From a candidate division WOR-3 bacterium (GTDB taxonomy: Bacteria > Hydrothermota > Tepidihabitantia > Tepidihabitantales > Tepidihabitantaceae): a DNA stretch of 40,077 bases. The notes beneath the pieces were generated by a model, which saw only the letters and a program-made list of their open reading frames with translations, had not been told where the DNA came from and made no database searches. Of this stretch, positions 1 to 40,077 are shown one piece after another. A program made the position numbers and the translations under genes. The stretch lies in NCBI GenBank assembly GCA_016867815.1, contig VGIR01000019.1, forward strand, positions 1 to 40,077. The letters run 5' to 3'. Each line of letters opens with the position of its first letter. The stretch's first letter is position 1.

Positions 1-1
1 G

Positions 2-172
2 AAGCGCTGGCGCCCTGGCGAGATGCGCTGGCGCTGGTGTGTAGCTGGGCTGCTACATGCCGAGCAGCACTTCCGGTGCGTAGATGGCTACCGGCACATC
101 CCCGCATTGCTGAGTGCACTGGAACGGTCCGCGTCACCGAAAGAAATTGACGCAACAGAGAGAGTTGCCTAA
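2..172 (+). CDS. Transposase, C-terminal fragment (probable IS256/mutator type), cut by window edge
   Basis: An open frame enters from the left edge and ends at TAA 170-172 (56 residues visible). It contains AGLLHAEQHFRCVDGY followed by an IPALL segment, resembling the extreme C-terminus of IS256/mutator transposases (an AE..FRR..GY..L..L pattern after the catalytic domain). The catalytic DDE residues lie outside the window, so the family is a judgement from the tail only. About 30 bases after its stop, the opposite-strand YVTN gene ends abruptly, which suggests that the element's right end lies near 200-215 and that insertion truncated that gene. The other end and any target duplication are not visible. 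Confidence 0.5.
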   Translation, partial: KRWRPGEMRWRWCVAGLLHAEQHFRCVDGYRHIPALLSALERSASPKEIDATERVA

Positions 173-201
173 AGTGATGTGGGAGCCGCTAGGAATTTCA
201 A

Positions 202-915
202 CTAACCGAGGGACATGCTCTCGTAGCAGAGGGCAATGGGGTTCGCTCCAACAGTCACAGTCGTGACAACCGAGTCAGAGTTGCCTGCGATAACGGTCAC
301 ACTCCCGCTGCCATAGTTGGCGACGTACACCTGGTTCTCAGCCGGGTTGTAGCAGATGGCACGGGGGTTGCTCCCCACGGCAACAGTGGCGACCACCGAA
401 TCCACTACGCCTGCGATGACAGTCACGCTTGTGCTGGAGTCGTTTGCGCAATAGACCTTGTTGTCCTGCGAGTTGTAGCACAGAGCGTTCGGGAAGATGC
501 CGGTGGGTACAGTCGCAATGACTGAATTGGCAGCGCTGCCTATCACGGTCACGCACTCATTGTTCTCGTTCGCGCAGTAGACCTTGTTCTCACGCGGGTT
601 GACGCAGAGGGCCCTGGCAGGTCCGCAGATCGGGATACGGGCGACTCTCTGACCAGAGGAACCGTCTAGCACTATCACGCAGTCGCCCGCGTCGCCGGCA
701 ACGTAGACTGCATTGTGGACCGAATCGTACACTAGGCTCTGCGGTTGAAGCAGCCCACCGAACGAGTCCGGCAGATAGATGGTCTCCTCCAGCCACTGGC
801 CGCTGACGGCCGACAAGCAGCAGCAAATGGCTAACAGCACGGCCACGGGTCGTACCGCCCGGATATGTGAGGCGATGGTTCGGACAGAAAGACGGAGAAC
901 ACAGTCAAGTGACAT
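202..915 (-). CDS. YVTN beta-propeller exoprotein, truncated at C-terminus
   Basis: Secreted protein of 237 residues built from about four YVTN-type propeller units. Each has the pattern VGxNPxALCYN...NKVYCAN...VTVIxG. The ATG at 915 is chosen because it is preceded by a GGGGG Shine-Dalgarno-like run and opens a signal peptide (hydrophobic AVLLAICCCLSAVSGQ, cleavage near SGQ). It is a clear paralogue of the protein at 24824-26233, which has eight units plus a C-terminal sorting domain. This copy stops in the middle of a unit, right after ALCYE, next to the transposase fragment. A full propeller normally needs about seven blades, so the product is probably non-functional or only partly folded. 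Role of the family: surface or secreted binding scaffolds; the ligand is unknown. Confidence 0.75.
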   Translation of the reverse strand: MSLDCVLRLSVRTIASHIRAVRPVAVLLAICCCLSAVSGQWLEETIYLPDSFGGLLQPQSLVYDSVHNAVYVAGDAGDCVIVLDGSSGQRVARIPICGPARALCVNPRENKVYCANENNECVTVIGSAANSVIATVPTGIFPNALCYNSQDNKVYCANDSSTSVTVIAGVVDSVVATVAVGSNPRAICYNPAENQVYVANYGSGSVTVIAGNSDSVVTTVTVGANPIALCYESMSLG

Positions 916-1080
916 TCTGCACCCCCGGACGTAACTGACCCCACGCAGTCTGGCGCCGTCAGGAACCGTGGACGGATTCCGCCTACTCCGCCACACTCGG
1001 CGTCGCTACGTAAGCGTATCCCTGCAGCGGTCAAGAGTCAAGTAGCCGCGCAAGCAGCCCTGAATCCGACACAGGACATC

Positions 1081-1162
1081 ACCACCAAGGCACCAAGACA
1101 CAAAGAGGGTGAGGACGGAAGTCAGCTCTGTCTGCCTGGTGTTCTTGGTGTCTTTGTGGTTC
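1081..1162. repeat. Period-8 word repeat, two inverted arms
   Basis: Left arm 1081-1104 has octamers such as ACCACCAA and GGCACCAA. Right arm about 1138-1160 reads TTGGTGTC, TTTGTGGT, roughly the reverse complement. The arms are separated by about 35 bases. It belongs to the word-repeat class seen at many sites in this window. No gene is supported between 916 and 1263. Confidence 0.7.
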
Positions 1163-1263
1163 AACATCGGGTTTGGGGAGCAGTCTCTCTCGTTCCACCG
1201 CGCCGCGACTCGTTGTGTCTTCTTCCGCATTTTGCGTGCCGCCGAATCACCGGCGCAGAGCCC

Positions 1264-1461
1264 TCAGGGCCGGGGTGGTTTGTCGGAGACGACGACCGGC
1301 TCGGGTGGCGCAGCATGTTCATGTTTGCCCGCCAAGGCTGCCGACTTTCTGCGGATGTAGTCTATCTGTTCCTGGGGCGTCATGCCGTTCATTTCCTTAC
1401 TCATGCGGTCCCTGGCCGCCCGCATGAAGCCGACAGCGTCAAATGACCTATTCTTCTTCGT
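1264..1461 (-). CDS. Small PIN-toxin partner (antitoxin-like), non-standard start
   Basis: The frame gives about 65 residues. It begins TKKNRSFDAVGFMRAARDRM if read from ACG 1459-1461, and contains SKEMNGMTPQEQIDYIRRK. This matches the small proteins encoded directly after PIN toxins (pattern M-K-x-FDAVxFMRxxRDxxSxE...MTPEEQxxYxR). It overlaps the 3' end of the PIN gene by 14 bases. The expected start overlapping the toxin stop is ACG, not ATG. A silent Tyr TAT to TAC difference in the toxin frame would account for the change. The first in-frame ATG is codon 13. The Pro/Val-rich tail from residue 50 looks unstructured. The role as antitoxin is inferred from context and has not been shown for this subfamily. 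Confidence 0.6.
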   Translation of the reverse strand, partial: TKKNRSFDAVGFMRAARDRMSKEMNGMTPQEQIDYIRRKSAALAGKHEHAAPPEPVVVSDKPPRP

Positions 1462-1909
1462 AGTACACCTCCAGCGGAGACCTGATTTCGAGTCCCGGGT
1501 ATCCGAGCTTGAGATTCACCGCGTTGTAGGCTCGAATCCGGCTGAGCTTCACTATGTGCCTGAAGTTCCAGCTCACCACCACGTCGACGCGGCTGACTGT
1601 GGCCACGGCAATATGCAGGGCGTCAGCTCTGCTGCTTTCCAGGACGGCACCCTCGCGGATGTAGGCATCAGCCAAGGCGACCGCCTCATCATTGATCTCC
1701 ACTCGCTCGGCCTCCGCAAGCCCTGGACGAGTGAGAAACTGGCGAACTCTCGGAGGCGCTGTTTCCAGTTCGGCCAGAGTAATATCGGAGATCACCGCGC
1801 GCAACCGCCCTCTGTCAAAGTCGTCCACCAGCCGCTGGGAGTATACGCCGAACTCCTCGTCCAAGCATCCACCAATCACCGACGTGTCAACGTAGACCCG
1901 CAGAATCAT
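1448..1909 (-). CDS. PIN-domain ribonuclease (VapC-like toxin)
   Basis: PIN-fold Mg-dependent RNase of 153 residues, presumably the toxin of a type II-like pair. The N-terminal strand RVYVDTSVIGG carries the first catalytic Asp. Acidic residues follow in ITLAELE and ADALHIAVA, and the last motif is VVVSWNFRHIV, all in the usual PIN order and spacing. The ATG at 1909 is preferred over GTG 1927 because a TTGACA-N16-TATAGT promoter ends 6 bases before it, so the ATG would be at the transcription start (leaderless). Its 3' end overlaps the small partner gene, so the two are cotranscribed. Here the toxin precedes the partner, the reverse of classical vapBC. Confidence 0.85.
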   Translation of the reverse strand: MILRVYVDTSVIGGCLDEEFGVYSQRLVDDFDRGRLRAVISDITLAELETAPPRVRQFLTRPGLAEAERVEINDEAVALADAYIREGAVLESSRADALHIAVATVSRVDVVVSWNFRHIVKLSRIRAYNAVNLKLGYPGLEIRSPLEVYYEEE

Positions 1910-1915
1910 CCTCAG

Positions 1916-1943
1916 ACTATAGAACACTGCCCCAGACTGTCAA
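1916..1943 (-). promoter_or_regulatory. Sigma70-type promoter of PIN toxin
   Basis: On the minus strand TTGACA (1938-1943), 16-base spacer, TATAGT (1916-1921). The toxin ATG begins 6 bases later, predicting a leaderless mRNA. Confidence 0.7.
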
Positions 1944-1980
1944 CAGAGGCAACGAGAGGCGCGGTCAGCTGATCGGTTGA

Positions 1981-2008
1981 TTGACACGCCCGAGGCGCGG
2001 GCTACAAT
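1981..2008 (+). promoter_or_regulatory. Sigma70-type promoter of small membrane protein/methyltransferase/sulfatase operon
   Basis: TTGACA (1981-1986), 16-base spacer, TACAAT (2003-2008). The ATG at 2021 is 12 bases downstream, leaving a leader of only about 6 bases and no Shine-Dalgarno site. Confidence 0.7.
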
Positions 2009-2020
2009 TCCCAACCGTCA

Positions 2021-2246
2021 ATGAAGCGGCCTTCTCCTCGCATCGGGCTGATTGTCATGCTGGCGGCGTTGGTCTCGCCGACCCTGCTACGACCCGCGTA
2101 TGCCGACCTTGACCCCGGGCACCGGAAGCTGCGCAGTCCAGTTTCTCATCGTCGGCCCGCTGGGCGGCCTCTTCGCTGTCGGGCTCTTCTGGAAACGAGT
2201 CATCGCTTTTGTGAAGCGCCTGTTCACGTCCAAGACCCGACATTGA
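2021..2246 (+). pseudogene. Small signal-peptide membrane protein (LDPGTGS type), frameshifted
   Basis: Two overlapping frames together encode one recognisable protein of about 74 residues. The first frame, from ATG 2021, gives a signal peptide (GLIVMLAALVSPTLL...AYA) and then DLDPG. The second gives PGTGSCAVQFLIVGPLGG, a membrane helix and a basic tail FWKRVIAFVKRLF ending at TGA 2244-2246. One extra base near 2117-2121 (GGGC-ACC) separates them. The intact family has a signal peptide, (Y/D)LDPGTGS, one TM helix and an FWKR(I/V) tail, and is typically encoded beside a methyltransferase and a sulfatase-like gene as here. The cause may be real decay, a sequencing error or a programmed frameshift; the sequence cannot decide. 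Function unknown, probably envelope. Confidence 0.7.
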
Positions 2247-2290
2247 GAGGAAACCGCCAAGGCCGGGCATGGAAGGAAGAGGAGCGTGTA

Positions 2291-2373
2291 GCCGCCGATG
2301 AACGCAGATGAACGCAGAAACGGCTCCGAACCTGTGACATCTATCGGCGTTGATCGGCGTGTATCGGCGGTTG
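2291..2373. repeat. Period-10 word repeat, two inverted arms
   Basis: Left arm: GATGAACGCA twice (2297-2316). Right arm: ATCGGCGTTG, ATCGGCGTGT, ATCGGCGGTT (2343-2372). The arms are roughly complementary, with about 25 bases between them. Located between the small membrane gene and the methyltransferase. Confidence 0.75.
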
Positions 2374-2392
2374 AAATCCGACCCGGCTGATA

Positions 2393-3778
2393 ATGCGAAC
2401 TGACGAGTCGCTACCGAGTTCATTCCGCGACCCGAGCGGTTTTCTGTTCCATCGCGGCGGTCGGCTCTATCGTCAGGTGAACGCCAGCTATCGCGCCGAC
2501 TACAAGCTGCTCATGGAGTCAGGTCTCTACCAGGACCTGACCACTCAAGGTCTGCTCGTACCACACGTCGAGACGTCTGAACCACACATGTCCGGCGGAG
2601 GCAGCCTTGTAATCGAGCCCGAGGTAATCCCCTTCATATCCTACGCCTACGAATGGTGTTTCAGCCAGTTGCAGGACGCGGCACTGGCGACCCTCGCCGT
2701 GCAGAAGCAGGCGGTCGAACGCGGCATGTCGCTCAAGGATGCGAGCGCCTACAACATCCAGTTTCGCGGCTGCCGACCGGTCATGATTGACACGCTCTCG
2801 TTCGAGCGCTACTGCGAAGGCGAGCCGTGGGTCGCCTACCGCCAGTTCTGCCAGCACTTCCTCGCGCCCCTCGCGCTGATGAGCCACGCCGATGTCCGTC
2901 TCGGCCAGTTGCTGCGCGTGAACATCGATGGCATCCCGCTCGACCTCGCCAGCCACCTGCTGCCGTCGAAGACGCGCCTGAATCTCGGCCTCGGAACTCA
3001 CATCCACCTCCATGCCCAGACCCAACGCAAGTACGCCGACAAGCAGGCCAAACCCGACGGCCGCAAGATGAGTCGCATGGCGTACCTCGGGCTCATCGAC
3101 AACCTGGAGTCCACGACGAGAAAACTCTCCTGGAAGCCTGAGGGCACGGAGTGGGCTGACTACTACGCGGCCACGAACTACACCGCCGACTCGCTTGAGC
3201 ACAAGACTCGACTGGTCGGCGAATACCTGCAGAAGGCGCAGCCGAAGACCGTCTGGGACCTGGGAGCGAACACCGGCCGGTTCAGCCGGATCGCCGCCGA
3301 GCGCGGTATTCCCACGATCGCCTTTGATATCGACCCGGCCGCGGTCGAACTCAACTACCTCGACTGCCGCAAGCGTGACGAAAAGAGCATGCTGCCCCTG
3401 TTCTCCGACGTGACCAATCCCAGCCCGGCGATCGGCTGGCAGAATCGCGAGCGCCAGTCCCTGATCGAACGTGGTCCCTGCGACACTGCGATGGCCCTTG
3501 CGCTGATTCACCATCTGGCTATCGGCAACAACCTGCCCCTCGACCGCATCGTTGACTTCACGGCCGGTATCTGCCGGACTCTGATCATCGAGTTTGTGCC
3601 CAAGACCGACTCGCAAGTGCAGCGGCTGCTCGCCACCCGCGAGGACATCTTCCCGAACTACACCAGAGAAGCCTTCGAGCGAGCATTCTCGGCCCGCTTC
3701 GCCCTCCTCGCCTCGTCCCCGGTCAGGGATTCCGAGCGCAACATCTATCTGATGGAACTCCGCCAACCCAGACAATGA
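2393..3778 (+). CDS. Class I SAM-dependent methyltransferase with large N-terminal domain
   Basis: A 461-residue cytoplasmic protein. The N-terminal 270 residues form a conserved accessory region, including a kinase-like IQFRGCRPVMIDTLSFERY segment. A Rossmann methyltransferase domain follows from about residue 285, with SAM motif I VWDLGANTGRFSRIA, acidic motif II AFDIDP and motif IV-like ALIHHLAIGNNLPL. Such enzymes occur beside sulfatase-like membrane proteins and may modify an envelope glycan or lipid, but the substrate is unknown. The ATG at 2393 is the only good start upstream of the conserved region. There is no clear Shine-Dalgarno site, so translation probably depends on the upstream small gene. 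The stop overlaps the next start as ATGA (3775-3778), indicating translational coupling. Confidence 0.8.
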   Translation: MRTDESLPSSFRDPSGFLFHRGGRLYRQVNASYRADYKLLMESGLYQDLTTQGLLVPHVETSEPHMSGGGSLVIEPEVIPFISYAYEWCFSQLQDAALATLAVQKQAVERGMSLKDASAYNIQFRGCRPVMIDTLSFERYCEGEPWVAYRQFCQHFLAPLALMSHADVRLGQLLRVNIDGIPLDLASHLLPSKTRLNLGLGTHIHLHAQTQRKYADKQAKPDGRKMSRMAYLGLIDNLESTTRKLSWKPEGTEWADYYAATNYTADSLEHKTRLVGEYLQKAQPKTVWDLGANTGRFSRIAAERGIPTIAFDIDPAAVELNYLDCRKRDEKSMLPLFSDVTNPSPAIGWQNRERQSLIERGPCDTAMALALIHHLAIGNNLPLDRIVDFTAGICRTLIIEFVPKTDSQVQRLLATREDIFPNYTREAFERAFSARFALLASSPVRDSERNIYLMELRQPRQ

Positions 3779-5691
3779 CCGAGGATCCAGCCCGCCGCCC
3801 GCGTTCGGCTGAGAAGCGACCCATCCCGATTCACCACTTCCTGTTCGCCCTCGCCCCGACGCTGTTTCTCTATGCCTACAGTGCCTCGAGAATTCCGATA
3901 ACTCCATCCGAACTCGTGCTTCCGCTCATCGCGTCATTCACGGTAGCGCTCGTTCTCTGGCTGTTCCTGTGGCGGGTACTCGGCAACAGCCGCCGGGCGG
4001 CGCTTGTTGTCTCTCTCTTTCTGGCCTTGTTCTTCACCTACGGTCGTGTGCTCGGCGCGGTCGGTACTTCTGCTCCACCAGAACTCCTGCCCGGCATTGC
4101 AGGCGGCGTTCTGCTGCTGGGCGTCATCTTTCTCGGCGTGCCGCGTCTGGAGTTCGCCAGGCTGACACTCCTCCTGAATGCCGTCTCGCTGGTGCTGGTT
4201 GCCGTCAACCTCGTCACCGGGGTCCCGACTCTCCTGCGCAGCCGTGCTGCATCGCTGAATGCGACGCGTGCCACGACGACGCAGGCCGCGAACCTGCCCG
4301 ACATCTACTACATTATCCTCGATGGCTACGCTCGCGCCGACATCCTCGCCTCGGTCTATGGCTACGACAACTCCGGGTTCATATCGTGGCTTGAACAGAG
4401 AGGCTTCCGCGTCGGGACCCGCAGCCGGTCGAACTATGCACGGACCCACCTCTCGTTGGCGTCCTCCCTGAACATGACGTATCTCGACGCGGTGGCGGCC
4501 AAGCTCGGGCCGGAGACAGACAGCCACGCACCTCTGGTCCGTATGATCGGAGAGAGCCGGGTGGTTAGAGAACTCCGGAAGCGCGGATACACGATCGCTT
4601 CGTTCGCTTCCGGCTGCACCGGCACCGACATCAGGGACGCCGACATCCATTTTGCACCACGCTGGGCCCTGAGCGAGTTTCAGAGAATCCTCATCAACAC
4701 CACCGCCCTGCCGCTCATCCTCAACCCCCTTCTGAAGAGGTCGCAGAGCGATCTGCACCGCGAGCGTGTGTTGTACGCCTTTGAGCACCTGCCGGATGCC
4801 GCGCGACTGAAGCACCCGGTGTTCGTCTTCTGCCACATACTGAGCCCGCACCCGCCGTTTGTCTTCGGCGCGCAGGGCGAGAAGACGGAGCCGCAGAGCT
4901 ACTTCACGATGACCGAGGGCGGCACCTATCAGACCGCGGACGTTGACAGGCTCCGGCACGACTATGTCGAGAAGTACCGCGCGCAGGTTCAGTTCATCAA
5001 CGGCAAGGCAAAGACCGCGATCGAGCGGATCCTTGCGTCATCGCCGCAGCCGCCGGTCATCATCCTCCAGGCCGACCACGGCCCGAGCTCGGTGCTCACC
5101 TGGAACGACCCCGAACCCGCTGAGCTGTCTGAACAGCTGGCAATTCTCAACGCCTACCACATTCCGAAGATGACCGGGTCTCCGAGCTATTCGCCCTCGC
5201 CGGTGAACTGCTTCCGCCTCCTCTTCGACCAGCTCTTCGGGTCCGACCTGGGTCTGCTGCCTGACAAGAGCTGGTTCTCAACCAGCGCCAGGATGTGGCG
5301 GTTCTACGACGCCGCCCGCCTGACCGAACAAGCGAAGGGCGGGACGGTGTTGAGGGTCTCGGTTGTGGCCTTCCGCGAGGAACTCCAGCTGGAAGAGCCG
5401 GCTGCCTACTGCCGCAGGCTGGTCGCGATGGCGTACCCGAATGAGACGGTCACTATTGAGCGCTTCTACGTCCAGGGACTGCGCGTGCCCGTGGAATCCG
5501 CTGACGAAGCCTACCGACGCTACCTGGGCGACGTCGCCAGGAAGGAGATTCTGGACCTCGGCACGCACTACGAATCCTACTGCGGTCCGGGACCGGACCG
5601 TGTCGAGGTCGCCGCTCTCTTCTTTTCCGACAGCACACCGCAGACCGCGAACCGCAGCGAGGGCAAAACCCGAAGCCGGAAGTCCGAATGA
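3775..5691 (+). CDS. Membrane-anchored sulfatase/alkaline-phosphatase-superfamily enzyme
   Basis: A 638-residue protein. About five N-terminal TM helices (residues 18-150) precede an extracytoplasmic alkaline-phosphatase-superfamily domain. The domain has the first metal-site motif YYIILDGYARAD, a nucleophile region YARTHLSLASSLNM (Thr or Ser rather than a Cys-type sulfatase CxPxR) and the metal motif ILQADHGP. This resembles phosphoglycerol- or phosphoethanolamine-transferase-like enzymes more than true sulfatases. Coupled (ATGA overlap) to the methyltransferase, it probably acts on the same envelope polymer. The last residues (GKTRSRKSE) are encoded by the period-7 word repeat starting at 5663, which also supplies the stop codon. 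Exact substrate unknown. Confidence 0.8.
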   Translation: MTEDPARRPRSAEKRPIPIHHFLFALAPTLFLYAYSASRIPITPSELVLPLIASFTVALVLWLFLWRVLGNSRRAALVVSLFLALFFTYGRVLGAVGTSAPPELLPGIAGGVLLLGVIFLGVPRLEFARLTLLLNAVSLVLVAVNLVTGVPTLLRSRAASLNATRATTTQAANLPDIYYIILDGYARADILASVYGYDNSGFISWLEQRGFRVGTRSRSNYARTHLSLASSLNMTYLDAVAAKLGPETDSHAPLVRMIGESRVVRELRKRGYTIASFASGCTGTDIRDADIHFAPRWALSEFQRILINTTALPLILNPLLKRSQSDLHRERVLYAFEHLPDAARLKHPVFVFCHILSPHPPFVFGAQGEKTEPQSYFTMTEGGTYQTADVDRLRHDYVEKYRAQVQFINGKAKTAIERILASSPQPPVIILQADHGPSSVLTWNDPEPAELSEQLAILNAYHIPKMTGSPSYSPSPVNCFRLLFDQLFGSDLGLLPDKSWFSTSARMWRFYDAARLTEQAKGGTVLRVSVVAFREELQLEEPAAYCRRLVAMAYPNETVTIERFYVQGLRVPVESADEAYRRYLGDVARKEILDLGTHYESYCGPGPDRVEVAALFFSDSTPQTANRSEGKTRSRKSE

Positions 5692-5775
5692 CGATTGAAT
5701 GCGGGCAAAGCTCGAAGTCCGAGTTGACCGATTTCGCTCATTCGAGCTTCTCCCCGGCTCGGGTTTCGCGCTTGG
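5663..5775. repeat. Period-7 word repeat, two inverted arms, overlaps gene end
   Basis: Left arm 5663-5725 reads in heptamers such as CCGAAGC and CGGAAGT. Right arm 5734-5775 has TTCGAGC and GGTTTCG. It starts inside the sulfatase-like gene and provides its last nine or so codons and the stop. Confidence 0.8.
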
Positions 5776-5853
5776 CCTAGGCGGTCACTGTCCGACAGTG
5801 CGCCTGGCCTGGGGTCCGACCGTCCACCTTTTTCCGCTGTCCGCTTCCGGCAG

Positions 5854-5890
5854 TTCTGACTTCTGCATTCTGGTATCTGACTTCTGACTT
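5854..5890. repeat. Period-7 word repeat (TTCTGAC type)
   Basis: Five heptamers of the form (T/A)TCTG(A/G/C)N, for example TTCTGAC and TTCTGGT. Flanked by short palindromes CACTGTC-C-GACAGTG (about 5787-5801) and a similar copy near 5899. No gene is supported between 5692 and 5993. Confidence 0.75.
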
Positions 5891-5993
5891 GGCCTCAGCG
5901 GCCACTGTCGGACAGCGCGTTCGTTCCCGGCAAAACGGCTCCGGGCCCGCGCGGGTCTTCGCCGCACGAGCCCGGTGGCCTTTGTCGAACGAA

Positions 5994-6275
5994 CTAGAAC
6001 AGCTTGTTCTTCTTGATGTAGACCCAGAGCAGCTTCATCATCTCGCCGATCTTGACGGTTGCCTTGGAACCGAACACCGGCTTCATGTCATCGGTCACCT
6101 TGATGGAGCGCTTCATCAGCGGGCCTTCACCGGACATCAGCTTGTTCTTCTTGATGTAGGCCCAGAGCTTCTTGTTCAGGTCACTGACTTTGATGACCTT
6201 GCCCGGGCCGAACACCGGCTGCATCTCATCGGTCATTTTCACGGTCCTCTTCATGAGGGCCTGTCCTCTCGGCAT
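5994..6275 (-). CDS. SWIB/MDM2-domain-like small protein with internal duplication
   Basis: A 93-residue basic protein made of two similar halves: TVKMTDEMQPVFG...KLWAYIKKNKL and SIKVTDDMKPVFG...LLWVYIKKNKL. The KLWxYIKKNxL signature is diagnostic of the SWIB fold, a pseudo-symmetric small helical domain found in chlamydial and other bacterial proteins and in eukaryotic chromatin remodellers. The bacterial proteins are associated with nucleoid or topoisomerase function. The ATG at 6275 is chosen for its Shine-Dalgarno AGAAAGGA 8 bases upstream; the longer frame to 6350 has no such site. Here both halves carry the strong YIKKNKL motif, more symmetric than usual SWIB domains. DNA or protein partner unknown. 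Confidence 0.8.
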   Translation of the reverse strand: MPRGQALMKRTVKMTDEMQPVFGPGKVIKVSDLNKKLWAYIKKNKLMSGEGPLMKRSIKVTDDMKPVFGSKATVKIGEMMKLLWVYIKKNKLF

Positions 6276-6359
6276 ATACGAGTCCTTTCTGCCCTTTCGG
6301 GGCAATTCTGGATTCCATCGGACCCCTGATGGCCGCCTTTGGTCGGCCACTTATGCCTG

Positions 6360-6387
6360 ATTCTCGGCCTAGCTTCCCCTCTGTCAA
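6360..6387 (-). promoter_or_regulatory. Possible promoter of SWIB-like gene
   Basis: Minus strand TTGACA (6382-6387), 16-base spacer, GAGAAT (6360-6365). Predicted start about 80 bases before the ATG at 6275. The -10 box is weak. Confidence 0.45.
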
Positions 6388-6443
6388 GCTTTATTTACAG
6401 GCGGTTAGAGGGAGAATGTCGCCTCCGATGAGACGAAAACGGA

Positions 6444-6472
6444 AGGCAGAGGCCAGAATGCAGAATGCTGGA
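6444..6472. repeat. Period-7 word repeat (short)
   Basis: About four heptamers including GCCAGAA and TGCAGAA. It lies in the 400-base non-coding stretch 6276-6685, which otherwise holds only divergent promoters. Confidence 0.55.
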
Positions 6473-6511
6473 GTCCATACCAGTCCCTGTTTGTCCATAG
6501 TTGCGTGACTG

Positions 6512-6540
6512 TTGGCAGGGAATAGCAGGGATGGTATGAT
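6512..6540 (+). promoter_or_regulatory. Sigma70-type promoter upstream of 6686 gene
   Basis: TTGGCA (6512-6517), 17-base spacer, TATGAT (6535-6540). Predicted 5' leader of about 140 bases. Confidence 0.6.
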
Positions 6541-6685
6541 TGTATGTGTCTGAGATAGGCGAAGGGTGCCGAGGTCGAACCCGAAGTGCGGGTAACACTG
6601 AGGCCCGGTTCAACGTCCAGGCAGCAGGAGCGCAAGTGAGATTCCTGAACGGGTGGCAGGAACAATCCACCCGAAAGAGGTGACT

Positions 6686-7666
6686 ATGAAGAACTCGAAG
6701 ACGACGCTGCTGGTGCTGGCGCTGGCGGCAATGGTCCTGACGGCTGGGGCCGGCGACAATGCCGATTCAGACGGGTCCAGGTCGGATAGAGAGGACAAGA
6801 CCACGGTAGTCCCGACCCAGCCGGCCACGGAAGTTGAGAGGCCGGACCAAGCGTCCCAGTCGCGGCCCAATGAGAACCGCGCTCCCGTTTCTGAAGAGAG
6901 AGGCTCACAGTCCACTGGAAACGGGTCCGACGGTGCCAGGTCGCCACGGACCGAGCGTGATGCGGCCCAGGCCCCGGAATCCAGACCGCAGGTGAACCAG
7001 ACGCCGGACCGGTACGAACAGCAGGACCGGCGCTACACCGAACCGGCCCGGATCCAGACAAGGTGGAGCGATGGCACCTCCGGCGCCGGGACGGAAGTCA
7101 ACGTCCTGCGCAGCGGTGGCGAGCCCAACCGTGGGCGTGGTGGCGGTGGCTACCGCGGCGGACACGGGCCCGGCCCGTTCGACCGTCGCCCCACGTACTA
7201 TCACGGCGGACGCCACCGGCACGGCCCGCACGACCATTGGCGGTACCGGCACTACTATGATTCGTGGCGATTCCTTTTCTACTTGGGCCCGGTCATCTAC
7301 TACCCCCCGATCCACTATCCTCATGTCATCCGGGTTCCGCGTGCGCGGGTCGGAGTCTACGTGCGCTACACCGGTGACGACGCCGTCGGTTCGGCGTTTG
7401 CCAACTCGGTCCGCGAGCAGCTTCGCGACCAGGGGCTGCGCGTTGTCTACTCACAGGACAATGCCCGGCTTGAACTCTACATCATCTCGATGGAACGCGA
7501 CCCTGACGACCCGGGCTACAACTCGGCGATATCGGTTTCCTACGTCTGGTATCCCGGCCACCGGTTCATCACCGCCCAGATGGTCGATGCCGGCATCAAC
7601 GAGGTCGATGACCTCGCCGCTTCGGTCGCGGCCTACGCCGACGACCTCGTCGACGAATACCGCTAG
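6686..7666 (+). CDS. Secreted/envelope protein with low-complexity region and conserved C-terminal domain
   Basis: 326 residues. The ATG at 6686 follows AGAGGTG at good spacing and opens a signal peptide (TTLLVLALAAMVLTAGAG). Residues 20-140 are a hydrophilic, Arg/Ser/Pro/Gln-rich linker. Residues 145-195 are Gly/His/Arg-rich (GRGGGGYRGGHGPGP), then an aromatic stretch, FLFYLGPVIYYPP. The C-terminal about 110 residues look like a folded alpha/beta domain: RVGVYVRYTGDD, then VREQLRDQGLRVVYS, LELYIISMERDP and a final helix. I do not recognise a named family for it. It sits alone between its own promoter and a strong hairpin terminator. Probably periplasmic or surface-exposed. Confidence 0.75.
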   Translation: MKNSKTTLLVLALAAMVLTAGAGDNADSDGSRSDREDKTTVVPTQPATEVERPDQASQSRPNENRAPVSEERGSQSTGNGSDGARSPRTERDAAQAPESRPQVNQTPDRYEQQDRRYTEPARIQTRWSDGTSGAGTEVNVLRSGGEPNRGRGGGGYRGGHGPGPFDRRPTYYHGGRHRHGPHDHWRYRHYYDSWRFLFYLGPVIYYPPIHYPHVIRVPRARVGVYVRYTGDDAVGSAFANSVREQLRDQGLRVVYSQDNARLELYIISMERDPDDPGYNSAISVSYVWYPGHRFITAQMVDAGINEVDDLAASVAAYADDLVDEYR

Positions 7667-7690
7667 CTGTCTCGGAACCCCAACCGCAGT

Positions 7691-7722
7691 GGCGGCCGGA
7701 GCAATCCGGCCGCCCGCTCTTT
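7691..7722 (+). terminator. Rho-independent-type terminator with GNRA loop
   Basis: Perfect 10-bp stem GGCGGCCGGA / TCCGGCCGCC (7691-7700 and 7705-7714) closed by a GCAA tetraloop, followed by a short CTCTTT tract. It is 24 bases after the stop of the preceding gene. Confidence 0.75.
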
Positions 7723-7797
7723 GGCCCCGGACCTGCATCCTGTTGAGTGACAATCGGGCGGCACATCAATAGGATTCGATGCAGAAAAGAGGTAACG

Positions 7798-7881
7798 ATG
7801 AATGCTGCAAACCGAGAAGTGCTGGTTGCCTGCGCAACCTGGGCCGCTGGCCTGGTGCCGCTGTTCAGCGGCCGACCATAG
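7798..7881 (+). CDS. Possible 27-residue ORF
   Basis: ATG preceded by a strong AAAAGAGGT site 5 bases upstream, like the site of the gene at 6686. It encodes 27 residues with a hydrophobic middle (LVACATWAAGLVPLF) and stops at TAG 7879-7881. It could be a small membrane peptide or the remnant of a gene whose 3' part is gone. No family recognised; only the ribosome-binding site supports it. Confidence 0.3.
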   Translation: MNAANREVLVACATWAAGLVPLFSGRP

Positions 7882-7890
7882 TCGCGACGG

Positions 7891-8367
7891 CTAGCCGCAA
7901 CCTGCTGGCTCTGACCGGAGGCGGCGGATGTATAGCAGATTGACGACACAGGCAGCCGCGAAGAGCACAAACGTTGCCCAGAAGCCCGCTAGCATCTCCA
8001 GATCGCCGCGGGTCCGTATCGAGAGATCGAACCAGAGCGCAAGGGGCAGCAGCAGGCAGTGGCCGCTGTATGTCGCGCGGATGATCGCTCCGCGCCGTCC
8101 TTTGACCCGGGCCAGTCCGATTCCTGCCAAGGTTGCGACTAGGAAGACGATGGCCACGAAGTCAGGCCTGGCCGGCTCGCCCTGCCAGGTCTTCTTGCCA
8201 CCGGTGGAGTCCGGCTGGGCAGGGATTTCCTTGCCAAACGCCACCTCGTAGCCATTGGCCTGAACGACCACCTGCTTGTCGCAGGAGATCCGAGCGAACG
8301 GTAGCAGGAAGCAGAGCAGGACGAGCGCAAACAACCCGAGTGATATCGGCCGACTCGCATCCTTCAT
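7891..8367 (-). CDS. Four-TM membrane protein of unknown function
   Basis: 158 residues with TM segments near residues 10-28, 72-88, 98-113 and 126-146, and a polar loop (residues 30-65) containing one Cys (ISCDKQ). A GGAGG site lies 8 bases before the ATG at 8367, giving high confidence in the start. Basic residues RVKGRRG between TM2 and TM3 suggest a cytoplasmic loop, so N- and C-termini are cytoplasmic. No domain recognised. It converges on the preceding gene and appears monocistronic. Confidence 0.7.
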   Translation of the reverse strand: MKDASRPISLGLFALVLLCFLLPFARISCDKQVVVQANGYEVAFGKEIPAQPDSTGGKKTWQGEPARPDFVAIVFLVATLAGIGLARVKGRRGAIIRATYSGHCLLLPLALWFDLSIRTRGDLEMLAGFWATFVLFAAACVVNLLYIRRLRSEPAGCG

Positions 8368-8543
8368 ATCAGTCCTCCTCTCAATCTCACTTCAACTCCC
8401 CAATGTGAACGCACCATCCGAGTGCCACCATCGGAGCCAACCGTTGTCGTGAGGATAGACGACGTACACACCCAGTCTATGGCACTCTTGATGCCAGGGA
8501 ATGACAGGCGGGAACTGCGTAACATAGGCGTCTCGGGGCAAGA

Positions 8544-8899
8544 CTAAGTGTCACCGGACGGCCGCAAATGGTATCTGCTCGGACACACCGTGGCGCCACG
8601 TTCGGCAGCGACGATCACGAGCCGCCGGCTATCAACCGTCAGCCCACGGCGGCGCTCTAGTTCAGCTGGGCCGCAGTCTCGGCCCTCACCGCGATATCAC
8701 CATCTCCACGTTCGAGCCGCTCCAGGAGCTCACTCAAGGTGGAATCCACATATCGCCGCCAGCACGTCACACGCCCTCTCTGAGGCCAGGGCCTTGAGCC
8801 GCTCGGAAAACGCCTGCAACGCGCTGTCGAACAACAGGCCCTGCTTTCTCAACTCCTCCAGCTGCCCGATTAGCGGACTTGTGGGCGCAGGATTGGATT
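8544..8899 (-). pseudogene. Decayed 3' part of the membrane gene at 8870-9346 (frameshifts)
   Basis: Downstream of the frame ending at 8870, coding-like sequence continues in another frame: TSPLIGQLEELRKQGLLF, then a helix ending at TGA 8730-8732. Another frame then gives RRYVDSTLSELLERLERGDG to TAG 8657-8659. A third stretch (GLTVDSRRLVIVAAERG) may continue to TAG at 8544. The first frame change is explained by a 5-base tandem duplication (GGATT twice, 8890-8899): removing one copy joins the two frames. The helical content resembles a SHOCT-like C-terminal domain. The extent beyond 8657 is uncertain. No other gene is seen in 8368-8543. Confidence 0.5.
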
Positions 8900-9346
8900 C
8901 TCCGCTGGGGCCGCTGCAGGAGCCGGCATCTCGGTCAGCTCCTTCTTGACTGCCTCTACATAGCTGACATCCGTACCCCAGTCAGAGTCAAGACGGCTGC
9001 TGAGGAGTTCACGACACTCGGTTTCCAGCTGGGTGAACTTCAGACGTGCGGCGGCGTCGGCCGGCGATTGCATGAGGGCGGCGTGCGCGGTCCTGAGCCG
9101 GGTGAAAACTTCCATGAGCTGGAACCATGCCTTCTTCGGGTCGCGAGCGCGCTTCTGGCCAAGGTGGGGACTGAAGAGAAGAAGTACCGTCCCCGTGAGC
9201 AGCAAAGCTGTCGTGACCCACAACGACAGGCCGAAAACCGCGGTGAGAATCGGCAGGCCCAAGACTATGACGAACGGCCAGGGACTGTTCCGGCGCGACC
9301 TTCGGACCTTGGGCTTCGGCGAAGAGCCGCCGTAGGTTTGTTTCAT
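8870..9346 (-). CDS. Two-TM membrane protein, probably C-terminally truncated by frameshift
   Basis: 158 residues. A basic N-terminus (KPKVRRSRRNS) is followed by two adjacent TM helices (residues 23-60: WPFVIVLGLPILTAVFGL and an ALLLTGTVLLLF segment). A cytoplasmic helical region (residues 68-140, heptad-rich with ARLKFTQLETECREL) and a Pro/Ala tail follow. The start has AAGGAG/GAGG upstream and overlaps the preceding leader ORF by four bases (ATGA). The reading frame appears shortened by the GGATT duplication at 8890-8899. Function unknown. Confidence 0.65.
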   Translation of the reverse strand: MKQTYGGSSPKPKVRRSRRNSPWPFVIVLGLPILTAVFGLSLWVTTALLLTGTVLLLFSPHLGQKRARDPKKAWFQLMEVFTRLRTAHAALMQSPADAAARLKFTQLETECRELLSSRLDSDWGTDVSYVEAVKKELTEMPAPAAAPAENPILRPQVR

Positions 9347-9468
9347 CGCCTCAACACTCCTTCTACGACGATTCGGGTCTCACCCCATGTCAGACCCGAC
9401 ACGTTCCTTCGAGGTCGACAGAATCGCCTGGATCCCGGTGGACGGATGCCGAACCCCGGCTCAGGCAT
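9343..9468 (-). CDS. Possible 41-residue leader ORF, leaderless start
   Basis: ATG 9466-9468 lies 6 bases after a TATAAT box. The frame runs 41 codons (Arg-rich, ending VVEGVLRR), and its TGA overlaps the next ATG as ATGA. Translational coupling could drive expression of the membrane gene. The message contains an inverted repeat CGGGTCT...AGACCCG (about 9372-9396). No family recognised; support is positional only. Confidence 0.4.
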   Translation of the reverse strand: MPEPGFGIRPPGSRRFCRPRRNVSGLTWGETRIVVEGVLRR

Positions 9469-9474
9469 TGTGAG

Positions 9475-9502
9475 ATTATAGGACAAATCGGCGGAATATC
9501 AA
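9475..9502 (-). promoter_or_regulatory. Strong sigma70-type promoter of leader ORF/membrane gene
   Basis: Minus strand TTGATA (9497-9502), 16-base spacer, TATAAT (9475-9480). An ATG follows after 6 bases. Confidence 0.7.
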
Positions 9503-9537
9503 GAGAGGCCATGCGGCCCCTGCGGCCGCACGGCGGC

Positions 9538-9565
9538 TTGACACCCAGCGTCGGGATTCTAGACT
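9538..9565 (+). promoter_or_regulatory. Promoter of DUF4097-like lipoprotein gene
   Basis: TTGACA (9538-9543), 16-base spacer, TAGACT (9560-9565). Predicted leader of about 26 bases ending in an AAGGGGGA ribosome-binding site. Confidence 0.6.
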
Positions 9566-9597
9566 GTGCGCGGCGTCCGCAAACCCAAGGGGGAACC

Positions 9598-10359
9598 GTG
9601 AACCGATACCTGACCGCGTTGGTGCTCGGCACGCTGCTCGCCGCCGCGTGCGTCGTCTATGATGTCCAGGCCGACCTGCCTGACACGAGTACTTGGCCCG
9701 TCGCCAGCGTCACGGCCGTTGACGTCCGGGCCGACAACGGCGCCATAGCCGTCCGCGCCGGCGCCGACACCCTGGTCTCCGCCACCGTAACCAAGAACCG
9801 CAAGGGCACTTCCCATGCGGACGCGGAAGCTCACCTGGCCGACATCACGACCGGCGACTCGCTCTCCGGCACGACCCTCTATCTCTGGGGCAAAGTGCCG
9901 GCTCCGAACACCCGCAGCTACGACACGGAGTACGCGCTCGCCGCTCCGGCGCCCTGCCTGCTCCGCCTGGAAACCGCCAACGGCGCGGTCAATCTGGACA
10001 GCATGGCCGGCGCCGCCGTGGTGGTCGCCGCCAACGGCGCGGTGTCGACCGTCGCTCATTCCGGTAGCATCAGCGTCACAGCCGCGAACGGCGCGATCGA
10101 CTGCGATATCGCCGGGCTCGAGCCGACCGAGGCCGCGGCCCTGCAATCGTCCAACGGACGCGTGACCCTCTATCTGCCGGTCGACGCCGCCATCACTTTC
10201 GACATCACCACCAGCAACGGAGTCGCCACGGTGACGGGATTCAGTAGCGTCAGCTACGTAGTCAACGACGCAAAGCACAAGACCGGCACCATCGGCGCCG
10301 GCGGGTCCGCGGTCACGCTCCGCTCCGACAACGGCAACGTGACGATCCAAGCCAGATAG
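9598..10359 (+). CDS. DUF4097-like beta-repeat lipoprotein
   Basis: 253 residues from GTG 9598, chosen for its AAGGGGGA site 5 bases upstream and placement after the promoter; the longer frame from 9511 would start before the -35 box. A lipoprotein-type signal ends LLAAAC (Cys18, a slightly weak lipobox). The rest is a regular beta-strand ladder with recurring N-G turns (TANGAVNLDSMAG, AANGAVSTV, AANGAIDCDI, SSNGRVTLYLP, TSNGVATVTG, SDNGNVTIQ). This is the hallmark of DUF4097 putative-adhesin right-handed beta-structures. It would be anchored in the envelope; ligand unknown. Monocistronic, followed by convergent genes. Confidence 0.8.
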   Translation: MNRYLTALVLGTLLAAACVVYDVQADLPDTSTWPVASVTAVDVRADNGAIAVRAGADTLVSATVTKNRKGTSHADAEAHLADITTGDSLSGTTLYLWGKVPAPNTRSYDTEYALAAPAPCLLRLETANGAVNLDSMAGAAVVVAANGAVSTVAHSGSISVTAANGAIDCDIAGLEPTEAAALQSSNGRVTLYLPVDAAITFDITTSNGVATVTGFSSVSYVVNDAKHKTGTIGAGGSAVTLRSDNGNVTIQAR

Positions 10360-10536
10360 GCGCGGGAAGCCCCACGTCGGCAGGCCGCTGCGCCACTGTC
10401 GGCAGAGCGCAGGAGGCCGGGGACCCGGCGCAGCAGGGCCGGGCGTTCTGCACAGCTCGTTCTCGGGGTGCCCGGCCAGGCGTCAACCGGACGCGCGGCG
10501 GAATCGGAACCCCGAAGTCATCTCCGTCCGCGCGGT

Positions 10537-11436
10537 CTACTTGGTCCCGCTCGGAATGGTAATGAACGGCATGGTGTTGCTGCCGAGCATGTAGGTCGGA
10601 AGTTTGCCGTCCCAGACCTCGATGGCTTTCAGCGCCACGTAGTCCTTGCCGCCCTGTTGCTGGATGGCCATGACCTGGATGCGGATGGCTTCGGCTTCGC
10701 CCTTGGCCTTGGCAATCGCCTGCTCGGCCTCGAACTGAACCTTCTTCAGATTGTTCTCGGCCGCGAGCGCGTTCTGGGTCGCCGTCACTTTCAGCTCGAT
10801 TGCCTGAGTGAATTCGGGCGAGAAGGTGAAGTCGGTAATTGACACCGCGTCAACCACTATCCCGTGCGTGGAAAGCCGGGCACTCAGCCGTTCCTGCAGC
10901 TTGTCCTTTACCAGGGACCGCTCGGTAATGAGATTCTCGGCGTTGTAGTTGGCCGTAGTCGCCTTGACCGCTTCCAGGACCGCCGGCTCGATGATAGTCT
11001 TCTCGTATTCGGCGCCAACATCACGGAATAGCGAGGACGCCTTGTCCGGCTGGACCGCGTAGTTGAGCGTAACCTCGGTGCTGACGTTCTGCAGATCCTT
11101 GGAGGCCGCGGCCGCCTTCGTGTGATGTGCCTTGACCTGAACGCTCATCTTATAGACGTTCTCAATAAACGGCATGACGTAGTAGATGCCCTGGTTGAGC
11201 ACTTTGCCGGTCGGCGCGTTCCAGCGCAAGTGGATCCCGCGATGTCCGGTCGGCACCGTCCCGAATCCGCCCAGGATGCTGGCGACGAAGAAGCCGATCA
11301 CCAACCCGGCGGCGATTCTCCCCAGCGGGAGCTTGAACACCCCGTCCACACCTTCCCTCCTGCCGCCGGCCTTGATCCCTCGCCAGAACCAGAATCCGGT
11401 TATGATTATCGTCAACAGCACTATCAGAAATGGCAT
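10537..11436 (-). CDS. Prohibitin/SPFH (band 7) membrane scaffold protein
   Basis: 299 residues. Two N-terminal hydrophobic segments (residues 2-18 and 40-60) are followed by an SPFH domain (residues 60-230: GTVPTGHRGIHLRWNAPTGK, YYVMPFIENVYKMSVQVK, SITDFTFSPEFTQAIE). A flotillin-like Ala/Glu/Lys coiled coil (KVQFEAEQAIAKAKGEAEAI) and a hydrophobic tail follow. Such proteins form large rings at the membrane that organise lipids or control FtsH-type proteases. AGGAGG lies 7 bases before the ATG at 11436, fixing the start. No protease gene is adjacent. A 200-base leader precedes it if the promoter at 11644 is used. Confidence 0.9.
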   Translation of the reverse strand: MPFLIVLLTIIITGFWFWRGIKAGGRREGVDGVFKLPLGRIAAGLVIGFFVASILGGFGTVPTGHRGIHLRWNAPTGKVLNQGIYYVMPFIENVYKMSVQVKAHHTKAAAASKDLQNVSTEVTLNYAVQPDKASSLFRDVGAEYEKTIIEPAVLEAVKATTANYNAENLITERSLVKDKLQERLSARLSTHGIVVDAVSITDFTFSPEFTQAIELKVTATQNALAAENNLKKVQFEAEQAIAKAKGEAEAIRIQVMAIQQQGGKDYVALKAIEVWDGKLPTYMLGSNTMPFITIPSGTK

Positions 11437-11643
11437 TTCACATCCTCCTGCTGCCCAAGCAGCGTTTTCGGGTCACTGCGCTGCGCCGTGCACCCTTCTT
11501 CATCCGTTCTGCATCCGTCCCTGCCGCTTCGCATCGCGATACTGGCGGCATTCGGACAAGCTTGTGCTGTGCATGAAGTCAGAGCTGTCTTCGTTTGGCT
11601 ACTGCGCAAGCTGGGCCGAGAACGGCAGGTCCCATACAGCCGC

Positions 11644-11671
11644 AGTGTATCCAACCTGGCCACAAGGTCAA
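11644..11671 (-). promoter_or_regulatory. Promoter upstream of prohibitin gene
   Basis: Minus strand TTGACC (11666-11671), 16-base spacer, TACACT (11644-11649). It lies between the HTH gene and the prohibitin gene, in a 267-base stretch where I see no gene. Confidence 0.5.
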
Positions 11672-11703
11672 GCCGTCTGCTGCGCGAGCGAATCGGGCGC
11701 TCG

Positions 11704-12033
11704 CTATCCGGCCAGCCCCTTGAGTACCTGCAGCATGTTCCGCTTGTACTGGCGGAGTGCCGCGCGGCCCTTCTTCGTGGCACGGAGCAGGGTGCGGGGG
11801 ATGCGGTCTACAAACTCCTTGGTCACATCGACGTAGCCCGCTTCTTCCAACCGGGTCATGTGCGACGAGAGGTTGCCGCCCGTAAGGCCGGTTTGATTCT
11901 GCACGAAGAGAAAATCCGCGCTGTCCACCGCAGCCAAGAGCCCGAGTATTGCCAGCCGCGCCGGCTCGTGGATGACCCGATCGATCTCGGCCAGCGGCTG
12001 GACGTCCTGGCTCCCGGGTTCAGGAGTTGGCAT
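11704..12033 (-). CDS. Winged-helix transcriptional regulator (HTH_34 / MarR-ArsR-like)
   Basis: 109 residues. After a short leader, EIDRVIHEPARLAILGLL begins a winged-helix domain. The recognition region is TGLTGGNLSSHMTRLEEAGYV, and the wing is YVDVTKEFVDRIPRTLLRAT followed by TKKGRAAL. This is the pattern of the small HTH_34 dimeric repressors. The start overlaps the end of the upstream membrane gene by 14 bases, so the two are coupled. The regulator probably binds the perfect palindrome at 12702-12724 that overlaps the operon's transcription start, giving autoregulation. The inducing signal is unknown. Confidence 0.85.
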   Translation of the reverse strand: MPTPEPGSQDVQPLAEIDRVIHEPARLAILGLLAAVDSADFLFVQNQTGLTGGNLSSHMTRLEEAGYVDVTKEFVDRIPRTLLRATKKGRAALRQYKRNMLQVLKGLAG

Positions 12034-12667
12034 GAGTCGCCTCCGTTGTCGTTTTCGGATGCCGGCGCAGAAAGATGAAGAAACAGACCAGGCCGGTGAC
12101 CAGCAGGACGAGCCCAGGCAGCCCGAGCATCAGCAGCAACCCGCGGTGCACGTCATGCACGGCCAGCGAGGCAAACACCGCGGCCACGATGACCCCGGCG
12201 TGGACGTAGAACCGCGCGAACCCGGTCTGGCGGCCCATCAAGGCGAGTGTGGCCGCGCCCGCCAGGGCGAACGCACGCAGCAGCCACGGCATCAGCGTCG
12301 CGGGCGGACGAACCCCGCGCCGGGCGTAGACCGTCATCACGACGAGCCCGGCGACCAACAACAACAGCATGGTCGCGGTGAGCACGATGGCTGGGCTGGC
12401 GGGGCGGGACCGGGCGTAGCCGATACGAGGATAGACGAACCGTTTTCTGAGCCCGCGGGCGATCAACATAACGAATACCGGAGCGAGCCCGGCCCAAGCG
12501 GTCATGTTCACTCCGCCCGCGTGGTTGAGCCCGACGTACGATCCCGCGAATAGCAGGCCGAGCCCGAGCGCGAAGTCGACGATGCCATCCTCATTCAGCA
12601 CCCGGTAGGCACGGCGCTGCAGGTCGACGGCCGGCACCGCGGTGGCGTCCGCTACAATCTTCGCCAT
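12020..12667 (-). CDS. Multi-TM membrane protein cotranscribed with HTH regulator
   Basis: 215 residues from ATG 12667, supported by GGGAGG 7 bases upstream; the longer frame to 12718 would begin inside the operator. Residues 1-30 are soluble (VPAVDLQRRAYRVLNEDGIVDFALG). About six TM helices follow in three hairpins (FALGLGLLFAGSYVGL, GLAPVFVMLIA, VLTATMLLLLVAGLVVM and others), with basic loops. Similar membrane proteins commonly precede HTH_34 regulators, so it may be the sensor or the controlled function. No transport or enzyme motif seen. Confidence 0.75.
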   Translation of the reverse strand: MAKIVADATAVPAVDLQRRAYRVLNEDGIVDFALGLGLLFAGSYVGLNHAGGVNMTAWAGLAPVFVMLIARGLRKRFVYPRIGYARSRPASPAIVLTATMLLLLVAGLVVMTVYARRGVRPPATLMPWLLRAFALAGAATLALMGRQTGFARFYVHAGVIVAAVFASLAVHDVHRGLLLMLGLPGLVLLVTGLVCFFIFLRRHPKTTTEATHANS

Positions 12668-12701
12668 ACAGACCTCCCTTTCAGTTAGTTCTGCTCTGCA
12701 C

Positions 12702-12724
12702 ATTACTTTGCGATGCAAAGTAAT
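12702..12724 (-). promoter_or_regulatory. Palindromic operator of the membrane protein/HTH operon
   Basis: Perfect inverted repeat ATTACTTTGC-GAT-GCAAAGTAAT. The predicted transcription start (about 12720) falls inside it, ideal for repression by the encoded winged-helix protein. Confidence 0.8.
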
Positions 12725-12726
12725 CT

Positions 12727-12755
12727 ACAATAGCGACCCATGGTCTGCCTGTCAA
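12727..12755 (-). promoter_or_regulatory. Sigma70-type promoter of membrane protein/HTH operon
   Basis: Minus strand TTGACA (12750-12755), 17-base spacer, TATTGT (12727-12732), immediately upstream of the palindromic operator. Confidence 0.75.
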
Positions 12756-12792
12756 GCGGAAGATTGAGCCGGGAATCACGGCCCGGACAACT

Positions 12793-12969
12793 CAGAATTC
12801 AGGTACCAGAAGCCAGAACGCAGAGCCCTGCGGGAAGGGGATTGAGAACAGACGCGGTCAGAGACCAAGAGCGGCTGTGTCGCGAGGCATCAGCTTGAAG
12901 GACGCGACGTGTAGCGTACGGCATACGGTCTGCTGTCTTCTATCCACCGCCTGCTGCCTGCTGTCTACT
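12793..12969. repeat. Period-7 word repeat in two separated arms
   Basis: Left block 12793-12827 has five heptamers of CAGAA(N)(N) form. Right block 12928-12969 has six including GCCTGCT twice and GTCTACT. The last heptamer contains the stop codon of the ABC permease gene (12965-12967). Confidence 0.7.
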
Positions 12970-13744
12970 TGATGAGCCGGCGTTTCATCAGCGCGATGGC
13001 GGTGAAGAAAGCTGCGGCGCCGACCACGAGAATCCACGCGAGGCTGCCGAGAGGCGCCGGGCTGAAATGCCCGAGAATCAGGCCCCGGTTGATGCGGACG
13101 ACGTGGGTCAGCGGCAGGGCGGCGTAGCTGACAGCCTGCACCGCTTTCGGCAGGGTCGAGAGCGGGAAGAAGGTGCCGCTGAACAGGAACATCGGTGTGA
13201 TGAAGAGGAAAATCGGGTAGTTGAAGAAGTCAATCGAGGGCACGAGCGCGGTCGCGATCATCCCCAGCGAGGCGAAGAGCACGCCGCAGACGAAACCGAA
13301 GACCGGCACCAGGGGGAGCAGCCACCAGGGCCCGAGCCCGAACAGCACGACCACGAGGTAGACCATGAGCGAGTTGATTGCCGCCCGGGTCGCGCCCCAG
13401 AATATCTCTCCGGCCACGACCTCCTCGACATTGACCGGCGTGGCGATGATGGCGTCGAAAGTACGCTGGAATATCATCCGGATGAAGGACGAGTAGGTGC
13501 ACTCGAAGAACGCGGCGTACATCATCGCGACCGAGACGAGCCCCGGCCCGATGAAACGGGCGTACGGCATGCCGTCAATCTCCCGGATGAAGACCCCAAG
13601 CCCGTACCCCATGGCCACCAGGTAGAGTATCGGTTCGCCCATCGGCAGCAGGAAGTTGACGAGGAACGACCGTCTGAAGACGATGAAGTTGCGGTGCCAG
13701 ACCCGCCACAAGCGCAGGCTCAGGGCAGGGAAGAACCGCCGCAT
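12965..13744 (-). CDS. ABC-2 type exporter permease
   Basis: 259 residues, six TM helices, ABC-2 permease of the DrrB/NodJ type. Evidence is the cytoplasmic N-terminus LWRVWHRNFIVFRRS, the conserved SFLVNFLLPMGEPILYLVAMGYGLG entry, and the amphipathic FQRTFDAIIATPVNVEEVVAGEIFWGATRA segment typical of the family. The ATG at 13744 starts two bases after the ATPase stop, so the longer frame to 13912, which runs through the ATPase gene, is rejected. It forms the membrane half of a transporter with the ATPase upstream, probably exporting a drug, lipid or polysaccharide. The stop codon lies in a word repeat. Confidence 0.9.
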   Translation of the reverse strand: MRRFFPALSLRLWRVWHRNFIVFRRSFLVNFLLPMGEPILYLVAMGYGLGVFIREIDGMPYARFIGPGLVSVAMMYAAFFECTYSSFIRMIFQRTFDAIIATPVNVEEVVAGEIFWGATRAAINSLMVYLVVVLFGLGPWWLLPLVPVFGFVCGVLFASLGMIATALVPSIDFFNYPIFLFITPMFLFSGTFFPLSTLPKAVQAVSYAALPLTHVVRINRGLILGHFSPAPLGSLAWILVVGAAAFFTAIALMKRRLIK

Positions 13745-13746
13745 GG

Positions 13747-14679
13747 TCAGTCCCTGAGCTCCCTGCCCGTCAGTCGAATGAAGACGTCTTCGAGCGTTGC
13801 GCGCCGCACGCTGTACGACGTGAGTCGCGCCTGCTTGCGGATGCGCCCGAGCGCCTCGGGGCAGTCGGAGGCGAACACCTCGAACTTGTCGCCAAGCTTC
13901 TGGAACCGGCACTCGCCCAACGCCGCTTCCAATGCGCCGGACGCGCCGCCCTCGGGAACGACCTCGAGCACCTCCTGCCCGGCGTGCTCGGCTATGAGCG
14001 CCGGCGGCGAACCGGTGGCGATGACCCGACCGTTGTCGATTATCAGCAGCCGGTCGCAGATCTGCTCGGCCTCATCCATGTAATGGGTCGTGATGATAAT
14101 GGTCACGCCCCGCTGCCGCAGCTCGCGCAGCCGCTCCCATATGAGCCTGCGTGCCTGCGGGTCGAGCCCGGTCGTCGGCTCGTCGAGCACCAGCAGCCGC
14201 GGCGTGTTGATGAGCCCGCGCGCCAGAATCAGCCTCCGCTTCATGCCGCCGGAGAGTTCGTCTACCCTCTCGGCGGACTTGTCGGACAGGTGGACGAATC
14301 CCAGCAACTCCCCCGCCCGCTGCCGGGCGACGCGCCTGGGAATGCCGAAGTACCGGGCATAGACAAGCAGGTTCTCAAAGACCGAGAGATCCGGGTCGTA
14401 GTTGTTGTCCTGCGGCACCACGCCGAGCTGGGCCTTGATTTCGCGCGGGTGGCGGGCGACGTCCAGGCCGAAGACATCGAGCCGGCCTCCGGTCCGGGGC
14501 GAGTTGCAGGAGAGCATCCGTATGGTCGTGGTTTTGCCGGCGCCATTCGGTCCCAGGAACCCGACGACCTCACCGGGAGCGATGCTGAAGTTGATGCCGT
14601 CCACCGCCGCCAGTTCGCCGAACCTCTTGACGAGACCCTCGGCGACAACGAGTGGCGCGGCCTGTGCTGCCGTAGTCAC
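13747..14679 (-). CDS. ABC transporter ATP-binding protein (DrrA/NodI type)
   Basis: 310 residues from GTG 14679, which overlaps the stop of the upstream glycosyltransferase gene as GTGA. All ATPase motifs are present: Walker A GPNGAGKTTTIRML (about residue 45), Q-loop VPQDNNYDPDLSV, signature ELSGGMKRRLILAR, Walker B LLVLDEPTTGLD and the switch His ITTHYMDEAEQ. A C-terminal DUF4162-like regulatory tail follows (EVVPEGGASGAL...). Coupled directly to the ABC-2 permease. Whether the exporter serves the glycosyltransferase product is possible from the operon but not shown. Confidence 0.9.
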   Translation of the reverse strand: MTTAAQAAPLVVAEGLVKRFGELAAVDGINFSIAPGEVVGFLGPNGAGKTTTIRMLSCNSPRTGGRLDVFGLDVARHPREIKAQLGVVPQDNNYDPDLSVFENLLVYARYFGIPRRVARQRAGELLGFVHLSDKSAERVDELSGGMKRRLILARGLINTPRLLVLDEPTTGLDPQARRLIWERLRELRQRGVTIIITTHYMDEAEQICDRLLIIDNGRVIATGSPPALIAEHAGQEVLEVVPEGGASGALEAALGECRFQKLGDKFEVFASDCPEALGRIRKQARLTSYSVRRATLEDVFIRLTGRELRD

Positions 14680-16616
14680 GGAGCGTCCTGCGGGTCCAGG
14701 ACGGCACCCGGCCGGGATTGCGCGGACTTCAGCGCGGCACGAGCCGCATCGTTGCCTGGTTCGAGTGCTACGGCGCGAGTCAGCCATGCGCGCGCCGCGG
14801 CCAGGCTGTCCATCCGCACGTAGACCATGCCCAGCAGGAAGCTGGCTTCCGCATCGGTGGAATCCTGCGCCAGGTTCGCCCGGTAGAGTGACTCGGCCAG
14901 AGCGTGATTGCCCTCGGCGACCGCAACCCACGCATCGGCCAGCCGGCGTGCCGGTCTCCAGGTCGGACTGGCGGTACTGATTGAGTTCGCGATGGCAGTT
15001 CTGGCCCCGGCCAGCCGCAGGAGTGTGTTGCGGTCGGAAGAACCGGCAGTCGAACGCTCGATCACACGCAGTTCGTCATCGGCATCAGCGGTCCGGCCGG
15101 CACCGGCCAGGGCCAGCACGAGCGAGTAGCGGGCGTAGTTGTATGACGGCAGCGCTGCCAGCGCCCGATGGAACGCATCCACGGCCTTGCCGAAGTCCTG
15201 CTGCTCGAGATGGATGTTGCCGGCCTGGGTCCACGCCTGCGCCGAATAGCCCCCGCGCTTCACCGGAATGGCGACGGAAGCGAGGTAGGCCGCGACCGCG
15301 ATGGCGATGCCGACGGCTGCTCGCGCGCTTCGACGCCGCCGCACCGCCTCGACCAGCTCGCTCAGACCCAGGCCTGCGAACATCATCAGAAGGGGAATAG
15401 CCGGGGCTCGCAGGCGGGAGAGCACGTAGGAGAGCAGGGCGGAGAACAGGTACGCGGCGACGAACAGGTAGAGGGGTGCAACCTGCCCGCGCTTCGGCCA
15501 GGCCCAGACCATTCCAGGAAGCGCAAGCGCAAGCACAAGCCCGAAGCCGATGAAGGCGAGCTTGAACGGAACCGAGGAAGCGCGCGCCGTCTCTGGGTAG
15601 TAGTTGTTCGGCACCTCGAAGTTGCTGAAGAACAGCAGGAACTTGCGGCCGAGCAGCCTGAGGTAGGCAAGTGGCTGGTGCGTGATGAACTCAAGCCCCT
15701 TCCTCGTCCAGTAGGCCGACGCCGCCGAGGCCTTCACCTCTTTCCCGTCGATTGTGTGGCTGATCTCGCGCAATCTCTCGTGCGAAAACCCGCCGCCCTT
15801 CTCAAACTCGGCCGTTGGCTGCCAGGTGCCGTCCGCCGACGGGTTGTTGCCGTAGTAGAAGTTCATGCCGGAGTGGGCGGTGAACAGCACCGGGTCCCGC
15901 GCGACGATGTAGTTTCGAATCGGCACAACGGCAATCGCCGCCAGGGCGACGACCGTCATCGCCACAAGCGAGCTGCGGCGAGCGATGTGCGGTTTGCGAT
16001 CAACTACGGACTTCCTCGCCAGCCACAGCAGCATTAATGGAGCCGCGACCAGCACCTCGGGCCGGCAGATCACCAGCAGCCCGAAGCAGAGGCCCGATAG
16101 CATCCAGACCCAGGTGCGACCGCCCGCGACAAGTATGAGCCAGAGGAAGAGCAGATTGAGCAGGACGGTGATCTCCACGTAGAGCAGCGAGCCGGTGTAG
16201 AATACGAGGATGCCGGTGAATGCGAAGCCGATCGATGCGAAGGCTGCCGCCCCGGCTCCGAGTATCCGGCGGGTCGTATCGAACAGCAGGAAGCAGGAGA
16301 CGGTTGCCAGAACCGCCTGGACGAGCTGCACCGCGAGGATATGCTGGCCGAAGACCGAGTAGACAAGCGCAAGCAGGTAGGGATAGAGCGGCCGGAGAAA
16401 GAAGACGTCCGTTCCCCAGAAGTTGCCGGAGACGATGTCGACCGCCCAACGATGGTAGTAGTAGGAGTCGAGCATCTGCGGGCCGATGGTCGAGAACGGC
16501 TGCCCGCGCATGCCCAGGATGAACCAGAGGCGGACGAGCAGCGTCAGCGCAAGGGCGACGAACAGCCAGAAGCGGCTCTGACGTTCTGCCGCCCGGACCT
16601 CGTCATTCTCAGGCAT
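14676..16616 (-). CDS. GT-C family glycosyltransferase (PMT/GT39-like) with C-terminal TPRs
   Basis: 646 residues. About eleven TM helices (residues 15-430) carry GT-C features: an acidic first-loop region (GPQMLDSYYYHRWAVDI), FFLRPLYPYLLALVY and a conserved RPE after TM6. A long extracytoplasmic loop lies near residues 225-300. Residues 440-640 are TPR-like helices (WTQAGNIHLEQQDFGKAVDAFHRAL and two to three more). It should transfer a sugar from a polyprenyl-phosphate donor to protein or lipid outside the membrane. The ATG at 16616 lies 8 bases after a TATACT box, so the message is nearly leaderless. It is the first gene of an operon with the ABC exporter (GTGA overlap). Confidence 0.85.
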   Translation of the reverse strand: MPENDEVRAAERQSRFWLFVALALTLLVRLWFILGMRGQPFSTIGPQMLDSYYYHRWAVDIVSGNFWGTDVFFLRPLYPYLLALVYSVFGQHILAVQLVQAVLATVSCFLLFDTTRRILGAGAAAFASIGFAFTGILVFYTGSLLYVEITVLLNLLFLWLILVAGGRTWVWMLSGLCFGLLVICRPEVLVAAPLMLLWLARKSVVDRKPHIARRSSLVAMTVVALAAIAVVPIRNYIVARDPVLFTAHSGMNFYYGNNPSADGTWQPTAEFEKGGGFSHERLREISHTIDGKEVKASAASAYWTRKGLEFITHQPLAYLRLLGRKFLLFFSNFEVPNNYYPETARASSVPFKLAFIGFGLVLALALPGMVWAWPKRGQVAPLYLFVAAYLFSALLSYVLSRLRAPAIPLLMMFAGLGLSELVEAVRRRRSARAAVGIAIAVAAYLASVAIPVKRGGYSAQAWTQAGNIHLEQQDFGKAVDAFHRALAALPSYNYARYSLVLALAGAGRTADADDELRVIERSTAGSSDRNTLLRLAGARTAIANSISTASPTWRPARRLADAWVAVAEGNHALAESLYRANLAQDSTDAEASFLLGMVYVRMDSLAAARAWLTRAVALEPGNDAARAALKSAQSRPGAVLDPQDAP

Positions 16617-16624
16617 GGCCGGCC

Positions 16625-16653
16625 AGTATAGGAGGGGCGCTAGCTCAGGTCAA
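16625..16653 (-). promoter_or_regulatory. Sigma70-type promoter of glycosyltransferase/ABC operon
   Basis: Minus strand TTGACC (16648-16653), 17-base spacer, TATACT (16625-16630). The ATG starts 8 bases later, so essentially no leader. Confidence 0.7.
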
Positions 16654-16701
16654 GCAAACGGACCGAACCGCGCTGTGGCCGATTGGACGGCGCGAAAGGA
16701 T

Positions 16702-16808
16702 GAATGACGAAGCTCGAAATCCGATTGAAGCACGAATTGCGGAGAAAGACCGGCTCGCACCTTAGGCTTCGTTCATATTCAATCGTCATTCGGGTTTCGG
16801 GCTTCGAG
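16702..16808. repeat. Period-7 word repeat, inverted arms, overlaps hydE 3' end
   Basis: Left arm 16702-16741 has GAATGAC and GAAGCTC. Right arm 16765-16808 has CATTCGG, GTTTCGG and GCTTCGA. The right arm encodes the last residues of HydE (EARNPNDD) and its stop codon. Confidence 0.8.
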
Positions 16809-17921
16809 GTTTACCCTCGGTAGTCGTCCCCCCGGCCCCTTGCCCGGCACGCGGCCGATGCGCTCGAGCGTCGCGAGCAGGTTCTTCTGGAACTCCTCGG
16901 CCGTATCGATGACCTTGGCCTTGCCCGGATAGATCTCGTACAGCGCGCGGTACCTAGGCTGTGTGAGATTCGGCATCCAGACGTTTGCCCCGCGTTCGAG
17001 CCCCATTTCGCGGCCGCGTTCCCGGTTGATCGTGGCGAGCGCCGTGGTGGAAGGGATGTTCGCGTCCGGGCAGAGAAGCCGCGTCAGCGCCACGACCTTC
17101 GTCGTCATCGTGTCGGTTGCAGGGACCTGTGCCCGGACATTCGTCATTCGGGATTCGTCATTCGTCATTTGCCCTAGGGGCGTATCAGGGTGCGGCACAA
17201 ACGGGCCGCAGCCGATCATCTCAAGGTCAAGGTCGCGGAAGAGCATGATGTCGTCGGCCAGGGACTCGTAGGTCTGTCCCGGGATGCCGACCATCACGCC
17301 TGAACCCGCCTCGTAACCCATCTCCTTGGCTGCCTTGAGCAGGGCGATACGGTCGCTCACTTCGGTACTGCAGTCCGGGTGAATGCGGCGGAACAGCTCC
17401 GGGTCCGACGTCTCGTGCTTGAGCAGGTACCGGTCCGCCCCGGCTTCGCGCCAGGCAGCCAGTTCCTCAAGGCTCCGCTCGCCCAGCGCCAGGGTGACGG
17501 CGAGGGGCGTCTCGCTCTTGATGCGCCGAACCAGGTGGGTGATGAAGTCACTGGTCAGCCCGTGATCCTCGCCTGACTGCAGCACGACCGTGCCGTACTC
17601 GAGCCTCTGCGCGATCCGGACGCACTCCATCACCTCTTCCTCGCTCATGCGGTAGCGCTCGATCTTCCGGCTGCCGCGGATGCCGCAATAGTGACAATCG
17701 CGACGGCAGAAGCTCGACATTTCGATCAACCCGCGCAGGTGCACCTCGTCGCCGACCTGTTCACGCCGCACCCGGTCGGCCTCCTCCCAGAGGAAGCTGA
17801 GCTTCCAGTCTTCTTCTTCCTTCAACCAGGCCAGCACCTCGTCGCGGGTCAACCCCTTCGTCTCGGTCCCGCCCCCGCCTTTCCCCTGCAGCAGTCTTAT
17901 GGCCGCGCCCGCGGCCTGCAT
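16779..17921 (-). CDS. hydE: [FeFe]-hydrogenase maturase HydE (radical SAM)
   Basis: 380 residues. The radical SAM enzyme that, with HydG and HydF, builds the dithiomethylamine-bridged 2Fe subcluster of [FeFe] hydrogenase. The cluster motif CRRDCHYC lies near residue 72 after the family-typical GDEVHLRGLIE. YGTVVLQSGED, LKHETSD, AGSGVMVGIPGQTYESLADD and CGPFVPHPDTPLG follow in HydE order. Residues QMTNDESRMTNV are encoded by a period-7 repeat (17139-17170), and the C-terminal EARNPNDD by another. The ATG at 17921 is the first usable start. An in-frame GTG at 17966 overlaps hydF's stop (GTGA) but is separated by TGA 17928-17930. The conserved family start is about 22 residues further in (LTRDEVLAWL). 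Confidence 0.93.
   Translation of the reverse strand: MQAAGAAIRLLQGKGGGGTETKGLTRDEVLAWLKEEEDWKLSFLWEEADRVRREQVGDEVHLRGLIEMSSFCRRDCHYCGIRGSRKIERYRMSEEEVMECVRIAQRLEYGTVVLQSGEDHGLTSDFITHLVRRIKSETPLAVTLALGERSLEELAAWREAGADRYLLKHETSDPELFRRIHPDCSTEVSDRIALLKAAKEMGYEAGSGVMVGIPGQTYESLADDIMLFRDLDLEMIGCGPFVPHPDTPLGQMTNDESRMTNVRAQVPATDTMTTKVVALTRLLCPDANIPSTTALATINRERGREMGLERGANVWMPNLTQPRYRALYEIYPGKAKVIDTAEEFQKNLLATLERIGRVPGKGPGGRLPRVNLEARNPNDD
17139..17170. repeat. Period-7 word repeat inside hydE
   Basis: Heptamer ATTCGTC four times (one copy ATTCGGG) plus ATTT, on the plus strand. Translated in the hydE frame it gives TNDESRMTN without disrupting the reading frame. Confidence 0.85.
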
Positions 17922-17962
17922 GCCCGGTCAGCCGCCTTCCCAGGGATTGAACTCGGAACCGC

Positions 17963-19261
17963 TCACGACGCACCTCTAGTCGTTACTGGTCTTCGGCTTG
18001 GGACACAATCCGAATTGCCGGGCAATTCGGTCATGTCCCGCGCCGTGCGATACACATCGAGCGCGGCCGGGAACGGCTCCAGCGCCCGCTCGAAGATACC
18101 AAGGACGTAGGCAATGGACAGACCATAGTTGGTGATCGGCACGCCCGCCTCACGGCATTTGACTACGCGGTTCAGCACCGCGCGGCGGTTGGTCATGCAG
18201 GCACCGCAGTGAATCACCAGCCGGAACTGCGACACGTCCGGCGGGAAGTCGTGCCCCTGGTGCGTCGTGAACTCAAGCTTGCCGCCGACCTGCTGCTCGA
18301 GCCAGTTCGGGATCTTCACCCGGCCGATGTCGTCGCCGATCGGATGGTGGGTGCAGCTCTCTGCGACCAGCACGCGGTCGCCCGGCCTGAGCCGGTCGAT
18401 TGCCGTCGCACCGCGGACCATCTCGGTGAGGTCGCCACGGTAGCGCGCAAAGAGAATCGAGAATGAGGTGAGCTTCACATCGGCCGGTGTGTCCTGCGCA
18501 ACCTTGGCGAAGGCCTGCGAGTCTGTGACTACGAGGTCCGGCTTCCGGTTCAGCCTCGCCAGCGCGTCCTTCAGTTCGTGCTCGCGGACAACCAGTGAAA
18601 GCTGCCCGTGGTCGAGCAGGTCGCGGATGGCCTGCACCTGCGGCAGGATGATGCGTCCTTTGGGCGCTTCCTTGTCGATCGGCACGACCAGCACCGCGAG
18701 CCCCCGTTCGGGAACGAGGTCGCCGATGATCGATGCCTCCGCCAGGAAATCCTCCGGCGCCACCTCAATCAACGCCTCCCGAATCGCCGCCACGCCCTCG
18801 CCGCGCGCGATCGAGGCCTGCACCGAACGGACGCCCTGCTCCCGAAACCGGGCCTCCAACTCCGGCGCGGGCCGGCCGATGTCGCTCTTGTTGAACACAA
18901 TCAGTACCGATGCCTTCCGTCTCTTCAGTTCGGCAAGGATGCCATCCTCAAAGCCGCCCCACTCGCCGGAGTCGGCCACGATGACGCCGAGGTCAGTCCG
19001 GTCGAGCGCCTTCCTGGTCTTCGCAACCCGCTCGGCGCCGAGAGCGCCAACATCGTCAACGCCGGCCGTGTCGATGAAGAGCACCGGGCCGAGCGGCAGT
19101 AGTTCCATTGGTTTCTCGACCGGGTCCGTCGTAGTGCCGGCGACGTCCGAGACAATCGACACCTGCTGCCGCGTCAGCGCGTTCAACAGCGACGACTTGC
19201 CGACATTGCGACGGCCGAATATCCCGATGTGCAGCCGCATTGACTTTGGCGTCCGTTCCAT
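17963..19261 (-). CDS. hydF: [FeFe]-hydrogenase maturation GTPase/scaffold HydF
   Basis: 432 residues. HydF is the GTPase and scaffold on which the 2Fe subcluster is assembled before transfer to HydA. Domain order: GTPase (P-loop GRRNVGKSS at about 16-24, FIDTAGVDD, FNKSD), dimerisation domain (LVVREHELKDAL), cluster domain with CTHHP (about residue 302) and HCGACMTNRR (about residue 350), the HydF cluster-ligand pattern. The final about 20 residues after TARDMTE are encoded across a 40-base palindrome (18000-18039) and are not typical of the family. The start at ATG 19261 has only a weak ribosome site because a word repeat occupies that position; ATG at codon 8 is an alternative. Confidence 0.95.
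   Translation of the reverse strand: MERTPKSMRLHIGIFGRRNVGKSSLLNALTRQQVSIVSDVAGTTTDPVEKPMELLPLGPVLFIDTAGVDDVGALGAERVAKTRKALDRTDLGVIVADSGEWGGFEDGILAELKRRKASVLIVFNKSDIGRPAPELEARFREQGVRSVQASIARGEGVAAIREALIEVAPEDFLAEASIIGDLVPERGLAVLVVPIDKEAPKGRIILPQVQAIRDLLDHGQLSLVVREHELKDALARLNRKPDLVVTDSQAFAKVAQDTPADVKLTSFSILFARYRGDLTEMVRGATAIDRLRPGDRVLVAESCTHHPIGDDIGRVKIPNWLEQQVGGKLEFTTHQGHDFPPDVSQFRLVIHCGACMTNRRAVLNRVVKCREAGVPITNYGLSIAYVLGIFERALEPFPAALDVYRTARDMTELPGNSDCVPSRRPVTTRGAS
18000..18039. repeat. REP-like palindrome in hydF 3' end
   Basis: Inner arms CCGAATTGCC-G-GGCAATTCGG are perfect (18010-18030). Outer arms GGGACA (18000-18005) and TGTCCC (18034-18039) also pair. It lies within the coding region for the last residues of HydF. 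Confidence 0.8.
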
Positions 19262-19264
19262 GAC

Positions 19265-19334
19265 GCTCTACGCTCTACGCACTACGCTTGATGCCGGACC
19301 GGTCTGGCGTGCTGCGTGATGCATCAGGCATAGC
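19265..19334. repeat. Period-7 word repeat between hydG and hydF
   Basis: GCTCTAC twice then GCACTAC (19265-19285), and GCGTGCT, GCGTGAT, GCATCAG, GCATAGC (19307-19334). It fills nearly the whole 79-base hydG-hydF gap, including the place where hydF's ribosome-binding site should be. Confidence 0.8.
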
Positions 19335-19340
19335 GCGTTC

Positions 19341-20759
19341 CTAGAAACACAGGTCGCGTTCATTGGTTGTCCTTATCTTCTCGATGCGCTCTCGCACCGT
19401 ATTCCGCTTCTTCTCGTCGGGTATCTGCGCCGCTTCCTTCTCGATCAGCGCGAACCCGTCCCGCTTCGTCTCCTCCGACGCATAGTCGGTCAGGTACTCG
19501 GCCAGGGTTGTCAGCGAGTTGGGCGTGCAGTAGCGCTTGATGAACCCCGGTATCGAAAACTCCATGAAATGCTCGCCGGTCCGGCCCAGCCGGTAGCAGG
19601 AAGTGCACCAGCTCGGCATGTACCCGTCGCGAACCAGCTCGCCCACCACCGCATCGAGCGGCCTCGTGTCGTGCAGCTCGAACTGCTCGCGCTCCAGTTG
19701 CTGGCAATCCTCGCCGCGGCACTCCTGGTAAGCGCCCAGCTCGATGCGCGAACCCGCGTCGATCTGGGAGACACCGAGCCGCAGGCCCTCGCGCCGCATT
19801 TCCGGAGTCTCTCGGGCGGTAAGTATCATGCCGGTGTACGGCACCGCCAGCCGTAGCACCGCAATCACCTTCTTGAAGTCCTCGTCGCAGACAAAGTGCG
19901 TCCGGTCGAGTTCTACGTTGGATGCCACGTTGATGCGCGGGAAGCTGATGGTATGAGGACCTACACCCCAGCGCTCCTCCAGATGGATGGTATGGGTAAG
20001 CAACCCCATCACCTCGAAGCGCCAGTCGTACAGACCGAACAGCGCGCCGATACCGACGTCGTCCACGCCGCCCGCCATCGCCCGGTCGTGAGCGGTCAAC
20101 CGCCAGAGGTAGTCACCCTTGCGCGTGTTCGCGGGATGTACCGCCGCGTAGGTCGGATGGTGGTAAGTTTCCTGAAGAACCTGGTACGTGCCGATGCCGG
20201 CCGCCTTCATCGTCCGGTAGCCGTCAACATCGAGCGGCGCGGCGTTGATGTTCACGCGCCGGATCTCGCCCCTGCCTGCCTTGGTCGCGTAGGCTATCTT
20301 CACGATGCGCGCCATCTCCTCGGCCGAGTAGTTCGGGTGCTCTCCCCAGACCAGGATCAGCCGCTTGTGGCCTTGGCCCTCCAGCGCCACGAGTTCAGAT
20401 CGCAGCTCCTCGTCCGATAGCGTCTTGCGCACCACGTCACGATTCGAGCACTTGAACCCGCAGTAGGCGCAGTTGTTGATGCACTTGTCGCCGACGTAGA
20501 GCGGCGCAAAGAGGACGATGCGGTTGCCGTAGACGTCGGTCTTGAGTTTCCGGGCCGCGGCAAACACCTCCTGCCACAATTCCGGGTCCTTGATGGCAAG
20601 CAGCGCCGCTGCCTCGTCCGGCTCCAGCCGCTTCTTGGCCAGCGACTTCGCCAGCACTTCCCGAACCCGCCCGGCGTCGGGCCGCGCCGCCGCCAGCGTC
20701 TCCTCAATCCTCCGGTCGTCGATGAAGTCAGCTACTTCAGCCCTCGAAGCTGTGCTCAT
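19341..20759 (-). CDS. hydG: [FeFe]-hydrogenase maturase HydG (tyrosine lyase, radical SAM)
   Basis: 472 residues, the usual HydG length. It cleaves tyrosine to p-cresol and dehydroglycine and makes the Fe(CO)2(CN) synthon for the H-cluster. It has the ThiH-like radical SAM motif CINNCAYC followed by GFKC (about residues 93-102), then LVWGEHP, VNINAAPLDVDGYR and GALFGLYDWRFEV. The C-terminal second-cluster motif CTSC with a third Cys (IKRYC) about 22 residues on distinguishes HydG from ThiH. Its ATG overlaps the upstream regulator stop (ATGA, 20756-20759). Second gene of the maturation operon. Confidence 0.96.
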   Translation of the reverse strand: MSTASRAEVADFIDDRRIEETLAAARPDAGRVREVLAKSLAKKRLEPDEAAALLAIKDPELWQEVFAAARKLKTDVYGNRIVLFAPLYVGDKCINNCAYCGFKCSNRDVVRKTLSDEELRSELVALEGQGHKRLILVWGEHPNYSAEEMARIVKIAYATKAGRGEIRRVNINAAPLDVDGYRTMKAAGIGTYQVLQETYHHPTYAAVHPANTRKGDYLWRLTAHDRAMAGGVDDVGIGALFGLYDWRFEVMGLLTHTIHLEERWGVGPHTISFPRINVASNVELDRTHFVCDEDFKKVIAVLRLAVPYTGMILTARETPEMRREGLRLGVSQIDAGSRIELGAYQECRGEDCQQLEREQFELHDTRPLDAVVGELVRDGYMPSWCTSCYRLGRTGEHFMEFSIPGFIKRYCTPNSLTTLAEYLTDYASEETKRDGFALIEKEAAQIPDEKKRNTVRERIEKIRTTNERDLCF

Positions 20760-21094
20760 CGCATTTCCTCCGGTCCTTCTGCCATTTTGACCTTAGCATT
20801 TTGCAGTTTGCATTCTGCATTGCCTTCTTTCCTGCGGAGCGCCGCTTTAACGCTCACGCCCGGAACCGCGCCCAGCTTCCCGGTCATGGCGCCGATCTCG
20901 TCATTCGAACCGTCGACGATGACGGAAATGACCGACAGGTTCCGCTCACGGTAGGGAACGCCCATCCGGCCGACAAGAATCCGGCCGTACTGGCTCAGTA
21001 TCTCGTTCACCTTCGGCGCGGTATCGAGCCGGTTCTCGACGAACACAGCGACGACGCCCAGCCGGTGTTCACCGACAGCATCTGGTTCATTCAT
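20756..21094 (-). CDS. Iron-only hydrogenase system regulator (TM1266-type ACT-like protein)
   Basis: 112 residues, with a ferredoxin/ACT-like fold of about 85: HRLGVVAVFVENR, NEILSQYGRILVGRMGVPYR, LSVISVIVDGSNDEIGAMTG and VPGVSVKAAL. This is the TM1266 family, which habitually sits with hydEFG and is thought to regulate or assist the system, perhaps as a small-ligand sensor. The tail NAECKLQNAKVKMAE is encoded by a period-7 word repeat (20783-20824) and is foreign to the family. GAAGGA lies 7 bases before the ATG at 21094. First gene of the operon; the promoter is about 260 bases upstream. Confidence 0.9.
   Translation of the reverse strand: MNEPDAVGEHRLGVVAVFVENRLDTAPKVNEILSQYGRILVGRMGVPYRERNLSVISVIVDGSNDEIGAMTGKLGAVPGVSVKAALRRKEGNAECKLQNAKVKMAEGPEEMR
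20783..20824. repeat. Period-7 word repeat encoding the tail of the TM1266-like protein
   Basis: Six heptamers: CATTTTG (twice), ACCTTAG, CAGTTTG, CATTCTG, CATTGCC. Read in frame on the minus strand it gives about 14 C-terminal residues. Confidence 0.85.
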
Positions 21095-21108
21095 GTCGAT
21101 CCTTCTAA

Positions 21109-21178
21109 GCTAGGAGTTAGCCGTTAGGAGTTAGGATCTGGAACTGCTAACTGCTCACTCCTACCTGCTAACTCATCT
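21109..21178. repeat. Period-7 word repeat, inverted arms
   Basis: Left arm 21109-21136: GTTAGGA units. Right arm 21144-21178: CTGCTAA, CTGCTCA, CTCCTAC. The arms are near reverse complements. It lies in the transcribed leader of the hydrogenase maturation operon. Confidence 0.8.
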
Positions 21179-21212
21179 CAGATGAAGCGTTCCCTCAAGA
21201 CGCAGGCCTACC

Positions 21213-21280
21213 GATTGACGAATAGCGAGCTACGAATGTCGAATGCCAGGAGACTCGGCAATCGACAATCTCCAATCGTC
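21213..21280. repeat. Period-7 word repeat, inverted arms
   Basis: Left arm 21213-21247: GATTGAC, GAATAGC and similar. Right arm 21260-21280: AATCGAC, AATCTCC, AATCGTC. It also lies in the hyd leader. I see no gene between 21095 and 21741. Confidence 0.75.
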
Positions 21281-21360
21281 ACTTCCTCGGGGCCCTGGTC
21301 CGGGAATTGCTCCGATTCTGATTCCTCCGGGCCGGCAAAGCCTGCCCGTCAGACGCCAGG

Positions 21361-21389
21361 ATGATAATATAGAAAGACCTATATGTCAA
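21361..21389 (-). promoter_or_regulatory. Promoter of the hydrogenase maturation operon with palindromic spacer
   Basis: Minus strand TTGACA (21384-21389), 17-base spacer, TATCAT (21361-21366). The spacer holds the inverted repeat ATATAG-AAAGAC-CTATAT (21367-21384), a plausible repressor site between -35 and -10. Predicted leader about 260 bases. Confidence 0.65.
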
Positions 21390-21741
21390 CGATAGCGGCG
21401 ACGTCAGGCAGCTTTCGGGTCTCGCTCCGGTAGTCACGCCGCAGGTTCGATCAGCGACAGTCGGCCTGCTGCCGAGATCAATCGCCGACAGCTCGCGGCT
21501 GTCGGGCCAGGTCTCCTGTACCGTGATGCAGGCAGAAGACGAGCCCGGCGCCGCCGTTTCATCCGCTTGACGATTCCGGCACTGCCGACCGTTGACACGA
21601 GGGGAATATTGGCCATTCTTATGTGTGGGAATGGTGATTCTCGTTTGTAGTGACAGCCGCGTGGGGTGTCCTTGCGCGCGGCCGCGAACGATCTCGGGCA
21701 ATTCTGAGTCCGCACGGCGCGGCCGTGCCGGAGAGGAGTAG

Positions 21742-22743
21742 TTGGCCAGCGAGTTCAGCGCGACAGGCCGGACGGTCTGGTATTGGAACCGGGCTGCGGC
21801 GTATGCGGTTATTGCGGCACTCCCGCCGATAGTCATACTCGCAGTGGAGTCCGGCACCCTGGCGCGGATACGGGCCATCATCACCGGCACCAATGTCGCA
21901 CCGCCGCTGCCGTTGCTGTTCATTCCCGGGGCAGCGAACATCTCGCTGGCGTGGGCGATTTTCTTCGTTGCCCTGGCCGTAGTCTACACCCGGGATGCCG
22001 GAACCGAGAGCGACGAGCAGGTGGAACAGAGGCCATTCGAGAAAGATAGTGTGGCGGAACGCGAACCGGAGTTGGCGATGGCGGCACCGCGCGCAGAAGC
22101 GGAGCGTGAACCCAAGGGTGGGGACGACGTCGCTCTGCCGGCGGTGAAGAATGTTGCGGAGGCCAAGGCTCTGCTCGACAAGGGAAACGAGCTATACACC
22201 ATGGGTCACTACGAACAAGCAGTAGCCCATTTCGACGAAGCCATCAGACTCCACCCGCGGCTCGCGGGCGCCTGGGCTGCCAAGGGACTTGCCTGCAGTG
22301 CTCTGGGCCGGGATCAGGAAGCGATTCGCTGCTATGACGAGTCCCTGAGGATCAACCCGCGCGATGCGGCTGTCTGGGACGACAAGGGCAACTCCCTTTT
22401 CGCCCTTGGCCGGTTGGAGGGCGCCCTCAATTGCTTCAACGAGGCACTGATAGTAAACCCTCGCGACGAGAGGGCCTGGTACAACATGGGCATCTGCCTT
22501 GCCAATCTCGGCCGCCCGGAGGAAGCCCTCGCTCGCTGCAACAAGGCCACCGATCTTGACCCGTCGTTTGCCGCAGCTTGGCAGGCAAAGGCGCTGGTCC
22601 TCGAGCGCCTGAGCAGGACCCGAGACGCGATCGCGGCATACAAGCAGTTCATCTCGCTCGCCTCAGAAAGCGACGCCGCTTCGGCCGAGAAGGTGCGGCA
22701 GCACGTCAGCGAGCTCGAAGCTGCCATGCAGCGAGGGGTCTGA
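21742..22743 (+). CDS. Membrane-anchored TPR protein
   Basis: 333 residues. TTG start at 21742 with GAGGAG just upstream. Two N-terminal TM helices (AYAVIAALPPIVILAV and ISLAWAIFFVALAVVYT), a charged linker (residues 90-140, Glu/Arg-rich), then four tandem TPRs (residues 145-300) with the A-x-x-x-F/Y-x-x-A pattern (for example HYEQAVAHFDEAIRLHPRLA and KGNSLFALGRLEGALNCF). Scaffold for protein-protein contacts at the membrane; partner unknown. Convergent with another TPR protein gene. Confidence 0.8.
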   Translation: MASEFSATGRTVWYWNRAAAYAVIAALPPIVILAVESGTLARIRAIITGTNVAPPLPLLFIPGAANISLAWAIFFVALAVVYTRDAGTESDEQVEQRPFEKDSVAEREPELAMAAPRAEAEREPKGGDDVALPAVKNVAEAKALLDKGNELYTMGHYEQAVAHFDEAIRLHPRLAGAWAAKGLACSALGRDQEAIRCYDESLRINPRDAAVWDDKGNSLFALGRLEGALNCFNEALIVNPRDERAWYNMGICLANLGRPEEALARCNKATDLDPSFAAAWQAKALVLERLSRTRDAIAAYKQFISLASESDAASAEKVRQHVSELEAAMQRGV

Positions 22744-22781
22744 ACCGGCCGGCCGATGGCCGGCCTCGTCGTCACTGGGAG

Positions 22782-23996
22782 CTAGTCCTGCGCTGTCGGC
22801 TCGTTTCGTCGCTGGCGTACCTGGTCGATGCGGTCCACGAGATCGACAACACCTTCATCCGAAACAGAGGCCTGCTTCAGCAGTTCCTGCAGCCGATCAC
22901 GGCCGAGCGCTTCATCGCATCGCAGCAGCCCCAGCAGCGCCTGATTCCTGCCGTGGCGCACGCCGACTGACAAGAGGATGGCCAGGGCCTCAGCCAGGCT
23001 GGGTACAGCCTGTTCGTGCGCACCCTTCTTCTCCAAGGTGAGTCCGGTGTTTCCGAGCCCGGTAGCCACACCCAGGCGGAAGTCGATTCGGCGGGCCCCG
23101 TCCAGCGATTCCTCGTGGGACTTCAGCGCCTTGTCGAGTTCGCCCTTGTCGAGGTAGACGCCGCCGATGCCGCCGAGTCCGACAGCAAAGCCGAGGTTGT
23201 CTCCAATCTTGACGGCGATCTCAACTGCTTCTTCATAGTACTCCCGCGCCGCGGCGAGTTGACCCTTGTCGCGGCGGACACTGGCGGCGTTCACCAGGGC
23301 GCTGACCACGCCCGGTTCATCGCCGATTCGGCGCGACAAATCCAACGCTCTTTCGTGTGACTTGAGCGCATCGTCGAGTTGGCCCCGGTAGCGCTGGAAA
23401 GTGCCGATGTTGCCAAGGCAGAGCGCTACCAGCCGCTGCTTGTCGGACTCCCGGGCAATGGCCAGGGCCTGATTGAGGTCTTCGAGCGCGTTGTCGTGTT
23501 GGCCGAATTCGTGACGGACTACACCCATGTTGGCAAGTGCCGAGGCCTTGCCTTCTTTGTCTCCTTCGCTTTCCGACAGGCGGCACGCCTCCCCGAACTC
23601 CTCGAGCGCATCAACCAAACTGCCCCGCATGAAATGGCACACGCCGACTTGAACGAGCAGCGGGACAAGTTGCGCCCGGGCGACCCTGACCTTTGCCTCA
23701 TGGAGAAGCTCGATTGCCTCGTCCCACTGGTATGTTCTCATCGCGGCAAGGCCCGGTTCGAAGGACTGGCTGACCGCAGGCTCCGAACCGCTGAACTCCC
23801 CGGCGTACTCGGCCATCCTGTTCAGATCGCGCCGGATCACGTCCTGCCTCACCTTGGCGCCACTGGACTTCTTCGCACGCGGGATCTTCCGACGACGACG
23901 AAGGACCGCTATACCCAGAGCTGCGACGACGCCCACGACTATCCCCAGCAAGAACAAAGCTACCGGGTCAAAGCCCGGTTGTACATCGCCGCTCAA
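22782..23996 (-). CDS. Membrane-anchored TPR (Kinesin-light-chain/NPHP3-like) protein
   Basis: 404 residues if started at TTG 23996. One TM helix (VALFLLGIVVGVVAALGIAVL) is followed by a basic stretch (RRRRKIPRAKKSS), so N-out/C-in. At least seven TPR-like units of about 40 residues follow (SALANMGVVRHEFGQHDNAL, LGNIGTFQRYRGQLDDAL, LGGIGGVYLDKGELDKAL), characteristic of kinesin-light-chain-like TPR_12 repeats. The start is picked because a TTGACG-N16-TATACT promoter ends 7 bases before this TTG. The frame extends upstream to 24242, but that part would lie before the promoter and has no membrane-protein logic. Function unknown, scaffold-like. Confidence 0.75.
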   Translation of the reverse strand: MSGDVQPGFDPVALFLLGIVVGVVAALGIAVLRRRRKIPRAKKSSGAKVRQDVIRRDLNRMAEYAGEFSGSEPAVSQSFEPGLAAMRTYQWDEAIELLHEAKVRVARAQLVPLLVQVGVCHFMRGSLVDALEEFGEACRLSESEGDKEGKASALANMGVVRHEFGQHDNALEDLNQALAIARESDKQRLVALCLGNIGTFQRYRGQLDDALKSHERALDLSRRIGDEPGVVSALVNAASVRRDKGQLAAAREYYEEAVEIAVKIGDNLGFAVGLGGIGGVYLDKGELDKALKSHEESLDGARRIDFRLGVATGLGNTGLTLEKKGAHEQAVPSLAEALAILLSVGVRHGRNQALLGLLRCDEALGRDRLQELLKQASVSDEGVVDLVDRIDQVRQRRNEPTAQD

Positions 23997-24003
23997 CCAA
24001 GTA

Positions 24004-24031
24004 AGTATAGCCAGGTGCGGCGCTGCGTCAA
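24004..24031 (-). promoter_or_regulatory. Sigma70-type promoter of TPR gene (leaderless TTG start)
   Basis: Minus strand TTGACG (24026-24031), 16-base spacer, TATACT (24004-24009). The in-frame TTG lies 7 bases after the -10 box. Confidence 0.6.
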
Positions 24032-24160
24032 CCAAGAGGACTCGTATCGAAACCCTCAGAGAAGTCCCGCCGGCTCCGCAGCCCACCGGCAGCGACGTCA
24101 AGACTACCATCGAACCCAACTGACCGCCTTCGCTGACTCGTGACCGCAGGCTGGAACCCG

Positions 24161-24343
24161 CTAGGGAGTCTTCTGCCTTCCGCACGGAGCAGACATCGGG
24201 ATACGGCACGGCAAGCTGCTCCGGTAATCGTCCTGCGAACAACCGTGCGGGTGGCCCTTCGGGTAGTCAGGCAGATAGCATCCGGCGTAGCGGCACGAAT
24301 TGCCCGGCTGGTCGAACTCAGGATTGGGTCCCGGGCAGCGCAC
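24161..24343 (-). CDS. Possible small Cys-rich protein or gene fragment
   Basis: 60 residues from GTG 24343, preceded by GGGGAG at 7 bases. Composition is protein-like rather than shadow-like: CPGPNPEFDQPGN, CRYAGCYLPDYPKG, six Cys in total, rich in Pro, Tyr and Asp. The open frame extends further upstream with Gly/Asp-rich sequence to about 24500. It may be the C-terminal remnant of a larger extracellular protein. No family recognised. Apart from this, 24032-24759 shows no convincing gene. Confidence 0.3.
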   Translation of the reverse strand: MRCPGPNPEFDQPGNSCRYAGCYLPDYPKGHPHGCSQDDYRSSLPCRIPMSAPCGRQKTP

Positions 24344-24759
24344 GAGGTTGGCTCCCCAGCTATCTTGTACGTTGCGAAGGGGTAGGCTGCGCGCATCGCC
24401 AGCCGAATGGCGCCCTGAATCGTCCCGAGAATCCCCTTCCGGGCCATGCTGTAGGTAACACCCCGAACCGTCCCCCCAGTGACCCCCGTCACCACCCGTA
24501 CATCAGCCCCAACTGCATGTGGTTCTGCGTCTTACCCTTCATTCGGACCTATCACCCACATTACACAGAGCAGTATAATGCGGACATGTGCGGGTGCCAC
24601 TTGAACCGGTCGAAGGAGGCATTCAGGTTCACACCCGAAAGGGGATCGGGTCTACGCGGGCTCAGAGTAGCGGCAGGCGTGGTGGTTGCCGCCGTAAAGA
24701 ACCGCAGTCCCGGACGACGCGCACGGAGGTAAAGCTCCCTTGAGTACCGACTTGGATTC

Positions 24760-24785
24760 AAGGGGCGGGCTCTCGCCCGCCCCTT
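24760..24785 (-). terminator. GC-rich hairpin downstream of YVTN gene
   Basis: Stem GGGGCGGGC / GCCCGCCCC with loop TCTC, extended by two A-T pairs (11 bp in all). It is 38 bases after the stop of the minus-strand YVTN gene. There is no long T tract, so termination strength is uncertain. Confidence 0.6.
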
Positions 24786-24788
24786 CCT

Positions 24789-24816
24789 GCATTCTGTCTG
24801 CTGTATTCCGACCTCT
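24789..24816. repeat. Period-7 word repeat
   Basis: GCATTCT, GTCTGCT, GTATTCC, GACCTCT, directly between the hairpin and the stop of the YVTN gene. Confidence 0.6.
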
Positions 24817-24823
24817 CGGCAGC

Positions 24824-26233
24824 CTACCTTGTCACGACGACCTTGCGGATGGCTTGTGGCCTGAGACTTGTGGCTTGTGGCTGTTCCTGCACAAAGTACA
24901 CCCCCGGCGCCAGCGCCCGCACATCGTTTGCGCCCGGCCTCAGGTCCATCACCTTCCGGCCTGTCGCATCCAGCAAGCTTGCGGCTTGTGGCTTGCGGCT
25001 TGTGGCTTCCTGCAGGAGCAGCACCCCCCGGACGATGGTCGCCTCCAGCCTGGAACTGGGGGCTTGCGGCTTGAAGCCATCCTCAGCGCCGGTCACGGAC
25101 GAATCCCGTATGACGGAGACGGTAGAGCTCTGTTGATTCGCGACGTAGATGCGGTGCTGCACCGGATTCCGGGCTAAGGCACAGGGAAAGCCGCCGACGC
25201 TAATCGTCGCGACGACCAAGTCAATGCCTCCGTCAATCACCGTGACGCTACTGCCACCGCCGTTCGCGCAGTAGACCTTGTTGTAGACCGAGTCGTAGAC
25301 CAGGACGCGAGGCCGGCGTCCGACCGCGACCGTCTTGAGGACCGTATCCGCCGCCGCGTCAATCACCGTAACGTTGTCGTTGTTGTAGTTCGCGCAGTAC
25401 ACCTTGTTGTTGGTCGAGTTGTACGCCACGGCCATGGGCCCGCCTCCCACCGTGATGGTTGTCATCAAAGTGTCGGAAGCGCCATCGATCACCGTGACGC
25501 TTCCGGAGGCAAAGTTGGCGCAGTAGACCTTGTTGCCGGCCGGATTGCACACCAGCGCCCAAGGCGTGGCTCCTACCGCGATTGTCTTGATGACCGTGTC
25601 CGCGGCCGCATCAATCACCGTGACGTTACCGCTTCCGCTGTTCGCGCAGTAGACTTTGTTGCCGGTCGGACTCCAAACCGGTCCGAGCGGGGTACTCCCG
25701 ACCGCGATGGTCTTGATGACCGTATCGGCAGTTCCGTCAATCACCGTGACGTTGTTGCTGTTCTGATTGGCGCAATAGACCTTGCCGGTCGAATCGCAAG
25801 TCAGACCAACCGGGTTGTCTCCGACCCGGATGGTCTTCAGGACAACGTTGGTGTCCCCCGCAATCACCGTGACTGTATCATTCCCAGGATGGGCACAGTA
25901 GATCCTGTTGTTTGTCGGATTGTAGACGATGCCTCGCGGGTCCGTGCCGACCGGGTAGTTGACGACCGGAATCGTACCGACGACGGCGTTGGTATCCCCG
26001 GCGATGACCGTAACGTTGTCGCCGGTCTGATTGGCGCAATAGACCCTGTTCCCAATCGAATTGTAGACCAGACCGGAAGGACTGGCTCCGGTCGGCAGAT
26101 TGGTCTCAAGCCACTGCGCATTGGCCGCCGACAGGCAGCAGCAGACGACCAACAGCACGGCCAAGGGGCATGCGGCCCGGTTGCGGCAAAGGACGTTACG
26201 GTTGTGTAGAACACTGACGCGGCGGTCGTCCAC
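24824..26233 (-). CDS. Secreted YVTN beta-propeller protein with C-terminal sorting domain
   Basis: 469 residues. GTG start at 26233 with AAAGGAGG 4-5 bases upstream. Signal peptide (AVLLVVCCCLSAANAQ). Eight YVTN units of about 42 residues (VGxxPxG...NKVYCAN...NNVTVIDGxADTVIKTIAVG) form a complete propeller. A C-terminal type-IX-like sorting/anchoring domain follows (LLDATGRKVMDLRPGANDVR, LAPGVYFV, ending KVVVTR). Within that domain three stretches, FKPQAPSSRLEA, EATSRKPQAAS and EQPQATSLRPQAIR, are encoded by period-7 repeats (24852-25076) and look inserted between the beta strands. Probably displayed at the cell surface or secreted; ligand unknown. Paralogue of the truncated protein at 202-915. 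Confidence 0.9.
   Translation of the reverse strand: MDDRRVSVLHNRNVLCRNRAACPLAVLLVVCCCLSAANAQWLETNLPTGASPSGLVYNSIGNRVYCANQTGDNVTVIAGDTNAVVGTIPVVNYPVGTDPRGIVYNPTNNRIYCAHPGNDTVTVIAGDTNVVLKTIRVGDNPVGLTCDSTGKVYCANQNSNNVTVIDGTADTVIKTIAVGSTPLGPVWSPTGNKVYCANSGSGNVTVIDAAADTVIKTIAVGATPWALVCNPAGNKVYCANFASGSVTVIDGASDTLMTTITVGGGPMAVAYNSTNNKVYCANYNNDNVTVIDAAADTVLKTVAVGRRPRVLVYDSVYNKVYCANGGGSSVTVIDGGIDLVVATISVGGFPCALARNPVQHRIYVANQQSSTVSVIRDSSVTGAEDGFKPQAPSSRLEATIVRGVLLLQEATSRKPQAASLLDATGRKVMDLRPGANDVRALAPGVYFVQEQPQATSLRPQAIRKVVVTR
24852..25076. repeat. Three GCTTGTG-type period-7 word repeats inside the YVTN gene
   Basis: Blocks at 24852-24882 (GCTTGTG, ACTTGTG), 24977-25011 (GCTTGCG/GCTTGTG alternating four times) and 25062-25076 (GCTTGCG, GCTTGAA). 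All are in the same orientation and in frame, within loops of the sorting domain. Confidence 0.85.
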
Positions 26234-26283
26234 AGTGCCTCCTTTGGCTAAACCCGGACTGTGACGCTGTCTACGGACGTATG

Positions 26284-26310
26284 ATTATACTCCCGCCCCG
26301 TCGCTGTCAA
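26284..26310 (-). promoter_or_regulatory. Promoter of YVTN exoprotein gene
   Basis: Minus strand TTGACA (26305-26310), short 15-base spacer, TATAAT (26284-26289). Leader about 45 bases with AAAGGAGG. Confidence 0.6.
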
Positions 26311-26331
26311 CAACCACCGCAAAGGTGGTTG
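26311..26331. terminator. Hairpin between DUF192 and YVTN genes
   Basis: Perfect inverted repeat CAACCACC-GCAAA-GGTGGTTG directly upstream of the YVTN promoter. It could terminate the DUF192 transcript or be a regulatory site; there is no T tract. Confidence 0.45.
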
Positions 26332-26342
26332 ATGCTTGGTCA

Positions 26343-26377
26343 ATTCTGGATTCTGGTCTCTGGACTCTGACTTCTGA
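26343..26377. repeat. Period-7 word repeat (ATTCTGG type)
   Basis: ATTCTGG twice, TCTCTGG, ACTCTGA, CTTCTGA. Lies just downstream of the DUF192 gene; similar in wording to the block at 5854-5890. Confidence 0.8.
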
Positions 26378-26406
26378 ATTGTCCGAACCGGGTTGTGTCT
26401 GTTCGG

Positions 26407-26787
26407 CTACTCGGGCTTCGGGGCAGTGGTCTGGAAGGCGATGATGTCGCCGAGTTGCGTCCTCGTTGACGCGATGACGCCGACCGGCAGCTCAATGGTC
26501 TTGGTCCCGCGCCAGGACCAGGCCATGCCCCACGGCTTCACGTTCCGCTTCAGGCCGACGACCCGGTTCTTCTTGTCGAGGAAGACGACATCAATCGCGA
26601 AACGCATGCACCACATATGGATGGATGAGCACGGGTCAATGAGCAGACCGGTGTCGGGCTTCAGCCCGCTCCTTCCGAGCAGGCCCTGGCTGCGTGCCGC
26701 GAATGACTTGGCGATCTCCAACTCCGAAGCGAGCGCCACGCCTTTGGTGACGTTGATTGCGGCGGTATTCGGCTTCTCGTGCTTCAT
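26407..26787 (-). CDS. DUF192 family protein
   Basis: 126 residues from ATG 26787, with GGGGG upstream. Longer frames read into a repeat hairpin and are rejected. The single DUF192 domain has all its signatures: AKSFAARSQGLLGRS, GLLIDPCSSIHMWCMRFAIDVVFLD (the family's M-x-F-M-x-I-D-V-x-F core with MWCM), RNVKPW and TIELPVGV. It lacks the usual signal peptide, so it is either cytoplasmic or starts differently. Biochemical role unknown; compact beta fold. Confidence 0.85.
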   Translation of the reverse strand: MKHEKPNTAAINVTKGVALASELEIAKSFAARSQGLLGRSGLKPDTGLLIDPCSSIHMWCMRFAIDVVFLDKKNRVVGLKRNVKPWGMAWSWRGTKTIELPVGVIASTRTQLGDIIAFQTTAPKPE

Positions 26788-26810
26788 CACTGCCCCCGGA
26801 CCTCCACTGA

Positions 26811-26896
26811 GCCACGAAAGCACGAAGAACACGAAACAGACGGACCCAGGACACACCAAGTCCTCTTCCTCCGATTTCGTGTTTTCGTGGCAGTCA
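26811..26896. repeat. Period-8 word repeat, inverted arms
   Basis: Left arm 26811-26834: GCCACGAA, AGCACGAA and a related unit. Right arm 26874-26889: ATTTCGTG, TTTTCGTG. The arms are near reverse complements, between DUF192 and the protease gene. Confidence 0.75.
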
Positions 26897-26914
26897 ATCT
26901 CGGAGTCATGACAC

Positions 26915-29593
26915 TCAGTCGAGCTTGACGAGCTTGTTGATTGCCCGGAACTCGCCCGCGGCCATGCGACAGTAATAGACGCCGCGCGACACGGTTGCGC
27001 CCCTCTCGTCGCGGCCATCCCAGACGAGGGAGTAGTGAGCAGGGAGGAGGGAGGAGTTGCAGACAGTCTTCACCAAGGCGCCGGAGACGGAGTAGATGGT
27101 AAGGTTCGTCTGCGTCGTGCGCGGGATGCTGAACCGGATGGCAGTCCTGTCCCTGAACGGCGTGGGCCGGGCCCGGTCGAGCGCGAACACGGTGGGCAGC
27201 TTGCCCTGCTCCTGGATGCCGCCGCCCGGCCAGACTACGACCGTGTCGGACAGCGTGTCGTTGCCGGCGAGTTCGTCGGTGGCCAGCACGGTGACGCAGC
27301 TGATACTGAAGGTGCCGACCGAGTCGGCCGACGAGGTTTCGAATGCGACCGTATCGGTCATTCCGGCAGCAAGCGTCACTTCGACCGTGTCAGCGTATCC
27401 CGGGCCGATGTACATCCGGACCGACAGGGTCTCATCGTATGTCCCGTAGTTCTTGACCAGGGCCCGGGGAGTCACGACCGTGCCGGAGTCAACGCTGTCC
27501 GGCGGCGCGATTATGCTTCTGACTCCGACGTCATGCAGTCCGGCGGCCTGCACCGGCCCGGTGATGACCACGGCGTAGGGTTGGCGCGCGGTGACGACGT
27601 TCTGCGCCGCGACCCGCAGCAGCCACCGGCCCGAGTCCGGCTGGTTCACGCGGAACATCTCGAGCGGGTTCTTGTTGTCAAACGCCCCGCTCGGGTTAAG
27701 CCTGGACCGGCCGCTGTCATATAGGTCACCCTTGTAAAAATCGGCGTTCGGCGCCGTCAACTGGCAGTTGAGGTTATTGATGAGCGCGGGATTGGCCCCG
27801 GACGCGGCCGCGGTGTCGGTCCAGACCACGGCCACGCGCAGCGACATCGTCGAGTCGAACACGTCGAACGCGAACTCGCTGTAGTCGCCGGTCTCGAGTC
27901 CGGTCGTGTCGTCGTAGGCGAGCAGGCGGCGCGTGTCGCTGGCGAAGAAGAGGACCGAGTCGAGGTCGATCCGGCCCCAACCGATATGGTCACTGGGCAC
28001 GACGTAGCTTTCCACGTTCGGGTCGGCTGAAACGAGTATCATGGCCCTGAGGATGGCGCTGGAAACGTAGCCCCAGGTGTCGGCCGGTGTGGCCGTACCC
28101 GACGGGTAGTAGCCCTTGCGCAGGTAGGAACGGCAGAGACCCACGCAACCATTGGTAGCCGGGCTGGCCATACTGGTACCGCCCATCGAGACATAGCTGT
28201 TCTGCGTTCCCGCCTCGACCGACATTATGTCTTCACCCGGCGCGGCGATGTCAGGTTTGACGCGGCCGTCGGGTGCAGGACCGGACGACGAGAAGTCGGA
28301 GAGCGCCGTGGCGTTCGTCCCGTTCTGGACCGACGCGGCAGCGATGATCGACTTCGCATTGCCGGGCTCGGTAACCTGGTACTGCGCCGAATGCCCCTGG
28401 TTGCCGCACGACTTGATGGTCTGGATGTCCTTGTTCTTCCAGGAGAATCGGTCGAAGGTAGCGGCGGCATTCGAGTATTGCCCTTTGGTACCGGTCCACC
28501 ACGAGTTGCCGATGGTGTGAGGCCGGAGTTCCGGGTTGCGCAGGTCGTTCGTGATCATGTTCAGCGGAACGGTGAAGTCGTCCCCGGGCGGCTGCGGAAT
28601 CGGCGAGAGGTGAACGATCCGCGCCTGCTTGGAGTGGCCATCATACGCACTGGAGCCGCCGTTGACCGAGTCGTTGCCGGCCATGGTGCCGCCGACATGC
28701 GTGCCGTGGCCGTTCTGGTCACCGACGCCGCCCGCCGGCGGGTAGTGCTTGTACACGACTACCTTGCGGTGGGTCGGGAACTCGCCGGTGTCGGTGATCG
28801 CGACAATCGGGTCGTGGAAAGCCCAGTGGTCCACGTCCAGGCCCGTATCCGTGAAGCCGAGGATTTCGTCCATGCCGAATATGCCCTTGTTCCAGACATT
28901 CCTCTGGTTCACGGTCCAGTCCTGCACAACCCACTGGCACTTGTCGTTCTCCGGCTCGCCCGGGTGCCACTCCTCTATCGAAGATACCCAGCCCAGCCGC
29001 GCGATGGCGGCAAGCTGCTCCCTGGAGCAGTCGACCTCTATGACCTTCATCGCCTCGGAAACGCCCGAGCGGACGACGGCAAGCCCCATCGCCTCGAGCT
29101 CGGCCTTGGCCGCCTCGATGTCCTCGGTGTAGAACAGCGCGACCGCAACCCGTCCGAAGCCCGCCTCGGCCAGGGTCTGCGACCAGAACTTGTAGCCCGG
29201 CTGATAGACGCCGACCCATCGGACGAACGGAAGTGCCGCGACTTCTCCCGCAACTGCGCGGTCCATCCTCACGAATGCCAGATGGCGGGAGTGAAAACCG
29301 AGGAACTCCCCGCCGGCGCGCGCGAGCTGCTGGACCTGTAACGTGTACACCGGCCCGCCGAACTGCACGAGGTAGTAGCCGGTTCCGTCGCCTTCATACT
29401 CGTCGATCCGGAGAGCGGCCGGGAGCGGGGCGGTCTCGCCGAGTGGGTCGAATCTGGGGCTGTCCCAGAACCCGACCTGGAAATCATCAAAGTCCGCCTG
29501 CGGAGCGAATCTGCCGCTGCGCGCGGGACGGAAGGGATTCGCCGCGAATGACGCGGCCGCCAGCAAGAAAACGACGAATACGGCCTTCTTCAT
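26915..29593 (-). CDS. Secreted subtilisin-like (S8) serine protease with C-terminal sorting domain
   Basis: 892 residues. ATG 29593 with AGAGGA 7 bases upstream; signal peptide KKAVFVVFLLAAASFA. Residues 55-215 form an inhibitor-like propeptide region (LPFVRWVGVYQPGYK). The S8 catalytic domain has Asp in FTDTGLDVDH (about 250), His in NGHGTHVGGT (about 295), Asn in SCGNQGHS and Ser in GGTSMASP (about 475). A beta-sandwich P/Homo-B-like domain (VWTDTAAASGANPALINNL), a CARDB-like segment and a FlgD/type-IX-like sorting domain (VFALDRARPTPFRDRTAIRF...GRDERGATVSRGVYYCRM) follow. The stretch CNSSLLPAHYSLV in the last domain comes from a period-7 repeat. Extracellular proteolysis is inferred. Confidence 0.93.
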   Translation of the reverse strand: MKKAVFVVFLLAAASFAANPFRPARSGRFAPQADFDDFQVGFWDSPRFDPLGETAPLPAALRIDEYEGDGTGYYLVQFGGPVYTLQVQQLARAGGEFLGFHSRHLAFVRMDRAVAGEVAALPFVRWVGVYQPGYKFWSQTLAEAGFGRVAVALFYTEDIEAAKAELEAMGLAVVRSGVSEAMKVIEVDCSREQLAAIARLGWVSSIEEWHPGEPENDKCQWVVQDWTVNQRNVWNKGIFGMDEILGFTDTGLDVDHWAFHDPIVAITDTGEFPTHRKVVVYKHYPPAGGVGDQNGHGTHVGGTMAGNDSVNGGSSAYDGHSKQARIVHLSPIPQPPGDDFTVPLNMITNDLRNPELRPHTIGNSWWTGTKGQYSNAAATFDRFSWKNKDIQTIKSCGNQGHSAQYQVTEPGNAKSIIAAASVQNGTNATALSDFSSSGPAPDGRVKPDIAAPGEDIMSVEAGTQNSYVSMGGTSMASPATNGCVGLCRSYLRKGYYPSGTATPADTWGYVSSAILRAMILVSADPNVESYVVPSDHIGWGRIDLDSVLFFASDTRRLLAYDDTTGLETGDYSEFAFDVFDSTMSLRVAVVWTDTAAASGANPALINNLNCQLTAPNADFYKGDLYDSGRSRLNPSGAFDNKNPLEMFRVNQPDSGRWLLRVAAQNVVTARQPYAVVITGPVQAAGLHDVGVRSIIAPPDSVDSGTVVTPRALVKNYGTYDETLSVRMYIGPGYADTVEVTLAAGMTDTVAFETSSADSVGTFSISCVTVLATDELAGNDTLSDTVVVWPGGGIQEQGKLPTVFALDRARPTPFRDRTAIRFSIPRTTQTNLTIYSVSGALVKTVCNSSLLPAHYSLVWDGRDERGATVSRGVYYCRMAAGEFRAINKLVKLD
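27023..27057. repeat. Period-7 word repeat inside the S8 protease gene
   Basis: Heptamers GACGAGG, GAGTAGT, GAGCAGG, GAGGAGG, GAGGAGT. In frame on the minus strand they give NSSLLPAHYSLV in the sorting domain. Confidence 0.8.
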
Positions 29594-29678
29594 TGTTGTT
29601 CCTCTTCGAGCTGGCGCAGTTGCGGCCCCGCGCCAGCAATAGACTCAATCACCTGTCAGAAAGACCACCGGGCGAACC

Positions 29679-29706
29679 ATTCTACACGGTTCACCGCTCC
29701 GGGCAA
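29679..29706 (-). promoter_or_regulatory. Possible promoter of S8 protease gene
   Basis: Minus strand TTGCCC (29701-29706), 16-base spacer, TAGAAT (29679-29684). Leader about 80 bases. Back to back with the promoter of the dikinase-like gene. Confidence 0.5.
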
Positions 29707-29721
29707 CTGCGTCCGTGCTTG

Positions 29722-29749
29722 TTGACAGCGGATGTGGCCTCGCCATACT
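29722..29749 (+). promoter_or_regulatory. Promoter of dikinase-like gene
   Basis: TTGACA (29722-29727), 16-base spacer, CATACT (29744-29749). The ATG at 29765 is 15 bases downstream, so the leader is under 10 bases. Confidence 0.55.
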
Positions 29750-29764
29750 GACAGAGCATACCCT

Positions 29765-32395
29765 ATGGCGAGCGTCATTCCGCTCGGGCGAGTGTCGGCA
29801 GACGCCGGCGCGCTCGCCGGCGCGAAGGCGTTGAACCTGGCCGCGATGATGCGCGCCCGCCTGCCGGTGCCCGACGGATTCAGCGTCACGGCCGAAGCAT
29901 ATCGCGCGCACGTTTCGGCGCTGCGCCTCGGTAGGCCGCAGCGCGACTGCCTCGCCGCGATCCGGGAACTCATCACTGCCTCCGAACTCGCCACCGAGAC
30001 GGCAGCCGAAATCCGCGCCGCCTTCAGACGACTCCGAACGCCCCTCGTCGCTGTCCGCTCTTCCGGAACTGCCGAAGACCTGCCCGGCCATTCTTTCGCC
30101 GGACTCTACGACACCTACCTGCGGTCGACTGATGCCGACGGCTGCATCGGGCTCGTCAAGCAGTGCTGGGCTTCGCTCTGGACTGAGCGGGCGTTCGACT
30201 ACCGCGACAAGAACGGGTTTGAGCACGCGAAGGCGGCCATGGCCGTCGTGGTGCAACAGCTCGTCGCCGCTGATGCGGCCGGCGTCATCTTCACCGCCGA
30301 CCCGGTCTCGGGCAGCGCCAACCGCATCGTCATTGAAGCCTGCTGGGGACTTGGCGAGGCGCTGGTTTCCGGCAAGGTCACGCCGGACCGCTTAGTGATT
30401 GACCGCGACACCGAGCGCGTCGTCGAACGTTTCGTCTCCACCAAGTCCGTCGAGACGGCCTTTTCCCCGACCGGTTCTCCGGTCGAGCAAACGGTGCCCG
30501 CGGCCCGGGCCGACAAACCGTCAATCTCCGACGCGATCGCGCTGAAGCTTGCTCGCCAGGCGCTCCGTGCCGAGAAGCTGTTCGGTTCCCCGCAGGACAT
30601 CGAGTGGGCGTTGGCCGGGCCTAACCTCTTTCTTCTCCAGTCCCGGCCAATCACCACGCTCGGCAAGCCGCCCGGTCGGACAGTGGGCGCTGAGGCCAAG
30701 TCCTGGGAGGACCGTCAGGTCTGGTCCAACACCAACTCGGCCGAGGTGCTGCCCGGCGTGCTTACGCCGCTCGTCTGGTCCACGGTCGGAGAGTTCATCG
30801 GCGACCTGCTCGGCAGCGTCATCGGACGTCTCGGTATCTCGTTCGGTGACAACCCTTTCATCGGCGAGGTCGCAGGCCGCGCCTACACCAACCTCAACAC
30901 CTTCACCGGGATGGTGCGCCGGATGCCGTTCGCGAGCCGGATGAACCAGGCGCAGATGTTCGGCGGCCAGAACCTGAAACCGGAGGACCGGGCCAAGCTT
31001 GAGCTCGGTGCCGACGACCTGCCCGACATCAAAGTGAGCCCGCTCAAAACCCTGCTCAAGCTACCCGGTTTCCTGCTCTGGATGTCACGCCATGGCCCGG
31101 GCCGCGGCCGCGAGTGGATAGCCGCTTCACTCGACGCCTACGAGAAGAAGCCCCGCCCCGACCTTACCCGGCTCTCGGAACAGGAACTGTCGGACAAGGC
31201 CATCGCCACGCTGCTGCAGATGCGTGTCGGCGGCGAGGGGCTCGGCTACGCGCTGGGCGGTATGATGTTCACCTCGGTGCTGTACGACCTGTGCAAGCGG
31301 TGGTTCAATGACCCGACCGGGATCAACGCCAGCCGCCTGCTGGCCGGGACCGGCGAACTTCGGAGCGCCGAGGCCGGCATCGATCTCTGGCGACTCGGCC
31401 GGCTCGTGGCAGACTCTCCCGAACTGCGCGAAACCGTGCTACCCGCCGGGAGCTGGACCGATCTCCGGCCGCGGCTGGAAATCACTGAGCCGGGGCGCGA
31501 TTTCCTCGCGCGCTGGGACCGCTTCCTGCACCTGCACGGCCACCACGCGCGCGGCGAGATGGACATGTACAACCCGCGCTGGCGGGAGCAGCCGGACTAT
31601 GTGCTGGACGTAGTGCGCAGCTTCGCCCGCGCTGGAGACAAGGCTGACCCCGAGGTCGACCAGCGCCGCCACGCCGAGGAGCGCGAACACCTGAAGGTCG
31701 CGCTGATGGCACGCCTGCGCAACCCGGTCAAGCGCTGGGTCTTCGACTACGTCGTGCGCAAGGCGCAGCTCTCGGCCTCCATTCGCGAGAATGTGAAGGA
31801 CGCGGCCATCCGCGTGTTCGCGGACACGCGGGCACTTGTGGTCGAACTCGGCCGGAGGCTGGCGGCGCGCGGAGTGTTCGCCGACGCCGACGACATCTTC
31901 TTCCTCCGATTCCCCGAAATCGAACCGGTCGTAAGCGAAACTGCCGGGAATGACGTCCGCGCCCGCGTTGCCGAACGCAGGGCGGAACACGAAAGGAACT
32001 TGGCTCTTTCCCCACCGGCCATCATCGTCGGTAAGTACGACCCGGTCAAGCACAAGCCGGATACGGTTGACGCCTCGGCAGAACTCAAGGGCCTCGCGGT
32101 CAGCCCGGGCATCGTCACCGGCCCGGCCCGCGTCATTCTCCACGCCGGTACCGAGCAGGTAGTGCCGGGCGAAATCCTGGTCGCGCCCTTCACCGACCCG
32201 GGCTGGACTCCCTACTTCATACCGGCGGCCGGGATAGTGATGGACCAGGGCGGGCTACTCAGCCACGGCAGCATCGTGGCCCGCGAATACGGCATCCCCG
32301 CAGTCGTGAACGTCGGCCCGGCCACCAAGCTCATTAAAACCGGACAGCTCATTCAAGTCGACGGTGACACGGGTCGAGTCAGAATCCTGAAGTAG
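29765..32395 (+). CDS. PEP-synthase-superfamily dikinase, rifampicin-phosphotransferase-like architecture
   Basis: 876 residues. The N-terminal PPDK/PEP-synthase ATP-grasp domain (residues 5-310) has GAKALNLAAMMRARLPVPDG, VRSSGTAEDLPGHSFAG, IEACWGLGEALVSG and FLLQSRPIT. A middle domain (320-770), with VWSNTNSAEVLPGVLTPLVW and HGHHARGEMDM, follows. The mobile phospho-His domain is C-terminal (FTDPGWTPYFIPAAGIV, then GGLLSHGSIVAREYGIPAVV with the catalytic His near 833). There is no PEP-binding TIM barrel after it, so it cannot be a classical PEP synthase. The order ATP-grasp, middle, His matches Rph, which moves the beta-phosphate of ATP onto rifampicin. Substrate here unknown; Rph-like antibiotic inactivation is only one possibility. 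ATG 29765 fits the promoter; the frame to 29732 would start inside it. Confidence 0.85.
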   Translation: MASVIPLGRVSADAGALAGAKALNLAAMMRARLPVPDGFSVTAEAYRAHVSALRLGRPQRDCLAAIRELITASELATETAAEIRAAFRRLRTPLVAVRSSGTAEDLPGHSFAGLYDTYLRSTDADGCIGLVKQCWASLWTERAFDYRDKNGFEHAKAAMAVVVQQLVAADAAGVIFTADPVSGSANRIVIEACWGLGEALVSGKVTPDRLVIDRDTERVVERFVSTKSVETAFSPTGSPVEQTVPAARADKPSISDAIALKLARQALRAEKLFGSPQDIEWALAGPNLFLLQSRPITTLGKPPGRTVGAEAKSWEDRQVWSNTNSAEVLPGVLTPLVWSTVGEFIGDLLGSVIGRLGISFGDNPFIGEVAGRAYTNLNTFTGMVRRMPFASRMNQAQMFGGQNLKPEDRAKLELGADDLPDIKVSPLKTLLKLPGFLLWMSRHGPGRGREWIAASLDAYEKKPRPDLTRLSEQELSDKAIATLLQMRVGGEGLGYALGGMMFTSVLYDLCKRWFNDPTGINASRLLAGTGELRSAEAGIDLWRLGRLVADSPELRETVLPAGSWTDLRPRLEITEPGRDFLARWDRFLHLHGHHARGEMDMYNPRWREQPDYVLDVVRSFARAGDKADPEVDQRRHAEEREHLKVALMARLRNPVKRWVFDYVVRKAQLSASIRENVKDAAIRVFADTRALVVELGRRLAARGVFADADDIFFLRFPEIEPVVSETAGNDVRARVAERRAEHERNLALSPPAIIVGKYDPVKHKPDTVDASAELKGLAVSPGIVTGPARVILHAGTEQVVPGEILVAPFTDPGWTPYFIPAAGIVMDQGGLLSHGSIVAREYGIPAVVNVGPATKLIKTGQLIQVDGDTGRVRILK

Positions 32396-32403
32396 GCGCA
32401 GCC

Positions 32404-34332
32404 CTAGCGGCGCAGCGCTCGAAAGACCTTCTCCGCCAGCGCCGGGCCGAAGCCCTTAACCTTGGCAATCTCCTCGACGCTTGCGATCCTGACTTTGTCC
32501 AGTGACCCGAAGTGCTGGATGAGTGTCTTCTTCCGTACCGGGCCGAGGCCGGTAATCTCGTCGAGCTCGGACTCGACCATCTTCTTTCCGCGCAGCTTGC
32601 GGTGGAAGGTGATGGCGAAGCGGTGCGATTCGTCGCGGATGCGCTTCAACAGCTTCAGCGCGGGTGAGGTCACGGGAATCGTGATTTCCCGGCCGTCGTC
32701 GTAGTAGAGCGTGTCGGTCCGCTTGGCCAGCCCGAGTATCGGTATCTCGGCATCGAACTGGCCGTAGGCTTTCACCGCCGACGACAATTGCCCTTTGCCG
32801 CCATCAACCAGTACAAGGTCCGGCAAGGGACGGTTCTTCTCCAGCAGGCCGCGCACGCGCCGGGCCAGCACCTCCTCCATCATGGCGAAGTCGTTGGAGC
32901 CGGTCACGGTGCGGATCTTGAACAACCGGTACTGCTGTTTGGTCGGGCGGTCGTCGCGGAATACGACAATCGAGCCGACCGCGTTGGTCCCCTGCGTGTT
33001 CGATATGTCTACGCCCTCAATCAGCCGCGGCACATTCGGCAGCCCAAGGACCTCAGCCAGCTCGCGGTTTCCTGCCGGGACTCGCTCTTCAGGCCGAAGC
33101 TCGACCAGCGCCTTCTCGGCGTTTGCCCGCGCGAGTTCCATCAGCCGCACCTTCTCCCCCCGCTCCGGCACGACGATCCTGACTGCACGACTCCGCGTCT
33201 CCGCACCCCCCTCCCTTCCATTCCCTCCCCCTTGAGGGGGAGGGAGGGGTAAGGGTGACGCTTTCCGTGCCCGCCTTTCGGTAAGCAACGCCTCGAGCGC
33301 CTCCGCATCCTCGATTGCAGCCGGCAGAATGATCTCCTCCGGGATGTCGTGGGTGTGGGTATGGACTGAACGCACAACAGTCGACAGTAGTTCCGAATCG
33401 GGCGCGTTCTCGCCGGCGGTCAGCGAATACTCCTCACGTGAGACTATCTTCCCTTCACGCACGCGGAAGAGCGCCGCGACTGCAGCCCGCGCCCCGCGTG
33501 CCAGCCCGATGATGTCGCGGCTGGTCTTGTCCTGCAGGACTGCCTGCTGGTCCTTCCTGATCTCCCGCAGGGCCAGCAACTGGTCGCGCAGGGTCGCCGC
33601 CACTTCGAAGTCCTGGGCCTGCGACGCTGCCCACATGCGCTGCTCGACCTGCTCGGTGAGCTCGTCCGACCGGCCGGAAAGGAAACGAATCACATCCTTG
33701 ACCTGCTGCGCATACTGCTCCTGCGTCACCTTGTCGGCACACGGACCCGAGCAACGGCTCAGCTCGAAGTTCAGACATGGTCGGTAATCGGGAGTCGAGA
33801 GTCGGGAGTCGGCGGGCAGGTCCCGCTTGCAGGTGCGGATCCGGAATATCCGCTTCACGGCCTTCAACGCCTTCCTGAGTTCCCGCGCCGACGTGTAGGG
33901 GCCGAAGAACACCGACCCGTCGTCGCGGATGTTCCGCGTGACGAATATGCGCGGGTAAGGCTCGGCCGTGATCTTGAGATGGGGGAACTTCTTGTCGTCC
34001 CGCAGCCGCACGTTGTAGCGCGGCTTCTTGAACTTGATGAAGTTCTCTTCGAGGACCAGCGCCTCAACCTCGGAGCGGGTGATGACCGTCTCGAGATCGG
34101 CGACCTTGCTGACGAGCGAGTTGAGCCGCGGGCTTTCCTGCGGCTGCGTGTACGCCCTCAGACGCTCGCGCAGGCTCCGCGCCTTGCCGACGTACAGCAC
34201 GCGGCCATTAGCGTCTTTGAGCAGGTAGACGCCGGGCCCCTCAGGCGCGGTCGCGACCTGAGTCGCGAAGTGATCGAGTGACCTAGTGGTCGAGTGACCC
34301 AGTGAACTCGACTCTGATTCCGGCGTCCTCAC
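32404..34332 (-). CDS. uvrC: Excinuclease ABC subunit C (UvrC)
   Basis: 642 residues. Nucleotide-excision-repair endonuclease that cuts on both sides of a lesion with UvrB. GIY-YIG domain (about 33-110: GPGVYLLKDANGRVLYVGKARSL), Cys-rich motif (CKRDLP...CLNFELSRCSGPC), UVR domain binding UvrB (about 215-250), RNase H-like C-terminal nuclease (GVDISNTQGTNAVGS, VLVDGGKGQL) and tandem HhH at the end (GLGPVRKKTLIQHFG, VKGFGPALAEKVF). It starts at GTG 34332, giving a 25-residue extension (SSSLGHSTTRSLDHF) encoded by a period-8 repeat. Two more repeat-derived insertions lie at 33784-33811 and 33202-33258. The core motifs are intact, so it is probably functional. Confidence 0.95.
   Translation of the reverse strand: MRTPESESSSLGHSTTRSLDHFATQVATAPEGPGVYLLKDANGRVLYVGKARSLRERLRAYTQPQESPRLNSLVSKVADLETVITRSEVEALVLEENFIKFKKPRYNVRLRDDKKFPHLKITAEPYPRIFVTRNIRDDGSVFFGPYTSARELRKALKAVKRIFRIRTCKRDLPADSRLSTPDYRPCLNFELSRCSGPCADKVTQEQYAQQVKDVIRFLSGRSDELTEQVEQRMWAASQAQDFEVAATLRDQLLALREIRKDQQAVLQDKTSRDIIGLARGARAAVAALFRVREGKIVSREEYSLTAGENAPDSELLSTVVRSVHTHTHDIPEEIILPAAIEDAEALEALLTERRARKASPLPLPPPQGGGNGREGGAETRSRAVRIVVPERGEKVRLMELARANAEKALVELRPEERVPAGNRELAEVLGLPNVPRLIEGVDISNTQGTNAVGSIVVFRDDRPTKQQYRLFKIRTVTGSNDFAMMEEVLARRVRGLLEKNRPLPDLVLVDGGKGQLSSAVKAYGQFDAEIPILGLAKRTDTLYYDDGREITIPVTSPALKLLKRIRDESHRFAITFHRKLRGKKMVESELDEITGLGPVRKKTLIQHFGSLDKVRIASVEEIAKVKGFGPALAEKVFRALRR
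33202..33258. repeat. C/G-run palindromic repeat inside uvrC
   Basis: Perfect arms CCCTCCCCC-TTGA-GGGGGAGGG, embedded in longer imperfect C- and G-rich arms. In frame it gives SPLPLPPPQGGGNGREGG, a low-complexity loop absent from typical UvrC. Confidence 0.8.
33784..33811. repeat. Period-7 word repeat inside uvrC
   Basis: GTAATCG, GGAGTCG, AGAGTCG, GGAGTCG. In frame it encodes ADSRLSTPDY between the two halves of the Cys-rich motif. Confidence 0.8.
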
Positions 34333-34363
34333 TTGACCACTGGACCACTTGACCGCTGGATCA
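34269..34363. repeat. Period-8 word repeat, inverted arms, at uvrC 5' end
   Basis: Left arm 34269-34308: AGTGATCG, AGTGACCT, AGTGGTCG, AGTGACCC, AGTGAACT. Right arm 34332-34363: CTTGACCA, CTGGACCA and relatives. The GTG start of uvrC lies at the edge of the right arm, so the repeat supplies both start and N-terminal extension. Confidence 0.85.
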
Positions 34364-34368
34364 CGGCC

Positions 34369-35865
34369 TCAGCCTTTGACCACTCCTATCGGCCTCATGC
34401 GTGCCACTTTGCGGCAGATGCCTGCCTGCACACAAACGTCCACCACCTTGTCCACGTCCTTGTAGGAATCCGGCACTTCCTCGCGCAGGACTTCGCGGCT
34501 GGCGGCCATCACGGTGATTCCCTGCGCTCGCAGTTCCTCGGCCACGTTCCGGTGCTCGGTTTCCTTGAGCGCGCGGGTGCGCGACCAGACCCGGCCTGCG
34601 CCGTGGCAGGCCGAGCCGAACGTCTCCGCCTCGGCCTTCTCGGTGCCGAGCAGCAGGTACGAATTCGTTCCCATGTCGCCGGGAACCAGCACCGGTTGAC
34701 CCAGGTGCCGGTAGCGCGAGGGCAGGGCGTGACTGCCGGTCTGGTTGTGGCACTGGGTACCGGAGCCGGGCTTGGCCGGCCCAAAGGCGCGGGTCGCACC
34801 CTTCCGGTGGACGCAGACCTTGACACACGCTTTGCCGACCGGGTGGGTCTCGATCTTGGCGATGTTGTGAGCAACATCGTAGACCTGCCCCATTCCCAGC
34901 CGGCCGGGCGAAAGCCCGAGCACCTGCGAGAACGCTTCGCGCACCCAGTGGGCAATCGCCTGCCGGTTCGCCCACGCGTAGTTGGCCGCGCAGACCATCG
35001 CGCCGAAGTAGCGCCTCCCTTCCGGCGACTCGATCGGCGCACAGGCGAGCTGTCGATCAACCAGCTCGATGCCGTACTTCTTCGAGACCGCGCCCAGGGT
35101 CTTCACGTTGTCGTCGCATATCTGGTACCCCAGGCCGCGCGAGCCGGTGTGAATCATCACCGTGATCTGGCCCTCGGCAACACCGAGGTCGCGCGCCGCT
35201 ATCAGGTCGTACACTTCGGCGACTTCCTGGATTTCCAGGAAGTGGTTGCCCGCGCCCAGTGTACCCAGTTGGGGCATCCCGCGCTCCAGCGCCCGCTCGG
35301 ATACCCCGGCCAGGTCTGCCCCGGCCATCGCACCGTGTTCCTCGGTGAACTCCAGGTCCTGGTCGGTGCCAAAGCCCTTCTCCACCGCCCAGCGCGCACC
35401 GCGGGTCAAGACGAATGCGACCTCGGCCTGGGAGATACGGATCTTGCCCTTCGAACCGACGCCGGACGGGACGTTCTCGTACATCGCGCGGACCAGCTTC
35501 TCGAGTACAGGCTGAGTCAGGTCTGCGCGCGCGAGCCCGGTCCGCAGCATCCGCACGCCGCAGTTGATATCGTAGCCCACCCCGCCCGGCGACACGACGC
35601 CTTCACCGGTCTCGAACGCGGCAACCCCGCCGATGGGAAAGCCGTAGCCCCAGTGAATATCCGGCATCGCCATCGACTGGCCGACGATTCCGGGCAGTGT
35701 CGCCACGTTCGCCACCTGCTCCGGCGCCTGGTCATGCTTGATGTCGTCCAGCAGGGACGTATCCGCGTAGATGACGCCGTCCACCCGCATCTTCGGGTTG
35801 TAGCTCTTCGGGATTCTCAGCCGGGTGTCGTCAATCCGCTCTAGTGGTCCGTTCCAGTTGGCCAT
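34369..35865 (-). CDS. rtcB: RNA-splicing ligase RtcB
   Basis: 498 residues. Mn2+/GTP-dependent ligase joining 2',3'-cyclic-phosphate and 5'-OH RNA ends in RNA repair. Family blocks in order: MAMPDIHWGYGFPIGGVAAF (about 66-85), GGVGYDINCGVRML with the metal Cys, HTGSRGLGYQI, AANYAWANRQ, ATRAFGP, GTNSYLLLG and SACHGAGRVWSR containing the guanylylated His. The C-terminus DVCVQAGICRKVARMRPIGVVKG is full length. A TTGAAT-N16-TATACT promoter ends 5 bases before the ATG, so it is leaderless. It has no RtcA or archease neighbour here and may be read with the downstream uvrC. Confidence 0.96.
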   Translation of the reverse strand: MANWNGPLERIDDTRLRIPKSYNPKMRVDGVIYADTSLLDDIKHDQAPEQVANVATLPGIVGQSMAMPDIHWGYGFPIGGVAAFETGEGVVSPGGVGYDINCGVRMLRTGLARADLTQPVLEKLVRAMYENVPSGVGSKGKIRISQAEVAFVLTRGARWAVEKGFGTDQDLEFTEEHGAMAGADLAGVSERALERGMPQLGTLGAGNHFLEIQEVAEVYDLIAARDLGVAEGQITVMIHTGSRGLGYQICDDNVKTLGAVSKKYGIELVDRQLACAPIESPEGRRYFGAMVCAANYAWANRQAIAHWVREAFSQVLGLSPGRLGMGQVYDVAHNIAKIETHPVGKACVKVCVHRKGATRAFGPAKPGSGTQCHNQTGSHALPSRYRHLGQPVLVPGDMGTNSYLLLGTEKAEAETFGSACHGAGRVWSRTRALKETEHRNVAEELRAQGITVMAASREVLREEVPDSYKDVDKVVDVCVQAGICRKVARMRPIGVVKG

Positions 35866-35870
35866 GAATC

Positions 35871-35898
35871 AGTATAGACGCGCGAGGGGACTATTCAA
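35871..35898 (-). promoter_or_regulatory. Sigma70-type promoter of rtcB (leaderless)
   Basis: Minus strand TTGAAT (35893-35898), 16-base spacer, TATACT (35871-35876). ATG after 5 bases. Confidence 0.7.
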
Positions 35899-35942
35899 CC
35901 GCAAGGGCCGGGGAGCAGCACAACGACGGAACCGAGGCCGAG

Positions 35943-36938
35943 CTACTCCCACCACTGCCCGATGAAGTACAGCTCGGAATCCCCTTTGGCGAAGGCCGTT
36001 GCGTGACAGAGCAGGTCAGCCGGGAAGTAGTCCGGGGTCGCGTTGTGGTTGTCGGTTCCGTCCGCGTCAATCAGGTAGACGTCATACGCGCCCTGCTCCT
36101 CGATTGCCGCGACCGTGTAGGCCAGCATCGAGCCGGAGTGAGCCCAGGTGGGCAGTCCCTGGGCGTAGCCGCTGTTGGTCAGCCGTACCTCGCCGGCGCC
36201 GTTCGAGTCGGCGACGAAGAGATTGTACCGCCCGTGGCTCGTGCTCGGGTCTTCGAGCCGTTCGAAGACGATCTTCGTCCCATCCGGACTCAACTTCGGG
36301 TCGTAGTCGCCGATCGGCAGATTGGCTCTGCCCCACTGCCCGGCATTGGCCGGACTCGTCACCTGCCTGGCCTGGGTTCCGTCGTCGTTCATCTTCCATA
36401 TTCTGAAGCCGGAAGTGAAGACGATGCTGTTCCCGACCCAGTCGATGTCGCCGTCGTGCGAACCTGAGTCGTGGAGCAGTGTGTCGCCGGTACCGTCTGC
36501 GTTCATCACGTAGATGTCGAGGTCGTTCCGGCGCAGCGAGAGGAACGCGATGCGCGTGTTGTCCGACGACCATGCAGGATACAGGTCCCACACCGAGTTG
36601 GCGGTCAGCCGCCGGAACGCCGAACCGTCGGTCGCTACTGTGCAGAGCTCGAAGTTCTCGTTACTATCACCGTCGACCTTCTGGGCGAAGAGAAGCGTCC
36701 CACCCGAGGCGTCGAGCCGCAGGGCTGAAGTCTGAATCTCATTTGCCCTGCTGTAGAGCAGGCGAACGTCCTGCGTCGCGAGGTGAAGCGCGTAGATCGC
36801 GTACCTCCCCTCATGGGGCACAACCTTCGGCCCCGGCCCGCAACCCCATAGCAATGCGACAGCCAATGCTGCCAGCACCTGGGGGATTCGGAAACGCGTG
36901 CCGTCAATCGACCTCGGTGCTCTGTTCCGATCTAACAT
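35943..36938 (-). CDS. TolB-like beta-propeller lipoprotein
   Basis: 331 residues. Lipoprotein signal with lipobox LLWGC near residue 33 (VLAALAVALLWGC). It then carries six or so PD40/TolB-type blades (SALRLDASGGTLLFAQ, YPAWSSDNTRIAFLSL, DIYVMNADGTGDTLLH, DPKLSPDGTKIVFE, YDVYLIDADGTD). It would be anchored in the envelope facing the periplasm or the surface. No Tol-Pal genes are nearby, so a true TolB role is not supported; a binding or scaffold role is more likely. ATG 36938 lies 5 bases after a TATGCT box (leaderless). Confidence 0.85.
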   Translation of the reverse strand: MLDRNRAPRSIDGTRFRIPQVLAALAVALLWGCGPGPKVVPHEGRYAIYALHLATQDVRLLYSRANEIQTSALRLDASGGTLLFAQKVDGDSNENFELCTVATDGSAFRRLTANSVWDLYPAWSSDNTRIAFLSLRRNDLDIYVMNADGTGDTLLHDSGSHDGDIDWVGNSIVFTSGFRIWKMNDDGTQARQVTSPANAGQWGRANLPIGDYDPKLSPDGTKIVFERLEDPSTSHGRYNLFVADSNGAGEVRLTNSGYAQGLPTWAHSGSMLAYTVAAIEEQGAYDVYLIDADGTDNHNATPDYFPADLLCHATAFAKGDSELYFIGQWWE

Positions 36939-36943
36939 GGATG

Positions 36944-36972
36944 AGCATAGAACAAACTGGAGGACTCTTCAA
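36944..36972 (-). promoter_or_regulatory. Promoter of TolB-like gene (leaderless)
   Basis: Minus strand TTGAAG (36967-36972), 17-base spacer, TATGCT (36944-36949). ATG after 5 bases. Confidence 0.6.
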
Positions 36973-37080
36973 TCACAGCGGGCGCGGGACCGACGACTGA
37001 CTCACGCTTGCGCCGGACGCCGTGCCGCACTGTAACACCAATTGAGAGTTCTGCGGGTTGACTTGCGTCGCGGTCAACAC

Positions 37081-37108
37081 TTGACAGCATCCGGCAGGAG
37101 GGTATTCT
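37081..37108 (+). promoter_or_regulatory. Promoter of small two-TM protein gene
   Basis: TTGACA (37081-37086), 16-base spacer, TATTCT (37103-37108). Leader about 70 bases ending in AAAGGAGG. Confidence 0.6.
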
Positions 37109-37182
37109 TCTGCAGAGAGTGTGTCTGCTAACGCGTCGTACGGGCGCCGCAGCTCGTCGGGACGCGAAAAAAAGGAGGCTCG

Positions 37183-37413
37183 GTGGCAGAGATCGGTAGT
37201 GACAAGGTAAGGACGTCCGCGCCGGAAGCTGCGACGAAGCGCTCGAAGACGGTGGGAACCCTTGCCGTCGCGGCAGGGCTGCTTGCCGCAGTGATCGGGC
37301 TTGTCAACGTCCTGGCCAACAAACGGGACATCGTTGACATACTGCTGGTCGTCGGGGGTCTGCTCGTGAGCGTGGCTGGCCTGCGGATCATCCGCAAGTA
37401 CCGAGCGAGCTAG
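37183..37413 (+). CDS. Small two-TM membrane protein
   Basis: 76 residues from GTG 37183, preceded by a strong AAAGGAGG at 4 bases. A hydrophilic N-terminus (25 residues) is followed by two TM helices (VGTLAVAAGLLAAVIGLVNV and IVDILLVVGGLLVSVAGL) joined by ANKRD and ending RIIRKYRAS. No family recognised. Own promoter upstream. The following 340 bases (37414-37755) contain no gene or repeat that I can support. Confidence 0.65.
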   Translation: MAEIGSDKVRTSAPEAATKRSKTVGTLAVAAGLLAAVIGLVNVLANKRDIVDILLVVGGLLVSVAGLRIIRKYRAS

Positions 37414-37755
37414 TCCCTCAGACTCCCAGCCCGCCGCTGAACCCTGACCCCGCCAGGCAACGGCGAGTGCTGGTGGCCCGGACTTTCCAGACAACTGATT
37501 CGATTCGATTCCGTTTCCCTCGAACACGCAGTAGCGACCGGGTCAAAAGAACCAATTGGGACGGGTCGCGCCGGTAGCGCCCGGGCTGCCAGGGGCCGAC
37601 GGACAAGAACTGGGAGCAGAGCGGGGGAATCCGTCACCGGGCCTCGACATATCATCTCAAGTCAGACAGATCGGAGCCGGCTGTCCTGTGCGCGGCCGGA
37701 GTCGGGCCGGCGTCTCCAGACTCCCGCGGTTCGGCCCTCGGACCGACGACGCAGG

Positions 37756-38883
37756 CTAGAGCAGTTGAAAACCGATTGTGAACCCGGGCCAGACGCGCAC
37801 GTCCCAGTCCTCGTGCATGTCGAGCAGCGTTCCGTCTTGCTCGTCTGCGAATTCTGACACGCGGACGTTGACGCTCGGGCCTGCGGTCAAGGCCAGCTTG
37901 TCGCTCAACTGCCAGCCGCCGGTCATCCGCAGACTCGAAAGCAGTGCGATCTGCCCCTCCCGGAACCAATCCGGACCTCCGTAGACGCTGCCGCCGAGGG
38001 CATCTATGTCCACAAAGAACTCTTGAAGCGGAATGTGACCGCCGATGCCCATCCCGGCTATAAGCCGGGTCAAGTCGCCATCCGGCCGGCAGCCCACCAT
38101 GAAGATGTTGTATATGCTCCTGGACCCGGTCTTGATGCCGAGATTGAGCAATGAGTACTCACTGGCCCAGGCGTTGACGTGGAACTGCCCGTTCTCGACG
38201 ATGCTGACCAGACCGATCGGCACGTCGACCTCCTCGGCGATGTTCACCAACCCGAACTGAAGTCCTCGGCCTGTGCCGCAGATGTTGACCAGACCGATTT
38301 GCGCACCGGTGAACTCCTCGGCGATATTGACGGCCCCGGACAACTGCGCTCCCCACAGATGTCCCCCGGTCACATTGACCGAACCGGCCATCTGCGCGCC
38401 ATATACGCTGGAGTCGACGATATTAGCTGCCCCCGCCATCTGCAACCCGGTGAAGCATCCGCCAACTATGTTCGCCGCCCCGGCCATCTGCAGCCCGCCA
38501 AAGCAGCCGCCGAGCACGTTCACGGCCCCGGCCGTCTGCACACCACCGAACTCGCGGCCGACGATGTTCACGACCCCGGCCTGCTGCAGCCCGGTGAAGT
38601 CCCTGCCCACGCGATTGAAGACTCCTGCCGCCTGGTAGCCCAGGACGTCATCCTCCTCGTAGTTGTAGACGCCTCCCAGCTCGATGCCCTGCAGCCTGCC
38701 GAGCTGGCCGCCGATGATGTTGAACGAGTAGTCCGAGCTGACGTTCCACGGCTCGCTGTTGGTCGCTACTCCGGGCACGAAAGAGACCGACAACGGCCGG
38801 TAGACATACTGCCGGGGGCTCTCCTGCGCCGCCATCCCGGCGGCCAGGATCAGGATCGTAACGAACAAGCGAGCTGTTTTCAT
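37756..38883 (-). CDS. LA_2272-type surface-repeat outer-membrane-like protein
   Basis: 375 residues from ATG 38883, with GAGAGGAG 7 bases upstream. Signal peptide (ARLFVTILILAAGMAAQ). Residues 70-235 consist of about ten tandem units of about 19 residues with the pattern G(x)QxAGxxNxxG (GLQMAGAANIVGGCFTG, GAQMAGSVNVTGGHLWG, GLQFGLVNIAEE), the Leptospira LA_2272-like surface repeat. A C-terminal region of amphipathic strands ends in Phe-x-Leu-Leu, as in outer-membrane barrels. Likely surface-exposed. The function of the repeat is not established. Two units each carry a single Cys (GGCF). Confidence 0.8.
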   Translation of the reverse strand: MKTARLFVTILILAAGMAAQESPRQYVYRPLSVSFVPGVATNSEPWNVSSDYSFNIIGGQLGRLQGIELGGVYNYEEDDVLGYQAAGVFNRVGRDFTGLQQAGVVNIVGREFGGVQTAGAVNVLGGCFGGLQMAGAANIVGGCFTGLQMAGAANIVDSSVYGAQMAGSVNVTGGHLWGAQLSGAVNIAEEFTGAQIGLVNICGTGRGLQFGLVNIAEEVDVPIGLVSIVENGQFHVNAWASEYSLLNLGIKTGSRSIYNIFMVGCRPDGDLTRLIAGMGIGGHIPLQEFFVDIDALGGSVYGGPDWFREGQIALLSSLRMTGGWQLSDKLALTAGPSVNVRVSEFADEQDGTLLDMHEDWDVRVWPGFTIGFQLL

Positions 38884-38952
38884 GTGCGTCTCCTCTCGGT
38901 TCGCAGCCGACAATCGCTGGCCGTGAAGTGTCGTCCGCCATTCATCGCGGAA

Positions 38953-38980
38953 ATGGTATCGACCGGGAGTTGTATGTCAA
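38953..38980 (-). promoter_or_regulatory. Promoter of surface-repeat protein gene
   Basis: Minus strand TTGACA (38975-38980), 16-base spacer, TACCAT (38953-38958). Leader about 65 bases. Confidence 0.6.
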
Positions 38981-39035
38981 TGCACGGGCGGGCACCCGAG
39001 GCAGCTGCCGTCTGCCATGGCTCCGGAACCACCCG

Positions 39036-39629
39036 CTAGTGAAACGGCGACCGCATTACGAGCATGGCTATCGGATAGCTGGCCGCGGCCGTGAAAACGT
39101 AGAGTACGATCGTGTACCACACCGGCAGACCCAGGAACTTCCGGTACGCGACCACCGTCAGCACCGTGGCCCACTGAACGAGGATCCAGTGGGTGATGCC
39201 GAGCGTGACCGGGCTGCGCATGCCCAACGCGTAGTACCCCCAGTCCCAGACGACCAGTGCCGCCCCGACGACCAGTTGCACAAACCCGCCGACGTTCAGA
39301 ACGAAGTCCACATCGGTCCGCCGACGGGTGAGGCGCAGCACCACGTGGGTTAGTCCGGAAAGATAGACCCAGAGGAACAGCATGAAGACCGGTGTGAACC
39401 AGACGAGGAACCAGTAGTAGGTCTCGGCATGCAGCAAAGTTATCGTCGGGCCGGGCCAGGGCTGCCAGCCCAGCAAGGCCGGCGGCAAGTAGATGAGAAT
39501 CGAATCCAGCGCGGCGCGGATCAGCACTGCCAGCAGACCCCAAGCAGGAGTCGGCACCTCTCGGACCGCCTCGGCGAACCGCGCCGGGTTCCAGTACCCG
39601 AGCAGAACGACTCTCAGGAATCTACGCAA
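39036..39629 (-). CDS. Yip1/DUF1282-like multi-TM membrane protein
   Basis: 197 residues from TTG 39629; an in-frame stop lies four codons further upstream. The N-terminus RRFLRVVLLGYWNPARFAEAV resembles the amphipathic lead of YIP1-family proteins. About five TM helices follow (WGLLAVLIRAALDSILIYL, YYWFLVWFTPVFMLFLWVYL, GFVQLVVGAALVVWDW, HWILVQWATVLTVVAY, YTIVLYVFTAAASYPIA). A conserved GLTHVVLRL sits after TM2. Role unknown. No clear ribosome-binding site, so the start is the weak point. Confidence 0.7.
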   Translation of the reverse strand: MRRFLRVVLLGYWNPARFAEAVREVPTPAWGLLAVLIRAALDSILIYLPPALLGWQPWPGPTITLLHAETYYWFLVWFTPVFMLFLWVYLSGLTHVVLRLTRRRTDVDFVLNVGGFVQLVVGAALVVWDWGYYALGMRSPVTLGITHWILVQWATVLTVVAYRKFLGLPVWYTIVLYVFTAAASYPIAMLVMRSPFH

Positions 39630-39693
39630 GATGGGGCGTCACCACACCTGGAATATCCGCTTTCGGCTTACCGCTCCAACTCGTTGGTTCGGC

Positions 39694-39820
39694 TGATTCG
39701 TACATCGTTCATCGTTTGCCGCACCCCGCTCAGTCCTTCCGGTAACGAATAACGGTGTACGAAGGAACGATGAACGACGGAGGCCGTCAGCGGTCTCGGC
39801 AATCCAAAATCGTAGATCCA
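39694..39820. repeat. Period-7 word repeats, inverted arms plus third block
   Basis: GATTCGT, ACATCGT, TCATCGT (39694-39714); ACGAATA, ACGGTGT, ACGAAGG, AACGATG (39744-39778), roughly the reverse complement; and AATCCAA, AATCGTA, GATCCAA (39800-39820). Fills most of the gap upstream of the Yip1-like gene. Confidence 0.75.
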
Positions 39821-39875
39821 AAGTGACCTGGGCCGGGTCAATAATCATCTGCCGCACCCCCGAATCCCCAAGATG

Positions 39876-39956
39876 TCACAATCCCCTGAGCTTATCCTCC
39901 AGCTCGTCGAGTTGGCGCTTGACCTCGGATATCTTGTTCAAGGTGCGACTTACTAA
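39876..39956 (-). pseudogene. C-terminal remnant of a coiled-coil protein, cut by insertion element
   Basis: The minus-strand frame ends at TGA 39876-39878 and reads TLNKISEVKRQLDELEDKL then RGL, a typical coiled-coil end. Upstream it runs into a stop at 39957-39959, beside the promoter and start of an IS630-type transposase gene. The 5' part of the gene was presumably displaced by the element's insertion near 39945-39956. Confidence 0.55.
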
Positions 39957-39972
39957 TCAGAGCATAAAATGT

Positions 39973-40001
39973 TTGACATGGGAGTCGGTTTGGTGTATAC
40001 T
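39973..40001 (+). promoter_or_regulatory. Sigma70-type promoter of transposase gene (leaderless)
   Basis: TTGACA (39973-39978), 17-base spacer, TATACT (39996-40001). ATG after 7 bases. Confidence 0.7.
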
Positions 40002-40008
40002 GTGAGTA

Positions 40009-40077
40009 ATGAGAGAAGACGATACTCGGCGTCTATCGCCGGCGGCTTTGGATGTGCTGCGTGTGCGGGTGATGAAA
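40009..40077 (+). CDS. IS630-type transposase, N-terminus only, cut by window edge
   Basis: 23 codons are visible, beginning MREDDTRRLSPAALDVLRVR. This resembles the start of IS630-family proteins (R-x-L-S/D-x-x-x-L-x-x-x-R-x-R-A-V before the helix-turn-helix). The start lies 7 bases after a near-consensus TATACT box. The catalytic domain is beyond the window, so the family call rests on a short similarity and on context: it interrupts a coiled-coil gene on the opposite strand. Confidence 0.45.
   Translation, partial: MREDDTRRLSPAALDVLRVRVMK

Follow-up and report, generated by a model that had tools for sequence, protein, structure and literature searches.

A tandem heptanucleotide repeat lies in frame within hydE of a candidate division WOR-3 bacterium, where dispersed repeats probably enter the loops of conserved enzymes across the genus

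HydE is required for the maturation of [FeFe]-hydrogenases. A hydE open reading frame of 380 amino acids lies on the reverse strand of the window, by which we mean the whole analysed stretch of 40,077 nucleotides, a single contig (C19) from the 3.37 Mb draft assembly of a candidate division WOR-3 bacterium. Its product scores 307.7 bits against TIGR03956 (cutoff 254.6) and contains the radical-SAM cysteine motif CRRDCHYCGIR; the gene adjoins hydF, hydG and an ORF of the TM1266 family. The AlphaFold model of the protein, built from 10 sequences and with a mean pLDDT of 85, matches HydE of Thermotoga maritima (3cix) with a TM-score of 0.90 normalised by the target, and an [FeFe]-hydrogenase match is present in genome G000 (n = 1). 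Family score, cysteine motif, fold, neighbours and genomic hydrogenase thus all identify the gene as hydE. The first-pass annotation had called this maturase essential, a description we do not retain; two relatives carry two hydE copies, and G000 yielded a single hydrogenase match. The features of the gene are as follows:

16779..17921, (-) strand: hydE, [FeFe]-hydrogenase maturase and host of the array (TIGR03956 and fold match to 3cix)
17138..17169, (-) strand: heptad array in HydE, coding-strand unit GACGAAT, 4.6 copies
17146..17152, (-) strand: variant unit ATTCGGG, where the others read ATTCGTC (direct reading of the sequence)
16779..16814, (-) strand: heptad-type DNA at the 3' end of hydE, read as the C-terminal tail VNLEARNPNDD plus stop codon (TRF, 16789-16812)

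TRF detected the internal array with a period of 7 and a score of 50, and its letters are ATTCGTC ATTCGGG ATTCGTC ATTCGTC ATT. It had been described as four and a half ATTCGTC words; we confirm that the array is real and in frame, and correct its make-up to three perfect units, one variant (GTC to GGG) and one partial ATT, with about 2.4 perfect units in tandem. The codons at 17139-17168 specify residues 252-261, MTNDESRMTN, and G+C content is 44% in the array versus 65% in the whole gene. Lag-7 matches fill 21 positions of the best 25-position stretch, a count that no synonymous recoding of this protein reached in 2000 trials (mean best 14.3), nor any of 2000 codon-order shuffles. As no synonymous recoding reached 21, the repeat belongs to the DNA and is not imposed by the protein. 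With up to two mismatches, ATTCGTCATTCGTC occurs six times in the window versus 0.23 expected, and exact copies number seven in the genome versus none for a reversed-pattern control. The array therefore has the properties of a bacterial heptanucleotide simple-sequence repeat, namely 7-nt tandem units that are dispersed and enriched over chance.

Perfect GACGAAT units read on the coding strand generate an in-frame TGA once every 21 nt (MTNDE-stop-R). By direct reading this codon would fall at 17151-17153, where the variant unit makes TCC (Ser) instead, such that the sole non-consensus full unit of the array coincides exactly with the would-be stop codon. The coincidence suggests that selection may have favoured the stop-removing unit. 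Among stop-bearing heptads inside genes the strand bias was only weak, with 4 of 34 on the coding strand versus 8 of 34 on the other. The proposal that the frame is unbroken was borne out: the dN/dS of hydE against its nearest relative (G003:C94) is approximately 0.11, indicating that the reading frame has been kept under purifying selection. At the 3' end of hydE, a shared-repeat segment lies at residue 377, and the tail is of low confidence in the HydE model. In the neighbouring hydF we observed approximately 38 residues at the 3' end (window 17963-18079) that extend past the end of the TIGR03918 match (residue 394 of 432); this tail ends in GNSDCVPSRRPVTTRGAS and resembles a DSDCVPSR peptide in an insert of the HydE of G001.

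The array had been placed in a variable loop after the HPDTPLG motif, and structural comparison agrees with this placement. HydE of T. maritima has 13 residues fewer at this loop, other distant HydE homologs also have a shorter loop, and pLDDT falls to approximately 59 over residues 251-260 of an otherwise well-modelled fold. In the window the loop reads CTA GGG CAA ATG ACG AAT GAC GAA TCC CGA ATG ACG AAT GTC CGG GCA CAG. The closest copy, G003:C94, reads CTC GGG CAA ATG ACG AAT GAT GAG GCA CAG, that is, the same words at the same site and with the same start, shorter by exactly 21 nt (three heptads, seven codons). Six further homologs carry other sequence in the same loop, other repeat types included, with a RDAAALSLPTGE-like loop in three HydE homologs and HSGTQSLES in one. 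Two members of the genus also have a second, diverged hydE copy (G003:C89 and G004:C115), each with its own inserts, and in these second copies the loop inserts are longer (e.g. MGTVHNGTVPG and DSSDSLEMTERGESRNLS). Because all relatives in the genus carry some longer loop, we found no truly empty HydE site at the nucleotide level among them. Interpretation of the array as a surface-loop insertion is therefore partly supported: the segment is repeat-derived, as claimed, but relatives' loops are already longer and the nearest has the same words minus 21 nt. Together these point to an expandable, re-used site rather than to one clean insertion into a short loop. In the tree, G003:C94 groups with a heptad-free paralog from G003, and the heptad that G003:C94 shares with the window could equally stem from a single ancestral insertion that was later replaced or from two separate insertions.

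If the segment had instead descended from a common HydE ancestor and been kept as protein, its period of 7 would be coincidental. The loop of the nearest relative does also start QMTNDE; however, the residues are not conserved past that relative, the shared part is nearly identical in its DNA words, and none of the synonymous recodings reproduced the periodicity. Moreover, as the relatives' loops are unrelated in sequence, the same residues in different DNA wording were not found in the alignment. We regard descent of this kind as largely refuted, with very little probability left to it.

The hydE array is not an isolated case; heptads also form the tail of hydE, lie within uvrC in the same window and occur in many other genes. 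The exact 14-mer is found at 40 sites distributed over all six genomes of the genus; across 141 other genomes from the phylum it has 11. Among short tandem periods in the genus, 7 ranks first, and it is absent from the family sample (runs of N were removed before the period scan of family and class sequence). Runs of at least 11 lag-7 matches numbered 22 in 400 kb of the window's genome, versus none in Markov sequence, and none was present in 119 kb of family sequence. The 400-kb sample was partly picked for hits, and the 266 kb of stretches that were not so picked still held 12 such runs. About half of the arrays lie within predicted genes (called approximately, with a simple codon-usage caller), whereas about 85% of the sampled sequence is coding; arrays are thus depleted in genes, and heptads are densest in intergenic DNA. 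Of the 12-mers in inserts, 17.8% recur in the intergenic sample, about four times the rate for the conserved portions of those genes (4.3%), and 13-mers that recur at five or more intergenic places are carried by 17 of 344 genes versus none in the reversed control. A repeat origin is thereby shown for many inserts but not for every one, a few having little or no match.

Seven is not divisible by three, so a phase-variation switch, in which gain or loss of a 7-nt unit by slippage shifts the frame and turns HydE off and on, deserves consideration, and simple genic repeats act in this way elsewhere (literature cited in PMC4692102). Yet only about 2.4 perfect units stand in tandem here, the array lies deep in the gene (residues 252-261 of 380) and not near its start, and the sole difference observed is the frame-keeping 21 nt. 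Furthermore, heptads are spread over unrelated genes and intergenic DNA and do not follow a surface- or contingency-gene pattern. Taken together, these points make a switch improbable.

We aligned UvrC, Mfd, MetRS, an AddA-like helicase and a nitroreductase across the genus and identified in-frame, species-specific inserts of dispersed intergenic repeats in all of these proteins, with all six sampled genomes contributing. Further heptad arrays in the window are:

33787..33813, (-) strand: uvrC heptad array, codes ADSRLSTPD (alignment with relatives)
24977..25008, (-) strand: heptad array (GCTTGCG/GCTTGTG) in a beta-propeller protein, codes EATSRKPQAAS (TRF)
20796..20821, (-) strand: heptad array (GCATTTT) in the TM1266-family regulator ORF, codes some of its C-terminal tail (TRF)

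One site in UvrC holds 2 residues in two species, 7 residues (the heptad) in the window's genome and 68-69 residues in two others; a 207-nt UvrC insert splits into repeats, with at least 28-45 scored matches in every genome of the genus. One site in Mfd varies from 8 to 121 residues and is occupied by different repeats in five species. The nitroreductase offers a filled site and an empty one: DLTxDVKxYF in five species versus DLSRQSPNDEGRMTNDGVREFF in G003, where alone 12 extra residues are built on CGAATGA CGAAGGA CGAATGA. Two further inserts were noticed in these proteins. Residues 358-383 of UvrC (window 33184-33261) form a 26-residue insert, ASPLPLPPPQGGGNGREGGAETRSRA, that is without counterpart in the other four UvrC proteins of the genus and whose DNA has few matches in the intergenic sample. 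The 121-residue Mfd insert of G004 (L114; G004:C290) consists of period-9 words, CACAGATTA, which code TQITQI and represent a tandem class unlike the heptads.

The persistence of inserts in conserved enzymes, and the re-use of the same loops in different species, could mean that an insert or its RNA or DNA word is selected for a role, be it a protein contact, an RNA structure or a regulatory site. In contrast to this expectation, the insert sequence at a given site is completely different from species to species, RNA structure around the hydE array is no stronger than in shuffles (z -0.78), and model confidence at the loop is low. A selected role for the hydE segment consequently seems unlikely, to about the degree that a switch does. 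An assembly or binning artefact is less credible still. Although all genomes of the genus are drafts and some contigs look faulty, the same phenomenon was observed in six assemblies, at orthologous sites and in open frames, and the heptad words at the HydE site are common to two genomes. The faulty contigs include G005:C332 (L141). There the N-terminus of the AddA-like ORF begins FRRVLFRS, is unrelated and resembles UvrC, and the ORF is probably an assembly chimera.

We therefore think it very probable that the hydE segment belongs to a dispersed family of tandem heptads and became joined to the reading frame at a permissive loop, and that the process is genus-wide. We envisage that repeat DNA was copied or inserted at the variable loop after HPDTPLG, and that the insert was retained because its total length is divisible by three and because the variant unit, as its sequence makes plain, removes the TGA; selection for this outcome would be our proposed explanation. 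The number of units would then have changed, as the difference from the nearest relative attests, by three heptads, the smallest frame-keeping change in unit number (21 nt). The extra residues may form a flexible, probably neutral loop that leaves the radical-SAM fold intact. Across the genus, several repeat families would recurrently insert into the same loops and linkers in conserved proteins, arriving by copying or insertion of repeat DNA with subsequent loss of frame-breaking outcomes; no target-site duplication was seen. Slippage at a chance seed could explain changes in unit number; it does not account for unrelated repeat families reaching a single loop. It is conceivable, though we lean against it, that the genus has an active process by which short repeats of many families, chiefly of period 7, are spread and rewritten and the same loops and linkers of conserved enzymes are continually remodelled, and that loop sequence in these proteins is set largely by the traffic of intergenic repeats and not by ordinary protein evolution.

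In-frame dispersed repeats in conserved proteins are best known from the Rickettsia palindromic elements (RPEs), which are 105-146 bp in length, have terminal inverted repeats and form long stem-loops; a guanylate kinase that bears an RPE was reported to be still active (PMC2229807). The WOR-3 inserts resemble RPEs in being dispersed intergenic repeats found in frame within conserved protein genes. Unlike RPEs, the hydE array is only 32 nt long, no inverted repeat was found around the two arrays tested (window 17100-17210 and L076 9560-9680), and several unrelated repeat families occupy the same sites in the genus. The enterobacterial elements RU-1, RU-2 and RU-3 are 103-168 bp, MITE-like and found intragenically (PMC2759123). 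They share with the present repeats a small size, an intergenic distribution, open frames and in-frame fusion to genes, but the WOR-3 inserts include tandem heptads.

Tandem heptamers themselves are known from other bacteria. Arrays of TAACTGA occur in Beggiatoaceae, cyanobacteria and Bacteroidetes, mostly in intergenic DNA and usually just upstream of start codons; one orientation stops all frames, so that entry into genes is limited, and those arrays that do fall in genes are found chiefly at protein ends (PMC4679880). The hydE array is likewise built of tandem heptamers and is subject to the same orientation (stop) constraint. It differs in that TAACTGA is one fixed word, whereas the WOR-3 genus uses many words and places inserts inside conserved enzymes; none of the 150 loci fetched held TAACTGA in tandem. 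Heptanucleotide repeats are over-represented in many bacteria, mainly in non-coding regions, and the GGGAATC and GGGGAYT arrays of Xanthomonas and Nostoc are G-rich and quadruplex-forming (PMC4692102). These arrays too are abundant, dispersed heptamer tandems, but the hydE array is not G-rich, consisting on the coding strand of GACGAAT with one CCCGAAT, and tandem GGGAATC was absent from the loci fetched. In the open-access literature searched, we found no report on WOR-3 tandem repeats or on in-frame insertions of heptamers.

Taken alone, the hydE array is a modest finding; what deserves attention is that several repeat families re-use enzyme loops across the genus. This uncultured genus uses tandem heptads as well as several other families, at the same sites in different species, and the proteins affected act in DNA repair, translation and hydrogenase assembly. 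It becomes possible to test which loops accept an insert and by what means short repeats travel with no recognisable element. Segments of this kind are bound to mislead protein alignments, domain models and gene calling in these genomes.

Some proteins carry several heptad arrays each. These are beta-propeller or large hypothetical proteins (L051 499-3858, L053 13700-16093 and window 24824-26233), with peptides such as QEATSRKPQAAS and SPESRIQ. Longer tandem repeats of 126, 48 and 138 nt are also present in the window (25233-25753, 38429-38588 and 6000-6254, respectively), within or overlapping predicted protein genes, and all three periods are multiples of three.
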